64,000 nucleotides of DNA, taken from assembly GCF_003390325.1 (NCBI RefSeq), contig NZ_QUOK01000009.1, positions 1 through 64,000 on the forward strand. Reading direction: 5' to 3'. Each line of letters opens with the position of its first letter. The stretch's first letter is position 1. The notes beneath the pieces are model-generated. The model saw nothing but the letters and a program-made list of their open reading frames with translations, was not told the origin of the DNA and ran no database searches. Positions 1-64,000 of this stretch are shown here, one piece after another. A program made the position numbers and the translations under genes. Source of the stretch: Rhodohalobacter sp. SW132 (lineage in GTDB: Bacteria > Bacteroidota > Rhodothermia > Balneolales > Balneolaceae).

Positions 1-258
1 TCGTTCCATACGAGTTTCCGCCAATTCATTCTTTAAGCGACGCAGTTCAGCCTGTTCAGAAGTTAACGACTCGACTCCTTTTCCAGGAAAACTTTCTGTG
101 GAGCCGGCTCCATAGGCCGCTCTCCATTTATAGATCAGTGCTGGTTTTATCCCAAGCTCAGATGCAAGTTCACTGATGTTCTCCCGCTGATAACTCTGCT
201 GGATTACATCAAGCTTGTATTGTTTAGTGTAGCTCTTACGTGTTTTCTTTTTACCCAT
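1..258 (-). CDS. IS3-family transposase OrfA (partial)
   Basis: This is the N-terminal 86 codons of an IS3-family OrfA, cut by the window edge. The reading frame starts at an ATG at 258 and stays open to base 1. It encodes a basic start (MGKKKTRKSYTKQYKLD), then a helix-turn-helix (SELASELGIKPALIYKWR) and the start of the leucine-zipper region (SEQAELRRLKNELAETRMER). OrfA binds the element ends and is normally fused to the DDE catalytic OrfB by ribosomal frameshifting. OrfB must lie outside the window, to the left. The family is clear from the HTH_Tnp_1 pattern; the exact IS group is not. Confidence 0.85.
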   Translation of the reverse strand, partial: MGKKKTRKSYTKQYKLDVIQQSYQRENISELASELGIKPALIYKWRAAYGAGSTESFPGKGVESLTSEQAELRRLKNELAETRMER

Positions 259-297
259 TGGTTATTGTATGATTAAGACACCGCAATATACCTTAAC

Positions 298-326
298 TCC
301 ATGTCCACTCAAATGTAGAAACTCCA
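298..326 (-). repeat. probable terminal inverted repeat of the IS3-family element
   Basis: Read on the minus strand, the segment starts TGGAGTTTCTACATTTGAG and continues into GGACATGGA. IS3-family ends start with TG and often carry GGACA about 20 bases in; from memory of IS150-type ends, GGACA here falls at positions 21-25 as expected. It lies 40-68 bp upstream of the orfA start, as IS3 left ends do. The partner end is outside the window, so this is inference. Confidence 0.4.
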
Positions 327-481
327 AATCTGATGAACATCCCCCTGTTTCCCCCTTTGTTAAGGGGGACTATTACGAAAATTATTTATTAATCGAACTT
401 AGGTTAATACCTATTCTGTACATCATAATTGTACTGATTTCGTGATTTACATCGTAATTAAAAGAATCATATTTTAAGGGC

Positions 482-1384
482 ATGATGCAGACAGATGTTG
501 TTGAAGAAAAAATATCGCAGACAGTACCTCTTAATGAGTGGACTTCCCGGATGGAACGTCACGAGCAGGTATTGAGTGACATTCTCGATCCCTATCTCGA
601 AAAGCGCTCGAAGCAGGAGAAAGATCCCGTGCTCGATTTTCTTTTCCAATATTATAAATTCCGCCCATCGCACCTGCGCAGATGGTCGCCGGGTGTGGAT
701 GTGGTTTTGGAGCACAACGGAAAAACAAACCGACTGCCGGAAGTAAGTGAACTGACGGTTGAACCTGAAACGGCTTTTCTTGATCCCGCTCTCTTCCCTG
801 AAAAACGGCTCCGTGCCACGCGCTGGATTCATGAGCTGCTGGTAAAAACCAATGCGAGCAAACCGTTTTTCGGATGTTTTGGGATGCACGAATGGGCGAT
901 GGTCTACCGGGCGGAGGGAGTTCGCCACAACCAGGTTCCGCTGCGCTTTTCGGATGACAGAATTGCGGAGATCGTGGAATCGCGCCCGGTTCTCTGCACC
1001 CATTTTGACGCCTATCGTTTTTTCACCGATGCCGCCAGGCCGCTGAATAAGCACGATCTCACCCGGGATATATTTCAGGACATGGAGCAGCCGGGCTGTA
1101 TCCACTCCAATATGGATATCTACAAATGGGCCTACAAACTCTACCCGTGGATTTCAAGTGATCTGATCCGTGAAGCCTTTCTGCTGGCGGTTGATGCGCG
1201 CACATTCGATATGAAAGCGAGCCCGTACGACCTGCGTGATCGCGGCCTGGAGCCGATCAAAATTGAAACCGAAGAGGGACGAAAAGTCTACCTGAAGCAT
1301 CAAACCGAGATATGGGAGCGCGGCCTTCCGGTCCGCAAAAAGCTGATTGAGGCGTATCATAAATTGATTTCTTTGGTTGGGTGA
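482..1384 (+). CDS. conserved protein of uncertain function (family often labelled 3-methyladenine DNA glycosylase)
   Basis: A 300-residue soluble protein with no signal peptide. It has conserved blocks KDPVLDFLFQYYKFRP, FFGCFGMHEWAMVYR, LCTHFDAYRFFT, QPGCIHSNMDIYKWAYKLYP and DARTFDMKASPYDL. I recognise these from a family of similar length in Actinobacteria and Bacteroidota that databases often label 3-methyladenine DNA glycosylase, but I see no helix-hairpin-helix or other glycosylase signature, so that label should be doubted. The dense His, Cys, Asp and Trp residues in the blocks look like an active site or metal site. Two ATG codons are adjacent at the start and the first is used here. 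It stands alone, followed by repeats. Confidence 0.8.
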   Translation: MMQTDVVEEKISQTVPLNEWTSRMERHEQVLSDILDPYLEKRSKQEKDPVLDFLFQYYKFRPSHLRRWSPGVDVVLEHNGKTNRLPEVSELTVEPETAFLDPALFPEKRLRATRWIHELLVKTNASKPFFGCFGMHEWAMVYRAEGVRHNQVPLRFSDDRIAEIVESRPVLCTHFDAYRFFTDAARPLNKHDLTRDIFQDMEQPGCIHSNMDIYKWAYKLYPWISSDLIREAFLLAVDARTFDMKASPYDLRDRGLEPIKIETEEGRKVYLKHQTEIWERGLPVRKKLIEAYHKLISLVG

Positions 1385-1462
1385 ACCCACCCCTCTCCTC
1401 CTGGGAGGAGACCGACTCCAAAGCGTCTGCCGAAGGCGGATAGCGACGAGTCAGAGGTGGGT
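1385..1462. repeat. short mosaic repeat, copy 1 (ACCCACCCCT ... AGAGGTGGGT ends)
   Basis: The segment is bounded by inverted ends ACCCACCCCT and CAGAGGTGGGT. It carries CTCTCCTCCTGGGAGGAG and a block AAAGCGTCTGCCGAAGGC that recurs, with few changes, at about 1710-1730 and 58700-58718. It starts right after the upstream stop codon and can fold into several hairpins. No protein is encoded convincingly on either strand. Confidence 0.7.
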
Positions 1463-1492
1463 ACGTGGCCTCGGGCACCATGCAACAACGTG

Positions 1493-1753
1493 ACCCACCC
1501 CTGACCACCAAAAGACCACGCAATTAGCGTGACTTTTGTCGGTCTGTCCCCTCCGTGGGATGGGAGAAGTATCAGATCGAAAATTACGTTGAAGTTTGCC
1601 ACACATTTCACGTTTTCCTGCTGAATGATTTCTGATCTAACTACATAGCAATTTTTTAAGGTTACGAATCTGAAAGAAAATTCTCTCCTCCTGGGAGGAG
1701 ACCGACTCCAAAGCGACTGCCGCAGGCAGGTCAGCGACGAGTCAGAGGTGGGT
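1493..1753. repeat. longer mosaic repeat, copy 2, same ends as copy 1
   Basis: The segment starts ACCCACCCCTGA and ends TCAGAGGTGGGT, so the ends are an inverted pair. The left part has a small hairpin (ACGCAATTAGCGT) and TCCCCTCCGTGGGATGGGAG. The right part nearly repeats the whole of copy 1. Between them is about 100 bp of unrelated AT-rich sequence. It looks like a non-autonomous mosaic repeat rather than a gene; the 172-codon frame on the minus strand across it has no recognisable protein character. Confidence 0.65.
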
Positions 1754-1871
1754 TGCTGGAGCATCCACCACGCGCATCGGATCCACCCATGCGGAATCGC
1801 TGGACGCGATTGCCCCTGTCCCTTCCCGAAAAATCGGGACCAAGTGTGGCCGATGGATGGAAAGGCATATA

Positions 1872-3098
1872 TCACTCCGGAAATGATATTTTTCCGAAGT
1901 TAATTTTCTTCACGCCCGACTCTGTTTCCATCGGAAAACCCTCTCCGGCCAGCATTTCGTTTGCCAGAACAGCGAAAATCAGTCCCTCTTTTGCATCGGG
2001 ATCAAAGCCCAGCTTTGAAAAGTTTTGCAGATCGGCATCGGGCAGTAACTCGCTCAGCCGTTTTATCAGAACGGGGTTATGCGCACCACCGCCACTCACA
2101 TAAATACTGCTTTTTTGTGATGCAGCCGGATGCCGGGATAAGTTCTGAGTGATTGTAACCGCCGATAGTTCTGTAACGGTTGCCACCAGATCCTCCGGTG
2201 AGACCGATTGTAAATCAAGCCCTTCAGTTTTCAGTTGCCGTTCGATCCAGCCGAGGTTAAAATATTCAGGCCCTGTGGATTTGGATCCTTTTTCCTTGAA
2301 CCAAAGGTCGTTCAGCATCGCCCTTAGCAGATCATACCTGACAGAACCGGAAGCTGCTATCAATCCATCTTTATCAAACGGCTGATCGAAAAATTTCTGT
2401 ACGGTGTTGTCAATCAGGGTGTTACCCGGTCCTGTATCAGTGGTAAATCCTTTCTGATCCCTGCTGCTTTTCGCCGGAAGCAGTGTATAGTTCGCTATTC
2501 CGCCGATATTCAGCAGAACCCGGTCCTCCTTTTCATTTCCAAACAAAATCCGATCGACCAGCGCCGCCATCGGGGCACCTTCTCCGCCGTGTGCAATATG
2601 TTTTTGCCGGAAATCGCTGATGGTTAAAATACCCGTTTGTGCGGCGATCTGATCCCCATCCCCGATCTGCAGCGTGCTGTTAATCTGCTTTTCGCCATCA
2701 GTCTGCTTTTCGCCATCAGATTGTGCGCTTGCAGGATCGTGAAAAACCGTCTGTCCGTGACTTGCAATACAGTCCACATCACCGGGTTCCAAACCCCACT
2801 CTTTCAGAGCCGACCGAATCATTCCGGCATGAAGAATGCCGACCTGAGTGTGAAGATGGCAAAGCTCTTTTAGCGCCACTGCTTCCACCGAACTGACCGC
2901 CTTCAGCTTCAATTTCTGCGCCGGCGTGTATCCCACCGTCATAAAATGGGTGACGTTCGCTTCCGTATGATCCCCCGAACCGCTGATGGTGCAAAGCGCA
3001 ATATCCAGCCCGTCAAGGGAGGTGCCGCTCATCAGGCCGATGATTTTACGTGATTTTTTCTCTGATACTTTCTGAAGCTGAATCAATGATTGGTTCAT
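1872..3098 (-). CDS. anmK: anhydro-N-acetylmuramic acid kinase AnmK
   Basis: AnmK phosphorylates and opens 1,6-anhydro-N-acetylmuramic acid to give MurNAc 6-phosphate, for recycling of peptidoglycan in the cytoplasm. The 408-residue product has the family start IIGLMSGTSLDGLDIAL, the conserved LQIGDGDQIAAQTGI and GGEGAPMAALVD blocks, LNIGGIANYT and DTGPGNTLID. The start at 3098 (MNQSLIQLQ) is preferred over an in-frame codon 39 codons upstream because that extension is hydrophobic, unlike the family, and overlaps the divergent gene at 3165. An exact 18-bp tandem duplication adds a repeated DGEKQ(T/I) near residues 130-145. Confidence 0.93.
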   Translation of the reverse strand: MNQSLIQLQKVSEKKSRKIIGLMSGTSLDGLDIALCTISGSGDHTEANVTHFMTVGYTPAQKLKLKAVSSVEAVALKELCHLHTQVGILHAGMIRSALKEWGLEPGDVDCIASHGQTVFHDPASAQSDGEKQTDGEKQINSTLQIGDGDQIAAQTGILTISDFRQKHIAHGGEGAPMAALVDRILFGNEKEDRVLLNIGGIANYTLLPAKSSRDQKGFTTDTGPGNTLIDNTVQKFFDQPFDKDGLIAASGSVRYDLLRAMLNDLWFKEKGSKSTGPEYFNLGWIERQLKTEGLDLQSVSPEDLVATVTELSAVTITQNLSRHPAASQKSSIYVSGGGAHNPVLIKRLSELLPDADLQNFSKLGFDPDAKEGLIFAVLANEMLAGEGFPMETESGVKKINFGKISFPE

Positions 3099-3164
3099 GA
3101 TAATGGAATCGATATTTTTATATCTTTCAAAAATCGCAACAACATAATTTAAAGAAGGAAATTG

Positions 3165-3416
3165 ATGGCTGATGAATCGGAACAGGAATATCAGGCATGG
3201 CAGGAAGATATCCAATACCTGGTAGATGTATTAAAAGAGAGTTTTGAATCCACAGACGCCTCTTATTACCAGGATGATTTAAATAACATTCTCTATGTAG
3301 AGCTGGAGGGGCTTGACGATTACTCTGATGAAGAAATTACGGAGATCGCCAAGCCGATCCTGGAAGAACTGGATCTCGATTTTGAGGATATTTTTCTGCT
3401 TCCAAAGAACGTTTGA
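3165..3416 (+). CDS. small acidic protein, unknown function
   Basis: An 83-residue, strongly acidic, helical product (MADESEQEYQAWQED ... DFEDIFLLPKNV). It has no signal peptide, membrane segment or motif that I recognise. The ATG at 3165 has a good ribosome binding site (AAGAAGGAA) about 6 bases upstream. A TTG directly before it is in frame but less likely. It is divergent from anmK, with only 66 bp between the two starts, so the promoters share that spacer. The threonine synthase gene follows in the same direction after 123 bp. Coding character is supported by the ribosome binding site and the coherent acidic composition; function is unknown. Confidence 0.7.
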   Translation: MADESEQEYQAWQEDIQYLVDVLKESFESTDASYYQDDLNNILYVELEGLDDYSDEEITEIAKPILEELDLDFEDIFLLPKNV

Positions 3417-3457
3417 TTATAAAATGGGCGTGTTATTTGTGCGAATAAAAAAACTAA

Positions 3458-3465
3458 AAGCGCTT
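3458..3465. promoter_or_regulatory. AAGCGCTT palindrome, possible LacI-type operator
   Basis: A perfect 8-bp palindrome in the context TAAAAGCGCTTCCA, 75 bp upstream of the threonine synthase start. The same core occurs upstream of three other genes in the window (near 33511, 41888 and 44444). Binding by a LacI/CcpA-type regulator is inference. Confidence 0.35.
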
Positions 3466-3539
3466 CCATTCGTGTTTCAGCTTTGCCGCATCAATTCGTA
3501 TTTTCCACATCATAGAACATAAACAGAGCAACAATAGGA

Positions 3540-5243
3540 ATGTCAGAAATTCATACCGGGTATAAAATGACCTGCATCATGTGCGGTGCAGAAAACAGTG
3601 AAAAGGAAACATCCACCTATTGTACTTCATGCGGTGGTGTGCTGCAGATTGAATATGATCAGGTCAGGAAAGAAATTCAGTATCCGCTTGCTTCCATGGC
3701 GGAAGATCCCCTGAAAAATCATCCCTCTGCCCTGCGGCGGCTGAATCGACTTTCTGATGAGTACGCCGCTGAACTCTACGCTAAACTTGAATTTGAGCAT
3801 CCTACCGGCTGTTTCAAAGATCGCGGGAGCTATATTGAAGTTCAAAAAGCGCTGGAGCTGGGAGCAGATGCTATCTGCCTCGCCTCCACCGGGAACATGG
3901 CGGCATCGGTAGCGGCCTATGCCTGTTACTTTAAGATACCCTGTTATGTGTTTGTACCGGAGCGGACATCCGAAGCAAAACTTGCCCAGGCAACCATTTA
4001 CGATGCTACCATCATCCGGATCCAGGGTGATTTCACCAAATGCGAAGCACTCTGCCGTGAGTTTGCAAAATCGGGCAATTACTATCTTGCAGGTGACTAT
4101 GTATTCAGGGAAGAGGGGCAAAAATCGTTTTCGTATGAACTGGTTGATCAGCAAAATGAGCCGTTCGACTATATTTTTATCCCGGTGGGATGCGGCACCA
4201 ATTTCGGCGCGATTTATAAAGGATTTAAAGAGATGAAAGAGGCCGGCCTCATCGATTCCATTCCGCATCTGGTGGCGGTTCAGCCGGAAAGCAGCTCGCC
4301 GGTAGTACAGGGAATTTTCAAGAGAGAGAAGGTGATTGACACCCAATCGAGCACCATGGCTTCGTCCGTGGCTGCATCCAACCCGATCGACTTTTACAAA
4401 GTGCTCCGCGGAATTGATGATACAAATGGAGAAGCCCTTACCGTAACAGAAGATGAAATTCTTGAATCTCTGCGGGAGATGGCTACCAAAGAAGGGCATT
4501 TTACAGAACCGGCTTGTGCCCTGCCGCTGGCATCCTTTAAAAACCATCCCGATCTGTTCAAAGGCAAACGATGCCTGTTTGTACTGACGGGATCCGGGCT
4601 GAAAGACACAAAAGTGGTTGCCACACACTCTCTCACTGCACCCGTTTTAAAACCCGATCTGGATCACATTCACACCTACATCAACTCCGGGTTTGTGGAG
4701 ATACAGAAAAAAACGTTCGGTAAATCGAGGGATACCGCGCTTGCAAACCTGAAGATGGGCGAAAATCATGAACGGATGTACAAAGAGCATGTGGAGCGGA
4801 TGAACAAGCGAGGTAAAACGCTCCGGAAAAATGAACTTGAGTACCTTCAGACGATGGTTCTGAACGAAGAAACCGGCCTGGAATTTCCTGCCGAAGTGCT
4901 GGACTATAAAGTAACCATGCGGAAAGAAGAACTGGTTGAGGCGGGAGTAAAACTGCTGATCGGCGGAAAAGAGATCATTTCAAAAGGAAAAGGTGTCGGT
5001 CCGATTGACGCTGTGCTGAACGCGATAAAATCAGAAACCGACAACCAGATTCCGCTGGAAGTCATAAACCATGAAGTTGAAATCCTGAGTCCGGATACCG
5101 ACTCCCTGGTGATCGTAACTCTCACCCTTGGAAAAGACGGACAGCAGTGGAGAACCAACGGAGCATCCGCCGATACCATCGAAGCTGTGATTAAAGCATA
5201 TGAAAAAGGACTGGCGATCGCACAAAAAGCAATACTTGCCTGA
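3540..5243 (+). CDS. threonine synthase-like PLP enzyme fused to a LeuA-type allosteric domain
   Basis: Threonine synthase converts O-phosphohomoserine to threonine with PLP. Residues 12-31 form a zinc ribbon (CIMC ... CTSC). The PLP fold runs to about residue 370, with the Schiff-base lysine at 93 in PTGCFKDRGS and the STGNMAASVAAYA motif. A helical linker follows. Residues 447-567 match the regulatory domain of 2-isopropylmalate and citramalate synthases: EVLDYKVTMRKEEL, IGGKEIISKGKGVGPIDA, a second half LEVINHEVEILSPDTDSLV, then WRTNGASADTIEAVIKAYEKGL. In that family the domain binds leucine or isoleucine as feedback inhibitor. Fusion to threonine synthase suggests branched-chain amino-acid control at the threonine step. 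Other PALP activities such as cysteate synthase cannot be ruled out. Confidence 0.85.
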   Translation: MSEIHTGYKMTCIMCGAENSEKETSTYCTSCGGVLQIEYDQVRKEIQYPLASMAEDPLKNHPSALRRLNRLSDEYAAELYAKLEFEHPTGCFKDRGSYIEVQKALELGADAICLASTGNMAASVAAYACYFKIPCYVFVPERTSEAKLAQATIYDATIIRIQGDFTKCEALCREFAKSGNYYLAGDYVFREEGQKSFSYELVDQQNEPFDYIFIPVGCGTNFGAIYKGFKEMKEAGLIDSIPHLVAVQPESSSPVVQGIFKREKVIDTQSSTMASSVAASNPIDFYKVLRGIDDTNGEALTVTEDEILESLREMATKEGHFTEPACALPLASFKNHPDLFKGKRCLFVLTGSGLKDTKVVATHSLTAPVLKPDLDHIHTYINSGFVEIQKKTFGKSRDTALANLKMGENHERMYKEHVERMNKRGKTLRKNELEYLQTMVLNEETGLEFPAEVLDYKVTMRKEELVEAGVKLLIGGKEIISKGKGVGPIDAVLNAIKSETDNQIPLEVINHEVEILSPDTDSLVIVTLTLGKDGQQWRTNGASADTIEAVIKAYEKGLAIAQKAILA

Positions 5244-5297
5244 CCGGGAAAAAAGTCTTAAATTTATAGACAAATTTCAAGAAGGTGCGGAGGCACG

Positions 5298-5735
5298 ATG
5301 AGTCGATCCCCTAAAATAAATACGGTAAACGAGGCGGCCACTAAATATCAGGCCGCTCCAAACGAAGAATATCAGCTCGTAGAACAGGCGCATCGCGGAG
5401 TACCTGCCGGGGCTTTTTTTGATATTCTCGGGTTCTCCGGCCTCACCAAGGAGGAGCTCTCCGGTTTGCTCGATGTCTCTTTCAAAACCATTCAGCGCTA
5501 TCAAAACGATGGAAAAAAACTAAACGCGCTAAACAGCGAGCAGCTTCTCAAAATGATCACTCTCTATCAAAAAGCAGAAGATGTATTTGGCGATCTTGTA
5601 TCATTCAATCGCTGGCTGCGCAAACCGGCTATTGGCCTCGGCAATCAACATCCTCTCAAATATATGCAAACACCGGGCGGTATCGATCTAATTATGGATG
5701 AGTTGCGTCGCATCGAGTTTGGGGCGCTGGCGTAG
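5298..5735 (+). CDS. Xre/MbcA/ParS-type antitoxin (DUF2384)
   Basis: A 145-residue antitoxin of the Xre-RES type II systems. The middle has a short Xre-like helix-turn-helix (LSGLLDVSFKTIQRYQNDGKKL). The C-terminal part has the DUF2384 toxin-binding pattern: ALNSEQLLKMITLYQKAEDVFGD, then FNRWLRKPAIGLGN and HPLKYMQTPGGIDLIMDELRRIEFG. It would repress its own promoter and block the NAD+ pocket of the RES toxin. The partner follows 108 bp downstream, an unusually wide gap; most pairs nearly overlap. The gap starts with a GGGTTCAGGGTTCAG repeat also found near 10870, so a repeat insertion may have opened it. Confidence 0.9.
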   Translation: MSRSPKINTVNEAATKYQAAPNEEYQLVEQAHRGVPAGAFFDILGFSGLTKEELSGLLDVSFKTIQRYQNDGKKLNALNSEQLLKMITLYQKAEDVFGDLVSFNRWLRKPAIGLGNQHPLKYMQTPGGIDLIMDELRRIEFGALA

Positions 5736-5843
5736 TGCAAGGTACAGGGTTCAGGGTTCAGAAAAACCTTATTTGTTGATTATAATCAGGCGAATTGCGC
5801 ATTGAATGAATCGAATCATATGATATCGATAAAGTAGTTTTTT

Positions 5844-6317
5844 ATGATCGTTTACCGAATCACAACGGCAAAATGGGCTGATAAGCTGACCGGATCGGGG
5901 TTTCCGGCCCGTTGGAATCCGCGTCATGTTCATGTGGTCTACACGGCCGGAAGCATTGCGCTTGCGTGCCTCGAAAACCTGGTGCACCGCTCCGGGGAAG
6001 GGTTGAACCTGAATTTTCGACTGACTGAAATTGAAATTCCTGAATCTGCATCAGTTACAAGTATTTCTGTGCAAGAACTGCCGGAAAAGTGGCATACAAT
6101 GAGCGGCTATCCGGCCTGTCAGCAGATTGGAAGAGATTGGGTGGATAATGGAAAAAGCTGCCTGCTGCGTGTTCCCTCTTCTATTATACCTGATGAGACG
6201 AATGTACTGATCAACCCAAATCATCCGGAATTTGAGAAGATCTTCATCAAGGAAATCCGGGAGTTTTCGTTTGATGAGAGGTTGATGAAAAGTGGTCACA
6301 TTAGCACTGCTCAGTAA
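5844..6317 (+). CDS. RES-domain toxin (NAD+-degrading)
   Basis: A 157-residue RES toxin, partner of the preceding antitoxin. It has the family start MIVYRITTAKWADKLTGSG, then the conserved Arg/Trp block PARWNPRHVHVVYTAGSIALACLENLVH, and late motifs WVDNGKSCLLRVPS and NVLINPNHPEF. The letters R, E and S that name the domain come from such conserved polar residues. Characterised relatives (MbcT, ParT) consume NAD+ by phosphorolysis or modify host enzymes; which applies here is unknown. The length matches the family and no frame damage is seen, so it is probably functional. Confidence 0.9.
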   Translation: MIVYRITTAKWADKLTGSGFPARWNPRHVHVVYTAGSIALACLENLVHRSGEGLNLNFRLTEIEIPESASVTSISVQELPEKWHTMSGYPACQQIGRDWVDNGKSCLLRVPSSIIPDETNVLINPNHPEFEKIFIKEIREFSFDERLMKSGHISTAQ

Positions 6318-6410
6318 AAGAATTTCATTATATATTTACTGTATCGTCATCGGCTTACAACCACGTTCACTGCGCAAATTAGACCTTAACACCAATAACC
6401 CACACACATT

Positions 6411-7007
6411 TTGATCTACGAATTTAACGGATATAAACCCGTCATCCATGAAAGTGCCTTCATCCATCCGCAGGCAGCGGTGACTGGGAATGTGATAATT
6501 GGGAAGGATGTGTATATCGGTCCGGGAGCAGCAATCCGTGGCGACTGGGGCAAAATTGTGATTGAGGATGGCTGTAATGTTCAGGAAAACTGCACCATCC
6601 ACATGTTTCCGGGCGTGACGGTGACGCTGCATAAATCGGCACATATCGGTCACGGAGCGATCATTCACGGATCAACAATTGGTAAAAATACCTTAGTGGG
6701 GATGAATGCCGTGGTGATGGACAACGTCACCATCGGTAAAGAGTGCATCATCGGGGCGCTGGCTTTTGTGAAAGAGGGAACCAACATTCCCGATCGAAAA
6801 GTGGTGGTGGGTAATCCCGCTAAAATTGTAAAAGATGTTACAGATGAGATGGCTAAATGGAAAACCGAAGGAACCGGATGGTATCAGCGGCTGCCGGGTC
6901 AAATGAAACAGAGCTGGAAAGAGTGCAAGCCTCTCAGAGAAGTTCCGGAAGATCGAAAAGACCAGGAGTCAGGGTATCAGACGTGGAACAAACAGAAACA
7001 GAGTTAA
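6411..7007 (+). CDS. paaY: PaaY-like gamma-carbonic-anhydrase-fold protein
   Basis: A left-handed beta-helix protein of 198 residues. It has repeated hexapeptides (IHPQAAVTGNVIIGKDVYIGPGAAIRGDWG) and the three metal-ligand histidines typical of the fold in CTIHMF, HIGHGAIIHG. The NAVVMDNVTIGKECIIGA and GNPAKIVKD blocks match PaaY, which in phenylacetate breakdown is a thioesterase or quality-control enzyme. The start is a TTG at 6411, chosen because the family begins at exactly this point; no ATG fits and no clear ribosome binding site is seen. Glutaminase follows 16 bp downstream, so the two may be co-transcribed. paaZ lies 1.8 kb further on. A plain gamma-class carbonic anhydrase is the alternative. 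Confidence 0.8.
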   Translation: MIYEFNGYKPVIHESAFIHPQAAVTGNVIIGKDVYIGPGAAIRGDWGKIVIEDGCNVQENCTIHMFPGVTVTLHKSAHIGHGAIIHGSTIGKNTLVGMNAVVMDNVTIGKECIIGALAFVKEGTNIPDRKVVVGNPAKIVKDVTDEMAKWKTEGTGWYQRLPGQMKQSWKECKPLREVPEDRKDQESGYQTWNKQKQS

Positions 7008-7023
7008 TCATTAATGTAACTCC

Positions 7024-7938
7024 ATGGACTACCAGGCAGCGATTTCTAAAATCTATAACGAAATAAAGAATATTGAAGATTCCGGTAAGGTTGCTACCTA
7101 TATCCCGGAACTGGCAGGCATTGATCCCAACAAGTTTGGAGTTCACCTGACCACCCTTGAAGACAAGCACTTCTCAATGGGAGATTCAGATGAAAAATTC
7201 TCCATCCAGAGTATTGCCAAGGTGCTCTCTCTTACCCTCGCGTACAACCTGGAGGAGGATAACCTATGGAAACGAATGGGCGTTGAGCCTTCCGGGGCAC
7301 CGTTTAATTCTCTCACGCTGCTTGAATACAATAATGGAGTTCCAAGAAACCCGATGATTAATTCAGGAGCGATTGTCGTGTGTGATATCCTGATCAATCA
7401 TCTGAAAAATCCAAAGCAGGAGCTGATTGAATTTATACGCCATGTATCGGGAAATTCAGAAATCTCCTATTCAGAAAGAATTTCCAAATCAGAAAAATCT
7501 GTCGGCTACAGGAACGCATCTCTCATTCACCTGATGAAAGCATACGATAATATTCACAACGATATCGACGAAGTTCTGGATCTCTATTTCAGCCTCTGCT
7601 CTATTGAAATGACCTGTAAGGAGCTATCAAAAACGTTCCTTTACCTCGCCGGATACGGAGTGTGTCCCTATACTGAAAACAGGGTGGTTTCCGCAAGTAA
7701 ATCGAAGCGCATCAACGCCATTATGCAGCTATGCGGAATGTATGACGAAGCGGGTGAATTCTCGTTTCGAACGGGGCTGCCGGGAAAAAGCGGCGTTGGA
7801 GGTGGAATTGTGGCCGTGCTCCCCAACCATTATAGTATTGCTGTCTGGAGCCCAAAACTGAATCCAAAGGGGAATTCGTTCAAGGGGATGGAATTTCTGG
7901 AGAGGTTTACAACAGAGACGGAGTCTTCTGTTTTTTAG
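7024..7938 (+). CDS. glsA: glutaminase A
   Basis: Glutaminase hydrolyses glutamine to glutamate and ammonia in the cytoplasm. The 304-residue length fits the family. It has the serine-dependent beta-lactamase-like fold with the catalytic SxxK in FSIQSIAKVLSLTLAY, then MGVEPSGAPFNSL, PRNPMINSGAIVVCDIL, the LYFSLCSIEMTCKELSK helix, and SGVGGGIVAVLPN near the end. The ATG at 7024 lies 16 bp after the paaY-like stop, which suggests one transcript. A 33-bp palindrome just after the stop can act as terminator. Confidence 0.95.
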   Translation: MDYQAAISKIYNEIKNIEDSGKVATYIPELAGIDPNKFGVHLTTLEDKHFSMGDSDEKFSIQSIAKVLSLTLAYNLEEDNLWKRMGVEPSGAPFNSLTLLEYNNGVPRNPMINSGAIVVCDILINHLKNPKQELIEFIRHVSGNSEISYSERISKSEKSVGYRNASLIHLMKAYDNIHNDIDEVLDLYFSLCSIEMTCKELSKTFLYLAGYGVCPYTENRVVSASKSKRINAIMQLCGMYDEAGEFSFRTGLPGKSGVGGGIVAVLPNHYSIAVWSPKLNPKGNSFKGMEFLERFTTETESSVF

Positions 7939-7946
7939 GAATCAAA

Positions 7947-7979
7947 AACCCTCCAAGGGATACAAACCCTTGGAGGGTT
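7947..7979. repeat. AACCCTCCAAGGG palindrome (REP-like), also possible bidirectional terminator
   Basis: A perfect inverted repeat with 13-bp arms and a 7-base loop, between two convergent stop codons (glsA and the RAYT transposase). The same palindrome with a different loop lies just upstream of the RAYT gene (8618-8650) and again at 57047-57079. Confidence 0.85.
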
Positions 7980-7982
7980 GGA

Positions 7983-8597
7983 CTACTCCTCGAACAAAGA
8001 TATCGCCTTTACCATCACGATCTCCCGATGAACCCTCAAAAACTCATCTTTACCCCCAAACCAATTCATTCCTTCCTCTCGTTTAATTTTCGTAATCTTT
8101 TGCTGCAAATAAGCATGCCAGGAGCTATGCGGCCACTCCCCGGGCTTACCGGTAAATCCGTGGTGGACGGGATTGTTGTGAATGTATGCGATTAAGATTC
8201 CAAAATAGTTATCGGAATCGATGAGTTTTCGTTTGAACTGCCTTTCGAAAAGTGACCCTCTGCGATCATAAAGCTTGTTATATGCTTTCGAGTAGGCGTT
8301 AAAAAGATTACTAAATTGCTTCGAAACGAGACCTGACAGGTTTTCAAAACCTGTCAGGTCTTTGCCTTTGAGGGATTTCCTTTTTTTATCTTCCCCTTTC
8401 ACCCTAACCATCAAATGCAAATGATTCGGCATTAGGCAATAGGCATACGTTTCGACCACCGGTTCTATATGATAGCTGTATTTCTCAAGAAAATAGGTGT
8501 AGTTCTGAGCTTCCCGAAACAGATTATCATCCCCGTTTGCATGCGTCCAGACGTGATACATTTGGCCGGGTTCCAACGGTATTCTATTTTGTGGCAT
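7983..8597 (-). CDS. REP-associated tyrosine transposase (RAYT, IS200-like Y1 fold)
   Basis: A single-strand transposase-like nuclease of the RAYT family, thought to mobilise REP palindromes. The 204-residue protein has the RAYT start GQMYHVWTHANGDDNLFRE, the metal-binding histidine pair in AYCLMPNHLHLMVRV, and the region FSNLFNAYSKAYNKLYDRRGSLFERQFKRK with the candidate catalytic Tyr. YIHNNPVHHGFTG follows. The start is the ATG at 8597; an in-frame TTG ten codons upstream lies inside a palindrome. Palindromes of one sequence flank both ends, as expected for REP elements served by this enzyme. A different perfect palindrome lies inside the gene and encodes residues 80-90. Confidence 0.9.
   Translation of the reverse strand: MPQNRIPLEPGQMYHVWTHANGDDNLFREAQNYTYFLEKYSYHIEPVVETYAYCLMPNHLHLMVRVKGEDKKRKSLKGKDLTGFENLSGLVSKQFSNLFNAYSKAYNKLYDRRGSLFERQFKRKLIDSDNYFGILIAYIHNNPVHHGFTGKPGEWPHSSWHAYLQQKITKIKREEGMNWFGGKDEFLRVHREIVMVKAISLFEE
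8330..8360. repeat. 31-bp perfect palindrome inside the RAYT gene
   Basis: Arms GACCTGACAGGTTTT with a one-base centre. It is read in frame as DLTGFENLSGL and sits between the HLHLM block and the FSNLFNAYSK block, where other RAYT proteins have shorter or unrelated linkers. Shorter relatives (CCTGACAGCG, CTGGCAG) occur near 16681, 16757 and 34980-35060. Confidence 0.85.
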
Positions 8598-8617
8598 TGG
8601 TTTCTCGTTTTTACTTG

Positions 8618-8650
8618 AACCCTCCAAGGGTTTGCAACCCTTGGAGGGTT
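8618..8650. repeat. AACCCTCCAAGGGTT palindrome upstream of RAYT
   Basis: Perfect inverted repeat with 15-bp arms and a 3-base loop, 21 bp upstream of the RAYT start codon. It shares its arms with 7947-7979 and 57047-57079. Confidence 0.85.
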
Positions 8651-8714
8651 GTAATGTGTGTTAGTAAGACCACCAATTCGCGAATCCCTTACACTTTTTT
8701 CTTTACTCCCTCCA

Positions 8715-8769
8715 AAACCTCCAAGGTTTTGCCCCGAAGGGATCGCTTTGCGAAAAACCTTGGAGGTTT
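8715..8769. repeat. AAACCTCCAAGGTTTT palindrome with a 23-base loop
   Basis: A relative of the RAYT-flanking palindromes: arms AAACCTCCAAGGTTTT and AAAACCTTGGAGGTTT around CCCCGAAGGGATCGCTTTGC. It ends 44 bp before the paaZ start, so it would lie in or near that gene's leader. Confidence 0.8.
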
Positions 8770-8813
8770 ATTCATATATTCCTCCAAAATCATATTCAAT
8801 CTACCATACCATC

Positions 8814-10856
8814 ATGAAAGTAACTTCCTACTCACAAGGCCACTGGATCACCGAAGGAACTGAAAAAGAGCTGAAAAGTGCCGTGGATGGCAAATCCATC
8901 GCTACCATGATCGAGGCCGATCTCGATTACAAAGCGATGTGCGAATACGCACGGGAAAAAGCCGGTCCGGTTTTGCGGGAGTTGTCGATTCATAAACGGG
9001 CATTCAAGATCAAGTTCATGGCCCAATACCTGATGGAGCGGAAGGAAAAATATTATGAGCTTTCCACTCAAACCGGTGCCACCAAACGTGATTCCTGGAT
9101 TGATATTGAAGGCGGCATTATTACAGCATTTGGCATTTCGAGTCAGTCACGAAAAAGCTTATCGGATCTCCCCTGGCATGTTGAAGGCGGACAAGTCACA
9201 CTTTCACGCAACGGCACCTTTACCGGGCAGCATATCTGCGTGCCGCGTCAAGGCGTCGCGGTGCAAATCAACGCGTTTAACTTTCCGATCTGGGGGATGC
9301 TCGAAAAACTGGCCCCGGCTTTTATTGCGGGTGTGCCGTCGATCATCAAACCGTCCCCTCTTGGAAGTTACCTGGCCCATGAAGTGTTTAAGGATATCAT
9401 CGAGTCGGGATTTTTACCGGAAGGATCCGTTCAGTTTATCGCGGCCGATAAACCGGGAGATCTGCTCGATCATCTCACCAGCCAGGACAGCGTAGCGTTT
9501 ACCGGCTCGGCGGAAACGGGAAAAAAGCTGAAAAGTCACCCGAATATTGTGGCCAACAACGTCCACTTCAACCTGGAAGCAGATTCGCTAAACTGCTCCA
9601 TCCTCGGCGAAGATGTAACGCCTGATATGGATGAATTCGGCCTGTTTGTGAAAGAAGTGGCCAACGAAATGACCGTCAAAACCGGCCAGAAGTGTACAGC
9701 CATCCGACGCACCATTGTGCCGGAGAAACTGGTAGATGTAGTGATTGAGGAACTCAAAAATCGTCTTGATAAAACCTCAATCGGCGATCCGGCTGCGGAA
9801 GATACCCGGATGGGGCCGCTTGCAAGTTCCGAACAGGTGGTACGGTTTGATGAGCAGCTCCAAAAACTGACGGAAGTCACCGAAACGGTCTATGCCAGCG
9901 GAAATGGAAAAGCAAATGGCGCATTCAGCAGCGCCCGGGTTCTGCTCTGCCACAAACCAATGCAGGTGGATGAAGTGCACCGCCTGGAAGCGTTCGGCCC
10001 CATGACCACCATCATACCGTACAATTCTACTGACGAGGCGATCTCGCTGGCAAATAAAGCCGATGGATCTCTTGTCGGTTCGCTGTTTACTGCAGATGAT
10101 GATCTTGCCAAAAAAGTGACGCTCGGCTGCGCTCCCTACCACGGACGTTTTATGGTGATCAACCGCCACAGCGCTGGGGAGTCAACCGGACACGGTTCAC
10201 CGATTGCCTCACTGGTTCACGGCGGACCCGGACGCGCCGGCGGTGGTGAAGAACTTGGCGGCGCCCGATCCGTTCTGCACCACATGCAGCGGGTTGCCCT
10301 GCAGGGATCGCCCACTACACTGATGAACATCACCGGTCAGCATATCAAAGGCGCCGATACAAAAGAATCAGACCGACATCCATTCCGAAAATATTTTGAA
10401 GAGCTTGAAATCGGGGAACATCTCACAACCCATCGGCGTACGCTCACCGAAGCAGATATTGTGAATTTTGGCACACTCAGCGGCGATCACTTCTACGCCC
10501 ATTTTGATGATGTAGCTGCAAAAGAGTCCATTTTCGGTAAACGGGTGGCTCACGGCTATCTTGTCCTTTCAGCCGCAGCGGGTATGTTTGTAGATCCGGC
10601 TCCCGGCCCCGTGATGCTCAACTACGGACTCGAAGAACTTCGGTTCCTCGCCCCTGTTTTTCCCGGCGACACCATCCGGGTAAAACTGATCGTGAAAAAG
10701 AAAACTGTTCGTCAGCAGCGCGAAACTGACCCCAAACCATTCGGTATGGTCTGGTTTGATGTGGAAGTGCGGAACCAGGAAAGCGATCTCGTAGCCGAGT
10801 ATACGATTTTAACATTGGTGGAAAGGGAGCATAAACTGGACATGGATGTTAAGTGA
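8814..10856 (+). CDS. paaZ: PaaZ: oxepin-CoA hydrolase / 3-oxo-5,6-dehydrosuberyl-CoA semialdehyde dehydrogenase
   Basis: Bifunctional enzyme of aerobic phenylacetate breakdown: the MaoC-like hydratase domain opens oxepin-CoA and the dehydrogenase domain oxidises the aldehyde with NADP+. The 680-residue product has an aldehyde dehydrogenase domain (about 1-520) with cofactor motif [23 protein letters not shown], the EADS variant of the catalytic Glu block typical of PaaZ, and the catalytic Cys in [10 protein letters not shown]. The MaoC domain (about 535-680) has [20 protein letters not shown]. The ATG at 8814 is preferred: the frame extends 52 codons upstream, but only across palindromic repeat. 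The paaABCDE oxygenase is not in this window. Confidence 0.95.
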
Positions 10857-11090
10857 GGGACAAGGGACAGGGTTCAGGGTTCAGGGTTCTGAAGTCAGGA
10901 ATCACGAGCCAGTGTTAGGAGATCCAAAGCAAGAGAAATTCATTAAGCGAATAATTTTCATATAAAAACTGTAAGGAATTTGATGAAACTGGATCATAAT
11001 AAAAGCAACCAAATTGCTGCACGCACCCCGAAAAACCATTCTCACGTCTGACTCCTGAATTCTGTCTCCTGACAACTGATTACTGAAAAA

Positions 11091-11558
11091 TCACCCCGGT
11101 TCCGGGTCCAGCCTCCCTCCTCTTGCTGTGGCTCCAATCGTGATTGCCGCGCTGATCACCACAAAGTTTTTGAAGATATACTGCCCTTCTATGGTTAATG
11201 CGTAGGGAAAGGTTTCAAAAACTATTTCAGGAAAAAGGACTATGGGTGACATCGTGCCGATCATCTGGACAAGCAGCAACAGAATAGTCAGACGAAGCCA
11301 GCGGTCTGTTAAAATCAGGAGTCCGATCAGAACTTCGAAAAACGCAAGCATCGGAAGGGTTACTCCTGCCGGCAGAATTTCAAACGAGAGCACAGCAATT
11401 GCGTTTGTTGCCAGTTCTTCGGCCGGACTCATCCCTGGAAAGAATTTCAGGGCGCCAAACCAGATAAAAATAAATGCGATACTGTATCGCAGAAACCGAA
11501 TGCCATTTCGCGCCATCCATCGGGTAATGAGCGGATCAAGAAAGGAGAGAATTTTCAT
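11091..11558 (-). CDS. DUF417 / DoxX-like inner-membrane protein
   Basis: A 155-residue integral membrane protein with about four hydrophobic helices: residues 20-40 (LRYSIAFIFIWFGALKF), about 55-80, 82-105 (LTILLLLVQMIGTMSPIVLF) and 125-145. The FIWFGALKFFP and EVLIGLLIL motifs resemble the DUF417 / YkgB branch of the DoxX-like superfamily. Some members take part in redox or quinone processes, but no function can be assigned here. It lies between paaZ and the enoyl-CoA hydratase on the opposite strand, so it is not part of that set. Confidence 0.75.
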   Translation of the reverse strand: MKILSFLDPLITRWMARNGIRFLRYSIAFIFIWFGALKFFPGMSPAEELATNAIAVLSFEILPAGVTLPMLAFFEVLIGLLILTDRWLRLTILLLLVQMIGTMSPIVLFPEIVFETFPYALTIEGQYIFKNFVVISAAITIGATARGGRLDPEPG

Positions 11559-11833
11559 AAAATGCAGAGTTCATTTTCGATTTGTCGAATGCCTGAATAG
11601 TACCCTATTGGAATTAAGAAATCATGAAGGCAATAGTTTATTTATGCTTTTAACTTAAAGATAAACTACGCTATATCGTTTCCCTCAGCTGGTATCTACT
11701 GAACCCAGATTATTTTATGCTTCGTGACACAGTTATCACCATCAAATCAAAAATCATCCTTTCTTATCACCCTGTATAAATTTAACTTTCGCCAGCGACG
11801 TCTGCCATATTCTACAATCAAATTTTATCATAC

Positions 11834-12595
11834 ATGCCTGAAAACGGAACGATTTCTCACACCGTCAATAATCAGATATCTACAATTGAATTTTTTCACC
11901 CCAAAGGAAATTCTCTGCCCGGCAAACTGCTGATGGAGCTTACACAAAAGATTGAAGAGGCTTCATTACATCCGGAATCACGCGTAATTGTCATTAAAAG
12001 TGGTGGTGACGGAGCTTTCTGTGCCGGCGCTTCATTTGATGAGCTTCTCGCCATTTCTAACCTTGATGAAGGAAAAGAGTTTTTTATGGGATTCGCCAAC
12101 GTGATCAACGCCATGCGGCGATCCACCAAGTTTATCATCGCGAGAATTCATGGAAAAGTCGTTGGGGGAGGTGTGGGTATCGCCGCATCTGCCGATTTTG
12201 TATTTGCTCACACATCAGCATCTGTTAAACTAAGCGAACTTGCTGTGGGGCTCGGGCCATTTGTTGTGGGACCTGCCGTGGGAAGAAAAATCGGAGTGGG
12301 TGCTTTTACCAGCCTTTCCGTTGATGCGCGGTCGTGGTATGATGCCAGCTGGGCACTGACCAACAATCTCTACAGCAAAGTGCTGGACTCCCTCGAGGAG
12401 ATGGATGAGGCAATCGCCAAACTTGCGGGCGAATTAGCTGCCAGCAATCCCCAGGCGATGAAGGAACTCAGGGAAATTCAATGGAACGGTACAGGTCACT
12501 GGGGCCCGACACTCGAGCAGCGTGCTGAAATCAGCGGACGTCTGGTTCTTTCTGATTTCACCCGTGAATTTATCGAAGAGTTCAAGAAGAAGTAG
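11834..12595 (+). CDS. enoyl-CoA hydratase/isomerase family protein
   Basis: A 253-residue crotonase-fold enzyme. The oxyanion-hole motifs are GDGAFCAGASFDEL and RIHGKVVGGGVGIAASADFVFAH; AVGLGPFVVGPAVGRKIG follows where hydratases carry the catalytic Glu pair. The gene lies 1 kb downstream of paaZ in the same direction, so a role in phenylacetate or related acyl-CoA oxidation (like PaaF or PaaG) is plausible. A branched-chain amino-acid degradation role, as in methylglutaconyl-CoA hydratase, is equally possible. The start ATG at 11834 gives the family's usual N-terminus. Confidence 0.85.
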   Translation: MPENGTISHTVNNQISTIEFFHPKGNSLPGKLLMELTQKIEEASLHPESRVIVIKSGGDGAFCAGASFDELLAISNLDEGKEFFMGFANVINAMRRSTKFIIARIHGKVVGGGVGIAASADFVFAHTSASVKLSELAVGLGPFVVGPAVGRKIGVGAFTSLSVDARSWYDASWALTNNLYSKVLDSLEEMDEAIAKLAGELAASNPQAMKELREIQWNGTGHWGPTLEQRAEISGRLVLSDFTREFIEEFKKK

Positions 12596-12716
12596 GATGT
12601 ACACCTGACTATTTTTAATTGCAGCCTGACCTGCAGTTTTTCAGAGTAATGTAATGTTATGGGTAGCCAGGTTTTTTTGAATTCCAAAATTTCAGAAACC
12701 ATCTAACCCTATTCCT

Positions 12717-14654
12717 ATGAGTGATTTAAAACCTCGAATGGATTCTATAGATCCAAAACTTAGTTATTATGAGAAAATCCCCACTGTCGTTTACGAAGAG
12801 AGCTCTGATGCATCCGTCGCGGTGGCTAAAGAAATTGCTTCACTGATCCGTGACCGGGATAAACAAAACAGGAAGGCTGTATTGGGTTTGGCAACCGGAT
12901 CAACCCCGGTCCGTGTCTATGACGAGCTTGTTCGCATTCACAAAGAAGAGGGACTATCGTTCAAAAACGTCATTACCTTTAATCTGGATGAATACTACCC
13001 GATTGAACCAAATTCTTTGCAGAGCTACGTTCGGTTTATGAACGAGCACCTGTTCGATCACATAGATATTCCTGAGGACCAGGTACACATCCCGGATGGA
13101 ACGATCTCCGAGGAAAAAGTACATCAGTATTGCGAACAGTATGAGCAAAAAATCCGGGATGCGGGAGGTATTGATATTCAGTTGCTGGGTATCGGCCGCA
13201 CCGGTCATATCGGGTTCAACGAACCGGGGTCACGCCCTGATTCACTCACTCGACTCATCACACTCGATAAAATAACGCGTAAAGATGCTGCCAGCGATTT
13301 TTTTGGTGAGGAGCATGTTCCGCGGCGAGCCATAACGATGGGTGTGGGCACTATCCTGGATGCTGAGAAAATTATCATGCTGGCCTGGGGTGAAGGCAAA
13401 GCTCCCATTATTAAAGAATCGGTAGAGGGTGAAATCAACGAAACGGTTCCGGCTACCTACCTGCAGAATCACGATAACACACTGGTTGTACTTGATGGAG
13501 CATCCTCTGAAAAACTGACGCGTATCCACACACCGTGGATTCTCACTTCTTGCGACTGGAACGATCAGCTGATTCGAAAAGCAGTTGTATGGCTCTGCCA
13601 AAAGCTTGACAAACCGATCCTTAAACTGACGGATGAGAACTACAATGAAAACGGAATGGGCGACCTGATCGCCACAAAAGGACCGGCTTATAACATCAAC
13701 ATCAAGGTTTTTAACGAGCTGCAGCACACCATCACGGGCTGGCCGGGTGGTAAACCTAATGAAGACGATAAGTACCGACCTGAGCGCGCTGAACCGTTTC
13801 CCAAGAGGGCACTCATCTTCAGCCCTCACCCGGATGATGACGTGATCTCCATGGGAGGAACGTTGATTCGTCTTGTAGATCATGGCCATGATGTACACGT
13901 AGCCTATCAAACCTCCGGCAACATTGCTGTTTTTGATGATGATGTGATTCGGTTTGCAGATTTTGTGACCGATTATGCCGGTACATTTGGTATGAAGGAT
14001 GAAAAAGCGGAACACCTGTTTGATGAAATTACTGACTTCCTGAAGAACAAAGAGCCCGGACAAATTGATTCGCCTGAAATTAAAGAGATCAAAGGGTTGA
14101 TACGGCGCGGCGAAGCCAAAGCTGCCGGACGGTATTGCGGTGTTCCTGATGAAAATCTTCATTTCCTCGACATGCCTTTTTATGAAACCGGGCGGGTGAA
14201 GAAAAAGCCATTGTCTGATGAGGACGTTCAAATTACCATCGACCTGTTACGAAAGATCCGGCCTCATCAGATTTATGCCGCCGGGGACCTTTCTGATCCG
14301 CACGGAACGCATCGGGTGTGTTTAAAGGCGATTTTTCTTGCCCTTGAACAGGTTAAAGATGAAGACTGGGCAAAAGACTGCTATGTATGGCTGTACCGCG
14401 GTGCATGGCAGGAGTGGGATGTAAATGAAATAGAAATGGCCGTTCCGCTGAGCCCTCATGAACTTACGCGTAAACGCAGGGCCATTTTTAAGCATCAGTC
14501 ACAAAAAGACCGTCCGCTCTTTCCCGGATCTGATACTCGCGAATTCTGGCAGCGGTCAGAAGATCGAAACAGAGGCACCGCCATCACCTACGACGAGCTT
14601 GGACTTGCGGAGTATGAAGCAATAGAGGGCTTCGTGCGGTATCACTTTTTTTAA
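12717..14654 (+). CDS. nagB: glucosamine-6-phosphate deaminase fused to a PIG-L deacetylase-like domain
   Basis: The N-terminal part (about 45-300) is NagB, which converts glucosamine 6-phosphate to fructose 6-phosphate and ammonia. It shows GLATGSTPVRVYDEL, the catalytic FNLDEYYPI, GIGRTGHIGFNEPGS and RRAITMGVGTILDA. The C-terminal part (about 365-645) is a PIG-L / LmbE zinc deacetylase: FSPHPDDDVISMGGTL with the zinc-ligand HPDD, and DLSDPHGTHRVC with the third His. The 645-residue fusion is the form common in Bacteroidota. Together the domains could deacetylate and deaminate amino sugars. With anmK at 2 kb it supports amino-sugar recycling, but the genes are not linked in an operon. Confidence 0.93.
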   Translation: MSDLKPRMDSIDPKLSYYEKIPTVVYEESSDASVAVAKEIASLIRDRDKQNRKAVLGLATGSTPVRVYDELVRIHKEEGLSFKNVITFNLDEYYPIEPNSLQSYVRFMNEHLFDHIDIPEDQVHIPDGTISEEKVHQYCEQYEQKIRDAGGIDIQLLGIGRTGHIGFNEPGSRPDSLTRLITLDKITRKDAASDFFGEEHVPRRAITMGVGTILDAEKIIMLAWGEGKAPIIKESVEGEINETVPATYLQNHDNTLVVLDGASSEKLTRIHTPWILTSCDWNDQLIRKAVVWLCQKLDKPILKLTDENYNENGMGDLIATKGPAYNINIKVFNELQHTITGWPGGKPNEDDKYRPERAEPFPKRALIFSPHPDDDVISMGGTLIRLVDHGHDVHVAYQTSGNIAVFDDDVIRFADFVTDYAGTFGMKDEKAEHLFDEITDFLKNKEPGQIDSPEIKEIKGLIRRGEAKAAGRYCGVPDENLHFLDMPFYETGRVKKKPLSDEDVQITIDLLRKIRPHQIYAAGDLSDPHGTHRVCLKAIFLALEQVKDEDWAKDCYVWLYRGAWQEWDVNEIEMAVPLSPHELTRKRRAIFKHQSQKDRPLFPGSDTREFWQRSEDRNRGTAITYDELGLAEYEAIEGFVRYHFF

Positions 14655-15039
14655 GGAGTTAAAAGTGAGAAGGGAAAAGCTGGTGCGGAGCGACAGTCCC
14701 GAAACATCGGGGTGAAAAGTGAAAAAGCAGTGGCCAAATCATTGCCGACTGAAATTGTTTTCAATTTTTTTGAAAAGATTGATAAAATCGAAGAACACTT
14801 TGGTTCTAATCGGGAAAGTGAATATCAAATTTGAGCGATTATAAAAATCATCTACACTGCATTGACATGATATTGCATTTCACTTCTCATTTTTCACTTT
14901 TCACTATTCCCTTTTTACATTTCCCTTTTTACATTTCCCTTTTCACATCTCCCATCTGTTAAGCTATTCCGCTCTATAGTTCCTATATTTGGGCAAAAGA
15001 ATCATTCGATATTTAACCCAAAAAAAGTAGCTGTTTATT
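14655..15039. repeat. spacer with AAAAGTG / CTGGAGCGGAGCGACAG repeat
   Basis: Bases 14660-14727 carry the interspersed repeat GTGCGGAGCGACAGTCCCG with AACATCGGGGTGAAAAGTG, seen again at 32434-32511 and 55482-55580. Bases 14880-14950 are rich in CACTTTTC and CATTTCCCTTTTTA repeats in the opposite sense, so the two parts could pair. No gene is seen. A TATATTTG promoter-like motif lies at 14984. Confidence 0.6.
14984..14991 (+). promoter_or_regulatory. Bacteroidota-type -7 element upstream of pruA
   Basis: TATATTTG matches the TAnnTTTG -7 consensus of Bacteroidota sigma-70 promoters, 49 bp before the pruA start codon. A clean TTTG -33 element at the right distance is not obvious, so support is partial. 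Confidence 0.35.
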
Positions 15040-16674
15040 ATGTCAAACGCTTATTTCCATATTGAAGAGCCGAAAAACGAACACTACCTCTCCTACGCGC
15101 CGGGAACTCCGGAACGTGACGAATTGAAAAAGACACTCACCGAACTGAAGAAAGACGAGCTTGAAATTCCGGCCGTCATCAACGGGAAGGAGATTAAGAC
15201 CGATCGCACGATTGATCTGCACCCGCCCCACGACCTGAACCACAAACTGGGTACCGTTCATCTTTGCGGAGAAAAAGAGGTGAAGCAGGCGATTGAAGGC
15301 GCACTTGAAGCCCGTCAAAAATGGGCAGAAACTCCGTGGCAGGACCGTGCGGCGATTTTTCTCCGTGCTGCCGATATCATCACCGGTCCGTGGCGATCTA
15401 AAATGAATGCGGTTACGATGCTGGCTCAGTCCAAAACCCCGCATCAATCAGAAATTGAAAGTGTTGGCGAACTGGCCGACTTTCTCAGATTTAATGCATG
15501 GTATCTCACCAAAATCTATAAAGATCAGCCTTACTCCCCCGACGGAATGTGGAATCGTGTGGAGTATCGTCCGCTGGAAGGATTTGTTTTTGCCGTATCC
15601 CCCTTCAACTTCACCGCCATTGCCGGTAATCTGCCGGCCGCACCTGCTTTATGCGGAAACGTGGTGATCTGGAAACCATCCATCGAGTCGGTCTATTCGA
15701 GCTGGTTTGTGCTTCAGGCGCTGAAGGCAGCCGGACTCCCTGATGGCGTGATTCAGTTCCTTCCGGGTGAAGGCGCTGATGTAGGTGATCCCGCGCTGGA
15801 AAGCGAACATCTGTCCGGACTTCACTTTACCGGATCAGAAGGTACATTCAACCACCTCTGGAAAACGATTGGCAAGAATATTGACAAGTACCGCACCTAC
15901 CCTCGCATTGTGGGCGAGACCGGTGGTAAGGATTTCATCTTTGCACACAACAGTGCCGATATCGACAGACTGGTTCCTGCTACAGTACGTGGTGCGTTTG
16001 AGTACCAGGGACAGAAATGCTCGGCAGCATCCCGCATGTACGTTCCCAAATCAATCTGGGACGATTTCAGCAAGAAGCTGAAAGCTGAAGTGAAGAACGT
16101 AAAAATGGGCGATGTTGAGGATTTCTCAAATTTCATGGGAGCCGTCATCAGCCGCAAGGCGTTCGATAAAATCTCTGAATACATCGACTACGTTAAAGAG
16201 TCTGATGATGCCGAGATCATCGCCGGAGGCGGATATGATGACAGCAAAGGTTACTTTATTGAGCCGACTGTTGTGGTAACCACCGACCCTAAATTCCGAA
16301 CGATGAAAGAAGAGATCTTTGGCCCTGTTCTGACGATTTATGTTTATGAGGATGAGAAGTTTGAAGAGACACTCGACCTCTGCGACGGAACTTCAAAATA
16401 CGCGCTCACCGGAGCCATTTGGGCGCGCGACCGGTATACCATCAACCATATGGCAAACCGACTGAAAAACAGCGCCGGCAACTTCTACATCAACGACAAG
16501 CCGACCGGGGCGGTGGTGAATCAGCAGCCGTTCGGAGGTGCACGAAAATCGGGCACTAACGACAAAGCCGGAAGCATGGTGAACCTCTACCGATGGATCT
16601 CCATGCGGTCGATCAAAGAGACCTACGCCGGACCGAAGGAATTTGAATATCCGTATATGGGTGAGGAGAAGTGA
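15040..16674 (+). CDS. pruA: L-glutamate gamma-semialdehyde dehydrogenase (1-pyrroline-5-carboxylate dehydrogenase)
   Basis: Oxidises glutamate semialdehyde to glutamate with NAD+, the second step of proline breakdown. The 544-residue protein has the family N-terminus (KNEHYLSYAPGTPER), the cofactor region FAVSPFNFTAIAGNLPAAPAL, GLHFTGSEGTF, the catalytic Glu in VGETGGKDFIFAH, the catalytic Cys in FEYQGQKCSAASRMYV, and the C-terminal QPFGGARKSGTNDKAG. All catalytic residues are present. The proline dehydrogenase (putA / prodh) partner is not in the window. Two hairpins follow the stop, the second with a T-tract. Confidence 0.95.
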   Translation: MSNAYFHIEEPKNEHYLSYAPGTPERDELKKTLTELKKDELEIPAVINGKEIKTDRTIDLHPPHDLNHKLGTVHLCGEKEVKQAIEGALEARQKWAETPWQDRAAIFLRAADIITGPWRSKMNAVTMLAQSKTPHQSEIESVGELADFLRFNAWYLTKIYKDQPYSPDGMWNRVEYRPLEGFVFAVSPFNFTAIAGNLPAAPALCGNVVIWKPSIESVYSSWFVLQALKAAGLPDGVIQFLPGEGADVGDPALESEHLSGLHFTGSEGTFNHLWKTIGKNIDKYRTYPRIVGETGGKDFIFAHNSADIDRLVPATVRGAFEYQGQKCSAASRMYVPKSIWDDFSKKLKAEVKNVKMGDVEDFSNFMGAVISRKAFDKISEYIDYVKESDDAEIIAGGGYDDSKGYFIEPTVVVTTDPKFRTMKEEIFGPVLTIYVYEDEKFEETLDLCDGTSKYALTGAIWARDRYTINHMANRLKNSAGNFYINDKPTGAVVNQQPFGGARKSGTNDKAGSMVNLYRWISMRSIKETYAGPKEFEYPYMGEEK

Positions 16675-16680
16675 GCTGAC

Positions 16681-16720
16681 CTGGCAGAGTTTCCGCGTGT
16701 ATTTCGCGGAATCCTGCCAG
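16681..16720. repeat. CTGGCAG hairpin after pruA
   Basis: Inverted repeat with outer arms CTGGCAG/CTGCCAG and inner arms TTTCCGCG/CGCGGAA, starting 6 bp after the pruA stop. It resembles the CCTGACAGG palindrome family and lacks a T-tract. Confidence 0.65.
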
Positions 16721-16819
16721 AGTCGGGATCAGGGCGCAAGGTGCTGGGTTCAGAAAAGACCTGACAGCGTAGCTGGGCCTTTCCGTTTCCTTTCAGCGTC
16801 TCAAAAACTCAACGAAATT

Positions 16820-16854
16820 AAGCCGTCCAATTCATTTTTGGGCGGCTTTTTTTT
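16820..16854 (+). terminator. rho-independent terminator
   Basis: An 11-bp stem AAGCCGTCCAA / TTGGGCGGCTT with one G-T pair, a 7-base loop and a run of eight T. It would end transcription from pruA, 146 bp after its stop codon. Confidence 0.85.
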
Positions 16855-16976
16855 ATTCCCATAGAGCTTTGAAAAATTGCATGGTAAGAACCCTTTATCT
16901 ATCCAAGCAAAAAATTTTTCTCACACAGAATTCCTGAGAAAGAGAAATACGAATCCACAATTTGAGATCTGATAGT

Positions 16977-17504
16977 TTAATCTTTTTCAGCTCTCTTTTC
17001 TGCCAGCCAGCTTGTAATAGTAAAAAGCAAAAAAAGTACCATCGCCAGAACTGTTGTATATGCAAACATCTCAGCTGAGCTGATCTCTAAATTACCAAGC
17101 GAAAAAGAATCGGAAGGTAACACTGTATCGGAAATAGCACGAAAACCGGTACTCATCGGTATTAAGAAGAGAACTTTGCTTCCGAGCTGGGTTGCCCGGT
17201 AGATCACCTCCGGAATGTGTTCAGCCTGTACAACAGACAATCCGAATGATATACCAAAACCAATTGCTACTGTGATCACGTGAGCTCCCATCCACATCTG
17301 CAGCATATCGCTGCCGGCTACAAACCACATCAGCGAAAACCAAAAAATAGCGGCAGTCACCACACTCAACAAAGCACCGATTGAGTAAAACAGAGTGTTG
17401 TATTTGGGGGTTGTCAAATTAGAATGCAGTTTCGTTCTTCGATGGTGATTTGTTAGAGAATCAAGATGTGTCGCATCAATCTTATAACTTACCCTTTCAA
17501 TCAC
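16977..17504 (-). CDS. integral membrane protein, unknown
   Basis: A 175-residue product with four clear hydrophobic helices: about 40-65 (TLFYSIGALLSVVTAAIFWFSL), 70-95, 108-122 and 145-168. The N-terminal 37 residues are basic and polar. No family is recognised. The frame opens with GTG at 17504, preceded by a weak GAAGA; no better ATG is available without losing part of the protein. It is convergent with pruA and well separated from the DUF1080 gene upstream. No functional inference is made. Confidence 0.65.
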   Translation of the reverse strand: MIERVSYKIDATHLDSLTNHHRRTKLHSNLTTPKYNTLFYSIGALLSVVTAAIFWFSLMWFVAGSDMLQMWMGAHVITVAIGFGISFGLSVVQAEHIPEVIYRATQLGSKVLFLIPMSTGFRAISDTVLPSDSFSLGNLEISSAEMFAYTTVLAMVLFLLFTITSWLAEKRAEKD

Positions 17505-17746
17505 TCTTCATAAAGGATCAATTTCACTACATTTTTGGAATGGAATAACGACGATGGTGACATCTATGATGAGCTATAAAAAATGGGGCATCGTATAGGT
17601 GCCTTTTCCTTTTACAAATAAAATAGTTTTCAAAGTAAGTTTTATGTCACTAATTCAATACGTTTGGTTCACATTGAAAGAAAATCAGGTTGTGAATTCA
17701 GTTGTATTTATCAAGAAATCCATACCTGCCAGGCCAGTATTGTTAG

Positions 17747-18505
17747 TCAAAGTTCCTTGATATAGATATTTCGAAACTGAACAAGAGATGGTGAACTTGT
17801 CCATTCACCATCCACTTTGCTGCCGTGATGCTGAAGTGCAATGGGTCCGCGATCGTTTACGCCAGGAAGCTGTACATCATCAATGATTAATTGATCATTA
17901 AGAACAACAGTCAGTCGGTCTCCTATCATGGTAATTTCAAAAGCATTCCACTCACCGATGTGATTATCAGCAAATGTTGTGGGTGTAACTCCGGCAACCA
18001 CCTCAGGAGGCATATCAGGATCCATCCTGTATCCATAAACTTCACCTGAACCGATTGGCCAGGTCCAGATATTAACCTGGGCTTTCGACATACCACGCAA
18101 ATAGATACCTGAATCAGCATCAGGGACTGACATTCTTAAAATCTCACCGTTTGCATCCAGTTGATGAGAACCATCAGGCCGGATAATCGGAACATTCGGA
18201 TTGATGAAGGGGGTATCTTTAAGCCGCCATTCGATACGAAGAACAAAATCTCCATATTCATCCTCTGTCCAGAGGTTTTTATCTCCTTCTGCCTCACTCA
18301 TTGCATCGTAATCAATAACCCCGTCAATAACCTGCCAGTGACCGCCATCACCTTCAGGAATGATCCACCCGGAAAGGTTCTCTCCATTAAAAATCGATTT
18401 ATAATCATCGTTCTGGGCATAAGCCGCCGTGCTCATCATGGCAAATACGACGAAAAGAAGCGTAAAGGATACAAGTTTGATTTTTGTAATATAGTCTCTA
18501 TTCAT
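17747..18505 (-). CDS. secreted DUF1080 protein (3-keto-disaccharide hydrolase family)
   Basis: A 252-residue exported protein: the signal peptide is about residues 9-30 (VSFTLLFVVFAMMSTAAYA|QND). The mature part is one DUF1080 domain: IFNGENLSGWIIPEGDGGHWQVIDGVIDY, DFVLRIEWRLKDTP, the ligand-site block DSGIYLRGMSKAQVNIW, then GEWNAFEITMIGDRLTVVLNDQLI and GPIALQHHGSKV. These concanavalin-like proteins include enzymes that cleave 3-keto-glycosides. A second DUF1080 protein and a Gfo/Idh/MocA oxidoreductase lie within 4 kb, which fits a keto-sugar pathway, but the genes are not one operon. Confidence 0.88.
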   Translation of the reverse strand: MNRDYITKIKLVSFTLLFVVFAMMSTAAYAQNDDYKSIFNGENLSGWIIPEGDGGHWQVIDGVIDYDAMSEAEGDKNLWTEDEYGDFVLRIEWRLKDTPFINPNVPIIRPDGSHQLDANGEILRMSVPDADSGIYLRGMSKAQVNIWTWPIGSGEVYGYRMDPDMPPEVVAGVTPTTFADNHIGEWNAFEITMIGDRLTVVLNDQLIIDDVQLPGVNDRGPIALQHHGSKVDGEWTSSPSLVQFRNIYIKEL

Positions 18506-19124
18506 AAGTCAAAATATCCGATTTGATTAGCTGAACAATAGACCAGCTTTGTTCTTAGTATATGCTGCTAAGATATATAAATGGTAGTGATAATCGAATG
18601 AAAAGAGACACATCACAATAAAAATAAATATATCAGATTAAAAAATACTGGCATAAGAGTTCGTATTCGATGATAAACCCGCCGTCTATCTATAAAAAGA
18701 GCCAAAACGGAGAACCACCATTACTGTTTGAATACGAAGGCACCGATGTTCCAGCAGGGATTGCACCCCGACTCTCCTGTTGAGTAGAAAATGTTTAACG
18801 TAGACCTGGAACATCCAGTCCTGGGTAGCAGGGCTGCCGACTGAATCCAGTGGTTGTTTGGGCAATTTCAAGTTGGCAATGAATTGAAAAATTCTCACCT
18901 TGGATTTGAGATTCAGGTGTGCAAGGTTATTCCCCTAACAGCCATAAAAAAACACGTTAACTTGCTGAAATTACACAATTCAAATTAGGTCTTTGATAGC
19001 CCTAATTTGATAAATACTGAATCAGTAGCTGAAATTTGCAAATCAACGATCAGAACGCAAAAATAGCCGGGGATCTGCAAAATCCTCGAATAATTATTTT
19101 CTGAAACATTAATTATCCATTCTC
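18506..19124. other. 619-bp divergent spacer with a structured, GC-richer block
   Basis: Spacer between the two divergent DUF1080 genes. Most is AT-rich, but 18700-18850 is GC-richer. GATGTTCCAG at 18745-18754 and CTGGAACATC at 18806-18815 are a perfect 10-bp inverted pair. A 70-codon minus-strand frame crosses the block but shows no recognisable protein character. The block could be a structured RNA, a mobile repeat or a gene remnant. Confidence 0.4.
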
Positions 19125-20105
19125 ATGAAACACTTTTTACTCATATATGTGATTTTTCTTGTTCCTGCATTGGTCTTCGCTCAACCGACAGTTCCGGGAT
19201 CAGAAGCCTTGGGAAGTTGGAATATCACTGTAACTATTGAAGATGAAGAGCTGGAAAATCTTGGACTTTTTCGGCATGGAGTGTATACCGACGAAGGTTT
19301 CCCGGCATGGCTCGAAGTAAAACTTTCAGGATTTTCAACTTTTGTCGGTTATTACGTGGGTTATGAGGGAAGTGCTCGTCCGATTTCTGAAATACACTTT
19401 GATGAAGAGGAACAGAAATACCATTTTTCTATTCCTCCGCAATGGATGGATATAAATGAAGATATTTACTTTGAATTCGCTCTTGAAAATGACACCCTGG
19501 AAGGGTTCAAAGTTCTTGATGGCAACACTCTGCATTTTACAGGAGTTAGAGCGCCAAGCCTTAAAAGAGAAGAACCACCCGTTTGGGGCTCACCCAAAAA
19601 TCTGCTTGATGATAACATGTCCCGCTGGATCATCCCTCAAAATAACCAGTTCAGAATGGCGGACGGAGTTTTAGTGAATGAGGATATTGGAGGCAACCTG
19701 ATAACGAACGAGAGGTTTGATGACTTCAAACTAAGCGTTGAATTCAGATATCCGGAAGGCAGCAACAGCGGTATTTATCTGCGCGGACGCTACGAAATTC
19801 AGATTGCCGATCATTATGGCATGGAGATCAATGATATGCTTATGGGCGGTATTTATGGATTTATTGAACCTTCAGTGAATGCGGCCAAACAGGCAGAAGA
19901 ATGGCAGAAAATGGAAATTACACTGGTCGGACGACATGTCACCGTTGTGCTGAATGATATTGAAGTCATTTCAAATCGCCCGATTCCCGGTATAACGGGC
20001 GGATCACTGAATAGCAATGAAGGTGAACCCGGACCGATAATGCTTCAGGGCGATCACGGCCCTATTGATTTCAGAAAAATTGTTATAACGCCATCTGCCA
20101 ATTAG
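19125..20105 (+). CDS. secreted two-part DUF1080 protein
   Basis: A 326-residue exported protein. The signal peptide is MKHFLLIYVIFLVPALVFA|QP. Residues 25-145 form a beta-rich domain (GSWNITVTIEDEELENLG ... LHFTGVRAP) of a kind seen N-terminal to DUF1080 in Bacteroidota. Residues 155-326 are the DUF1080 domain: NMSRWIIPQNNQFRMADGVLVN, DFKLSVEFRYPEGSNSGIYLRGRYEIQI, EWQKMEITLVGRHVTVVLNDIEV and PIMLQGDHGPIDFRKIVI. It is divergent from the first DUF1080 gene and convergent with the oxidoreductase. Action on 3-keto-glycosides in the periplasm is inferred from the family. Confidence 0.87.
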   Translation: MKHFLLIYVIFLVPALVFAQPTVPGSEALGSWNITVTIEDEELENLGLFRHGVYTDEGFPAWLEVKLSGFSTFVGYYVGYEGSARPISEIHFDEEEQKYHFSIPPQWMDINEDIYFEFALENDTLEGFKVLDGNTLHFTGVRAPSLKREEPPVWGSPKNLLDDNMSRWIIPQNNQFRMADGVLVNEDIGGNLITNERFDDFKLSVEFRYPEGSNSGIYLRGRYEIQIADHYGMEINDMLMGGIYGFIEPSVNAAKQAEEWQKMEITLVGRHVTVVLNDIEVISNRPIPGITGGSLNSNEGEPGPIMLQGDHGPIDFRKIVITPSAN

Positions 20106-20188
20106 TTCTCTTAGAGATTGTCTCTGCATTAAAACGTGCGCTTTTATACGAATGAGTAGAAACAGCTTATCAAAAATGATCAGGTATT

Positions 20189-21598
20189 TTACGATACCAC
20201 TTCCATATTCTCTGGATCCCAGTGAATAACCCGCTGCTCACGTAGGCTTGTATTGGTCAGCAAGGCTGGGGCAGCGGCACGGAATCCAAATGTTGAATCT
20301 TCAAACTCAGATTCACCATTTCGAATGGAATCGAAGAAATTCACAAAATGATCAAGCCGGGAATCATATCCAACAGGTGCCCGAAACTCTTCTGTTTTTT
20401 CCATATCAGGCTGAAATACTGCCTGTTTGGAGCGCTCTTCCAATAGCCTTTCTTCAAACTCATTCCGAACATCTTCCGAGAACGTTGAAACAGAGTTATA
20501 GCCTCTCACAAGTTCATCTACAGAAGGTTCCCTGCGGGGAATGCGGGTCAGTTTTACGGATGAACCGGGGTTGACTTCAAGAGCTCCTTCATCCCCAATA
20601 AACTGAAAACGCGTTCCGGTCCCGCCGCCGTCTGCCAGGTTACTTTGTAAAACAAGCGTAAATTCAGGATGATTTTCGGTCTCAGGGTAATGATATTGAC
20701 CATTTATCACATCATAGGCATCTCTGCCGTCCAGCCAGGACCGGAGTCCGCCAAAACTCGATATTTGAGTTGGTCCATTGGATCCTACTACGGTATGAAT
20801 ACCGGTAAAGAGGTGCACAAACAGGTCTCCGGGTACGCCGGTACCGTAATCGTCATAATTTCTCCAGCGGAAAAATCGCTTTGGATCCCAGGAACGCTGA
20901 GGGGCGTGTCCCAGAAACATATCCCAGTCTACATTGTCGGGAGAAGCACTTTCGGGAATGGAATATTGCCAGGCACCCAGCGAAGAATTACGGTTATAGG
21001 TGGCCACAATCTGATTCAATTCCCCTATTGCTCCCGATCTGAAAAGTTCAGCTGCCTTTAAGAAAATCATATCACTGGCAAACTGGCTTCCGACCTGCAT
21101 TACCATGTTACTGCTTCTGTGTGCCTGGATAACCTGGTTACCTTCTTCTATTTTTTGAATCATTGGCTTTTCACAGAAAACATGTTTGCCGGCTTCAAAG
21201 GCATCGATTGACATGCGGGCGTGCCAGTGATCAGGCGTGCTAAGAATAACGGCGTCCACATCGGAGCGGTTTAATATTTCACGATAATCTTTAGTGGTAA
21301 ATATGTCATCACCATAAACCTCTTTGGCACGTCCGAGCCGGGAATCGTAACAATCAGCGGCAGCAACAATTTCAACCCCCGGAACTTCCAGTGCGGTACG
21401 GACATTGTAATGAGAAATAATTCCCATTCCGATAGCGGCAACCTGAATTCGGTCGTTAGCTGAAAACTTCTCTTTCCAGTCTTGGATGTTTAGTTCTTTG
21501 TAGGATGCCCCCGCTTTACCTATCAGAGGCGACACGGTGAGACCTGCGATCCCGAGGGCACTGTTTTTTAGGAAATTCTTACGTGAAAATTTTTCCAT
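20189..21598 (-). CDS. Gfo/Idh/MocA oxidoreductase with Tat-like signal
   Basis: A 469-residue NAD(P)-dependent sugar oxidoreductase of the exported type common in Bacteroidota. The N-terminus SRKNFLKNSALGIAGLTV resembles a twin-arginine signal but has RK in place of RR, a variant known to be tolerated in some substrates. The Rossmann part has VAAIGMGIISHYNVR, then DAVILSTPDHWHARM and the catalytic-lysine motif AGKHVFCEKPM. The C-terminal half is the substrate domain. Related exported enzymes oxidise sugars at C3, which would make the substrate for the neighbouring DUF1080 proteins; the link is inference. Confidence 0.88.
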   Translation of the reverse strand: MEKFSRKNFLKNSALGIAGLTVSPLIGKAGASYKELNIQDWKEKFSANDRIQVAAIGMGIISHYNVRTALEVPGVEIVAAADCYDSRLGRAKEVYGDDIFTTKDYREILNRSDVDAVILSTPDHWHARMSIDAFEAGKHVFCEKPMIQKIEEGNQVIQAHRSSNMVMQVGSQFASDMIFLKAAELFRSGAIGELNQIVATYNRNSSLGAWQYSIPESASPDNVDWDMFLGHAPQRSWDPKRFFRWRNYDDYGTGVPGDLFVHLFTGIHTVVGSNGPTQISSFGGLRSWLDGRDAYDVINGQYHYPETENHPEFTLVLQSNLADGGGTGTRFQFIGDEGALEVNPGSSVKLTRIPRREPSVDELVRGYNSVSTFSEDVRNEFEERLLEERSKQAVFQPDMEKTEEFRAPVGYDSRLDHFVNFFDSIRNGESEFEDSTFGFRAAAPALLTNTSLREQRVIHWDPENMEVVS

Positions 21599-21705
21599 TC
21601 TGTATCCGCTGTTTGATTAACATTTTTTACGTTCATCCAATAAAACCAGACACTTAATTGCATAACCAATTCCACAGTCTGATCTTTACTGACAGACATC
21701 TTTTT

Positions 21706-21920
21706 AACCTGAGTTCGATTCTTAAATTTTTCGTATATCAACAAAAACAGTCCAAAAAGGGCGTCATCTCGCATCCCGAAAGTGTTCGGGACGTGATCTC
21801 CCGTCCTTAACAAGGCAGGAGATGCCGGATCGGAGTCCGGCATGACATAATTGTTGACGAATTAACTTAACGAACGCCCTTTTTGGACTGTTTTTGACAT
21901 TTTTAAATCGAACTCAGGTT
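21706..21920. mobile_element. MITE-like element with long terminal inverted repeats
   Basis: AACCTGAGTTCGATT at 21706-21720 is inverted at 21906-21920. Inside it, a perfect 22-bp pair at 21743-21764 and 21874-21895 (starts AAAAACAGTCCAAAAAGGG) bounds a core with two hairpins, CCCGAAAGTGTTCGGG and GCCGGATCGGAGTCCGGC. No protein is encoded. The length of 215 bp and the nested inverted ends suit a non-autonomous element or a long hairpin RNA. Degenerate relatives of its core or ends are seen near 390, 27440-27510 and 45416-45470. Confidence 0.75.
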
Positions 21921-22025
21921 TTAATATCATAAGATTATTCAAAGCAAAGGTTTAAATCAATATATTCCGTGAAGGGCTTGAAAATCCTTTGTAGTACTTT
22001 GATTTATTGGTCTGATGATAATTAA

Positions 22026-24467
22026 CTAAATCAACCCCTCCACCCTCTTTTTCACATACTCCAGGTGAGTACGCGTATACCGGTCGCTCGCTCCGTTGAT
22101 TGCTCTTTCCACGTCGCTGTGCAGTTCGCGGAGCTGTTCCATCACAAGCGGACGGATATCGGATTGCTGGATGTGGAAATCGGTCCGCAGGTTTTCCATT
22201 CCGATATCGGGGCGATAATCGCCCGGAGGGTTACCGGCTTCGGCGGAAGCTTCGTTCAGCAGGTACTCCATCCGATCGATATATGCCCGCTGTAGATTTC
22301 GGCGGTAGGTGTCCACGCGGTCACTGCCGTTGAGTTCATACCAGATACTGCCCCGAAGGTCATCCAGCATCTCGGCCGGACCGTAGGCGTCATCACCCAG
22401 CATGGCGTGCTGTTCCACAAGTCTCTCAAGACGGTGCGGCGAGAGCAGTGCATTCAAACCGGTGACTTGGTACCATCGAACGCGTTCCACGGTGCCCACA
22501 TATTCAAACTTTCGGACCAGCTCTTTATCGAGCAGCCACTCAGGTGTGGCGAACAAGTGCTCATCGAGGAAGTTCATCGATCGCTGCTGGTCTTCTTTGG
22601 TCAGTGCCGTATAAACCGGCCCATCCTGACCAAATCGTTTGTGTTCCTCACGCGAGCCGCCAATCGCGGTAATCACGCGCTCGGTCATGCGTCCCCAGTG
22701 GACAAACATCTGCATGTAGCGCATCCGCACTTCATCGTAGGTTTCGCCCTCCTCGCCCATCCAGGTGAGAAGATTTGGAATCACGCGGTGAAGATTCTTC
22801 ATGCCGAGCTCGCTGGCGCGCACCCAGTCGTCACCGATCGATTCAGTCGTCTGTGTGGGATCAAAATCACCTCGGCCGTAACCGAACTGCATCGCCGGGT
22901 TATCGGCCCGCTCGAGTACCCATTCGTTCAGCAGCTCCTGCTCCTCTTCGGGAGTGTCGAACTGCGGGAGGTAGGAGTAGGCCCACTTTACCGACCAGAT
23001 GTCGTACTCGCCCACATTCCGGTGCACTTTTATATCACCATCTTCCGGCTGGGCGACATAGTTGAAGCGGGTTCGCCCCACCACGGAGGAGGAGTTGCCG
23101 TATCGGTTCGTGAAGTCGGGATCGCGAAGATCTTCAATGGAATAGGCGGTGTTGCCGCGCTGGTTGTGGGGATAGCCGAGCGCATGCGCCAGCTCGTGCG
23201 ATACCACATATTGCAGATACTGTCCCATCTCCTCTGTTGAAAGATGCGGTTTTTGAACCTCCGGATTTCTCGGGCCGGTCTGGCTTTGCGACCACCAGTG
23301 CAGCCGCTTCATCACGTTATGGTACATGTTGATGTGGGCACGGATCGTCTCACCGGAACGCGGGTCGATCACGTCAGGTCCGGCGTTGGCGGAGTGGATC
23401 GGGTTGGCCACATAACGGATCACCGAGTAGCGTGCATCGAGCAGGCTGAAATCGGGATCATCCACCGGGGCCATCTCGGCGCGGATCGCATTTTTGAATC
23501 CGGCTTCCTCGAATGCAACTGTCCATTCGTTGATTCCTTCTTTAAAATAGGGCCTCCACTCTTCAGGCGTTGCCGGGTCGATATAGAATACAATCGGGTT
23601 TTTCGGTTCCACCAGCTCACCCCGCAGATAGGCCTCTTCATCCACCGGTTCGAGACGGAAGCGGGTCACGTATCGTTTCGTCCTGCTGTACTGGGCATCA
23701 CTTCCGTAGTCGGTCTGCGATACGCTGATCATCGCCACGCGCTCATCAAAAAGGCGCGGACGCATCGGCTCTTCCGGGAGCAGAATCATGCTGTGATTCA
23801 CCTCAATCGAAATCGATCCCGTTCGCTGCTGCGATGGAGGGTTGTCAGCGTTGTAGGTGAGCACGGTTCGCACTTCAATATTTTCTGGAAACGCCTTCAC
23901 AAACTCCATAAATGAACGATTGCGGTCGAGGCTGCGAACCGTATACTGCTGACGATGACGGTTCTGAAGGCCAAAAAGCCGGGAATCTTTCAGATAAAGA
24001 TCACTCACCTCGATCACCACTGATCCGTTACGCGACTCCACAATGTCAAAAGACTCAATAATGGTCGGAAAGTTTGAGTTCTGAACCGCTTCATATACCG
24101 GCAGATTTTCATCGGCGTTGTTGCTGTAAGATACCCCGCGAAGCAGAATTTTATCCCCGCGCCGGTCCCACTGCACCACCTGCTGTCCGGCCAGGCGATC
24201 GCCGCCCCAGCCAAGGCCTTCCGCGGTTTTTGCAATGCGGCTCATAATTGCCATATCTCGGCCGAGCATTTCTTCAGGGATTTCGTAAAAGATTTTGTCG
24301 CCTGATTGATAAACGGTAAATAGCCCTTCGCTCTGTTCAGCTTGGGATGGAATCGCAGAACGTTCTGAGGTATCCGTTGCGGTTTCGGTAGTCTGGCAGC
24401 CTGAAGCGAGAAATGAAAAGTGAAACGTGAAAAGGAGGAGCAGGAGAATGGTAGTGGGTCGTTGCAT
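22026..24467 (-). CDS. zinc-dependent metalloprotease lipoprotein (DUF5117/DUF4953 type)
   Basis: A large 813-residue lipoprotein. The lipobox is FLASG|C at residues 20-24. Residues 50-280 form the beta-rich DUF5117-like region (FYEIPEEMLGRDMAIMSRI, GVSYSNNADENLPVYEAV). The catalytic part has EEWRPYFKEGINEWTVAFEEAGF and the zinc motif SHELAHALGYPHN, a full HExxHxxGxxH. NMYHNVMKRLHWWSQ and AQPEDGDIKVHRNVGEYDIW are also family blocks. The C-terminal 200 residues are helical. The family acts at the cell surface; substrates are poorly known. It has no operon partner: the spacers on both sides exceed 300 bp. Confidence 0.92.
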   Translation of the reverse strand: MQRPTTILLLLLFTFHFSFLASGCQTTETATDTSERSAIPSQAEQSEGLFTVYQSGDKIFYEIPEEMLGRDMAIMSRIAKTAEGLGWGGDRLAGQQVVQWDRRGDKILLRGVSYSNNADENLPVYEAVQNSNFPTIIESFDIVESRNGSVVIEVSDLYLKDSRLFGLQNRHRQQYTVRSLDRNRSFMEFVKAFPENIEVRTVLTYNADNPPSQQRTGSISIEVNHSMILLPEEPMRPRLFDERVAMISVSQTDYGSDAQYSRTKRYVTRFRLEPVDEEAYLRGELVEPKNPIVFYIDPATPEEWRPYFKEGINEWTVAFEEAGFKNAIRAEMAPVDDPDFSLLDARYSVIRYVANPIHSANAGPDVIDPRSGETIRAHINMYHNVMKRLHWWSQSQTGPRNPEVQKPHLSTEEMGQYLQYVVSHELAHALGYPHNQRGNTAYSIEDLRDPDFTNRYGNSSSVVGRTRFNYVAQPEDGDIKVHRNVGEYDIWSVKWAYSYLPQFDTPEEEQELLNEWVLERADNPAMQFGYGRGDFDPTQTTESIGDDWVRASELGMKNLHRVIPNLLTWMGEEGETYDEVRMRYMQMFVHWGRMTERVITAIGGSREEHKRFGQDGPVYTALTKEDQQRSMNFLDEHLFATPEWLLDKELVRKFEYVGTVERVRWYQVTGLNALLSPHRLERLVEQHAMLGDDAYGPAEMLDDLRGSIWYELNGSDRVDTYRRNLQRAYIDRMEYLLNEASAEAGNPPGDYRPDIGMENLRTDFHIQQSDIRPLVMEQLRELHSDVERAINGASDRYTRTHLEYVKKRVEGLI

Positions 24468-24792
24468 TGGACTCAGAATTTTGGTTAAAAATCATTGCTT
24501 TAGATAGGAAGATCAGAAGAGTATAGCAACGGTGTTTCAAAGTTTTACGACGGCCACCCGGACCCACCCATCTGTCAACTGAACGAGTGTTAAGATATCT
24601 CAGGAATTGGATTCAAGATATATACCACGCACAAACTATGTCCTCTGTAGCATCAATATGTGATAGGCACCATGCCAATCTATATTATTGTTAATATTAA
24701 GCTTAATATCTTTTTTCACACCGGAAACTCAACTCATCCGGATCCGTTAGAACTGCAAACGAACTACGAATACTCAACGAACGGAGACCACC
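24468..24792. other. 325-bp spacer, nothing recognised
   Basis: Divergent promoter region between the metalloprotease and the collagen-like lipoprotein. No hairpin with T-tract, repeat family member or small gene was found. A ribosome binding site (AACGGAGACC) precedes the downstream ATG at 24793. Confidence 0.5.
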
Positions 24793-25341
24793 ATGAGAAA
24801 AACGATAAAATTCTTCTTCGCCGCGATATCTATCTTTTTATTGCTTCAGGGCTGCGGTGAGCGCGGACCGATGGGACCGGAAGGCCCGAGAGGTCCTCAA
24901 GGACCACAGGGACCCGAAATTCTTCCCACATCATTTGAGTTTGAGGTTGATCTGCTTCCATCTAATAATTTTGAATATATTCAGCCAATTCCTTCACAAA
25001 TAGAGGTCTTTTCTTCTGATGTGATGCTCGCTTATGTGTTTGAAGAGTACATCGCCGAGGATGACCTCGAAGTTTGGAGAAAACTTCCCCTGAATGAATT
25101 CAACAGCAGCGGCACTCTCCTTATGGATTTTGACTTCACCACGATTGATGTCCGAATTTTCCTGGATGCCAACTACACCCTCAGCGGCGCTGACGAGTTT
25201 GAGGGATTACTAATCCGAGCGGTACACATTCCCGCAGATTTTCTTAGCACTTCCAAGGCTCAGCAGGCGATGCAGGCCGGCACGTTTAATGATCTGCAGC
25301 AGGTGATCGGCAGCGAAGTAAACCATTTAAAACTGGATTAA
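24793..25341 (+). CDS. lipoprotein with a short collagen-like Gly-Xaa-Yaa stretch
   Basis: A 182-residue lipoprotein. The lipobox is LLLQG|C near residue 21. Directly after the lipidated Cys, residues 23-43 carry seven Gly-Xaa-Yaa triplets rich in Pro (GERGPMGPEGPRGPQGP...). The rest is a beta-rich domain of unknown family (FEFEVDLLPSNNFEYIQPIPSQ ... EVNHLKLD). Similar lipoproteins are common in Bacteroidota. The short triplet run could trimerise the protein or act as a rigid stalk; that is inference. The ribosome binding site GGAGA lies about 8 bp upstream. Confidence 0.8.
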   Translation: MRKTIKFFFAAISIFLLLQGCGERGPMGPEGPRGPQGPQGPEILPTSFEFEVDLLPSNNFEYIQPIPSQIEVFSSDVMLAYVFEEYIAEDDLEVWRKLPLNEFNSSGTLLMDFDFTTIDVRIFLDANYTLSGADEFEGLLIRAVHIPADFLSTSKAQQAMQAGTFNDLQQVIGSEVNHLKLD

Positions 25342-25456
25342 CCGCTTTGGAATACCTAAACACCTGTTTTTAATAAGATTCTGATTAAAATCGATCTGTA
25401 TAACTAAATTCGGTATTTTGTTTTTTTGATTACAATCGAAACAAATACCTGAATTC

Positions 25457-25888
25457 ATGAAAATTACGATTGAACGTCTGAATGATGCCGTCCACATGGA
25501 AGCCAAAAACGAAGATGGTGTTACTCTCCAGATGGATGGAACGGGAGAAATCGGCGGCATCAACGGCGGTTTCCGGCCGATGCAGATGCTGCTCGCTGCG
25601 GCGGGCGGCTGCTCCGCAATTGACGTGGTGGGAATCCTGAAAAAACAGCGGCAAAATCCGGATAGCCTGCAGATTGAAGTCACCGGCGAGCGGGTAACTG
25701 TGGAGGGAGAACAGTACTCCGAGTTTAAATCGGTGCATATCCATTTCATTCTGAAAGGCGCACACCTGGATGAAAAAAAAGTAAGCCGCGCCATCGATCT
25801 CTCGATTAACAAGTACTGCTCGGTATCTAAAACACTTGAAAAAACTGCGAAGATTTCGAGTAGTTTTGAGATTAGTAGTGAGCAATGA
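25457..25888 (+). CDS. OsmC family peroxiredoxin-like protein
   Basis: A 143-residue OsmC/YhfA-type protein. It has the expected fold order: N-terminal strands (MKITIERLNDAVHMEAKNEDG), then GGFRPMQMLLAAAGGCSAIDVVGILKK, with one conserved Cys in AAGGCSA, and the second Cys in INKYCSVSKTL. The two Cys match the peroxide-reducing pair of OsmC and Ohr. It stands alone; the metZ gene follows after a repeat-filled 198 bp. Confidence 0.92.
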   Translation: MKITIERLNDAVHMEAKNEDGVTLQMDGTGEIGGINGGFRPMQMLLAAAGGCSAIDVVGILKKQRQNPDSLQIEVTGERVTVEGEQYSEFKSVHIHFILKGAHLDEKKVSRAIDLSINKYCSVSKTLEKTAKISSSFEISSEQ

Positions 25889-25897
25889 GTTTAACAT

Positions 25898-26062
25898 GTC
25901 CCCCTTTGAAGGGGGATATATAAACGCGTCAAGCGTTTATATTGGGGGGATGACTTTTAAAAGCAAGTAGTTTGTAATTTGACTGGCAGCAACAGCAACG
26001 TATGGGATTCCTCCCCCAGTTCAACCGCTGAACGCGTTTGAACCTCCCCCTCCGAAGGGGGA
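25898..26062. repeat. composite CCCCCTT/AAGGGGG palindromic repeat
   Basis: Two hairpins, GTCCCCCTTTGAAGGGGGA and CCCCCTCCGAAGGGGGAC, bracket about 130 bp that also holds ATAAACGCGTCAAGCGTTTAT. A single copy of the outer hairpin type lies at 351-368, next to the IS end. These are common interspersed intergenic repeats in this group. Confidence 0.65.
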
Positions 26063-26086
26063 CTTTATCACCCAAAAACAACCAAC

Positions 26087-27259
26087 ATGCCCGACAAAAA
26101 GAACCATTTCGAAACAGACGCCATCCGAACACAAACACCTACAACTGGGGAGCGGGAGCACTCTACGCCGCTGTATATGACTTCGAGCTTTACGTTTGAT
26201 TCTGCAGAGCACGCCCGGGCGATGTTTGCGCGGGAGATTGAGGGAAATGTTTACAGCCGCTACTCCAATCCAAATACGGATGAATTTATTGAAAAAATGT
26301 GCCGGCTTGAGGGGGCAGAAATGGGTGTAGCCACCGCATCAGGAATGGCGGGTGTGTTTGGATGCCTGGCGGGATTGCTCGGTCAGGGCGATCATGTACT
26401 GGCATCGCGATCGCTGTTTGGATCATCCCACCAGATTCTGAGTCAGATTTTACCGCGATGGGGAATTAGCTTTACCTATGCTGATGTCGAATCACCGGAA
26501 AAGTGGGAGGAGCTTATCAAACCGAATACCAAAATGCTTTTCCTGGAAACACCCTCCAACCCGGGACTCGATTTGATCGACCTGAAGTGGGCCGGGAAGC
26601 TGGCAAAGGCCCACGATCTGATATATATAGTGGATAACTGTTTTGCCACACCCTACCTGCAGCGGCCGATTGAGTTCGGGGCCGACCTGGTTCAGCATTC
26701 GGCCACAAAATTTATCGATGGACAAGGCCGCGCAATTGGCGGAGTGATTGTGGGCAGTGAGAAGCACATGGAAGATATCCAGTTTTTTGCCCGCCACACC
26801 GGTCCGGCCCTCTCCCCTTTCAACGCATGGCTCTTCAGCAAAAGCCTGGAGACGCTGCCGGTTCGCATGGAGCGCCACTGCGATAATGCCGAAGTGCTGG
26901 CCAATTTTCTGGGCGATCACAAACACGTAAATTTCGTGAAATATCCCTTTCATAAAGATCACCCACAGCTTGAACTGGCAAAAAAACAAATGACACGGGG
27001 TGGCGGAGTGGTCTGTTTTGAGATTAAGGGCGGATATGAAAAAGCGAAATTATTCATCGACAAAACCAGTATGGTCTCCCGCTCGGCAAACCTGGGCGAT
27101 ACACGGACAATCGTCACACATCCCGCATCCACTACGCATTCAAAACTGACCGAAGAGGAGCGTCAGGCGGTAGGCATCACGCCGGGACTCATCCGGATCG
27201 CGGTGGGACTGGAAAACAGCAAGGATATTATTGGAGATGTGGAGCAGGCACTGGGGTAA
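26087..27259 (+). CDS. metZ: O-succinylhomoserine sulfhydrylase / trans-sulfuration PLP enzyme
   Basis: A 390-residue Cys/Met metabolism PLP enzyme. It shows HSTPLYMTSSFTFDSAEHA, YSRYSNPNTDEFIEKMCRLEGAE, the aromatic substrate-pocket block ASRSLFGSSHQIL, FLETPSNPGLDLIDL, and the PLP lysine in HSATKFIDGQGRAIGG. The closing RSANLGDTRTIVTHPASTTHSKLTEEERQAVGI and GLIRIAVGLENSKDIIGDV are typical of MetZ, which makes homocysteine from O-succinylhomoserine and sulfide. Cystathionine gamma-synthase or O-acetylhomoserine sulfhydrylase activity cannot be excluded by sight. The gene is monocistronic. Confidence 0.9.
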   Translation: MPDKKNHFETDAIRTQTPTTGEREHSTPLYMTSSFTFDSAEHARAMFAREIEGNVYSRYSNPNTDEFIEKMCRLEGAEMGVATASGMAGVFGCLAGLLGQGDHVLASRSLFGSSHQILSQILPRWGISFTYADVESPEKWEELIKPNTKMLFLETPSNPGLDLIDLKWAGKLAKAHDLIYIVDNCFATPYLQRPIEFGADLVQHSATKFIDGQGRAIGGVIVGSEKHMEDIQFFARHTGPALSPFNAWLFSKSLETLPVRMERHCDNAEVLANFLGDHKHVNFVKYPFHKDHPQLELAKKQMTRGGGVVCFEIKGGYEKAKLFIDKTSMVSRSANLGDTRTIVTHPASTTHSKLTEEERQAVGITPGLIRIAVGLENSKDIIGDVEQALG

Positions 27260-27323
27260 GGGGCATCATACTCAAAAAAACAGAAATAAGAACGTCTGCC
27301 CTGTCAGTATATTCAGTGATCGT

Positions 27324-27366
27324 ATTCACCAAATATCCGTATATTTGGTGATTATATTCACCAAAT
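27324..27366. repeat. CACCAAATAT inverted repeat plus a third half-site
   Basis: CACCAAATAT (27327) and ATATTTGGTG (27341) form a perfect inverted pair with a 4-base loop; a third half-site CACCAAAT follows at 27359. It lies between two convergent genes, so a hairpin role is more likely than an operator role. Confidence 0.5.
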
Positions 27367-27435
27367 TACCGATATCCCGGATACAGAAAAGATCCGCAGT
27401 TGCCAAAAAGGACGGAAAATAAGAACATTCATCCT

Positions 27436-27515
27436 AACTATTCGTCATGCTTCACCTTGGCGTGGCATCTCCTGTCCTGTACTGGAGATGACGTCCTTTG
27501 TGGACAATCTCGGAT
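27436..27515. repeat. degenerate copy of the 21.7-kb MITE core
   Basis: CGTCATGC, GGCATCTCCTG and GGAGATGACGTCC occur in the same order as in the reverse complement of the MITE core at 21760-21850. The terminal repeats are absent, so this is a partial or decayed copy. Confidence 0.4.
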
Positions 27516-27526
27516 CTGCCCTCCAT

Positions 27527-27563
27527 AAAAAAACCCGAAGCCTTTTGCAGACACCGGGTTTTG
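27527..27563 (-). terminator. terminator of the first curlin gene
   Basis: On the minus strand, AAAACCCG and CGGGTTTT form an 8-bp stem around a 17-base loop, followed by a T-tract. It lies 25 bp after the curlin stop codon at 27589. Confidence 0.75.
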
Positions 27564-27588
27564 ATTCACTCCTATTACAATAATTGTA

Positions 27589-28881
27589 TCAGGGATTTTG
27601 CGTGATGGTTGTGCTGTTATTTGCTCCATCCTGCATCACGTCCATGCTGTTTCCATCACCCAACTGGTTCAGAAACGCACTGTTGCTATCGCCCGTTTGC
27701 ATGATATTCATAAAGTTGTTGTCTCCGTTCTGAAGATAGTCGCTGCCGTCAGCTGTGGTAATCAGATGACCGCCTTCGTCGCCGCTTTGAACAGAGTAGA
27801 ACTCATTGAAGTTACCGTTTTGCTTCACGGTGCTAACCATATCGCCTGCAAATCCAACAGTATGCTCAGAAGTTCCAAACTGACGGATATCAACTGTATT
27901 TTCAATTCCGGAAATGGAGAACTGAATGTTATGGTTGTCGCCTTCCTGAACAATAACGGATGTATGATCGAAACCGCTAACGTTCATCACGCCAACATTT
28001 CCATCACCCACCTGTGAGAGAAACGCTTCGTTGCCTGAACCGCTCTGTGTGATGACTCCAATATTACTGTCACCATCCTGAATTACCCCGGGATTGCTCC
28101 ACCAGTTTGATCCCGCGCTGTTATTTTCTCCGGTTTGCGTAACAACAAGTGTATTATCACTTCCCTGCTGGTCGGCTCCAATTGACTGGCTGGCACCTGT
28201 TTGTGTAGTAACGGCCAAACTTCCGCTCCCACCGGCCTGGCGAACTCGAGCATTGTGGTCACTGCCAGCCTGAGTCATCGTTGCAATAAAACCGCCTGAC
28301 TGATTCAATTGAATATGGTTACCAGATCCTGCCTGTGACAATGTACTGGTATTGCTTCCGGCAAATGCACGAGCCTGGGCGAAGTTATCACTACCGAGCT
28401 GCGTGATGAAGTGCAAATCACTCCCGCTTTGCAGAAGTTCAGCACTGTTTCCGTACCCGTACTGTGCAATAACGCCGTATGAGTTGTTTTGCTGAGATGC
28501 ATCAATGGAGTTATTTCCCCAGTATTGTGCGACTTGGAGCTCATTGGAATCGCCCGATTGATCCACATCCAGTGAACTTCCCATCGAATTCGCGTTAACA
28601 AATACAAGGCCACGAACGAGATTTCCATTTCCGGCCTGGCTGATCGAAGCATCTGAACCATTACTTTGATTTAAGTATACTTCGTTTTGTTCACCAATTT
28701 GAGAAATTTCCGCTTCCGAACCATCCTGCTGACTTAGGTTTGTCAGGTTCAACTGACCTATTTGCTCGATGTCTGCGGAATTATCGTCTCCCTGCTGATC
28801 CACGTCGGCGGAGTTGCTTTGTGCAAAAGCTGAGCCGGCGGAAAAAAGCAGTGCCAGTAGTAGTGTCGATTGTTTTTTCAT
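27589..28881 (-). CDS. curlin-repeat protein (CsgA/CsgB-like), long form
   Basis: A 430-residue exported protein. The signal peptide is MKKQSTLLLALLFSAGSAFA|QS. The mature part is built from about 18-20 imperfect curlin repeats of roughly 20 residues (for example IEQIGQLNLTNLSQ, ISQIGEQNEVYLNQ, ISQAGNGN), rich in Ser, Gln, Asn and Gly. Such repeats stack into the beta-solenoid of curli amyloid fibres outside the cell. E. coli CsgA has only five repeats, so this is several times longer. No csgG, csgE or csgF is nearby. A second curlin-repeat gene lies immediately upstream on the same strand. Paired terminators separate them. Confidence 0.88.
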   Translation of the reverse strand: MKKQSTLLLALLFSAGSAFAQSNSADVDQQGDDNSADIEQIGQLNLTNLSQQDGSEAEISQIGEQNEVYLNQSNGSDASISQAGNGNLVRGLVFVNANSMGSSLDVDQSGDSNELQVAQYWGNNSIDASQQNNSYGVIAQYGYGNSAELLQSGSDLHFITQLGSDNFAQARAFAGSNTSTLSQAGSGNHIQLNQSGGFIATMTQAGSDHNARVRQAGGSGSLAVTTQTGASQSIGADQQGSDNTLVVTQTGENNSAGSNWWSNPGVIQDGDSNIGVITQSGSGNEAFLSQVGDGNVGVMNVSGFDHTSVIVQEGDNHNIQFSISGIENTVDIRQFGTSEHTVGFAGDMVSTVKQNGNFNEFYSVQSGDEGGHLITTADGSDYLQNGDNNFMNIMQTGDSNSAFLNQLGDGNSMDVMQDGANNSTTITQNP

Positions 28882-28937
28882 GACTGTCTGATTTTAGTTT
28901 TTATAAATGTATATGTTTTTTTCCCTGCTTGATTGAA

Positions 28938-28970
28938 GAAAAACCCGGTACTGATTTGCACCGGGTTTTG
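28938..28970 (-). terminator. terminator between the two curlin genes
   Basis: On the minus strand, AAAACCCGGT and ACCGGGTTTT form a 10-bp stem with a T-tract, just after the stop at 28981. Its sequence closely resembles the terminator of the other curlin gene, as if gene and terminator had been duplicated together. Confidence 0.8.
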
Positions 28971-28980
28971 TCTCATTCAT

Positions 28981-30009
28981 TTAGTTGCTTTGGGTAATGG
29001 TAGAATTGTTGCCGTTTCCAAGGATTGTCATGGAAGCACTGTGACCAACACCACTCTGATCAATGAGTCCAACGTTATTATCTCCTTCAACTCTGAAACC
29101 ATCAGCATCCCACATTCCGGAACCAACTGAGTTTCCGTCACCGAATTGAGTAATGGTAAGTGAATTATTATATCCACTCATTTCACCTGAAATCAGGTTA
29201 TCACTTCCGCTCTGAACAGCATCAAAATCGGAGTTGTAAGCGAATGAGCTGTTTGAACCCGGGCCTGTGCCGCGTGAATTGATGTATAGCGCGTTTCCAC
29301 TTCCGCCTTCCTGCAGAGTAGTATAGGTGTTACTGTCTCCAGTAATTTCTACTCTTTGACGATTATCATCACTTGTTTGTGTTTGAATCACTGTGTTATC
29401 GTCACCGGAAACCCATTGACCTGCACGGTTTCCACTTGTTGATGATTGTTCTACGAATCCGTAGTTGTCGCTTCCCCGTTGTGCAATATCTGCGCTGTTT
29501 CCAGATGCACCGCTCAATTGATTGATACGAGCTTCGTTGTCACTCCCTTCCTGGTAGATATCTAAATCATGACCACTACCGGCTTGGCGGCCGTTTGCAT
29601 AGTTATCATTTCCAAGTTGTGTTACAGATCCTTCATTTCCACCATTAAATGTGGTTAAGAGTCCTGTGTTTCGTAATCCATCTTGTTCTACGGAATGGAT
29701 ACTCACGGCACTTCCGCCTGACCAGCCTTGTCGCTGGTTCACTGCAGCTTCGTTCTCACTGCCAACCTGGCTGATTGATGCTTCAGCATAATTGGATTGC
29801 ACATTATTTGCACCAAATTCGCCTTGTTGTACAGTAGCCTCATTATTATCACCGTCCTGAGATACATCAGCTACATTGGAAATTCCAACTTGTTCAACAA
29901 GAGCATCGTTGTCATCACCGGTTTGAGTCGTTGAAGCATCATTGCTTTGCGCGAAAGCCATTCCTGCTGTAAAGAGGCTGGCTACGAATAGAGTTGTTAC
30001 CTTTTTCAT
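28981..30009 (-). CDS. curlin-repeat protein, second gene
   Basis: A 342-residue exported protein. The signal peptide is MKKVTTLFVASLFTAGMAFA|QS, very like that of the other curlin gene. The ATG at 30009 is chosen because 36 in-frame codons upstream of it do not look like protein and would hide the signal peptide. The repeats follow the pattern (V/I)xQxGxxNxAxVxQ: TTQTGDDNDALVEQVGISN, ADVSQDGDNNEATVQQG, SVTQLGNDNYANGRQAGSG. It could be a co-subunit or nucleator (CsgB role) of the neighbouring curlin protein. It is divergent from the amidohydrolase gene. Confidence 0.87.
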   Translation of the reverse strand: MKKVTTLFVASLFTAGMAFAQSNDASTTQTGDDNDALVEQVGISNVADVSQDGDNNEATVQQGEFGANNVQSNYAEASISQVGSENEAAVNQRQGWSGGSAVSIHSVEQDGLRNTGLLTTFNGGNEGSVTQLGNDNYANGRQAGSGHDLDIYQEGSDNEARINQLSGASGNSADIAQRGSDNYGFVEQSSTSGNRAGQWVSGDDNTVIQTQTSDDNRQRVEITGDSNTYTTLQEGGSGNALYINSRGTGPGSNSSFAYNSDFDAVQSGSDNLISGEMSGYNNSLTITQFGDGNSVGSGMWDADGFRVEGDNNVGLIDQSGVGHSASMTILGNGNNSTITQSN

Positions 30010-30482
30010 TGTCTTATCCTGTGTTTTTATTTTTGGTAGTTTTAGTCGGAAAGGAGTGCAAAATTTCAAGCCAACTGTAGTTGAGTTGTCGTTGCTGCTC
30101 TCTTTTAGCCACAGCATTACATTTGCGTTATCCGTCCCCGATTCGATTGATATCAGCGTACATGATTTTTTCTGATTTCAATCTGACGCCAAGTAAATCA
30201 AACTCCTGATCTGGTCAAAATTAGTAAAGCTTTAAGATTTCAGAGACTGAGCTTTCTAATGATTTATAAACCACTGGTTTTACAATTACTTATTTGATTA
30301 ACTAATTTTAAAGATTGCCGTTTTCTCACAGAGGGTTAAATCTCTTTAATGACAAAAACATGGACAAATGATTAAGTATTCTCATCATGTAAACGGAGGA
30401 ATAGCAGCTACGCCTTTTTTGAGAGAACCGTCTTTTTATGTAAACTGCGTTCTCACATCAACGTTCAACAAACCCTTCAGCT
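30010..30482. other. 473-bp divergent spacer, no gene seen
   Basis: Divergent promoter region of the second curlin gene and the amidohydrolase gene. AT-rich, with no recognised operator or repeat family. Confidence 0.45.
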
Positions 30483-31784
30483 ATGATCCGATCAGCCTCA
30501 ATCACAACTTTTCTGCTCATACTGATCTCTGCCACTTTTTACGCCTGCGGGGATGATTACCCTGATGATATTCTGCTTTACACCAACGCTACAATTTGGG
30601 ACGGCACTGAATCCACCGCTATCGAAAATGCAGCACTGGTAACACATAATGGAACCGTTCTTGAAATCATTGAAATGAACGATCCCGATTTCCCCGAAGA
30701 GGCCGAAACCGTGGATCTTGACGGACGATATATAGTTCCAGGACTCATCAATGCACACGGTCATGTGGGGATGGCGGACGGACTTCAAACCGGTTCTGAT
30801 ATACATTCAGAAGAGAACGTCATCGATCAGCTGAAACTCTATGCTGCTTATGGCATCACTACGGTTGTAAGTCTGGGTGATGAACCCGATGAAGCATTTG
30901 CGGTTCGTGATCGCGGTGAATTTTCTGAAAACGGAATGGCCCGTCTCTTTCTGGCCGGTTCTGTTTTGAATCCATCTTCAGCTGATGAAGCCCAAAGTGA
31001 TGTGAATCAACTGATGGAACAAAATCCTGACTGGACAAAAATCCGGGTGGACGACGGACTGGGCACACGCGAGAAAATGCAGCCGGATGTGTACAGTGCC
31101 GTCATTGAGGCCTCCCACGGCCACAACACTCCGCTTGCCGCTCACATCGTACAGCTCGAAGATGCCGTTGGAGTTGTTGAAAACGGTGCCGACCTGGTTG
31201 CCCACAGTGTCCGGGATAATCCGATAGACCGTGAGCTGACTGACCTGATGCTTGATAGCGACATCTGCATCACCCCAACGCTTACCCGGGAGGTTTCAAC
31301 ATACATCTACCGGGACCGGCCCGATTTTTTTGATGATTCATTTTTCCTTGCAAAAGCAGATCCCAATGTCCTGGAAGAACTGCAGCAGCCGGATGTTCAG
31401 GAACGATATACAGGCGAAGCTGCGGATTACTACCGCGATCAACTACCATTGGCTCAAGAGAATATGATGGCTCTCCACAACTCCGGGGTACGCGTAGCGA
31501 TGGGTACCGATAGTGGTCCTCCTGCGCGATTCCAGGGATATTTTGAACACATGGAGATGGAGTTGATGCAGGATGCGGGCATGACCCCGATCGAGGTGCT
31601 CACTTCCGCCACCCGGTACGCTGCCGAGTGCATGCAGATTGATGAGAACCTGGGCACGCTCGAACCGGGAAAAGCTGCAGATTTCTTAGTCGTGGAAAAT
31701 AATCCTTTGGAAGATATCCGGAATCTGCGGGAGATTTATGGTGTTTATATTAGTGGTATTCAGGTTCCTGATGTGGTGAATTGA
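30483..31784 (+). CDS. amidohydrolase-family lipoprotein
   Basis: A 433-residue metal-dependent hydrolase of the amidohydrolase superfamily, exported as a lipoprotein (TFYA|CGDD near residue 22). The beta-sandwich starts ILLYTNATIWDGT. The barrel has the first metal site in PGLINAHGHVGMADG, the lysine-bearing region DWTKIRVDDGLG, histidines in PLAAHIV and DLVAHSVRD, and the last-strand Asp in VAMGTDSGPPARFQG. LGTLEPGKAADFLVVENNPLEDI closes the sandwich. Imidazolonepropionase-like and dipeptidase relatives exist; the substrate cannot be assigned. It is alone in its direction for about 190 bp. Confidence 0.9.
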   Translation: MIRSASITTFLLILISATFYACGDDYPDDILLYTNATIWDGTESTAIENAALVTHNGTVLEIIEMNDPDFPEEAETVDLDGRYIVPGLINAHGHVGMADGLQTGSDIHSEENVIDQLKLYAAYGITTVVSLGDEPDEAFAVRDRGEFSENGMARLFLAGSVLNPSSADEAQSDVNQLMEQNPDWTKIRVDDGLGTREKMQPDVYSAVIEASHGHNTPLAAHIVQLEDAVGVVENGADLVAHSVRDNPIDRELTDLMLDSDICITPTLTREVSTYIYRDRPDFFDDSFFLAKADPNVLEELQQPDVQERYTGEAADYYRDQLPLAQENMMALHNSGVRVAMGTDSGPPARFQGYFEHMEMELMQDAGMTPIEVLTSATRYAAECMQIDENLGTLEPGKAADFLVVENNPLEDIRNLREIYGVYISGIQVPDVVN

Positions 31785-31977
31785 ATGAAGAAGTATTAAG
31801 TATTGGGAATTGAGAAGCAAGATTGAAGTATAGACTAAATTGGTGAATATGAGCCATCGCGGATACCGATCCGGAATCTACCATCACAGGGATCGCAACT
31901 GCGATAAGATTCAGGACCCAGCAACTTTAATTACTTAATATTCAATCTGTATTTTTAAAAAAAAACCTATTCATATC

Positions 31978-32427
31978 ATGAAAACATGGAATCTGTATCT
32001 GTCCGGCGAAATTCACTCCGACTGGAGAGAAGATATTAAACAGGGAATCGAGAAGGAGAACCTGTTCGTGAACTGTACAGCCCCGGTCACCGATCATCCC
32101 GCGAGTGATAACTGTGGAGTAGATATTCTGGGAGAAGAGGAAAAAGATTTCTGGAAAGATCACAAGGGCGCAAAAATCAACGCCATTCGCACACGAACTC
32201 ATATTGAGAACGCTGATATTGTGGTTGTAAAGTTTGGCGACCAGTACAAACAGTGGAACGCAGCGTTTGATGCCGGATATGCCGCAGCCCTTGGCAAAAA
32301 GTTGATCATCCTCCATCCACCCGAACACACCCACGCCCTGAAAGAGGTAGACGCTGCCGCCCTGGCCGTCTGCGAAAAACCGGGTCAGGTTGTGGAGATT
32401 CTAAAATATGTGATTTTGAAGGAGTGA
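31978..32427 (+). CDS. YtoQ family protein
   Basis: A 149-residue cytoplasmic protein matching the YtoQ family along its length: WNLYLSGEIHSDWREDIKQG at the start, CTAPVTDHPASDNCGVDILGEE, INAIRTRTHIENADIVVVKFGDQYKQWNAAFDAGYAAALGKKLIILHPP, then HALKEVDAAALAVCEKPGQVVEIL. The fold is expected to resemble nucleoside 2-deoxyribosyltransferases, with the conserved Glu and Asp near the base site. The function of the family is not known. The gene is monocistronic and followed by an interspersed repeat. Confidence 0.88.
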   Translation: MKTWNLYLSGEIHSDWREDIKQGIEKENLFVNCTAPVTDHPASDNCGVDILGEEEKDFWKDHKGAKINAIRTRTHIENADIVVVKFGDQYKQWNAAFDAGYAAALGKKLIILHPPEHTHALKEVDAAALAVCEKPGQVVEILKYVILKE

Positions 32428-32795
32428 GAAGTCAAAAGTGAAAAGCTGGAGCGGAGCGACAGTCCCGAAACATCGGGGTGAAAAGTGAAAAGCTGGAGCG
32501 GAGCGAAAACCCCAATATTTTGGAGTATTAGTATACCCTTAAATATTTGTTTGAGACACTAAATTTTTATTTGAAATGAGTGATTGTACTCAAATCATGA
32601 CATCATCTAAAAGAATGGGATCAATTCTTTGTAACAGTAAACCTTTTCGCAATTATGCTTATCTTTTTACCAATTTACAATTCTAAAGACAACATGCTGT
32701 CATCAAAATAACCATAGTTCAGCAAGCTCACTTCATGCCCGGCTGAATTACAATAATTTGTATCAAAATCAGATCGAGATCTTAAAACCTTTCCA
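32428..32795. repeat. spacer with CTGGAGCGGAGCGACAG repeat, two partial copies
   Basis: Bases 32434-32511 carry GCTGGAGCGGAGCGACAG, CCCGAAACATCGGGG, then GTGAAAAGTGAAAAG and a second AGCTGGAGCGGAGCG. Related copies lie at 14660 and 55482. The remaining 280 bp is AT-rich and shows no gene. Confidence 0.6.
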
Positions 32796-33260
32796 ATGAA
32801 ATATATTCTTTTTTTCCTTTTTGTTTTTGTCTTGTTCAATACCGCTTGTTCTTCTTCGGAGGAGCTCGCTACGTCTGAGTGTATCGCAGAAGTTGAAGAG
32901 CTTACAGTGCCTGAAAACCTCAATTTCATATCCAATTCTGACATGCTTGAGCGAATCTCAGAAAGTAACCGTACTATGGAATACCAGTTCCCAACGGTTG
33001 AAGGCGGGATGTCGGCACTGGCAGAAAATCTCCACTATCCACCCTCTGCCAGAGGACGAAGCGACGCGCAGCGAGTAATGTTGCAGGCCCTTATAAGCGA
33101 GGAGGGAGAATTACTTGACCTTGTTCTGCTTCAAAATGCAGAATGCGATCTTGTCATGGCCGCAACTTACGCCGTCAGACAATCTGAGTTTACCCCAGCT
33201 TCCCTCGATTCTGAGGCGATTGCTACAACCATAAATATTCCCATTGTATTCAGACAATAG
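32796..33260 (+). CDS. small lipoprotein with a TonB C-terminal-like domain
   Basis: A 154-residue lipoprotein: VLFNTA|CSSS is the lipobox near residue 18. Residues 65-154 match the TonB C-terminal fold: FPTVEGGMSALAENLHYPPSAR, then RVMLQALISEEGELLDLVLLQN, ATYAVRQSEFTPA and IATTINIPIVFRQ. The usual membrane anchor and proline-rich spacer of TonB are absent, so it is not a normal energy transducer. Stand-alone TonB-C lipoproteins of this kind are common in Bacteroidota and have no settled role. Confidence 0.8.
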   Translation: MKYILFFLFVFVLFNTACSSSEELATSECIAEVEELTVPENLNFISNSDMLERISESNRTMEYQFPTVEGGMSALAENLHYPPSARGRSDAQRVMLQALISEEGELLDLVLLQNAECDLVMAATYAVRQSEFTPASLDSEAIATTINIPIVFRQ

Positions 33261-33577
33261 TGAAAGCTTGGGTTGGCTGATTGAGGCAAAGACTGCTGTC
33301 CTGGAACTCAGCGAAAAAGGTGCCAGATGACGAGGTTTAAAGGTATTAAAATTGAGAAGGGAAAAGGGAAAGGTGAAAAGCACACGTCTCAATTTAATTT
33401 ATGAATCCCGTTTCATGTAAAATCAAAACAGGATATAGCCTCAATTTCATGATAGCTGCTTCTGACTTTTCACTTCTCACTTTTCCCTTTTCACTCCGGC
33501 TTTTCTAAGAAAGCGCTTTTCTGTATCATAACCTCCTATCATTCAATATCTTAAACTGAATAACAAACGGAGGATTT
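33261..33577. other. 317-bp spacer with CACTTTTC repeats and leader of the lyase gene
   Basis: Bases 33465-33495 carry CACTTCTCACTTTTCCC-type repeats of the AAAAGTG family, with the matching GAGAAGGGAAAAGGGAAAG at 33353-33375, so the two can pair. The AAGCGCTT palindrome at 33511 and a strong ribosome binding site at 33568 belong to the next gene. Confidence 0.5.
33511..33518. promoter_or_regulatory. AAGCGCTT palindrome upstream of the lyase gene
   Basis: Core palindrome in the context AGAAAGCGCTTTTCT, 60 bp before the start codon. It is the same core as at 3458, 41888 and 44444. Confidence 0.4.
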
Positions 33578-34972
33578 GTGGCTAAAAATTCATCAGATAA
33601 AAAACGATCGTGGGCGGAACCGTATAAAATTAAAATGGTTGAGCCAGTTCGTATCACAACTCATGAAGAGCGGAAAAGGGCACTCGAAGAAGCCGGTTAT
33701 AACACTTTTTTACTGAAATCAGACGATGTGTACATCGATCTTCTTACAGACAGCGGAACGTCGGCGATGAGCGATCGCCAGTGGGCCGGCATGATGATGG
33801 GCGATGAAGCGTACGCCGGAAGCCGGAATTTCTACCATCTCGAAGACACGGTGCGAAAGTATTACGGCTACAAGCACCTGGTACCCACTCACCAGGGACG
33901 TGCAGCCGAACATATGATCTCGCAGATTCTGATTTCCGAAGGCGATATTATCCCCGGTAATATGTACTTCACCACCACAAAGCTGCACCAGGAGCTGGCG
34001 GGCGGTACATTTGTGGATATCATTATTGATGAGGCGCATGATCCGGCAGATCTTCATCCATTTAAGGGAAATGTGGATCTGAATAAACTGGAAGAGCTGA
34101 TCAAAAAACATGGAGCGGATAAGATTCCCTACGTATCGATCGCCACTACGGTGAACATGGCGGGCGGACAGCCAATTTCGCTGAAAAACCTGAAAGAGCT
34201 TCGTAAACTATGCGACAAACACGACATCATGATTGTGCACGACATGACCCGCGTGGCTGAGAACGCCTACATGATTCAGAAAAACGAAGAAGAGTACAAA
34301 GAGTGGTCTGTTCCTGATATTGTCCTCGAAATCTGTAATCAAACCGATGCCGCAACGATGAGTGCCAAAAAGGACGCGCTCGTAAACATCGGCGGATTTT
34401 TAGCGGTAAATGATGATGAGATTTATAACCAGGCCCGAAACATGGTGGTCGTCTATGAAGGATTGCACACCTACGGTGGAATGGCCGGGCGTGATATGGA
34501 AGCCCTGGCGATCGGCATCACCGAGTCGGTGAATTATGATCACATCCGGGCGAGAGTCGGCCAGGTTCAGTATCTCGGTGAAAAGCTAATCAAAGCCGGT
34601 GTCCCGGTTGTGAAACCGATCGGCACGCATGGTGTCTTTTTGGATGCAAAAGCGATTCTGCCGCATCTTTCGCAGGATCAACTACCTGCCCAGTCGCTCG
34701 CCGCCGCCCTCTATCTCGATTCCGGAGTTCGTGCGATGGAACGCGGTGTGGTATCAGCCGGACGCAACCCCAAAACAGGAGATCACAACTACCCCAAACT
34801 GGAGCTGGTCCGCCTGACCATCCCCCGTCGTGTCTACACCCAGGCGCATATGGATGTGGTTGCCGAATCAGTGGAGGCTGTATACGAAAACCGAAAATCA
34901 GTTACCGGGCTTACATTTGTTTACGAACCGGAATACCTGCGGTTTTTCCAGTCGCGGTTTGAAAGATTATAA
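33578..34972 (+). CDS. tpl: beta-eliminating lyase, closer to tyrosine phenol-lyase than tryptophanase
   Basis: A 464-residue PLP enzyme of the tryptophanase / tyrosine phenol-lyase family, which splits the amino acid to phenol (or indole), pyruvate and ammonia. The PLP lysine is in MSAKKDALVNIGGF. By comparison with remembered Citrobacter TPL, it shares AGYNTFLL, SDRQWAGMMMGDEAYAGS, GNMYFTTTKLHQE (with the Thr that contacts the phenol ring), RAMERGVVSAGRN (with the Arg that binds the tyrosine hydroxyl) and LRFFQSRF. E. coli TnaA differs at these points. TPL is thus the better call, though automatic labels will often say tryptophanase. The start is a GTG behind a strong ACGGAGGATTT. Confidence 0.82.
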   Translation: MAKNSSDKKRSWAEPYKIKMVEPVRITTHEERKRALEEAGYNTFLLKSDDVYIDLLTDSGTSAMSDRQWAGMMMGDEAYAGSRNFYHLEDTVRKYYGYKHLVPTHQGRAAEHMISQILISEGDIIPGNMYFTTTKLHQELAGGTFVDIIIDEAHDPADLHPFKGNVDLNKLEELIKKHGADKIPYVSIATTVNMAGGQPISLKNLKELRKLCDKHDIMIVHDMTRVAENAYMIQKNEEEYKEWSVPDIVLEICNQTDAATMSAKKDALVNIGGFLAVNDDEIYNQARNMVVVYEGLHTYGGMAGRDMEALAIGITESVNYDHIRARVGQVQYLGEKLIKAGVPVVKPIGTHGVFLDAKAILPHLSQDQLPAQSLAAALYLDSGVRAMERGVVSAGRNPKTGDHNYPKLELVRLTIPRRVYTQAHMDVVAESVEAVYENRKSVTGLTFVYEPEYLRFFQSRFERL

Positions 34973-35147
34973 ACAAAGACCTGTAAGCGTCCACGCCTAA
35001 AGCGTGGTCCTGACAGCGTCTGAACAACGACTCCGTGCTAAATACCTGACAGCTTTCTCCGAATGAAATTTCCAACAGAAACTCTGCCGTAACTCACTGT
35101 ACATTATTAGCATGCATTTGATTGAGTTGATTTTTAATGCAAATCGC
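34973..35147. repeat. CCTGACAGCG-type hairpins after the lyase gene
   Basis: CCACGCCTAAAGCGTGG forms a hairpin at about 34990-35007, flanked by GACCTGTAAGCG and CCTGACAGCG; CTGACAG recurs near 35052. These are related to the palindrome inside the RAYT gene. They may also help end transcription, although no T-tract follows. Confidence 0.5.
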
Positions 35148-35162
35148 AATACATTTCGTATT
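35148..35162. promoter_or_regulatory. AATAC-N5-GTATT, possible antitoxin operator
   Basis: A short inverted repeat 26 bp before the antitoxin ATG, where ribbon-helix-helix antitoxins usually bind to repress their own operon. Confidence 0.3.
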
Positions 35163-35187
35163 ACATACTAATCAATCAGCCTTAGCC

Positions 35188-35436
35188 ATGAAATCTGTAC
35201 GACTCCCAAAAGAACTTGAAGATCAGCTCGAGGCTCTCTCTTCTAAAACGGATAAATCTCACTCGGTCATCATCAGAGAGGCACTGGTAGAGTATATCGC
35301 AAAAGAGAAGAACTTCAGCAAACCATATGAAACCGGGAAAGAGTTTTTCGGTAAACACGGCAGCGGGGATAGAGATCGATCTGTAACCTACAAATCCAGA
35401 ATAAAAGAGAAAATCCGTGATAAACACTCTGATTGA
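35188..35436 (+). CDS. ribbon-helix-helix antitoxin (VapB/CopG-like)
   Basis: An 82-residue antitoxin. Residues 2-45 form a ribbon-helix-helix DNA-binding domain (KSVRLPKELEDQLEALSSKTDKSHSVIIREALVEYI). The charged C-terminal tail (FFGKHGSGDRDRSVTYKSRIKEKIRDK) would wrap the toxin. The ATG at 35188 starts exactly at the first strand; a frame extension of 17 codons upstream lacks domain character. The stop overlaps the start of the PIN toxin gene by 20 bp, a normal sign of translational coupling. Confidence 0.88.
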   Translation: MKSVRLPKELEDQLEALSSKTDKSHSVIIREALVEYIAKEKNFSKPYETGKEFFGKHGSGDRDRSVTYKSRIKEKIRDKHSD

Positions 35437-35827
35437 TGCCGGGCCCATCATTGCACTGTTCGACAAGAGCGATCAACATCATGAGCGGGTCCTTGGCTTC
35501 ATGAAAGCCTTCGAAGGAAAGCTCGTCTCAACCTGGCCGGTGCTTTCGGAAGTTTGCTATATGCTGGATTTCAACCGGGAAACCCAGCTCGATTTTCTTG
35601 AATGGGTGGTTCAAGGTGGAATAGATGTTCATAACCTTGAACAGTGGCAGCTCAACAGAATCCGGCATAGAATTGAGACCTATTCCGACCTGCCGGCAGA
35701 TCTGGCTGATTGCACTTTGATAGATGTTGCAGAAACTGAACGATTGAACGCAATCATTACACTTGATCGTGATTTCACAGTCTACAAACTGGAGAACGGT
35801 CAGTTTTTGGAGAATTTGCTAAACTAA
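35417..35827 (+). CDS. PIN-domain toxin (VapC-like)
   Basis: A 136-residue PIN ribonuclease. The acidic metal-binding residues are seen in LIDAGPIIALFDKSD (first Asp), LSEVCYML (Glu) and DLADCTLIDVAE / TLDRDF (later Asp). The start is GTG at 35417, inside the antitoxin gene. VapC toxins cut tRNA or rRNA. The last 130 bp of the gene, plus sequence beyond its stop, is repeated in decayed form at 39348-39479, on the other side of the AT-rich island. Confidence 0.9.
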   Translation: MINTLIDAGPIIALFDKSDQHHERVLGFMKAFEGKLVSTWPVLSEVCYMLDFNRETQLDFLEWVVQGGIDVHNLEQWQLNRIRHRIETYSDLPADLADCTLIDVAETERLNAIITLDRDFTVYKLENGQFLENLLN

Positions 35828-36275
35828 ATTTCCAGCTTCTTATTAGCTGAGTGCAAATCTCATGAACTTTAAATTCTACATCAGTACAAAAATCTAAACA
35901 GTTAAGTATCAATGTTTTTGCAGATCATTTGGTGAAGCCAACACTTCAGGACGACTAAACCAAAATACACAAGTTGCGGGCCAGGATGACAAACTCATTT
36001 GCTTATCAGGGAGCAGCGTTTTGAGAATTTAGTTTTTCTTTGCTACTGTTTAATAATTGCACCATATAATCCTATTTATTCGTAGTTAATATGAATCAAA
36101 CGGACCCAGCGTTTTTCTGTCCCCTATTTTTTCGTGGTCATTTTCGAAGAATCTGTAAAAATAAAAGGTTTCATTTTTACAAACGAAATCAGTTACCGGG
36201 TGTTTGACTCATTATGGGTATGTACAGTCGCTCTCATTAAGCCTACTTACCTACAATTCTATTAATCTTTACAAT
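35828..36275. other. 448-bp AT-rich spacer, no gene seen
   Basis: Left edge of the AT-rich island, after the vapC gene. Short frames only, with no recognised protein or repeat. The base composition shifts to AT-rich from here to about 39.5 kb. Confidence 0.45.
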
Positions 36276-36872
36276 TTATATATTAACCTCCAAATAACTT
36301 AATACATCCATATCGGTTGCATTTTCTAAAAAATCATAGAGATCAAACAAATCTAATTGACCTATATATGTTTTTATCAATCTCTGTGAATTTTCTAAGT
36401 TCTTAATATTTAGACCATTTAAATCTGAATTATAGGTCTCTCGAAAGATTAAAATCGTGGGGGTAGCTGAACTACCAGATACATATTTTATTGCACCAAG
36501 ATTAAATGCACCTGCTCCGACCAAGATTTCATCATACTTACCAGATTTGCTTAAATAGCTGATAGCAATTTCACTTGAAATATCGAACGATATCCCTGTT
36601 GAAATAAATTTTATATCGTTATTATTTAATACTGTATAGAGCTTCTTTTTTACGCCATTTACCGCATTATTCGTTTTTGTATTATTTGAAAAATAACAAT
36701 CTGAAGAACCAATAAAGACCAACCTAACATATTCACCTCCCGAAAGATCTACTGTTTGTGATAAATTTTCGTATTTATTGATATTTACGTTGTAACTGAA
36801 CACAATACCGGTCACAAACATAGCAATGCTTCCAATAATAATTATTGCTAATTGAGAGTTTTCAGATTTCAT
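36276..36872 (-). CDS. membrane-anchored protein, unknown, partner of the beta-propeller lipoprotein
   Basis: A 198-residue protein with one N-terminal membrane segment (residues 8-27, LAIIIIGSIAMFVTGIVFSY) and an exported domain. The strand-Cys motif VRLVFIGSSDCYFSNN, the alternating strands, and PTILIFRETYN further on suggest a thioredoxin-like fold with a single Cys, but no CxxC is present. Codon use is AT-rich, unlike the housekeeping genes nearby. It lies 20 bp downstream of the propeller gene and is surely co-transcribed with it. Similar small thioredoxin-like partners occur with such lipoproteins in Bacteroidota; the fold call is tentative. Confidence 0.7.
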   Translation of the reverse strand: MKSENSQLAIIIIGSIAMFVTGIVFSYNVNINKYENLSQTVDLSGGEYVRLVFIGSSDCYFSNNTKTNNAVNGVKKKLYTVLNNNDIKFISTGISFDISSEIAISYLSKSGKYDEILVGAGAFNLGAIKYVSGSSATPTILIFRETYNSDLNGLNIKNLENSQRLIKTYIGQLDLFDLYDFLENATDMDVLSYLEVNI

Positions 36873-36892
36873 TGCGTGTATATCGTTGTTTA

Positions 36893-38074
36893 TTAACGTG
36901 TTATATATTTCAATTTCCCATCATTATTTACCATAATTCCCTGGTCTAAAACGTGCAAGACCCTACTATCACCCGGAGTTGTTTTTATATCATCACCTAA
37001 CTTGTATAACTCTCTTCGCTCCACGTTATAAGCAAGATAAGTATACCACTCGTCACCAGTAAAAGTGACATTGACATGATCAAAACCTATATTTCTTCTT
37101 TCATATAATCTTAGAAATAACCACTCATCGTCCACTCTCGTGGTTAAATCGATTACAGTTTTATTTCCATAAATTAATCCGGCACTAAAACCGCTGTGTA
37201 AACTTTCTTTTGATTCATAAATCGGCTGAACAAAATTATCAATTTGAAATATATTTGTTAAGTCACCTCCCGCTTCATACTCATACAAATAAGGGAAAAA
37301 GTCGAATGCAATTAATATTAATGACTTATTCGAATATGTTTTAATCATACCCCCTGAAGATAATCTATTTCTTACTAATGGAGACCTGTCATCATATGCA
37401 GGGTGAAAAGAGTTGAGCACATCTCCTTGATAATTTAAAATATGAAATAAATTATGATCTGAATTCAGAGGATCAGAATCTTGTGGATTACCAAATGGTG
37501 ATATACCTAATACATATATTTGATCCTCAGTAGCATCTATCGAGTAGTTGTTAAAATCAGTGTTGATTGTTTTTTCGTATACACAAAGATCCATACTACA
37601 ATCAAAAATTGATAACTGAAAACCCTGCATTCCTACAAATGCTTTATCATTAAAAGTTGATAACTCCTCAGCGAAATATAGATCACCGGGACCTCTTCCT
37701 TGATCTGAAATTATTTCATAGGAATTAATTTCAATATCATACTGGATTAATCTATTGTTTGAGGGTTCAAGAATTAAAATTGATGAATCATTTATTGTTG
37801 AAATTTGTACTTTATCCGTAGTTAAAACAGACAAGTCATTCGTAATAAATCCTGAAGTGGTTTCATTATTTAGATATTGATGAATAATCAATAAACTTTT
37901 CGGCATATGATGGTTCAATCCACTCACTTCATTTAATTCGAGCATTATAGTCTCGTGGTCAGCGTACGCCATTTTTTCCTGCATTGGATGTAAGGAAATC
38001 ATCTCTTTGCCATCCCCACCACATGAGATTACTAATGCAAGAAATAGACAAATAAAAATGTTTCTCTTAAACAT
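36893..38074 (-). CDS. 6-bladed beta-propeller lipoprotein (BF3164-like)
   Basis: A 393-residue lipoprotein (lipobox LVIS|CGGD near residue 18) of the Bacteroidota 6-bladed beta-propeller group. The blade motif ILEPSNNRLIQYDI and the signature GRGPGDLYFAEEL match the group's GxGPGEF motif; later blades are YNQGD-like strands and the C-terminal GIMVNNDGKLKYITR closes the ring. The family is often encoded next to NVEALA peptides, and such a peptide gene is just upstream on the same strand (65 bp). The two are likely one transcription unit with the gene that follows. The role is unknown; surface sensing or peptide handling is a guess. Confidence 0.85.
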   Translation of the reverse strand: MFKRNIFICLFLALVISCGGDGKEMISLHPMQEKMAYADHETIMLELNEVSGLNHHMPKSLLIIHQYLNNETTSGFITNDLSVLTTDKVQISTINDSSILILEPSNNRLIQYDIEINSYEIISDQGRGPGDLYFAEELSTFNDKAFVGMQGFQLSIFDCSMDLCVYEKTINTDFNNYSIDATEDQIYVLGISPFGNPQDSDPLNSDHNLFHILNYQGDVLNSFHPAYDDRSPLVRNRLSSGGMIKTYSNKSLILIAFDFFPYLYEYEAGGDLTNIFQIDNFVQPIYESKESLHSGFSAGLIYGNKTVIDLTTRVDDEWLFLRLYERRNIGFDHVNVTFTGDEWYTYLAYNVERRELYKLGDDIKTTPGDSRVLHVLDQGIMVNNDGKLKYITR

Positions 38075-38138
38075 GCTTAAATGGAAGATTTAGATACGAG
38101 CATACTGGTAATTAGTATACTCGCATTCGAGATTAAAA

Positions 38139-38378
38139 TTAAGGTAATGGTTCCTCGGATGGCGGTGTTGCTGAAGTAGTGCAACCGTTCCCACTCCATG
38201 TACAATCGGTAGCATTCCAATTCCTATCACATTTGCCCAAAGTGTCTTCATTGCATACCCACCCATTTGCAGTCCAATCACCTGATGCAAGTGCAACATT
38301 TTTCCCAACCTCTAATCCAACAATTTAGAAAGTTGCCATTATAACCAAGGATAGGATGTACTTTAACTTTTTCTTCAT
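38139..38378 (-). pseudogene. NVEALA-like peptide gene with an in-frame TAA
   Basis: This short frame begins with ATG at 38378 after a GAGG ribosome binding site and encodes MKKKLKYILSLVIMATF, then TAA at codon 18, then IVGLEVGKNVALASGDW and a Cys-rich tail with WVCNEDTLGKCDRNW, DCTW and NGCTTS. The NVALA motif at the end of the leader and the four Cys match the NVEALA peptide family, which is about this length and sits beside 6-bladed propellers. The TAA falls in the hydrophobic leader, where Leu (TTA) would be expected, so one substitution explains it. It is read as a recent nonsense mutation. Read-through cannot be excluded. Confidence 0.65.
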
Positions 38379-38553
38379 AATTAACCTCATTTATTTTCTA
38401 ATAATTTTATGAATTTTTATTCATCAAATTTTTTGATGAATGCTTCCCTTTAACTAATTGCAATTATTCGAAACTTACAAGAATAATCTGTTCTCAATTT
38501 GTGTAATACTCCCCATATTTGAGTACTTACTTCCGTATTTGAGTATTTTATGT

Positions 38554-38945
38554 TCAGTTTCCAGAACCGTTTAACCATATAATATCGAACTCAACGCTCT
38601 CATTCAGTAAGTCTAATTTTAATTTTGTGAAAGTTGTATTATAAAAAGATGATAAAAATCGAGATACATTTTTCGCTTTTTCAAAACCAACATCTACGGC
38701 TACGCAAAAACAATTTGCCTCTATACCATCTTTACGAATAAGTAGAACCACTTTTTCAAATTTCATTTCCCTAAGTATAGTTTTGGGAGTCTTTCCGTAA
38801 ACCGACTTCATCGATTTGCTTAACCAACTGCGAGATACCTTGGCTTCGGCAGCCCAACTTTATACATCCTTTATTTCAGTAATTTTTTCTTCTAAAATCC
38901 GGATAGCGTATTTACACTTGTACTCTGTTAGTGAGCTCCTTTGTT
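38554..38945 (-). pseudogene. AraC-type helix-turn-helix remnant with an in-frame TAA
   Basis: Read on the minus strand, LTEYKCKYAIRILEEKITEIKDV is followed by TAA and then SWAAEAKVSRSWLSKSMKSVYGKTP, ILREMKFEKVVLLIRKDG and DVGFEKAKNVSRFLSSFYNTTFTKLK. This is one AraC/XylS HTH domain split by a stop codon in its first HTH. An 85-codon frame after the stop could still be translated from an internal ATG at 38811, but it would lack the first recognition helix. No proper start is found upstream. It lies just upstream of the NVEALA-like gene and may once have regulated it. Confidence 0.65.
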
Positions 38946-39336
38946 TGTCTGTTTGTTGTTACTCTCTTCTTCACGCATAATAGTTATGTATGGTTTTTTG
39001 CAGGGATGATTAGTGGGAGATGATCAAATTTATCTAAGTTTTACAGAATAGTATTTCAAATTTCTTTTAATCATTTGTTTCTCTTTCGGAATGGATTTGA
39101 ATAGATGAATGTCGAGTTTCGGTTTTAAAGTCATTAATAATCTTGATCGAACGAAGAATTACATCATAAATTAGTGTTTTAAAAAATATGATATAATTAT
39201 TTTAAAAAAATTCAAACTAATATTTTTCTGAATCAGTCTGAGATAATTTGGTAAAGAAATATTCACAAGTATTGATCAATTCGTCAACAGATTTTATAAC
39301 TTCTAAATAGTCAGAATTCGGCACACAAAGGAAGCC
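38946..39336. other. 391-bp AT-rich spacer, no gene seen
   Basis: Extremely AT-rich end of the island. No coding frame, hairpin with T-tract or known repeat was found. Confidence 0.45.
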
Positions 39337-39479
39337 GATGCCAATCCGGCTGATTGCACTTTGATAGAGGTTGCAGAAACTGAACGATTGAACTCTATCA
39401 TTACACTTGATCGTGATTTCACAGTCTACAAACTGTAGAACGGTCAGTTTTTAAAGAATTTGCTCGATTAAATTTTCGA
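39337..39479 (+). pseudogene. decayed vapC tail
   Basis: Bases 39348-39479 align with 35704-35835, from the middle of the last third of vapC through the stop and about 8 bp beyond, with about one difference in ten. The frame gives ADCTLIEVAETERLNSIITLDRD, then a TAG after FTVYKL, so it cannot be a functional toxin. The region before the match (CCGATGCCAATCC) is only loosely similar. It marks the right end of the AT-rich island. Confidence 0.85.
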
Positions 39480-39911
39480 GTTTTTGTTTAGATGATATAT
39501 TTTTTTTGACCACTGATAAGATCGTTTAGATCATCCATTATTAATGACTTGAACCGAGTGTTGGGGAAGTGGATTGATGAATGAGCACGACGGCGTAAAT
39601 CAAAACGCTTCACAATTAGGATACCGATACGCCGGTTTGATTCAAAAGTACACTGTTATGTCGAATGAAGGCCCGTTTTTCGGGCCGTAACGGAGACATC
39701 ACCTTGTTCTTAGAACCATCTAAAACAACGGCTTTGAGTAATGATACTCCATAGCCAGAAGATCTCTCCGCTCTGGCCGAAAAGCACGGCCGCCGGTCGA
39801 GATGACAGGTGTTGAGGAGTGGTTTAGGCGCGGCGCAACACACTCATCATTTGAACAACGGAAATTGCAGCGCCGCTAATGGGTTAGTATTTAAATCCTT
39901 CACAATTTGGG
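39480..39911. other. 432-bp spacer with a GGCCCGTTTTTCGGGCC hairpin
   Basis: A 6-bp GC stem (GGCCCG/CGGGCC) at 39670-39686 sits inside GTCGAATGAAGG ... GTAACGGAGACATC, an arrangement typical of short interspersed repeats. Two similar phrases, CTTCACAATTAGG and CTTCACAATTTGG, bound the spacer (39608 and 39899). No gene is recognised. Confidence 0.45.
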
Positions 39912-41804
39912 TCACTCCAGCTCAATCACCATCGATCCATACCCCTCAATATTCAGATACTCCCCAATTTGAACTGTCTCACCGCTAATCACTTCGTACC
40001 CGGTGGAAACTCCATCAAGGAGTTCTGAAAAACGGGCGAGGTCAAGGTTCTGCTCCTCTCCGCTGGCATTCAAAACAACCATCACGGCTTCTTCGTCGTT
40101 ATGTCGAAAATAAACGTAAACGTTATCCTCAGGGACAAAGTGAGTCAGCTGACCGTTATGGATCACATCTTTATCTTTCCGCCAATTGGCAAGGGTGGTC
40201 ATAAATTCGTGCGCTTCCACAACGGGAAATCCGGTATCTTCTGCCAGCTGCTCCCGACCCTCAGGTGTAAACGCGTTGATTGGATCTTCCTCCCATCCGC
40301 CGGGAAAATCTTTACGCTTCAGACCGTCCGGGCCACCGCCGGTCATCAGGATTTCATCCCCGTAATAGAGCTGAGGGATGCCGCGGGTGGTCATAACAAA
40401 GGTATTTGCAATCTTAAACTTCCCGAAGTTCTCTCCAACTACACTAAAGATACGGTCCAGATCGTGGTTGCCGGGGAAGATGACGTTCAGGTTGGCATCC
40501 GGAAAAAGAAAATCCTGGCTGAGCGTAAAATAGAGCCGTGAGATTCCGCTTTCCCATCCCGGTTCTTCATTCAGCCCGGCTGCAATCGAGTTATACAACG
40601 GGAAATCTGTCACACTTGGCAGATAGCTTTCATAACCATCGGGGCTATCAAACCCAGTCTGCCAATAGGCTGTAGTTGGGCTGCTTGACATCCATGCTTC
40701 GCCCACCATGTTGAAATCAGGAAACTCTTCCAGCACCCTTCGCGACCATTCAGCCATGTACTCTTTGTATGGATAGGGATGTGTATCCATCCGGATGCCG
40801 TCAATCCCGGAATACTCAATCCACCAGAGCGTATTTTGAATCAGGTAGTTCGCCACCAGCTCATTTCGCTGGTCGAGGTCGGGCATATCCACCACAAACC
40901 ATCCTTTTACGGTCGCGTTAAAATCGTATTCGGATGCGTAAGGGTCCATTACGGTGGAGGTTCGATAATTGGTGGTTCCTACCTCATCCAGATCATGCAC
41001 CCAATCGGAGGTCGGCTGATCCTTGATGAACCAGTGCTCCAATCCAACATGATTGTGGATCATATCCATGATGACCTTCATTCCGCGATCGTGGGCTTTG
41101 TCAATCAGCTCAAGGTACTTTTCGTTGGTTCCAAACCGACGGTCGACTCTGTACATATCGGTAGCCGCGTAACCGTGGTAGGCACCGTACGCAGGTGGCA
41201 TATCGTTTTCAAAAATCGGTGTAAACCAGACGGCGGTCATCCCAAGCTCATCCAGGTAGTCCAGGTTATCAATCACGCCCTGGATATCCCCGCCGTGCCG
41301 GGCATTTATATCATCACGGTCGACGCCCTCAAGCATTCCGTCAATTTCATCTATGGAGGGATCGCCGTTGGCAAACCGGTCGGGCATCAGCAGGTAGATC
41401 AGGTCTGTGGAATCGAAACCCTGGTTACGGTTGGTATCAGTGCTTCGCTCTTTTATTTCGTAATCAACAATGTGCGAATAATCCTCCCTTTCAAATTGGA
41501 TCTGCACGGTTCCTGGTTCGGCATCTTCATGAATCCGAAGCGTGAGGAACTGGTAGTTGGGATTTTCAACGAGTGTTCTGCGTTCCAGCGTAACTCCGGG
41601 ATAATCCACAGATGGTTTGGCAGACTGGATATTTTCGCCGTAAATCAGAACTTGAACATCCGGTTCGTGAAAACCGGTCCACCAGTTTTCCGGCTCAACC
41701 CGGTCGATTTGAATGGGCTGGGCATAAAGTGATACAGGTACAAATAGTAAAAGTAGTAGAAGGGATGGCAGGGTGTGATGTTTTCTTTTCACGATCTTAT
41801 CCAT
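39912..41804 (-). CDS. secreted GH13 alpha-amylase / neopullulanase-like enzyme
   Basis: A 630-residue exported glycoside hydrolase. The signal peptide is about residues 12-29 (LPSLLLLLLFVPVSLYA). Residues 30-115 form an N-terminal Ig-like domain as in cyclomaltodextrinases. The GH13 barrel has DLIYLLMPDRFANGD, VIMDMIHNHVG, the nucleophile Asp in GIDGIRMDTHPYPY, the acid/base Glu in NMVGEAWMS, and the stabilising Asp in IFPGNHDLDRI. The C-terminal beta-domain starts near EAHEFMTTLANWRKD. The best match is the SusA / neopullulanase subfamily acting on alpha-glucans in the periplasm. A LacI-type palindrome lies 82 bp upstream. Confidence 0.92.
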   Translation of the reverse strand: MDKIVKRKHHTLPSLLLLLLFVPVSLYAQPIQIDRVEPENWWTGFHEPDVQVLIYGENIQSAKPSVDYPGVTLERRTLVENPNYQFLTLRIHEDAEPGTVQIQFEREDYSHIVDYEIKERSTDTNRNQGFDSTDLIYLLMPDRFANGDPSIDEIDGMLEGVDRDDINARHGGDIQGVIDNLDYLDELGMTAVWFTPIFENDMPPAYGAYHGYAATDMYRVDRRFGTNEKYLELIDKAHDRGMKVIMDMIHNHVGLEHWFIKDQPTSDWVHDLDEVGTTNYRTSTVMDPYASEYDFNATVKGWFVVDMPDLDQRNELVANYLIQNTLWWIEYSGIDGIRMDTHPYPYKEYMAEWSRRVLEEFPDFNMVGEAWMSSSPTTAYWQTGFDSPDGYESYLPSVTDFPLYNSIAAGLNEEPGWESGISRLYFTLSQDFLFPDANLNVIFPGNHDLDRIFSVVGENFGKFKIANTFVMTTRGIPQLYYGDEILMTGGGPDGLKRKDFPGGWEEDPINAFTPEGREQLAEDTGFPVVEAHEFMTTLANWRKDKDVIHNGQLTHFVPEDNVYVYFRHNDEEAVMVVLNASGEEQNLDLARFSELLDGVSTGYEVISGETVQIGEYLNIEGYGSMVIELE

Positions 41805-41885
41805 TGAATTGAGTGTGACAACACCTGGTAAATCAGCTCCGGATTTATCTCTTCAGGCGATTCGGATGCGCGATAGTATAAAAAT

Positions 41886-41897
41886 GTAAGCGCTTAC
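41886..41897. promoter_or_regulatory. GTAAGCGCTTAC, LacI-type operator
   Basis: A perfect 12-bp palindrome 82 bp upstream of the GH13 start. It matches the TGTAAGCGCTTACA form of operators bound by LacI/GalR/CcpA-type regulators. No such regulator gene is in the window. Confidence 0.55.
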
Positions 41898-41998
41898 TTT
41901 TTAATATAAAAAAAGTTCTGATCAGTTCAGAGTAAAGTCTGGAAAATGGAACCCATCATCTCATTAGATTCCGAAAAATCAGGTTAATTCCGCTCTCT

Positions 41999-43165
41999 CT
42001 ACTTGTATAATGTGAAAAGATGTTCAAAAACATACCGGCTCATTTCGTTTCTAAAACGATGCATATCATACAATCCATCTGTATTGGTTACTGAAATTAC
42101 GGCCGTGCCGGATTCAGGGTGGACATAGAACCAGGAATAATTGGACCACTGAGTGCCGGTGTGTCCTATGACTCGCATTCCATCAAACTCTTCCACAAAA
42201 AACGAAAGGCCGACGGATAATTTCACTCCATCATTCTCATCAACCGGGAGTTCAATCTCCCACAACTCCTCGAGTGATGAACGTTCAAGAACGGGGTGAT
42301 CTGTATCTGAACGGCCCAGCAAAAAGTTCAGATATTTTATCATATCAGTCACGGGGGCATTCAACCCACCGTTGGATGTAGTGATTCCGGTATGAAAATC
42401 GAGGCCGCGGGGCTCGGGATTTCCGTTTTTAATCTGGTAGCTGTTTACCCGGTACGGCAAAAGATGCTCCGGTGTATGGTTAAAATAAGACCGGTTCATC
42501 CCAAGGGGATTCAGTATATGTTTGTGTACGTATGATTCCCAGGAATCGCCTGAACTCTGTTCAATAATTTTTCCCAGGAAAATAATGGCCGGGTTTGAAT
42601 AGCTGTGGCGGCTGCCAGGTTCGAATTCTACTTTTGTGTACGGGAACATGGCCACAAGCTGGCTCCATTCTGTGGGTTCAAACGGGTGCCAGTCTTCATT
42701 ACCACCCCACGGCCAGGTAGGGTTTCGCAACCCTGTTGAATGGTTCAGCGCCATTCGAATGGTCAGTTTCTCCATACTGCCATAGGGATTATGGATTTTA
42801 AAAAGTTCTGGAAGATAGTCGGTCAGGGGATCATCGAGCGAAAGCTTGTCCCGGTCCCTAAACTGCATAATTGCTATTGCGGTTAGAGTTTTTGTGATGG
42901 ATGCCCAGTGAAAGATCGTATTTTCATCCACCTCTACTCTCTTTTGCAAATCAGCGTAGCCATTCAAACTGCTTTTTTTAGCCCCATTTTCATCTAAAAA
43001 AAGCAGGGCACCTCCCACCACCTCGTTTTCATTCATTTTTTGGGTGAAATGATCCTGAACCCGGCTCCAGGCTTCGTCTGTTTTTGGGGATTGACTGAAT
43101 GTTTCCATAACAGTAAGAAGTGAAATGACCAGCAGCGTACCGGCTGCCCGTGTAAAATATGACAT
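41999..43165 (-). CDS. secreted serine hydrolase (beta-lactamase class C / esterase type)
   Basis: A 388-residue exported serine hydrolase. The signal peptide is about residues 8-24 (AGTLLVISLLTVMETFS). The active-site SxxK is in FHWASITKTLTAIAIMQF, the second motif YxN in HSYSNPAIIFLGK, and the third as HTG in RVIGHTGTQWSNYSW. The family includes esterases, D-aminopeptidases and penicillin-binding proteins; no basis to choose among them is seen. No dedicated AmpR-type regulator is adjacent. It is flanked by spacers over 100 bp on each side, so it is monocistronic. Confidence 0.9.
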   Translation of the reverse strand: MSYFTRAAGTLLVISLLTVMETFSQSPKTDEAWSRVQDHFTQKMNENEVVGGALLFLDENGAKKSSLNGYADLQKRVEVDENTIFHWASITKTLTAIAIMQFRDRDKLSLDDPLTDYLPELFKIHNPYGSMEKLTIRMALNHSTGLRNPTWPWGGNEDWHPFEPTEWSQLVAMFPYTKVEFEPGSRHSYSNPAIIFLGKIIEQSSGDSWESYVHKHILNPLGMNRSYFNHTPEHLLPYRVNSYQIKNGNPEPRGLDFHTGITTSNGGLNAPVTDMIKYLNFLLGRSDTDHPVLERSSLEELWEIELPVDENDGVKLSVGLSFFVEEFDGMRVIGHTGTQWSNYSWFYVHPESGTAVISVTNTDGLYDMHRFRNEMSRYVFEHLFTLYK

Positions 43166-43242
43166 GTTTAATGTATTTTGATTTCAAACGGAATATGTAA
43201 AAATCAAAAAGATAAAACCAAGCAATTAAAACCCATCAAACA

Positions 43243-43277
43243 TAAAAAATCCCGCCCGAAAATATCGGGGCGGGATT
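43243..43277 (-). terminator. terminator of gapA
   Basis: On the minus strand, AATCCCGCCC and GGGCGGGATT form a 10-bp GC-rich stem followed by TTTT. It lies 33 bp after the gapA stop codon. Confidence 0.9.
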
Positions 43278-43309
43278 GATAAATTCAACCACTAAGTAAG
43301 TAAGTCAGA

Positions 43310-44308
43310 TTACAAGATCTTATTTACCAGTTCAGCAGTTCGCGCTGAATAACCGGCTTCGTTATCGTACCATCCGATCACTTTCACAACATTGCCGTCA
43401 ACTTTGGTCATCTTGCTGTCGAAAATGCAGGAGTGCGGGTTTCCGATAATATCGCTGGATACCAGCTCTTCTTCGCTGTACTCAAGAATACCTTTCATAT
43501 CTCCTTTGGCAGCTTTCTTGAATGCGTCCAGAACGTCTGATTCCGAAACTTCTTTGTTGAGAACAACGGTGAAGTCGGTGAGTGATCCGTCTGGTACCGG
43601 CACGCGAACAGCGCCTCCGTCCAGCTTGCCATCGAGATGTGGAAGCACAAGACCAACTGCAGCAGCAGCGCCGGTTGTTGTCGGCACGATGTTGGCGGCA
43701 GCAGCGCGGGCTCTTCTCAGATCCTTGTGCGGTCCGTCAACAATCGCCTGATCTCCTGTGTAGGCGTGAATTGTAGTCATGAAGCCCTGCTTTACACCAA
43801 AAGCGTCATCGAGCACTTTCACCATCGGCGCAAGGCAGTTGGTTGTACAGCTGGCATTGGAAAAAACGGTGTTATTTTTATCAATTTCGTCATCATTTAC
43901 GCCAAGCACGATTGTCTGAATATCGCCGCTTCCCGGAGCGGAAATAATGACTTTTTTAGCGCCTGCCTCGATGTGTTTTGAAGCTCCTTTATCATCCCGG
44001 AAAATACCAGTGGATTCAATGATAACCTCAGCTCCGCGCTCGCCCCATTTCAGATTTGCCGGATCTCTTTCAGATGTAATTCCAATTTTGGTTCCGTTGA
44101 TGACCAAATTGTCTCCATCAGTGGAAACTTCACCGTCAAAGGTGCCGTGGACAGAATCATATTTAAACAGGTGAGCCAGAGTTTTGGCATCGGTAAGATC
44201 ATTAATACCCACCACTTCAATTTCATCACTCTGATATTTGAGAACAGATCGCATCACAAGGCGGCCAATGCGTCCGAATCCATTAATTCCAACTTTTACT
44301 TTTGCCAT
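43310..44308 (-). CDS. gapA: glyceraldehyde-3-phosphate dehydrogenase, type I
   Basis: The glycolytic enzyme that makes 1,3-bisphosphoglycerate with NAD+. The 332-residue protein has the NAD motif KVGINGFGRIGRLVMRS, the catalytic Cys in SNASCTTNCLAPM, the phosphate-site block HAYTGDQAIVDGPHKDLRRARAAAANIVPTTTGAA (given here only as a landmark), and VIGWYDNEAGYSARTAELV at the end. It stands alone with its own terminator. An AAGCGCTT palindrome lies 136 bp upstream of the start. Start and length are as usual. Confidence 0.97.
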   Translation of the reverse strand: MAKVKVGINGFGRIGRLVMRSVLKYQSDEIEVVGINDLTDAKTLAHLFKYDSVHGTFDGEVSTDGDNLVINGTKIGITSERDPANLKWGERGAEVIIESTGIFRDDKGASKHIEAGAKKVIISAPGSGDIQTIVLGVNDDEIDKNNTVFSNASCTTNCLAPMVKVLDDAFGVKQGFMTTIHAYTGDQAIVDGPHKDLRRARAAAANIVPTTTGAAAAVGLVLPHLDGKLDGGAVRVPVPDGSLTDFTVVLNKEVSESDVLDAFKKAAKGDMKGILEYSEEELVSSDIIGNPHSCIFDSKMTKVDGNVVKVIGWYDNEAGYSARTAELVNKIL

Positions 44309-44443
44309 AAAATAGTGCTCCTTTTCTAATTAAAATTAGCTGTAATACAGTAGTTTCTATATCTGATTTAAAATAACGGATTAACTTCTTTCAATCCATT
44401 ATTAAACGTGTTTATTCTATAATAATCAATAATTTCCGCCTGA

Positions 44444-44451
44444 AAGCGCTT
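44444..44451. promoter_or_regulatory. AAGCGCTT palindrome upstream of gapA
   Basis: Core palindrome in the context TGAAAGCGCTTCTA. With the copy upstream of the GH13 gene it suggests one sugar-responsive regulator; this is inference. Confidence 0.4.
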
Positions 44452-44526
44452 CTAATTTAGCACTAAATTTTCATATCCTATTTTGTGCATATATTCGGAT
44501 AGATTTCGCTCAGTTTTTAAGTAAAA

Positions 44527-45240
44527 TCAGCGGTCATCATCCTCATCATCGAGATCGATATCGTCTCCCAGGTCGTCATCACCAATCAATTCATCCACGC
44601 CCTCTTCGGAATCACCCGGCAGATCATCTTCGTCATCATCTTCATCGATTGCAGGACTTGGCGTAGGTTTTTTCACTGGAGCTTTGGCACCCGCTCTCTT
44701 CAGGCGTATTGCAATATCCAGGTTTTCATTATCGTTTGCGATATTGAGTGCCGTATCTCCGTTTTTATCTTTAGCAGCGACATTTGCCCCGTTATCAAGC
44801 AGTATATTCACCACCCTGTCGTGCCCTTCTCTTGCAGCAAGCATCAGGGCGGTTTGCCCCCAACGCTGCCGTGCGTTTACATCAGCCCCGGCTTCAATTA
44901 AAAGCTTAACTCCTTCAACATTTCCTTCCCGGGCAGCAACAATCAGCGCCATCTCCCCGATTGGGGTTCCCGAATCGAGAAGATACCTGAGAATTTCCGT
45001 GTTTTCTTGCTCAGCCGCACGACTAAGTGCGGTTCCGCCCATTCTTGTCTGTACACCAGGATCGGCTCCGTTTTCAATCAGGTACTGAACAACATCCAGA
45101 TGGCCGTTTTCGGCTGCAAAAATAAGCGCGCTCGAACCGTTCTTGTGAGTTTCGTTAAGATCGGCACCTTCGAGATGCAGATTCTTTACGGTTTCGAGAT
45201 TTCCATCTTTAGCGGCTTGTAATAAGGGAGATGACTCCAT
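44527..45240 (-). CDS. ankyrin-repeat protein with an acidic tail
   Basis: A 237-residue cytoplasmic protein of about six ankyrin repeats: for example NGSSALIFAAENGHLDVVQYL, MGGTALSRAAEQENTEILRYL and WGQTALMLAAREGHDRVVNIL. The repeats end near residue 185. The last 45 residues are almost all Asp and Glu (DEDDDEDDLPGDSEEGVDEL ...), an acidic tail that may contact a basic partner. No signal peptide or catalytic domain. Ankyrin proteins mediate protein contacts; the partner is unknown. It is followed on the same strand by gapA after a 218-bp spacer. Confidence 0.88.
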   Translation of the reverse strand: MESSPLLQAAKDGNLETVKNLHLEGADLNETHKNGSSALIFAAENGHLDVVQYLIENGADPGVQTRMGGTALSRAAEQENTEILRYLLDSGTPIGEMALIVAAREGNVEGVKLLIEAGADVNARQRWGQTALMLAAREGHDRVVNILLDNGANVAAKDKNGDTALNIANDNENLDIAIRLKRAGAKAPVKKPTPSPAIDEDDDEDDLPGDSEEGVDELIGDDDLGDDIDLDDEDDDR

Positions 45241-45649
45241 GATGGCAAAATATTTTGTTTAAAAGTGAGGTCTTTATTTTTCAGAAAAATTCTGACGGTA
45301 TATCTCAAATAAATTGATCTTAATCAACCGGTATCTGTAAAACTGCAAAATTTCTGCAATCAAACTGCAGTATAATCAGAATGCCGGAAACTATCATAAC
45401 CAACAGATCTACTTTCTGAGGCAGTCAAAAAAGGGCGGTCAAGAAGAATATTCATCATCAATTCCGTCATGCCAAGTCCCGTCGATAGCATCTACTGCCT
45501 GTAACAGGGATAAGATACCTTCCGGCGGGCGATGTATTGATGGATTCAAAAAATGAGCGTATCCATCCACATAAAAGATTCCATAATGGAAATTGCAGGA
45601 TACTCCTCTTTCGGACAGCCTCGTTGTTTTGGAACCGGATTTTAGTGAA
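45241..45649. other. 409-bp spacer with a decayed MITE-like fragment
   Basis: GCAGTCAAAAAAGGGCGGTC at 45421-45440 resembles the inner terminal repeat of the element at 21.7 kb, and CCGTCATGCC follows at 45466. The opposite end is not found. An 84-codon minus-strand frame crosses this stretch and the fmt tail, without protein character. Nothing else is recognised. Confidence 0.4.
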
Positions 45650-46582
45650 TCAACTTTCGTTAAGTATGATATTTGTTTCGAATCCGCGGCCAAACTCCGC
45701 TCCGCTGATCCGTTTCCCGCCCGGAAGCTGAACTTCTTTCAATTCAATCGACCCATCCCCGGTTCCGGCAAGGAGTTTTTCATCTTCAAACTTCAACTCC
45801 CCCTGTTTCAATCCGGCTTCCTGGTCAATAGCTGATTGGTAAACATTCATTTTCTTACCTTTATAGGTGCACCATGCAACTGGGAAAGGATTCAGACCGC
45901 GAATCAGGTTATGAATTTCTTGTGCAGGTTTTGCAAAATCAATTCTGGTGTTCTCTTTAAACAGTTTTGGGGCAGGGGTGGCTTTACTATGATCCTGAGC
46001 GTACGTCTCAAACTCGCCTTCTGCAATCAGGTTGGCGGACTGGACAATCAAATCTGCACCGTTTTGCATCAGTTTATTGTAGACATCCCCGGTGGTATCA
46101 TTTTCGGAGATAACAACCCGGCTCTGCTTTAGAATTTCTCCGGTATCCACCTGCTGATCGAGGAAAAACACCGTACAGCCGGTCTCTTTTTCTCCATTGA
46201 TCACCGCCCAGTGAATCGGTGCGGCGCCACGGTATGCCGGCAACAGCGAAGCGTGAAGATTAATAGATCCGATTGCGGGGATTTCCAGGAGGCGTTTCGG
46301 GAGTATCTTAAATGCAACCACCACAAAAAGATCGGGTTTGAGTGTTCGAAGGTCATCAGCGAGCTTCTCACTCTTCATATCATCGGCGTCGAGTGTTGGC
46401 AGGCCGAGCTCCTGTGCCCTTTTTTTGACAGCCGTTGGTTCGGGATCTCCCCTTCGGCGACGGCGCTTATCGCTTCCGCTAACCACGGTTAGAATATTAT
46501 GACTCGATTTATGAAGCGCCTCAAGAGAAGGAACTGCGAAATCCGGCGATCCCATAAATATAATTCGCAATGGTTTCATCAA
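45650..46582 (-). CDS. fmt: methionyl-tRNA formyltransferase
   Basis: Formylates initiator Met-tRNA with 10-formyl-THF. The 310-residue protein has IIFMGSPDFAVPSLEAL at the start, the catalytic block INLHASLLPAYRGAAPIHWAVINGE with its Asn-His pair, and TGCTVFFLDQQVDTGEI. The C-terminal OB-like domain starts near NLIRGLNPFPVAWCTYKG. The start directly abuts the stop of the upstream def gene, and both belong to a tight operon with ruvX and HU. def and fmt are often paired because deformylase removes the group that this enzyme's product carries into proteins. Confidence 0.96.
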   Translation of the reverse strand: MMKPLRIIFMGSPDFAVPSLEALHKSSHNILTVVSGSDKRRRRRGDPEPTAVKKRAQELGLPTLDADDMKSEKLADDLRTLKPDLFVVVAFKILPKRLLEIPAIGSINLHASLLPAYRGAAPIHWAVINGEKETGCTVFFLDQQVDTGEILKQSRVVISENDTTGDVYNKLMQNGADLIVQSANLIAEGEFETYAQDHSKATPAPKLFKENTRIDFAKPAQEIHNLIRGLNPFPVAWCTYKGKKMNVYQSAIDQEAGLKQGELKFEDEKLLAGTGDGSIELKEVQLPGGKRISGAEFGRGFETNIILNES

Positions 46583-47149
46583 CTACGCTTTGCTCATTTT
46601 CGAAACCAGAGGGTACTCCGTGGGCATCTCTCCGTTCTCTATTTTTTTTAACGCTGAGCGATGCAGGCGGGTTCGAAAACCACTCAGATAATCCAGGAAC
46701 AGTACACCATCAAGATGGTCAAACTCATGCTGAATGATCCGTGACACCCATCCGCCAAAATCTTCCGTGTGCGACTCAAAATCACGGTCAAGATATTGAA
46801 CTTTGATATCAACCGGACGTTTTACATCATCGCGAACGTCGGGAATGCTCAGGCACCCCTCTTCCATTTTCACTTTCTCCGGTGAAGTTTCAAGTATAAC
46901 CGGGTTTATAAATACTTTTGGTCCGCGATCCGGCTCATCAAGTTCTTCGGTGATCACATCAGCATCCATTACAAAAAGCCGGTGAAGGAGTCCTACCTGA
47001 GGAGCGGCAAGCCCTACCCCGTTCGAATTGTACATCGTTTCAAACATATCACTGATCAGCTGCTGAAGCTCATCGCTGTTTTCTTGCAATTCTTTGGTTT
47101 TCTGGCGCAGCAGGGGGTCGTTGTAGGTAACGATTGGTAAAATCGACAT
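46583..47149 (-). CDS. def: peptide deformylase
   Basis: Iron- or zinc-dependent enzyme that removes the N-formyl group from new proteins. The 188-residue protein has all three motifs: GVGLAAPQVG, EEGCLSIP (metal-ligand Cys) and QHEFDHLDG (two metal-ligand His and catalytic Glu). The region before motif 3 is slightly longer than in E. coli. It lies 3 bp after ruvX and abuts fmt, so all three are surely co-transcribed. Confidence 0.97.
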   Translation of the reverse strand: MSILPIVTYNDPLLRQKTKELQENSDELQQLISDMFETMYNSNGVGLAAPQVGLLHRLFVMDADVITEELDEPDRGPKVFINPVILETSPEKVKMEEGCLSIPDVRDDVKRPVDIKVQYLDRDFESHTEDFGGWVSRIIQHEFDHLDGVLFLDYLSGFRTRLHRSALKKIENGEMPTEYPLVSKMSKA

Positions 47150-47152
47150 ATA

Positions 47153-47587
47153 TCAGATATTCGGGTTTGAGTCTAAAAATTCCTGTAAAAGATAAGCAGC
47201 AGCTGCCTGATCCACACGTCCTTTTTCTTCCCTTTTCTTTTTTGGAACACCCGACTCGACCAGAATTTTGCGGGCTTTGCGTGAGGAATACCGTTCATCT
47301 TCCCGATGAATTTTGATATCCGGAAACTTCCTGCCCAGTTCCTTAATATACTCCTTCACCAATTCAGTGGAGTGTGTGGGGTCACCCTGGGGCGTGAGCG
47401 GCCAACCGACAACGATGCCTTCAATCGGTCCTTCCGACTCAACCTGCCGCCGCACCTCCTGAAAGCTCTCTTCTGGAGAAAAGGTACCGACAGGTGATGC
47501 AAAAGATTTAAACAGGTCAGATCTGGCAATTCCAACCCGTTTGCTGCCTACATCAATTCCAAGATATCTACCGTATGCGGCAGTCAT
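47153..47587 (-). CDS. ruvX: RuvX / YqgF family Holliday-junction resolvase-like nuclease
   Basis: A 144-residue RNase H-fold nuclease. It has the first catalytic Asp in RYLGIDVGSKRVGIARSD, the Glu region VVGWPLTPQGDPTHSTELV, and the C-terminal Asp in KGRVDQAAAAYLLQEFL. The preceding EDERYSSRKARKIL is also conserved. The family processes the 5' end of pre-16S rRNA and may resolve junctions. Its start abuts the stop of the HU gene, and def follows after 3 bp. Confidence 0.94.
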   Translation of the reverse strand: MTAAYGRYLGIDVGSKRVGIARSDLFKSFASPVGTFSPEESFQEVRRQVESEGPIEGIVVGWPLTPQGDPTHSTELVKEYIKELGRKFPDIKIHREDERYSSRKARKILVESGVPKKKREEKGRVDQAAAAYLLQEFLDSNPNI

Positions 47588-47914
47588 TTAGTCATTGCTG
47601 CTCTCAAGTTCTTCGAGAGGAGTTTTCAGGAATTTCTTCAACCGTTTACTCGGCTTAAAATGAGTTTTTCTGTGAGCAGGCACATAGATTTCCTCATTGG
47701 TTTTCGGATTTCTGGCCCGGGGTTTAGCCTTGGTTTCTTTTACCTCAAAGACTCCAAAATCCCGTAACTCAATCCTGCATGTTGGATCTGCATCCATCAT
47801 CTTTCCTCTTAGTGCGCCAATTACAGTATCTACCCATGGCTCGGCCTGATTTAAAGGCACATCCATTTCGTCTGCTACAGCTCGTACGATATCACGCTTT
47901 GTGTATGTCACCAT
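47588..47914 (-). CDS. HU/IHF-family DNA-binding protein
   Basis: A 108-residue histone-like protein: the helical dimer part YTKRDIVRAVADEMDVPLNQA and the DNA-clasping beta arm in FGVFEVKETKAKPRARNPKTNEEIYVPAHRKTHFKPSKRLK. The Arg-Asn-Pro at the arm tip, which bends DNA by intercalation, is present. The C-terminus is extended by about 15 acidic residues (LKTPLEELESSND) beyond the usual 90. It is first in the operon with ruvX, def and fmt. Confidence 0.93.
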   Translation of the reverse strand: MVTYTKRDIVRAVADEMDVPLNQAEPWVDTVIGALRGKMMDADPTCRIELRDFGVFEVKETKAKPRARNPKTNEEIYVPAHRKTHFKPSKRLKKFLKTPLEELESSND

Positions 47915-48036
47915 CTTAATTTATTTAATTTTAAAACAAATACCTTTCTAACCTAAGCACTTTAAAAATAAAGACTTCGCATTAGAAAATTTATTAAATT
48001 TTTTTGATTAGGCTTATAGCCAACGTAAGAATTGTG

Positions 48037-50280
48037 TTATTCGTACCGCATTACATTTTTAACACCTTCAACCCTCTCCAGACGCTGTATAACACGTTCC
48101 AGATGATCCAGATCATTAATATAGACGGCAAGTATACCTTCAAACATACCACCTTCACTGCTTACGTTAATGCTTTTCATATTCGTTTGCAGAGATTTTG
48201 AGAGTATTTCAGTGAGATCATTCACCAAACCAACCCTGTCTTCACCAATCACTTTCACCCCTCCGAGGAATTGTGTATCGATATTCTTAGACCAGGATAC
48301 ATCAACAATTCGTTCCCCGTCGGTATTCATCAGGTGGTGCGCATTTTTACAGTTCGAGCGGTGAATTTTCACATCCCCGTTCCGGCTGATAAACCCGATC
48401 ACCTGGTCGCCCGGAATTGGATTGCAGCAATTTGCATATGAGTATTTAACATTACTCAATTCGCCTTCAACCAGCAGTGCTTTATCTTCGCCGACTGATC
48501 GGGCTGTTGAAATGTATTCTTCCTGGATCTCTTCTTCAGAGAGCTCTTTATCTTCCGGGTACTCTTTTTCGATCCGGCCTTTACTCTTATACTCTTTTAC
48601 CTTTTCAAACGGTTTTCCAACGTCAAACGCACCGCTTCCGATCTCATAGAACATATCCTGGGTGGTATCAAACCCAAAAATTTTAGCAACTTTCGTGAGT
48701 TCCTGGTCAGTGATTTCAACTTTCCCTTTTTTCGCCCGTTTATCCCAGAGCTCACGACCTTTGTTTGCAACTTTTCGCTCTTTCTGTTTGATGAACTGCC
48801 GCAGCCTCGCTTTGGCCTTGTGGGTAACTACATCTTCCATCCAGTCTGGGTTGAGGTTGATCTTGTTCCCCGTGATGATCTCAACCTGGTCACCAATCTT
48901 CAGTTTTTGACGAAGCGGAACCATTTTTCCGTTCACTTTCGAAGCGATAGCCCGTTCCCCGATCTCGCTGTGAATCTCAAATGCAAAATCGATGCAGGAC
49001 GCCCCTTTCGGCAATGTTTTCAGTTCCCCATCCGGGGTAAATACATAAATCTCATCCTGGTAGAGATTCAGCTGGAAATCTTTGACAAATTCCGTTGCCG
49101 CATCCGGACGCGGGTTGTCGAGTACATCGCGGACCCACGTCACGAATTTATCAAGCTCACTGCTGCCCCTTTCTTCTCCCTCTTTATATTTCCAGTGAGC
49201 GGCAAGGCCGTGTTCGGCAATATCATCCATCTTTCGGGTACGAATCTGCACTTCAACCTTTCGCCCTTTTTTGGTGATCACCGTAGTGTGCAGTGATTGA
49301 TATCCGTTCGCTTTCGGGACGGAGATAAAGTCTCTGAAACGTTTGGGAATCGGAGTGTACCAGTCGGTAATAATGGAGTAGACGCGCCAGCAATCTTCTT
49401 TGGAATGCGGACTCTCAAGAATAACACGAATCGCAAACAGATCGTAGATCTCTTCAAACGGTTTCTGCTGATTCTGCATTTTCCGATAGATAGAGTAGAT
49501 ATGTTTCGGCCGCCCTTTGATTTCGAAATTGAAATTAAAGTTTGAAAGCTCTTCCCGGATCGGCTTCATAAACTCTTCAATGAACTCCTCTCGCGCTTCT
49601 TTCTTCTCTTTTAGTTTGCGCGCGATAAATTTGTAGGAATTTGGGTCGATCACTTTAAAACAGAGATCTTCAAACTCATTTTTCATTTTGAACAGACCAA
49701 AACGATGGGCAAGCGGCGCATAGAGCTCCATCGTCTCCGTTGCCTTTTTGAACTGTTTTTGCCGGGGCAGGTGGCTGATCGTCCGCATGTTGTGCAGCCG
49801 ATCAGCAAATTTAATCAGTACCACACGAATATCTTCTGCCATTGAGAGCAGAAGTTTCATAAAGGTTTCAGCCTGTTTTGAATCGCGATTTTCAAAAACA
49901 CCGGTAATTTTTGTAACACCGTCGATCAGGTGCCCCACCACATCACCAAAAACTTCACGTATATCCTGCAGTTTGATCGAGGTATCTTCAACCGTATCGT
50001 GGAGAAGTGCAGCTGCAACCGATTCGTCATCTATCGTAAATTCTGCTGCCATAATTTTGGCAACCTCAACGGGATGAAGGTAGTAAGGTTCGCCTGATGC
50101 ACGTTTAACATCTTTATGAGAATGGTAGCAGAGTTTAAACGCACGGGTAATCAGCTCATCATCCGTTTCATCGAGATGGGTGTGGCACAGCTTCAGAAGT
50201 TCATGGAGCGTACTTTGCTCAAGCTTGCCCAGCTCAAGCTTCTCAATTACATCGCTGATATCAGTGTCAACATTAGCCAT
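48037..50280 (-). CDS. bifunctional RelA/SpoT (p)ppGpp synthetase/hydrolase
   Basis: Makes and degrades (p)ppGpp in the stringent response. The 747-residue protein has an intact HD hydrolase domain (KRASGEPYYLHPVEVAKIMAAE, then ALLHDTVEDTSI), a synthetase domain with GRPKHIYSIYRKMQ and PKANGYQSLHTTVI, a TGS domain (IYVFTPDGELKTLPKGASCIDFAFEIH), and an ACT domain at the end (FLGGVKVIGEDRVGLVNDLTEIL). Because both the HD and synthetase motifs are intact, it is called bifunctional. It is monocistronic, with a 122-bp spacer to the HU operon. Confidence 0.94.
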   Translation of the reverse strand: MANVDTDISDVIEKLELGKLEQSTLHELLKLCHTHLDETDDELITRAFKLCYHSHKDVKRASGEPYYLHPVEVAKIMAAEFTIDDESVAAALLHDTVEDTSIKLQDIREVFGDVVGHLIDGVTKITGVFENRDSKQAETFMKLLLSMAEDIRVVLIKFADRLHNMRTISHLPRQKQFKKATETMELYAPLAHRFGLFKMKNEFEDLCFKVIDPNSYKFIARKLKEKKEAREEFIEEFMKPIREELSNFNFNFEIKGRPKHIYSIYRKMQNQQKPFEEIYDLFAIRVILESPHSKEDCWRVYSIITDWYTPIPKRFRDFISVPKANGYQSLHTTVITKKGRKVEVQIRTRKMDDIAEHGLAAHWKYKEGEERGSSELDKFVTWVRDVLDNPRPDAATEFVKDFQLNLYQDEIYVFTPDGELKTLPKGASCIDFAFEIHSEIGERAIASKVNGKMVPLRQKLKIGDQVEIITGNKINLNPDWMEDVVTHKAKARLRQFIKQKERKVANKGRELWDKRAKKGKVEITDQELTKVAKIFGFDTTQDMFYEIGSGAFDVGKPFEKVKEYKSKGRIEKEYPEDKELSEEEIQEEYISTARSVGEDKALLVEGELSNVKYSYANCCNPIPGDQVIGFISRNGDVKIHRSNCKNAHHLMNTDGERIVDVSWSKNIDTQFLGGVKVIGEDRVGLVNDLTEILSKSLQTNMKSINVSSEGGMFEGILAVYINDLDHLERVIQRLERVEGVKNVMRYE

Positions 50281-50412
50281 TCTTGGTATTCTGTTTATGT
50301 CTTTCCGGATTAACGGATTTCCTGAGCAAATCGTTTTCGATCTTCATTGTGCAAAATCGTACGGCTTACCATCTATTATCGGTGTAAACGATGCTATGGT
50401 AAACATTTAAAT

Positions 50413-50446
50413 TAAAAAAGGCGACCAAATTTTATTTGACCGCCTA
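50413..50446 (-). terminator. terminator of the outer-membrane barrel gene
   Basis: On the minus strand, AGGCGGTCAAAT pairs with ATTTGGTCGCCT (two G-T pairs), followed by six T. It lies about 23 bp after the stop codon at 50469. Confidence 0.85.
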
Positions 50447-50468
50447 TCAACAAGATTCATTTATGTGA

Positions 50469-51044
50469 TCAGAAACGCAAGGAAACCCCAAGCGCCAGCC
50501 TGTTGATGTTATCGAGGTTCACATCCTCCCGCCCGGAAACCTGAGAAAACCGGTATTCAATGAACGGGCTCACCATCGGAATAATCGATACACGCGCACC
50601 GACAAATGCGTTCCAGTAAAAATCGGTAGTATCAAATTCCTCTCTCACATCAAATGATGACTCACTGATATTTTCAGAATATTCCAGGCTCGAGTTATCC
50701 CAGCCAATTCCAAGCCCAACATAAGGACTCACAAGACCTACAGAGACTTCTCCTGTTCCGGCAAAACCAAAATCAAGAGATTCAAAATCTCTTTCAATGG
50801 TAGCACCGCTTGTAGTTAGCGAATTGGTTTCATTAAAATAACTGAAGTGAGCCCGTATACCGAGATCTACAATTGGTACAGATGAAAGGACCGATCGTTC
50901 CAGCCGGACACCAAATCCATTGGTGGGATCTTCATCCCTTACTTCATACGAGGCTCCGATCGACCATTGTGCGTCTGCCGTATCGGTTAAAAAAAGGGGT
51001 AAAAACAGAATTCCGGAGAATAGAACAAATAGTGTGCGTTTCAT
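50469..51044 (-). CDS. small outer-membrane beta-barrel protein
   Basis: A 191-residue exported protein with a signal peptide MKRTLFVLFSGILFLPLFLTDTADA|QW. The mature part has about eight amphipathic strands (WSIGASYEVRD, LGIRAHFSYFNE, YVGLGIGWDNSS, FYWNAFVGARVS, FIEYRFSQVSG) and ends in a Phe (LALGVSLRF), the usual barrel-assembly signal. An OmpA-like or OmpW-like 8-strand barrel is most likely. The ATG at 51044 is preferred over one five codons upstream since it begins the signal peptide. No function is assigned. Confidence 0.82.
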   Translation of the reverse strand: MKRTLFVLFSGILFLPLFLTDTADAQWSIGASYEVRDEDPTNGFGVRLERSVLSSVPIVDLGIRAHFSYFNETNSLTTSGATIERDFESLDFGFAGTGEVSVGLVSPYVGLGIGWDNSSLEYSENISESSFDVREEFDTTDFYWNAFVGARVSIIPMVSPFIEYRFSQVSGREDVNLDNINRLALGVSLRF

Positions 51045-51121
51045 GATATTCATTTGCATTGAAGTTTTTTTTATTTGCCCTTAAAAGTAAGGGTTTATGC
51101 GCCAAAGGTTTAGAAAAAATC

Positions 51122-52357
51122 TTAGTTTTTCGATTTCGTGAAATTTCTGATTTTATCCACGCTTTGGTCCATTACAAACTTCGGTATCGGTGCAAATGTT
51201 GCATAAAGAGGTAAAGTTGCTACGCCAAGGGCTCCGGCATCCAGACCAGCTGTTGATTTTCGGATGTCGGGATTCCCGAGTTTACCGGCAATTCTCAATT
51301 CAGGCAGTTTTTCAGATATGATTTCCAGTAGATCTACAAGGATTATTTCGGGTAGCCGTCCTCCTATAAAAATAACCTCCGGATCGATCAGGTATTCAAT
51401 GGAGAGCAGAACCGGCAGGAGTTGTTCCGCCGCGAGTTCAAACCATTGTATGATCGTTTGATTCCCGGCTTCATAGAGGTTTTTAAGGTCGTCGAGCGAC
51501 TGAATATCAATCCCTTCTTTTTCAAGTTTTTCATACAGAAGTGCAAGGTTATAATACTCCCCAAGGTGTGGTTTATAATCCTTCCCGTTTTCAATGCCAT
51601 TACGATCGATCGGGTAATACCCGATTTCGCCGGCATTTCCCGTAAAACCAGAATGGAGCTGGCCGTTAATAAAAAGCCCGCCGCCAAGTCCCGCACCGAT
51701 ATAAATATAAAAAAAGTTGTTGATATGTTTCCCGGCACCGTACCACCGCTCCCCAATCGCTGCAGCGGATGCATTATTTTCGAGATATACGGGAAGTTCG
51801 AGTTTCTCCTGCAACATTTTCACAACCGGAACATTATCCCACCCGGGCAGAAATTGCGGATTAACAACACTTTTAAGAATCGTCCCTTCACTGATTACCA
51901 TCGGGCCGGGCAAACCCACGCCAACACCCCAGATCTTTTCCCTGGCAACTCCTTCTTTCTCCAATAACTCATTTACAATTTCCTCCATCATTGCCATCCC
52001 CTCATCTGATTTTGGAAATTTCAGATTTCGCACGGTACGCTGACGCATATTACCATCCAGATCTATCAAAACTCCCGTGAGGTGATCTTTATCAAGATCC
52101 AGGCCGATCGAGAATGCCGCATCTTTATTCAGGCTCAGCAATATAGATGGTGCTCCGCGCCCCTCCTGCACACGGTCTCCCTCCACAATCAGGTTACCCT
52201 TCATTAGCTTTTTTGTGATATTGGTAACCGTCTGTGCCGTAAGCCGTGTTCGCTTTGCCACTTCTCCGCGGCTGACCGGGCCATATAACCGGATCGCCTC
52301 GATAACAATCCGAATATTGAATGAGTTTGCATACTGTAAATTGGTTCCCTGGAGCAT
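51122..52357 (-). CDS. ROK-family transcriptional regulator lacking the zinc motif
   Basis: A 411-residue ROK regulator (NagC/XylR/Mlc group). The winged HTH is at about 22-70 (YGPVSRGEVAKRTRLTAQTVTNITKKLM). The sugar-kinase fold has GVGVGLPGPM, ENNASAAAIGERWYGAG and IYIGAGLGGGLFINGQ. After NAGEIGYYPID, where ROK proteins normally have GH...CxCGxxGC, there are no Cys residues, so the usual zinc site is lost. It is divergent from the GH5 mannanase gene with a shared 403-bp spacer, so it is the best candidate for control of the mannan locus. Confidence 0.92.
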   Translation of the reverse strand: MLQGTNLQYANSFNIRIVIEAIRLYGPVSRGEVAKRTRLTAQTVTNITKKLMKGNLIVEGDRVQEGRGAPSILLSLNKDAAFSIGLDLDKDHLTGVLIDLDGNMRQRTVRNLKFPKSDEGMAMMEEIVNELLEKEGVAREKIWGVGVGLPGPMVISEGTILKSVVNPQFLPGWDNVPVVKMLQEKLELPVYLENNASAAAIGERWYGAGKHINNFFYIYIGAGLGGGLFINGQLHSGFTGNAGEIGYYPIDRNGIENGKDYKPHLGEYYNLALLYEKLEKEGIDIQSLDDLKNLYEAGNQTIIQWFELAAEQLLPVLLSIEYLIDPEVIFIGGRLPEIILVDLLEIISEKLPELRIAGKLGNPDIRKSTAGLDAGALGVATLPLYATFAPIPKFVMDQSVDKIRNFTKSKN

Positions 52358-52760
52358 ATCTATTTACACCTGATTCATTTTTCGTTTCTGCCCATGCTGC
52401 TATCTTCAGCAGTTTTCATGAACTGAATTAGTTAATGCCGACATTCGATTCTGTTTCTAAACATTGTAATCCGGTCTACCCAGTCAGCCAACTCAGATCA
52501 GAAGAGCACATAGGCAAAAAGGATAATCTTATAAAATATTAAATCCCGCCCCCAATCTGAAGTCGCACACCCTATTAAGTGTACAAATGACACAAAAACA
52601 GCCAACAAACTGCTCTCTGCACAGTTTAAGGTCAAAACATTTTAATCAATCAATTTGATTTATTACATAATATCTTATAATATAATATTTGAATCAACAT
52701 GAAAACGCTTTTTCCTAAAACTGCCGCGCTAAAACGCCAAATTCAAAGATCCGATGTCAT
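52358..52760. promoter_or_regulatory. divergent regulatory spacer of the mannan locus
   Basis: 403 bp between the ROK regulator and the GH5 gene. It is AT-rich and has TTATAATATAATATTTG near 52675-52690, a likely promoter region for the rightward gene, and ACGCTTTTTC near 52705. A short frame (52699-52764) overlaps the GH5 start. No clear ROK operator was found by eye. Confidence 0.4.
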
Positions 52761-52764
52761 ATGA
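52699..52764 (+). CDS. possible 21-residue leader peptide coupled to the GH5 gene
   Basis: ATG at 52699 opens MKTLFPKTAALKRQIQRSDV(I) and stops at TGA 52762-52764, overlapping the GH5 ATG (52761) as ATGA. The overlap is typical of translational coupling. No strong ribosome binding site is seen for either start, so the leader may deliver ribosomes to the GH5 start. It could also be chance. Confidence 0.3.
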   Translation: MKTLFPKTAALKRQIQRSDVI

Positions 52765-55469
52765 GAAAACTTCTACTATCTTTTGTGATTGTACTCTCTT
52801 CTTCCATGAATTTCCTTTTGGCTCAGTCCATCGACCGGGTTTCGATTGGAGGTGAACAAAAATTTGCGAGTGGCGGCAATATTGCCTGGGTGAATTTTGC
52901 CCGGGATATCGGGCCCGGTGAAACCCGTCTCGATCTGTTTGAAGAGATATTCCGTGAAGTGAATGAAAACGGCGGTAATATGATGCGGATCTGGCTTCAT
53001 ACAAACGGAACCAACACACCGCAGTTCAACGGAATGGATGTTTCAGGGCCCGGAGAAGGTGCAATCGAGGACCTGCGTGACATTCTTGATCTCGCTTACT
53101 TCTACGACGTTAGCCTGATGCTCTGCCTCTGGAGTTTCGATATGCTTCAGGCGGGACAGATGAACGATCAACAGCTCGAGAGAAACAGGGGGCTTCTTAC
53201 CGATAACGACAGACTGCAAACCTATATCGACAACTCTCTTATCCCGATGGTTGACTCCCTCCACGGGCATCCCGCTATTTCCAGCTGGGAGATTTTCAAT
53301 GAGCCGGAAGGGATGAGCACACAATTTGGCTGGACGCCATCACGCGTCGATATGTCCGACATCCAAAATTTCGTCAACCGTACAGCCGGAGCGATCAAAC
53401 GAACCGCACCCGATGCTTTTGTTACCAATGGTTCCTGGAATATTCGTGCGTCAAGCGACATCGGCTCCTGGACCAACTACTACCGTGATGATCGACTGAT
53501 TGCGGCCGGCGGTGATGAGGACGGTGTACTCGATTTTTATGGAATTCACTACTACAAACATTTCCCGCAGTCGCAATCCCCCTTTCACAACGATGCATCT
53601 CACTGGGAGCTTGATAAGCCGATTGTAGTGGGCGAATTTTACATGAGTGACCCCCGGCGTGATGGCGATGCAGACAGTATGTATGGCGTACACTGGTCTG
53701 ATCTATTCGAAGAACTCTACGATCGCGGCTATGCTGGTGCACTCGGGTGGCAGTGGTTCGACTGGTGGGCCGAACGGACCGATATGGAGGGCGTTGACGG
53801 TACTCTCAGCTGGCCGCGAATGCTCGAGAACATGAATACCATGCGCGATCTCTACCCTGATGATATCCTCATTTCTTTTGATGGGATCCGCATGATATTT
53901 AACGCTTTTCCGGAGGGAATTGAAGAGGGCGGCAGCAGCACACTTTCCTGGGAGGTACGCGGTGCAGAAAGTGTAACGCTGAACGGAGATCCGGTTCAGC
54001 CGATCGATTCACTTGTAGCATCACCGGAAGTAACAACTGAATACACGCTGATCGCAACGGATGAGCATGGTGAAACTGAAGCGAAAACTGTTACCATTAC
54101 CGTTCTTGATCCCGAAGCGGTAAACCGTGCTTTCCAGAAACCCGCCTCGGCATCCAGTATTGAAAACAACCAGCACCTGGCAGACTATGCAACTGATGGA
54201 GATTATTCCACCCGGTGGAGCAGCCTTTATCAGGATAATGAATGGCTGATGGTAGACTTACAGGTATCTTACGATATCCATAATATCAAACTCTATTGGG
54301 AAGCAGCACATGCCGCCTCTTACACTATCGATGTATCATTCGATGGATTTAACTGGCAGACCATTTTTGAGGAAAACAACAGCGACGGAGGGCTCGACTC
54401 TCTTTTTTTTGAGCAGCCCGCTCCGGCCCGTTTTGTACGGATGAACGGAGTGGAGCGGGCAACGGAATGGGGATTCTCACTGTACGAACTTGAAGTATAC
54501 GGACTCGAATCAGAACATCAGCCCCCGCAAATTGCAATCTCCTCACCTCTTGAAGAGGACTACCTTGAAGCCGGCTTAGTAACACAACTAACGGCTGACC
54601 TCCAGCCCGGCACATCCGATGAAATCTCTGTTGCTTTTTATATCAATGATGAACTGTTTGATACGGTTACCGAACCTCCCTTCACCACCGAGTGGACTCC
54701 ATCTGAGGATGGAATCGCATCACTGCATGCCGTTGCTACTGATGAGCAGTTTAACATCCGATCTGAATCGGTTGAACTCACGATAAGTCCGGAATCGGAG
54801 TTTATTTTACTGGAAGCAGAGAATAGTACTTTGGCAGGTGATACAGAAATAATGTCCCACAGCGAGGCGAGCAGCGGAGAATTTGTTCGGCTTGAAGCGG
54901 ACGGGTCCCTCACCTGGAGTGATATTGAAGTAAATGAAAATGGTAATTACCGTCTTGAGATCGGGTTTCGCCTGCCATTTGAATCGCCAAAAAGCCAGGT
55001 TCTTTTTGTGAATGATAGCGAAATCGGAGAAATCGAGTTTGCGGGACAGGAGAATGCCTGGCTTACAGAAGACATGAATATCAACCTTGAAAGCGGCCTG
55101 AACACTATCCGGATCGAAAGCAGCTGGGGCTACATGGATTTTGATTACATCGAAATTCGCGGTCAGAATTTGCTCACCAGTGCGGGCAACAACGAAGAAC
55201 TCGCGGCAGAATATCACCTTGGTCAGAACTACCCCAACCCGTTCAACCCCTCCACCGTCATACCATTTTCAATCGCCAACCCATCACACGTGCAGCTTGA
55301 TGTTTTTGACATCGTTGGGCGCAGAGTTGCCACCCTTCTGAATGAGCCGCTTTCATCAGGTTCGCATGAAGTCCGGTTTGATGCGGGAAGCTTTTCAAGC
55401 GGTGTCTACTTTTTCCGAATTCAAGCGGGCAGTTTTACCAAGGTGAACCGTATGGTTTTGTTGAAGTAG
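52761..55469 (+). CDS. secreted multi-domain GH5-type beta-mannanase with CBMs and a T9SS sorting tail
   Basis: A 902-residue extracellular enzyme. Signal peptide at 1-22 (MNFLLA|QS). Residues 23-370 are a GH5 (clan A) barrel with the acid/base Glu at 181 in SWEIFNEPEG and the nucleophile Glu at 292 in PIVVGEFYM. Residues about 372-455 are Ig-like. Residues about 456-595 form an F5/8-type C (CBM32-like) domain (YATDGDYSTRWSSLYQDNEW). Residues about 600-690 are a second Ig-like domain. Residues about 695-815 are CBM35-like (LLEAENSTLAGDTEI ... GYMDFDYIEI). Residues about 820-902 are the type IX sorting domain (QNYPNPFNPST). Mannanase is inferred from the locus; the GH5 subfamily is uncertain. 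Confidence 0.88.
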   Translation: MRKLLLSFVIVLSSSMNFLLAQSIDRVSIGGEQKFASGGNIAWVNFARDIGPGETRLDLFEEIFREVNENGGNMMRIWLHTNGTNTPQFNGMDVSGPGEGAIEDLRDILDLAYFYDVSLMLCLWSFDMLQAGQMNDQQLERNRGLLTDNDRLQTYIDNSLIPMVDSLHGHPAISSWEIFNEPEGMSTQFGWTPSRVDMSDIQNFVNRTAGAIKRTAPDAFVTNGSWNIRASSDIGSWTNYYRDDRLIAAGGDEDGVLDFYGIHYYKHFPQSQSPFHNDASHWELDKPIVVGEFYMSDPRRDGDADSMYGVHWSDLFEELYDRGYAGALGWQWFDWWAERTDMEGVDGTLSWPRMLENMNTMRDLYPDDILISFDGIRMIFNAFPEGIEEGGSSTLSWEVRGAESVTLNGDPVQPIDSLVASPEVTTEYTLIATDEHGETEAKTVTITVLDPEAVNRAFQKPASASSIENNQHLADYATDGDYSTRWSSLYQDNEWLMVDLQVSYDIHNIKLYWEAAHAASYTIDVSFDGFNWQTIFEENNSDGGLDSLFFEQPAPARFVRMNGVERATEWGFSLYELEVYGLESEHQPPQIAISSPLEEDYLEAGLVTQLTADLQPGTSDEISVAFYINDELFDTVTEPPFTTEWTPSEDGIASLHAVATDEQFNIRSESVELTISPESEFILLEAENSTLAGDTEIMSHSEASSGEFVRLEADGSLTWSDIEVNENGNYRLEIGFRLPFESPKSQVLFVNDSEIGEIEFAGQENAWLTEDMNINLESGLNTIRIESSWGYMDFDYIEIRGQNLLTSAGNNEELAAEYHLGQNYPNPFNPSTVIPFSIANPSHVQLDVFDIVGRRVATLLNEPLSSGSHEVRFDAGSFSSGVYFFRIQAGSFTKVNRMVLLK

Positions 55470-55781
55470 ATTGTTGGTGAAGGGGAAAAGTGAAAGCTGA
55501 AAAGCTGGAGCGAAGCGACAGTGCCGAACCATCGGTGGTGAAAAGCTGGAGCCACAGTCCCGAACCATTGAAGTGAAAAAATGAGATGACATTCCCCACC
55601 AAAGTTTCGGTACCAAGTGTGGTTCGAGGGGAGATCACAATCATCGTTCATATGATAGTGCGAGGGGTGTCCTGATAAACTCTGGTACAATCACGAATAA
55701 TACTTGCTAACTCCCTATTCAAAAAATCGAAACCAAGAAACATTCAATACCAATAACTTAATAACTACACCATCCAGCCCA
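55470..55781. repeat. spacer with CTGGAGCGAAGCGACAG repeat, two copies
   Basis: Bases 55482-55580 carry GCTGGAGCGAAGCGACAG and a shorter second copy AGCTGGAGCCACAGTCCCG, with GTGAAAAG between. Downstream, GATAGTGCGAGGGGTGTCC at 55655 is repeated as GATGGTGCGAGGGGTGTTT at 57008. It separates the GH5 and GH26 genes, which share a direction. Confidence 0.6.
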
Positions 55782-56942
55782 ATGAAACAGATTACACTGC
55801 TGCTTTTCTTATTTCTTCTTTCATCCTGTGCAATGGAAGGCGAAGCGCCATTAACCACATTCACGCCGACAGATCACAACGCTACTGAAGAAACCCGCAC
55901 CCTGTTTACAAGCCTCGATGCGATCCGTCATCAGCATGTTCTGTTTGGGCACCAGGATGATCTTGCCTACGGCTACAGCTGGATCAATGAGCCGGGCCGT
56001 TCGGATGTGCTGGAAACTGCCGGATCCTACCCTGCCGTATATGGCTGGGAACTGGGCGACCTGGAGTATGGTAACCAGGAAAATCTGGACGGGGTGAACT
56101 TTGAAAATATGAAGCAGTGGATTAAAGAGGGATACAGCCGGGGCGGTGTCATTACAATCGGTTGGCACATGAACAACCCCGTTACCGGCGGCGATGCGTG
56201 GGATACTGAAGGAGATGCTGTTCCAACTATTCTGCCCGGCGGTGAAAACCACGAAATGTTTAAAGGGTGGCTCGACACGTTTGCCGACTTCTTGAATGAC
56301 CTTACCGTGACAGCTGAGAACGGAGAGTCTCATCCTGTGCCGATCCTGTTCCGCCCTTTTCACGAACACAACGGTAGCTGGTTCTGGTGGGGACAAGATC
56401 TGACCACAACCGAAGATTTTGTCGCACTTTGGAGATTTACTGTAGAGTATCTCCGGGATGAAAAAGGACTAAACAACCTGCTCTACAGCTACTCCCCTGA
56501 TGTTTTTGATTCAAAAGAAGCGTACCTGGAGCGGTACCCGGGAGATGATTACGTCGATATTTTTGGGTACGACGACTACCACAGCATTCGCTCAGCGGAT
56601 ACGCAGGAGACATTTATTAACCGACTTGAGATGCTGGTGGAAATGGCTGAAGAGCGAAACAAAATTCCCGCGATGACCGAAACCGGCTATGAAGCGATAC
56701 CGGACCCCGACTGGTGGACCGAAACGCTGCTTGCCGGTATCAACGCAAATGAAACCACCCGGAGAATTGCGTACGTGCTGGTCTGGAGAAACGCCAACCA
56801 CGAGCATGACCGTCCCGATCACTACTACGCACCATATTCGGGCCATCCGAGCGAGGGAAATTTCCGAGAGTTCCGCGAGCATGATCTGATTCTGTTTGAA
56901 GATGATCTGCCCAATCTCTATTCATTGGAGATGGAGCGTTGA
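55782..56942 (+). CDS. GH26 endo-beta-1,4-mannanase lipoprotein
   Basis: Cleaves beta-1,4-mannan, probably at the cell surface. A 386-residue lipoprotein (lipobox FLLSS|CAME near residue 16). The GH26 barrel has the start motif LFGHQDDLAYGYSW, then PAVYGWELGDLEYG, the acid/base Glu at 195 in LFRPFHEHNGSWFWWG and the nucleophile Glu at 300 in PAMTETGYEA. The ATG at 55782 is chosen because it starts the lipoprotein signal; 26 codons of open frame upstream do not. Lipid anchoring fits release of mannobiose near the transporter. GH5 precedes it. Confidence 0.94.
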   Translation: MKQITLLLFLFLLSSCAMEGEAPLTTFTPTDHNATEETRTLFTSLDAIRHQHVLFGHQDDLAYGYSWINEPGRSDVLETAGSYPAVYGWELGDLEYGNQENLDGVNFENMKQWIKEGYSRGGVITIGWHMNNPVTGGDAWDTEGDAVPTILPGGENHEMFKGWLDTFADFLNDLTVTAENGESHPVPILFRPFHEHNGSWFWWGQDLTTTEDFVALWRFTVEYLRDEKGLNNLLYSYSPDVFDSKEAYLERYPGDDYVDIFGYDDYHSIRSADTQETFINRLEMLVEMAEERNKIPAMTETGYEAIPDPDWWTETLLAGINANETTRRIAYVLVWRNANHEHDRPDHYYAPYSGHPSEGNFREFREHDLILFEDDLPNLYSLEMER

Positions 56943-57046
56943 GAGTGAGGAGGCAAAGATGAAAAGAATTCTCCCATGGAAGAGAGCTCTCCTTCATCGT
57001 CCAAATGATGGTGCGAGGGGTGTTTTTGAAGTTTAGATATTTTTGC

Positions 57047-57079
57047 AACCCTCCAAGGGTTTCAAACCCTTGGAGGGTT
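57047..57079. repeat. AACCCTCCAAGGGTT palindrome, third copy
   Basis: Perfect inverted repeat with the same arms as the two copies that flank the RAYT gene at 8 kb, but 49 kb away, which suggests dispersal. Confidence 0.85.
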
Positions 57080-57102
57080 ATAAATAGTCCAACGAGAATA
57101 TC

Positions 57103-57179
57103 ACCGCCCAAAATCATCTTCAACCCGCACAATATCCTCTTCATCGGAAGGATTTTCCGGATCGGTGTGATTCCAGATG
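57103..57179 (-). pseudogene. duplicated 3' tail of the cupin gene
   Basis: Bases 57103-57179 match 57860-57936 in direct orientation with about six differences. The segment encodes the last 25 or so codons of the mannose-6-phosphate-isomerase-like gene (WKHTDPENPSDEEDIVRVE). The two copies bracket the RelBE-type pair, with a period of 757 bp. No start codon or upstream coding sequence remains. Confidence 0.85.
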
Positions 57180-57299
57180 TCTAACATAAGTAAAATGCTT
57201 AGTTATACAGATTTATGAGTGAATGATTTTGTTAATATTCTCGAAGACTTCAAACCCTCAACTACTTTTATTTCACTTCCTTTCCTTCTATATTTAAAT

Positions 57300-57536
57300 A
57301 TGATTACTAATAAAGATATAGAAAAGATGAGCACTTCTGAGCGCTTAAAGGCGATCGAGATGATTTGGGAGACGATCTCCACACCATCTGACTCTGTTCA
57401 TTCACCGGCCTGGCATAAGGAGATTCTGAAGTCAAGAGAAGATAAAGTGTCCTCAGGCAATGCAACTTTTCTTAACATGGACGAAGTAAGAGAACGTCTG
57501 AAAAAAAAGTCAGATGAAAAAAGTCATCATTCTTGA
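57300..57536 (+). CDS. addiction-module antitoxin (RelB-like, TIGR02574 type)
   Basis: A 78-residue antitoxin of the short addiction-module component family: DIEKMSTSERLKAIEMIWETIST, then SPAWHKEILKSREDKVSSGNATFLNMDEVRERLKKK. These helices wrap the partner toxin. The ATG at 57300 starts the family N-terminus; codons upstream in the same frame do not resemble it. The 3' end overlaps the toxin start by 23 bp. The pair lies between two copies of a cupin gene tail. Confidence 0.88.
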   Translation: MITNKDIEKMSTSERLKAIEMIWETISTPSDSVHSPAWHKEILKSREDKVSSGNATFLNMDEVRERLKKKSDEKSHHS

Positions 57537-57813
57537 GGAAGCAGCCCGGGATTTGGAAGAGGCTTTTGACTTTTACGAAAATCAGGAAACTGGTGCGGGT
57601 AATTATTTTACTTCAAATATTCTACTCGATATTGAAAAGCTTACCACGACATCCGGTATTCACCCATCAGAATTTGGATTTTTAAGAAAACTTTCTCAAA
57701 AATTTCCGTTCGCGATTTACTATAGAACAAATCAGACTTCTGTAAAGATCTATGCTATTCTGGACCTTCGAAAAAATCCAAGTTGGGTAAGAGATGAACT
57801 TAAGGATAGATAA
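57514..57813 (+). CDS. RelE/ParE-family toxin
   Basis: A 99-residue toxin of the RelE/ParE superfamily. It has the start VIILEEAARDLEEAFDFYENQE, the central strand YYRTNQTSVKIYAILDLRKNP, and the C-terminal helix WVRDELKDR. Type RelE cuts mRNA on the ribosome while ParE targets gyrase; the sequence does not decide this. It overlaps the antitoxin gene and ends 45 bp before the convergent cupin gene stop. Confidence 0.9.
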   Translation: MKKVIILEEAARDLEEAFDFYENQETGAGNYFTSNILLDIEKLTTTSGIHPSEFGFLRKLSQKFPFAIYYRTNQTSVKIYAILDLRKNPSWVRDELKDR

Positions 57814-57857
57814 TCATCACATCAATCTCTTCAAAGATTTCGTTAATTTTTGGTGCT

Positions 57858-58370
57858 TTACCGCCCAAAATCATCTTCTACCCGCACGATATCCTCTTCA
57901 TCGGATGGATTTTCCGGATCGGTATGTTTCCAGATTTCAGCCAGTACGCCCCATTGTTCTAGCCCTACTAAACGATGGCGTTCGCCCTGCTGCAGGCTGA
58001 CGGACTCTCCCAGTTCAAGCTTTTTAACCGGGGTTTGTTCATCCGTATCACTCACAACCACACCGGCCTCTCCGCCAATCACCCGCCAGATTTCCGCACG
58101 CCGGTGATGGTACTGCCACGACAGCCGCTTTCCGGGTGCCACCAGCAGAATTTTCGGGCTTAGTTTATCAAATCCCTTAAAATCTTCTACGCTCAGCCCT
58201 GGAAAAAACGTCTGAATAAACGATTCAGCCCGCCCCTCTTCGATCACCAGGAAACCGCCCCAGGGGCGTTCGCTGTCTTTGTCAACGATTGTAAAGCCTT
58301 TGCCTTCAATAAATTGCTCAACGGTACTGAATACGTCTTTTTCGGAAAAGTCTTGCGGGATGTTGATCAT
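57858..58370 (-). CDS. cupin-type mannose-6-phosphate isomerase-like protein
   Basis: A 170-residue cupin. It has the type II phosphomannose isomerase signature ERPWGGFLVIEE, then SPKILLVAPGKRLSWQYHHRRAEIWRVIGG with the metal-binding His pair and Glu, and the last metal His in LQQGERHRLVGLEQWGVLAEIW. It may convert mannose 6-phosphate to fructose 6-phosphate, which would finish the mannan route after mannose 1-phosphate is made; that order is inference. Its last 25 codons are duplicated on the other side of the RelBE-type pair. The genes around it are convergent on one side and spaced on the other. Confidence 0.85.
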   Translation of the reverse strand: MINIPQDFSEKDVFSTVEQFIEGKGFTIVDKDSERPWGGFLVIEEGRAESFIQTFFPGLSVEDFKGFDKLSPKILLVAPGKRLSWQYHHRRAEIWRVIGGEAGVVVSDTDEQTPVKKLELGESVSLQQGERHRLVGLEQWGVLAEIWKHTDPENPSDEEDIVRVEDDFGR

Positions 58371-58877
58371 TGAGTTTGGTTGTTTAGTTGAATTGTGAAA
58401 CAGAGATAGTGTCTATTTAAAAATTTTAAGGGATATATTACTAAGACATCAAGCAACTTAACAATATCCAATCATTTGGGCTAACTTCTCTTTCCCAAAA
58501 TAAACAGTGCCACTTGTGGTTCGGGAGGAGGCATAGTTTGGCTCAAAAGATCCGGACACAATCTGGTTTCACGGAACCCACCCCAGCGAAATTGCTGTAC
58601 GCGGTTCTTGCTATCCCCTCCGCGGATGGGAGGGTTAAATACGAATAGAGATCGAAAAAGTTGGGTAAAAAACTCTCCTCCCCGGAGGAGATAGCCTTCA
58701 AAGCGTCTGCCGAAGGCAGGATAGCGACAAGGCAGAGGTGGGTGTTGTGGTACTTGGAACCAGGAAGTTACCCTTGAATTTATTCATGGACCCGTCAACA
58801 CACCCCTGAAAGCCGAAAGACACGCTGCGCATGCTTTCGGCATTCGGTCCCCTCTAAAGATGGGAATTTTATCGAAC
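58371..58877. repeat. spacer filled by mosaic repeats, copies 3 and 4
   Basis: Bases 58576-58743 form a copy of the mosaic repeat seen at 1493-1753 (ends ACCCACCCC and AGAGGTGGGT, with TCCCCTCCGCGGATGGGAGG and AAAGCGTCTGCCGAAGGC inside). Bases 58798-58869 carry a left half only (ACACACCCCTGAAAG, TCCCCTCTAAAGATGGGA). The two ends of the window thus share this family. Confidence 0.65.
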
Positions 58878-60875
58878 TCACTTAACCAGCGTCATCATCC
58901 GAACCTGCACCTGTTGATTTACGGTAATCCTGTACAAGTAAACCCCGCTTGCCAGGTTCGATGCATCAAACTCCGCGCTGTGTGTACCGGCCGATTGAGT
59001 ACCATCTACCAATATTGCCACCTGACGACCGGTGATGTCAAAGACTTCAAGACGCACCTGGCTGCTTTGTGGCAGCTGGTAGTTTATAATGGTTGTTGGA
59101 TTAAATGGATTCGGAAAATTCTGTGACAACTCTACTGAAACAGGTCGTTCCGAAATCGGTTTCTCTTCATTGCTTGTTTCCACGGCGCCGGACCGATAAT
59201 AATCCACCCCACCGCTTACATATGTCAGGGCCGCATTCCAGTTGATCGCCACTTCGTTGGTGGAGTAGCTGCACCATGAATCGAGGTAAGACTTTGCCGG
59301 CAAGTTTGATGGATAGCTGCAATTATCCTGCTGGCCGTCGTGCGGGCCGCCCACCACCATTCCCGGTACCGGATCGGTGTTGTTATCGGCGGACGATTGC
59401 CGGTGATGCGGGTCCATAGGTGTTCGGCTTCCGTATCCCGTTACAAAAGAGTACCCGGTCGCGTTCCGGCCCAGGATGTAATCCAGATTAGACTGTGCTG
59501 CATCGAGATAAGATTCATCCATCGTAAGTCTGTACGCCTGGATCAGCAGAACGGAGTGATTCAGCGCCATCGCGTTGCTTCCCCATAAAAAATGCCACGA
59601 TTCCTGGCCCATGCTTATTCGGTAAGCTGACGATTCATATTCGCTTCTCAACTGGCCGGCCTGGTGCGTAATCCGTCCGGTTATGATTTCCGGGTTGGCC
59701 GCATTGGTCAGGTCCTCCAGATGGTGAGCCAGTGAAATCCAGGCAAGCGGGCGCACATACTGCCATGAGGGAAATCCCACATACGTTTGGGATTCATCAA
59801 ATGCATCCCAGTAGGCATCATCCCCGGTTGTGATGTAGAGCTCTGCAGCCGCCCAGTCGAACTCATCACCCAGGTTATTGTCACCATATTCACCGGTGTA
59901 GATGTCATTCGGCTGCTGATAGATCACGTTCGGATTCTCATTTGCCCACTGCCACGCATATTCTGCAGCTTCGAGTGCTTCCGCAGAAAATTCCGGGTCA
60001 TACGGCTGATACACCCTTGAAGCCACCGCCATCACGGCAGCAAAATTGAGCGTGGCAGCGGTCGATTTCATCACCACATAGCGGTTGGCACTCGCCTGGT
60101 GCGGCATCACTTGCCCAGAAAAGTTTTTGGTCGTCAGTTTGTGATATACACCGCCGTCGTTCGGATCCTGCATGGTGATCATCCAGTCGAGATTCCAGCG
60201 GATCTCATCCAGCAGGTCGGGCTGCCCGCTGCCGGACTCCGGAATGTTGAGCGTCAGCAGATCATAATACTCAGGAAAATGTTCATAGGCCGCCATCATC
60301 GTGTATGTACTGATGCCGGAATTGACGATATATTTGTTAAAATCGCCCGCATCATACCATCCCTTTGGAGATGAAAACGTGTACCCTTCCGGGCGTTCAT
60401 CCGTTGCAGCCGAAGAGTGCACAATAATCTCCTCATCCGGGTGACCCATCGGCCGCGCCCACGGACCGGCAAATTCCTCTTCCAGCGCCGTGGATGCCCG
60501 GTTAAAGTAGTAGTATTTCACTGCTGCCGCCGCAACCGGCAGGTGAACATTATCAGAAACCTGAAACGGCCAGGAATCATCGAGTCCCTCTACTGACACA
60601 CGGTACGTGCCCGGACTCGCAAGCGAACTGAAATCGGCCACCACAACTGTCTCTTCCGAGTAGGACCAAGTATCGGGTGAGGATGATTCACCCTCAAAAA
60701 CCACCACACCCGATTCATCCTCAATCACAGCAAACGAAACGGCCTGATCTGAAAGAATGATTGCAACCTTTTCCCCATCCGGATAAAAACCAACCTGGTT
60801 TAGTCTGATGTCTTCCTGGGCGATAGCGGTTGCGGCCCAAAGTATCGTGCAAAAAAGTAGTATCCATTTTTTCAT
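58878..60875 (-). CDS. secreted GH9 cellulase-type enzyme with a T9SS sorting tail
   Basis: A 665-residue extracellular enzyme with a signal peptide at 1-19 (ILWAATAIA|QE). Residues 20-105 form the N-terminal Ig-like domain of GH9 (IRLNQVGFYPDGEKVAII). The GH9 barrel has the two catalytic-base Asp residues in KGWYDAGDFNKYIVNSG, PDLLDEIRWNLDWM, the His in SRTPMDPHHRQS, and the late Glu in WCSYSTNEVAINWNAAL. The type IX sorting domain starts near residue 580 (QNFPNPFNPTTIINY). Action on beta-1,4-glucan stretches of glucomannan or cellulose is likely. It shares strand and neighbourhood with the epimerase operon. Confidence 0.93.
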   Translation of the reverse strand: MKKWILLFCTILWAATAIAQEDIRLNQVGFYPDGEKVAIILSDQAVSFAVIEDESGVVVFEGESSSPDTWSYSEETVVVADFSSLASPGTYRVSVEGLDDSWPFQVSDNVHLPVAAAAVKYYYFNRASTALEEEFAGPWARPMGHPDEEIIVHSSAATDERPEGYTFSSPKGWYDAGDFNKYIVNSGISTYTMMAAYEHFPEYYDLLTLNIPESGSGQPDLLDEIRWNLDWMITMQDPNDGGVYHKLTTKNFSGQVMPHQASANRYVVMKSTAATLNFAAVMAVASRVYQPYDPEFSAEALEAAEYAWQWANENPNVIYQQPNDIYTGEYGDNNLGDEFDWAAAELYITTGDDAYWDAFDESQTYVGFPSWQYVRPLAWISLAHHLEDLTNAANPEIITGRITHQAGQLRSEYESSAYRISMGQESWHFLWGSNAMALNHSVLLIQAYRLTMDESYLDAAQSNLDYILGRNATGYSFVTGYGSRTPMDPHHRQSSADNNTDPVPGMVVGGPHDGQQDNCSYPSNLPAKSYLDSWCSYSTNEVAINWNAALTYVSGGVDYYRSGAVETSNEEKPISERPVSVELSQNFPNPFNPTTIINYQLPQSSQVRLEVFDITGRQVAILVDGTQSAGTHSAEFDASNLASGVYLYRITVNQQVQVRMMTLVK

Positions 60876-61114
60876 CGTATCGGGTTTTAGTTGTGGTATT
60901 ATTGAATTCCAATGGCAGAATCAGCCAATCTATATCTAAAGGGTATAAAAAATCTATCCATTCAGAGCGACTATTTGTATTTCACCGCAGTGGCGCAAAG
61001 TCGCGGGATGTGATTTTACAGCTTACATTTTTTAGTTTCCTGCGTGCTTCTCGCAGTCCTGATTTACCAGGGACTTTTCCTTGCTCATCGAAGCCTTGGC
61101 GCAGATGAGACTTC

Positions 61115-61149
61115 TCACTTTTCACTTTTCACTTTTCACTTTTCACTTT
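61115..61149. repeat. heptamer tandem repeat (CACTTTT)5 at the end of the epimerase gene
   Basis: Five direct copies of CACTTTT. The stop codon of the epimerase gene (61129) lies inside the array and the last residues (VRKVKSEK) are read from it. The 7-bp unit is not a multiple of three, so each gain or loss would change the reading frame at the C-terminus. Confidence 0.7.
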
Positions 61150-62397
61150 TCTCACTTCCACATCAACTGAATCCATATGAGCCGGCGTGAACCGTTCCAT
61201 TAAAACCAGGCAGGCTCTTGTGTTGTGATAGGGACATTTCCAGGGGCCGATTTTGTCTTCTTTTTCGTACGGAACTCCGTCTGCACTCACACGAAAGAAC
61301 CATTCTCCATTTTTTTTATCCCTGATATGATCCTGGATAAACTGCCAAAGCCCGGCAGCGGCATCCAGGTAATCGTCTTCACCCGTGAGCTCATGGATAT
61401 ACAAAAATCCGACTATAGCTTCAGCCTGCACCCACCAGTGAAAATCTCGATCTTTTTGTCTGCCTCCATTCCCGGTGTAGTACATGCCGCCATTCGATCG
61501 GTCCACTCCCTCATCGAGTGTGGCGCGGCCTATTTTCCAGGCTTCATCACGCGTTCGCTCAATGAGTTTATCATCCCCGAGGGTTTCAGCGGCATCAATT
61601 AACAACCAGGCTGCTTCGATATCGTGGCCGTAGGAATAGGTTTTGGATTTTGCTTTCCACCGGTCTGTAAAAAAGCCGATAAAGTGATGAATCTCCGGGT
61701 CGTATATGATCTCCAGCATGTGATTTACCAGGAGCTTTAACCTGCTTTCAAGCCCGCTGTCCGGCCAAACTCTGTAAAGGTTTGTATAGGCTTCCATGAT
61801 ATGGAGATGCGTATTCATGCTTCGTTTCTCATCCGCATCTCCATCGCCGAGACGTGCATCCTCCAGTTCATTCCACTGCCTGTCAAAAGCTTCCGTATAT
61901 CCGCCATTTTCAGGATCAAATCCGTGCTCTTCCAAAACCTCAAATGTTTCAACCGCACGTTTCAGCGCCAAATCCTTGTTGGATGCACGGAAATATTCAC
62001 TATAAGCATAGATAGCAAAAGCCTGGGCATAGGCGTGTTTTTTCGTGTCGACCGGCGTTCCTTTAAAGTCGACCGACCAGTAGAACCCGCGGAATTCAGA
62101 ATCATAAAAGTGATTTTCCAGGTAGTGAAACGACCGCGTTGCCAGCTCCAGGTAGTGCTCATCGTTCATCACCCTGTAGGCGGCAGAAAACGTCCATAAC
62201 AGCCGGGCGTTTAAAATGACCGCTTTATCCGCCTCTTTGTACAGATGGCCTGAATTATCCAATCGCCCGATAAAACCACCGAACTCCGGATCGACCGCAT
62301 TTTTAATCCAGAAGGGTAAAATTTCATTCTGAAGTTCGCTTGCCATTTCGGTGCGTAACTGCTCCACCTTGGTATGATTCGAAGAATTTGGTTTCAT
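61129..62397 (-). CDS. cellobiose/mannobiose 2-epimerase (AGE family)
   Basis: A 422-residue epimerase of the N-acylglucosamine 2-epimerase superfamily that turns mannobiose into mannosylglucose. The (alpha/alpha)6 barrel has ILPFWIKNAVDPEFGGFIGRLD, the active-site His in MNTHLHIMEAYTNL and in TYSYGHDIEAAWLL, and the pair in DFHWWVQAEAIVGFLY. These histidines match cellobiose 2-epimerases. It starts 4 bp after the GH130 stop, so epimerase and phosphorylase are made together, as in the mannan pathway of Bacteroides fragilis. A plain GlcNAc epimerase is less likely given the partner. Confidence 0.9.
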   Translation of the reverse strand: MKPNSSNHTKVEQLRTEMASELQNEILPFWIKNAVDPEFGGFIGRLDNSGHLYKEADKAVILNARLLWTFSAAYRVMNDEHYLELATRSFHYLENHFYDSEFRGFYWSVDFKGTPVDTKKHAYAQAFAIYAYSEYFRASNKDLALKRAVETFEVLEEHGFDPENGGYTEAFDRQWNELEDARLGDGDADEKRSMNTHLHIMEAYTNLYRVWPDSGLESRLKLLVNHMLEIIYDPEIHHFIGFFTDRWKAKSKTYSYGHDIEAAWLLIDAAETLGDDKLIERTRDEAWKIGRATLDEGVDRSNGGMYYTGNGGRQKDRDFHWWVQAEAIVGFLYIHELTGEDDYLDAAAGLWQFIQDHIRDKKNGEWFFRVSADGVPYEKEDKIGPWKCPYHNTRACLVLMERFTPAHMDSVDVEVRKVKSEK

Positions 62398-62401
62398 ATG
62401 A

Positions 62402-63586
62402 TCAAACTCCCCTGTTTTTTTGGATCAGTTTCAGTCTGTCCTCCACGGAAGCTGCAGATCGCAGCCGGTCTTCAGGCGTATTAAGGCAGTAGTTTAGAAG
62501 TCTGTCGATCGTTGTTGTTGCCACATGGCAGCGGGTGTCTGATGAGGCGTAGTAAATAAAAACTTTATCGTCATCATCCCGAATCCAGCCGCTGCAGAAC
62601 AGTACGTTTGATACATCACCAATTCGCTCCTCTCCTTTGGGCGCCATAAAATATCCGCCAGGCTGATGGATCACTTTCCACGGTTTTTCCAGGTCTGTCA
62701 CAAACATGTAAAGCACATAGCGCAACCCGGCTGCCGTATTTCGAACCCCGTGCGCCAGGTGCAGCCATCCTTTGTCTGTTTTGATCGGCGGAGGTCCCTG
62801 TCCGTTTTTCACCTCTTTGATGGTGTGATATTCGCGGGTTTCAATCACCTCTTCCTTTTCGGCTACCGGGTTTTCGATATCATCCACCAGCGCCCAGCCA
62901 ATCCCGCCGCCGGATCCTGCACTGATAAATCCATCCTGCGGTCGCGTATAGAAACCGTATTTTCCGTCAATAAACTCCGGGTGCAGTACCACATTTCGCT
63001 GCTGGGGTGACGGGGATTTGAAATCGGGCAGCCGCTCCCAGGTTTTGAGGTCTTTCGTTCGCGCAATTCCCGCCTGCGCTTCAGCGGCCGATGTATCGTA
63101 TTCGGGGGCATTAGGATCTTTTCGTTCCGTGCAGAACACGCCGTAAATCCATCCATCCTCATGTTTTGTCAGACGCATGTCGTACACATTTATATCGGGG
63201 CGATCGGTTTCCGGCATCACAAGCGGTTCGTCCCAAAACCTGAATCCATCAATCCCCGTTTCACTCTCTGCGATGGCAAAGAATGATTTCCGGTCGTACC
63301 CTTCCACACGGGCAACCATCAAATATTTTCCTTCCCATTTTATCGCGCCGGGATTAAAAACTGCGTTAATTCCAAGCCTCTCCATCAAAAACGGATTGGA
63401 TTCACGGTTCAGATCAAACCTCCACTCGAGCGGCGTATGCCGGGCAGTCAGAACCGGATGTTTATACCGATCGACCCATCCCCGGCCATCTCCGGAGATT
63501 TTGTTCATTTTATTCAGGTATTTCTCGTGCTCTTGTTTCCGCTTCTCAATCCCCTTTTTAAATTCATTTTCTTTCATCTTTTCCAT
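62402..63586 (-). CDS. GH130 4-O-beta-D-mannosyl-D-glucose phosphorylase
   Basis: Phosphorolyses mannosylglucose to mannose 1-phosphate and glucose. The 5-bladed propeller protein has [37 protein letters not shown] as its entry block, then [27 protein letters not shown] with the catalytic Asp, [20 protein letters not shown] and HAPK-like [25 protein letters not shown]. These fit GH130 subfamily 1. The ATG at 63586 is chosen; a TTG two codons upstream overlaps the symporter stop. The whole gene lies between the symporter and epimerase in one tight operon. Confidence 0.92.
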
Positions 63587-63588
63587 AC

Positions 63589-64000
63589 TCAATTATTTTT
63601 TATTTCTGATGAACCGGCGAAATGATCCAAATCACTGCCACTGCTTCCGGTTTCTGTATCGATCAGGCTTTCTGCATTCTTTGCATGTTCGTCGGGATAA
63701 TCTTCGAGATTATCGTACCAGTTGGTTTTCAAAAATGCCATAGACGCGAGCACCACGGCAACACACATCATAAAGTAGGTGTACTCCTGAATCACCAGGA
63801 ATATTCCGGTGGCGGTGAGGGCGGTTTGCCAGATTATTCCTACTACTACGTTTACCATGTCGCGCTTAAAATCTTTGTTCCGCTCGATGCCTTCATATTC
63901 TGCCGCTACTTTCTCATGAATCGGGCCCCAGAATCCCCAGGGACGAACTTTTAGATAGAAATTCTTCAATACCTCTTCATCGTCCGGAGGAGTGGCCAGC
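63589..64000 (-). CDS. sodium:solute symporter, C-terminal part
   Basis: The last 137 codons of a symporter that continues past the window edge. The frame is open to base 64000 and reads [27 protein letters not shown], then a basic loop and two membrane helices ([37 protein letters not shown]), then a soluble tail. The RPWGFWGPI and [12 protein letters not shown] blocks match the C-terminus of sodium-coupled sugar symporters of the SSS family. Its gene overlaps the GH130 start region, so the likely cargo is mannobiose or another mannan product. Confidence 0.82.

Follow-up and report, generated by a model that had tools for sequence, protein, structure and literature searches.

Here, we describe a gene of Rhodohalobacter sp. 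SW132 that joins a fold-type II, threonine-synthase-like PLP domain to a regulatory domain of the kind found in LeuA. The gene is an intact ORF encoding 567 amino acids, and it lies in the 64,000-nucleotide stretch of contig NZ_QUOK01000009.1 analyzed here (the window; Table 1). The fusion is real and conserved and combines known domains in a new way, and our certainty about its architecture is high. As to function, we put at about one in two the probability that the product is a serine/threonine ammonia-lyase controlled by its LeuA domain and derived from a threonine-synthase-like ancestor. Certainty is moderate for the assignment of the reaction, which we read from a pattern of SdaA replacement, and low for the identity of the effector; both the effector and the sign of its effect are guesses. 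More tentatively, a branched-chain or other hydrophobic amino acid may switch serine breakdown by this allosteric enzyme, which may have replaced SdaA in most members of the family.

Architecture and conservation of the fusion

Pfam identifies two domains in the product, PALP (fold-type II PLP; E 1e-65) and LeuA_dimer (PF08502; E 3.4e-19, 69.5 bits against a cut-off of 24.9). With NCBIfam isopropylmalate-synthase models, the C-terminal match reaches back to residue 407, indicating that part of LeuA's linker is present as well. The HMGL-like catalytic domain of LeuA and citramalate synthase is missing from the fusion, and PALP is the catalytic domain. An AlphaFold model of residues 431-567 (11 sequences, pLDDT 84) folds into two beta-beta-beta-alpha units, and its 12 best PDB matches are all regulatory domains of LeuA (M. 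tuberculosis) or LiCMS (Foldseek E ~1e-7, probability 1.00, TM-score by query 0.66-0.73). The preliminary description of this DNA had proposed a C-terminal LeuA-type domain from the motifs GGKEIISKGKGVGPIDA, LEVINHEVEI and DTIEAVIKAYEKGL, and had suggested comparing a predicted structure with LeuA. These motifs are indeed present, and the profile and fold matches bear the proposal out. It also knew of no description of branched-chain control by such a domain on threonine synthase, and in the open-access literature we likewise found no description of a PLP enzyme with a LeuA-type regulatory domain.

Table 1. Positions in the window of the fusion gene, its domains and key residues, and its upstream neighbors.
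Feature	Position	Strand	Description	Basis
Fusion gene	3540..5243	+	Zinc ribbon, fold-type II PLP domain, LeuA-like linker and regulatory domain	Domain searches; 26-sequence ortholog alignment
Zinc ribbon	3573..3632	+	Residues 12-31; C12, C28 and C31 invariant, C15 replaced in some orthologs	Sequence; ortholog alignments
PALP catalytic domain	3723..4592	+	Residues 62-351	Pfam; Foldseek
Lys93	3816..3818	+	PLP Schiff-base lysine, invariant; aligns with K61 of T. thermophilus threonine synthase	Alignments
Asn loop STGNM	3885..3899	+	Residues 116-120; STGNT in threonine synthase; Met120 in all orthologs	Alignments
AGDYVFREEGQ	4089..4121	+	Residues 184-194; replaces the threonine synthase loop NSVNPxRxEGQ	Alignments
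Helical linker	4680..4877	+	Residues 381-446; second half matches LeuA's linker subdomain	NCBIfam isopropylmalate-synthase matches; model helices
LeuA_dimer regulatory domain	4878..5213	+	Residues 447-558; two beta-beta-beta-alpha units	Pfam; predicted structure; Foldseek
His511	5070..5072	+	At the pocket Tyr454 position of LiCMS (L. interrogans citramalate synthase); His in all orthologs	Alignment
Small acidic protein	3165..3416	+	83 aa, without a Pfam match; in most relatives it immediately precedes the fusion	
AnmK	1872..3215	-	Anhydro-N-acetylmuramate kinase; divergent neighbor marking the conserved slot	Gene neighborhood comparison

At the N-terminus, a zinc ribbon (C12-x2-C15...C28-x2-C31) can be seen in the sequence, below the Pfam cut-off; in the orthologs that replace C15, the motif reads CxxxGH. 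The ribbon is real but ordinary. It had been presented earlier as a second unusual module, and while its presence stands, relatives without the fusion commonly carry the same ribbon. Another family of zinc-ribbon, threonine-synthase-like PLP enzymes, of about 400 aa and with a GGGTG loop, is represented by L093, L092 and their relatives; it occurs in genomes without thrB, and so may also be misnamed threonine synthase.

Full-length orthologs occur in more than 30 genomes at 55-86% identity, including that of the isolate Gracilimonas mengyeensis DSM 21985, and this recurrence rules out an assembly artefact. A survey of the fusion, which the preliminary description had suggested, confines it to the order Balneolales within a 296-genome sample of the phylum: 31 of the 42 Balneolales genomes have it, comprising 29 of 36 in the same family and single genomes in two other families, and it is absent from a third Balneolales family and all other classes of the sample. 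A scan of 84,980 species genomes, non-exhaustive in that it relies on exact short peptides, returned only Balneolales-type matches plus two Paenibacillus proteins that lack the domain. Between the SW132 gene and its ortholog L040, the catalytic part has a dN of 0.086 and the LeuA part one of 0.090 (for the latter, 0.09 against a dS of 1.75), with dS above 1.7 and near saturation in both; for the less diverged pair L036/L035, dN is 0.001 (catalytic) and 0.004 (LeuA) against dS of 0.31 and 0.23. Low dN relative to dS in both parts indicates that both halves are maintained by purifying selection. Selection has thus preserved the pairing across a single order of bacteria from marine and salt-lake habitats. 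At least two losses have occurred, one of them within a supported clade of fusion-bearing genomes; the lineages concerned are G092, which is nested together with G061, G042 and KhS (support 99/97), and genus g9, adjacent to the SW132 lineage.

The family of the small acidic protein is found in nearly all Balneolales genomes tested, mostly beside AnmK. It is kept in genomes without the fusion too, and we rejected it as an obligate fusion partner. The true start of AnmK is probably internal to the ORF given in Table 1. No Rfam match to a riboswitch or T-box upstream of the fusion was found in the window. Directly downstream (5298-6317) lies a pair encoding an Xre/MbcA/ParS-type antitoxin and a RES-domain toxin; in GSL.Bin13 (L040) the fusion is followed by an orthologous pair, and in T1Sed10 (L041) by the antitoxin at least. 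Elsewhere in the window, positions 482-1384 encode a 300-aa protein, neighborhood-conserved across the family and with no Pfam match at 0.01, and short tandem arrays whose units are related (TTTCACT-like and ACTTTTC heptamers, or a 14-base unit) lie at 14876-14953 and 61110-61151.

The active site and replacement by SdaA

Foldseek searches with a full-length model (pLDDT 79), used for fold matching and not for the relative placement of the two halves, match class-II threonine synthases first, followed by threonine deaminases and serine racemases. The score to TIGR00260, 173.1 bits, lies just above the cut-off of 167.1; across models, the fusion scores 148-185 bits for threonine synthase and 59-91 bits for IlvA, against IlvA cut-offs of 379-801. 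In a tree, a long branch leads to a single clade that holds the catalytic domains of the fusions and lies outside the solved threonine synthases.

The PLP residues are retained in the fusion orthologs, which keep K93, STGN and the C-terminal TG motif. Solved class-II threonine synthases share NSVNPxRxEGQ and a Thr after STGN (the Arabidopsis enzyme has NSLNSLR and STGDT), elements which we take to be contacts to the substrate phosphate. T88 and NSVNP of threonine synthase are replaced in 36/36 fusion orthologs, by Met120 and AGDYVFRxEGQ; within this loop, A184, G185, D186, V188, F189 and R190 are invariant in all 36.

A clue to the reaction comes from the chromosomal slot that the gene occupies. 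In genomes of the SW132 type, the fusion is flanked by a lipoprotein gene on one side and by the small gene/AnmK pair on the other. G231 and G262 have SdaA (TIGR00720, 588 bits) in this slot, and in G171 SdaA adjoins the same type of lipoprotein-ABC block, which we counted as SdaA in the fusion slot. Genome G092, which has no fusion, carries a more distant SdaA of a separate lineage elsewhere. Within the family, SdaA is found in 0/29 fusion-bearing genomes versus 4/7 without the fusion (Fisher p 6e-4, a value that ignores shared ancestry and rests on only two or three independent replacements). Two genomes from neighboring families, G219 and G286, have both genes; three genomes (G108, G119 and G203) lack both. 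The swap, then, is a pattern, not a rule, and the genes are not strictly interchangeable. That SdaA takes the place of the fusion where the latter is lost suggests that both enzymes convert L-serine to pyruvate and ammonia. In favor of this reading, SW132 has just one further dehydratase-like PLP protein, whose best score is as a hydroxyaspartate dehydratase. Against it, a hydroxyaspartate/serine-dehydratase-like PLP enzyme is present in every family genome checked.

According to our proposal, a zinc-ribbon, threonine-synthase-like PLP enzyme would have lost its substrate-phosphate pocket and gained a linker and regulatory domain from a LeuA-type enzyme, to become an ammonia-lyase acting most likely on L-serine and possibly on L-threonine too. 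Class-II threonine synthases deaminate threonine as a side reaction (PMC12172450), and a change of main reaction would therefore be a short step.

Alternative reactions

In several genomes, lysC-dapB-dapA-dapD lie near the fusion, which the ammonia-lyase reading leaves unexplained. It is conceivable, if rather unlikely, that the enzyme acts on a different amino acid, for instance one from lysine/diaminopimelate, sulfonate (cysteate) or modified amino acid metabolism, with Asp186 binding a charged side chain. That Asp186 is invariant and sits in the old phosphate pocket is consistent with this idea, as are the nearby lysine genes and the presence among the Foldseek matches of CapA2, a PLP enzyme of Alistipes. 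However, CapA2 aligns at only 17% identity, and the neighborhood is shared with the fusion-less G092, so that it may reflect plain synteny. A role in methionine synthesis by O-acetylhomoserine chemistry was also considered and rejected, with MetY/MetB-type enzymes in 25/25 genomes leaving no gap.

We regard as improbable a threonine ammonia-lyase that feeds isoleucine synthesis, in other words an IlvA counterpart that senses isoleucine through a LeuA-type domain and not an ACT domain. Such a role would fit the resemblance of the predicted pocket to the isoleucine pocket of LiCMS (see below), and no IlvA of SW132 carries a regulatory domain at its C-terminus. Yet SW132 does have a citramalate synthase, which together with the lack of a regulated IlvA implies that isoleucine may not derive from threonine there. 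Moreover, IlvA-length enzymes (420-460 aa) coexist with the fusion in many genomes, and the fusion is kept in six genomes that lack ilvC (G081, G042, G151, G258, G159 and G069).

SW132 has a canonical thrA-thrB-thrC operon on contig C5, with a ThrC that reaches 300 bits against TIGR00260. In addition, three genomes (G081, G061 and G042) that retain homoserine dehydrogenase and lack thrB, canonical ThrC and TIGR02535 still have the fusion. Here the search for homoserine kinase covered the thrB and TIGR02535 families, and TIGR02535, as an alternative kinase, gave no match over its cut-off in 16 genomes. A homoserine kinase of another type is a loophole in this argument, and non-standard homoserine kinases do exist in other bacteria (PMC7311316). 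Neither a threonine-making nor an isoleucine-feeding role would be expected of a gene that persists without thrB/thrC or ilvC. The preliminary description had proposed a threonine synthase placing branched-chain feedback one step above threonine dehydratase; such a second threonine synthase would accord with the best sequence and fold matches and the narrow pass at TIGR00260, but the separate thrABC, the persistence of the fusion without thrB/thrC or ilvC, and an AGDYVFR loop that differs from the substrate loop of every solved class-II threonine synthase make this very improbable, and the fusion is probably not a threonine synthase acting at that step. We can say with good certainty that the main threonine synthase is another enzyme.

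The regulatory pocket and comparison with known systems

To return to the ammonia-lyase reading, the LiCMS domain solved with isoleucine (3f6g/3f6h) served as a reference for the pocket of the fusion. At what we take to be the ligand-pocket positions of LiCMS (430, 451, 454, 458, 464, 468 and 495), the aligned fusions retain Ile/Val (458), Val (468) and, for the most part, Thr (464), and they carry I/L/M (430), V/I/L (451) and, in place of Gln495, Thr or Val; the pocket is thus mostly kept. A hydrophobic amino acid is our best guess for the predicted ligand. The invariant His511 in place of the pocket Tyr suggests that this may be neither leucine nor isoleucine. In its GVGPxDA motif, the fusion resembles the full-length LeuA of G286 more than it does CimA. 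SW132's own LeuA (397 aa; L076:10368-11558, contig C5) lacks the regulatory domain and was rejected as its source, and no LeuA with the domain was found in sampled genomes of the same family. The citramalate synthase adjacent to this LeuA has the domain.

In the proposed mechanism, the C-terminal domain would dimerize and bind a hydrophobic amino acid, of the isoleucine/leucine class, in the cleft between its beta-beta-beta-alpha units. The ligand would move the linker and thereby switch the PLP active site, such that an amino-acid pool would set the rate at which serine is converted to pyruvate and ammonia. In E. coli, leucine induces serine deaminase via Lrp; this precedent makes a link between an amino acid and serine deamination plausible, by analogy only.

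If this proposal is correct, the LeuA regulatory domain would be a portable sensor that can serve an unrelated catalytic fold, much as ACT and CBS domains can, and would constitute a new regulatory module for PLP enzymes. It would also account for the replacement of an oxygen-sensitive Fe-S serine deaminase in one bacterial order, and would mean that "threonine synthase" labels on zinc-ribbon PLP enzymes can be wrong. For engineered feedback control, the LeuA-type domain would be a ready part.

Class-II ThrC (6cgq, 2zsj, 2d1f, 1uim) shares the fusion's fold, PLP lysine, STGN loop and TG motif, at about 30-35% identity over the catalytic domain; unlike in ThrC, the NSVNPxR loop and T88 are replaced in the fusion, a LeuA domain is added, and thrC lies elsewhere in the genome. 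The regulatory domains of LeuA and citramalate synthase (1sr9, 3fig, 3f6g, 3f6h) share with the fusion the two beta-beta-beta-alpha units, GVGPxDA, the linker and most hydrophobic pocket positions, the pocket Tyr being His in the fusion; they sit on an HMGL-like TIM barrel, whereas that of the fusion sits on a PLP enzyme. IlvA (1tdj) is likewise a fold-type II PLP enzyme with a C-terminal regulatory domain of amino-acid-binding type, but its domain is ACT-like and unrelated to PF08502, and its catalytic domain is distant. SdaA, an Fe-S L-serine ammonia-lyase (TIGR00720), occupies the chromosomal slot of the fusion where the latter is absent and is proposed to catalyze the same reaction, with an unrelated fold and cofactor (Fe-S, no PLP). 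Finally, the bifunctional ThrC of cyanobacteria (PMC12172450) is similarly a threonine-synthase-like lineage apart from canonical ThrC, and it deaminates threonine; unlike the enzyme proposed here, it has no reported LeuA domain and still makes threonine.
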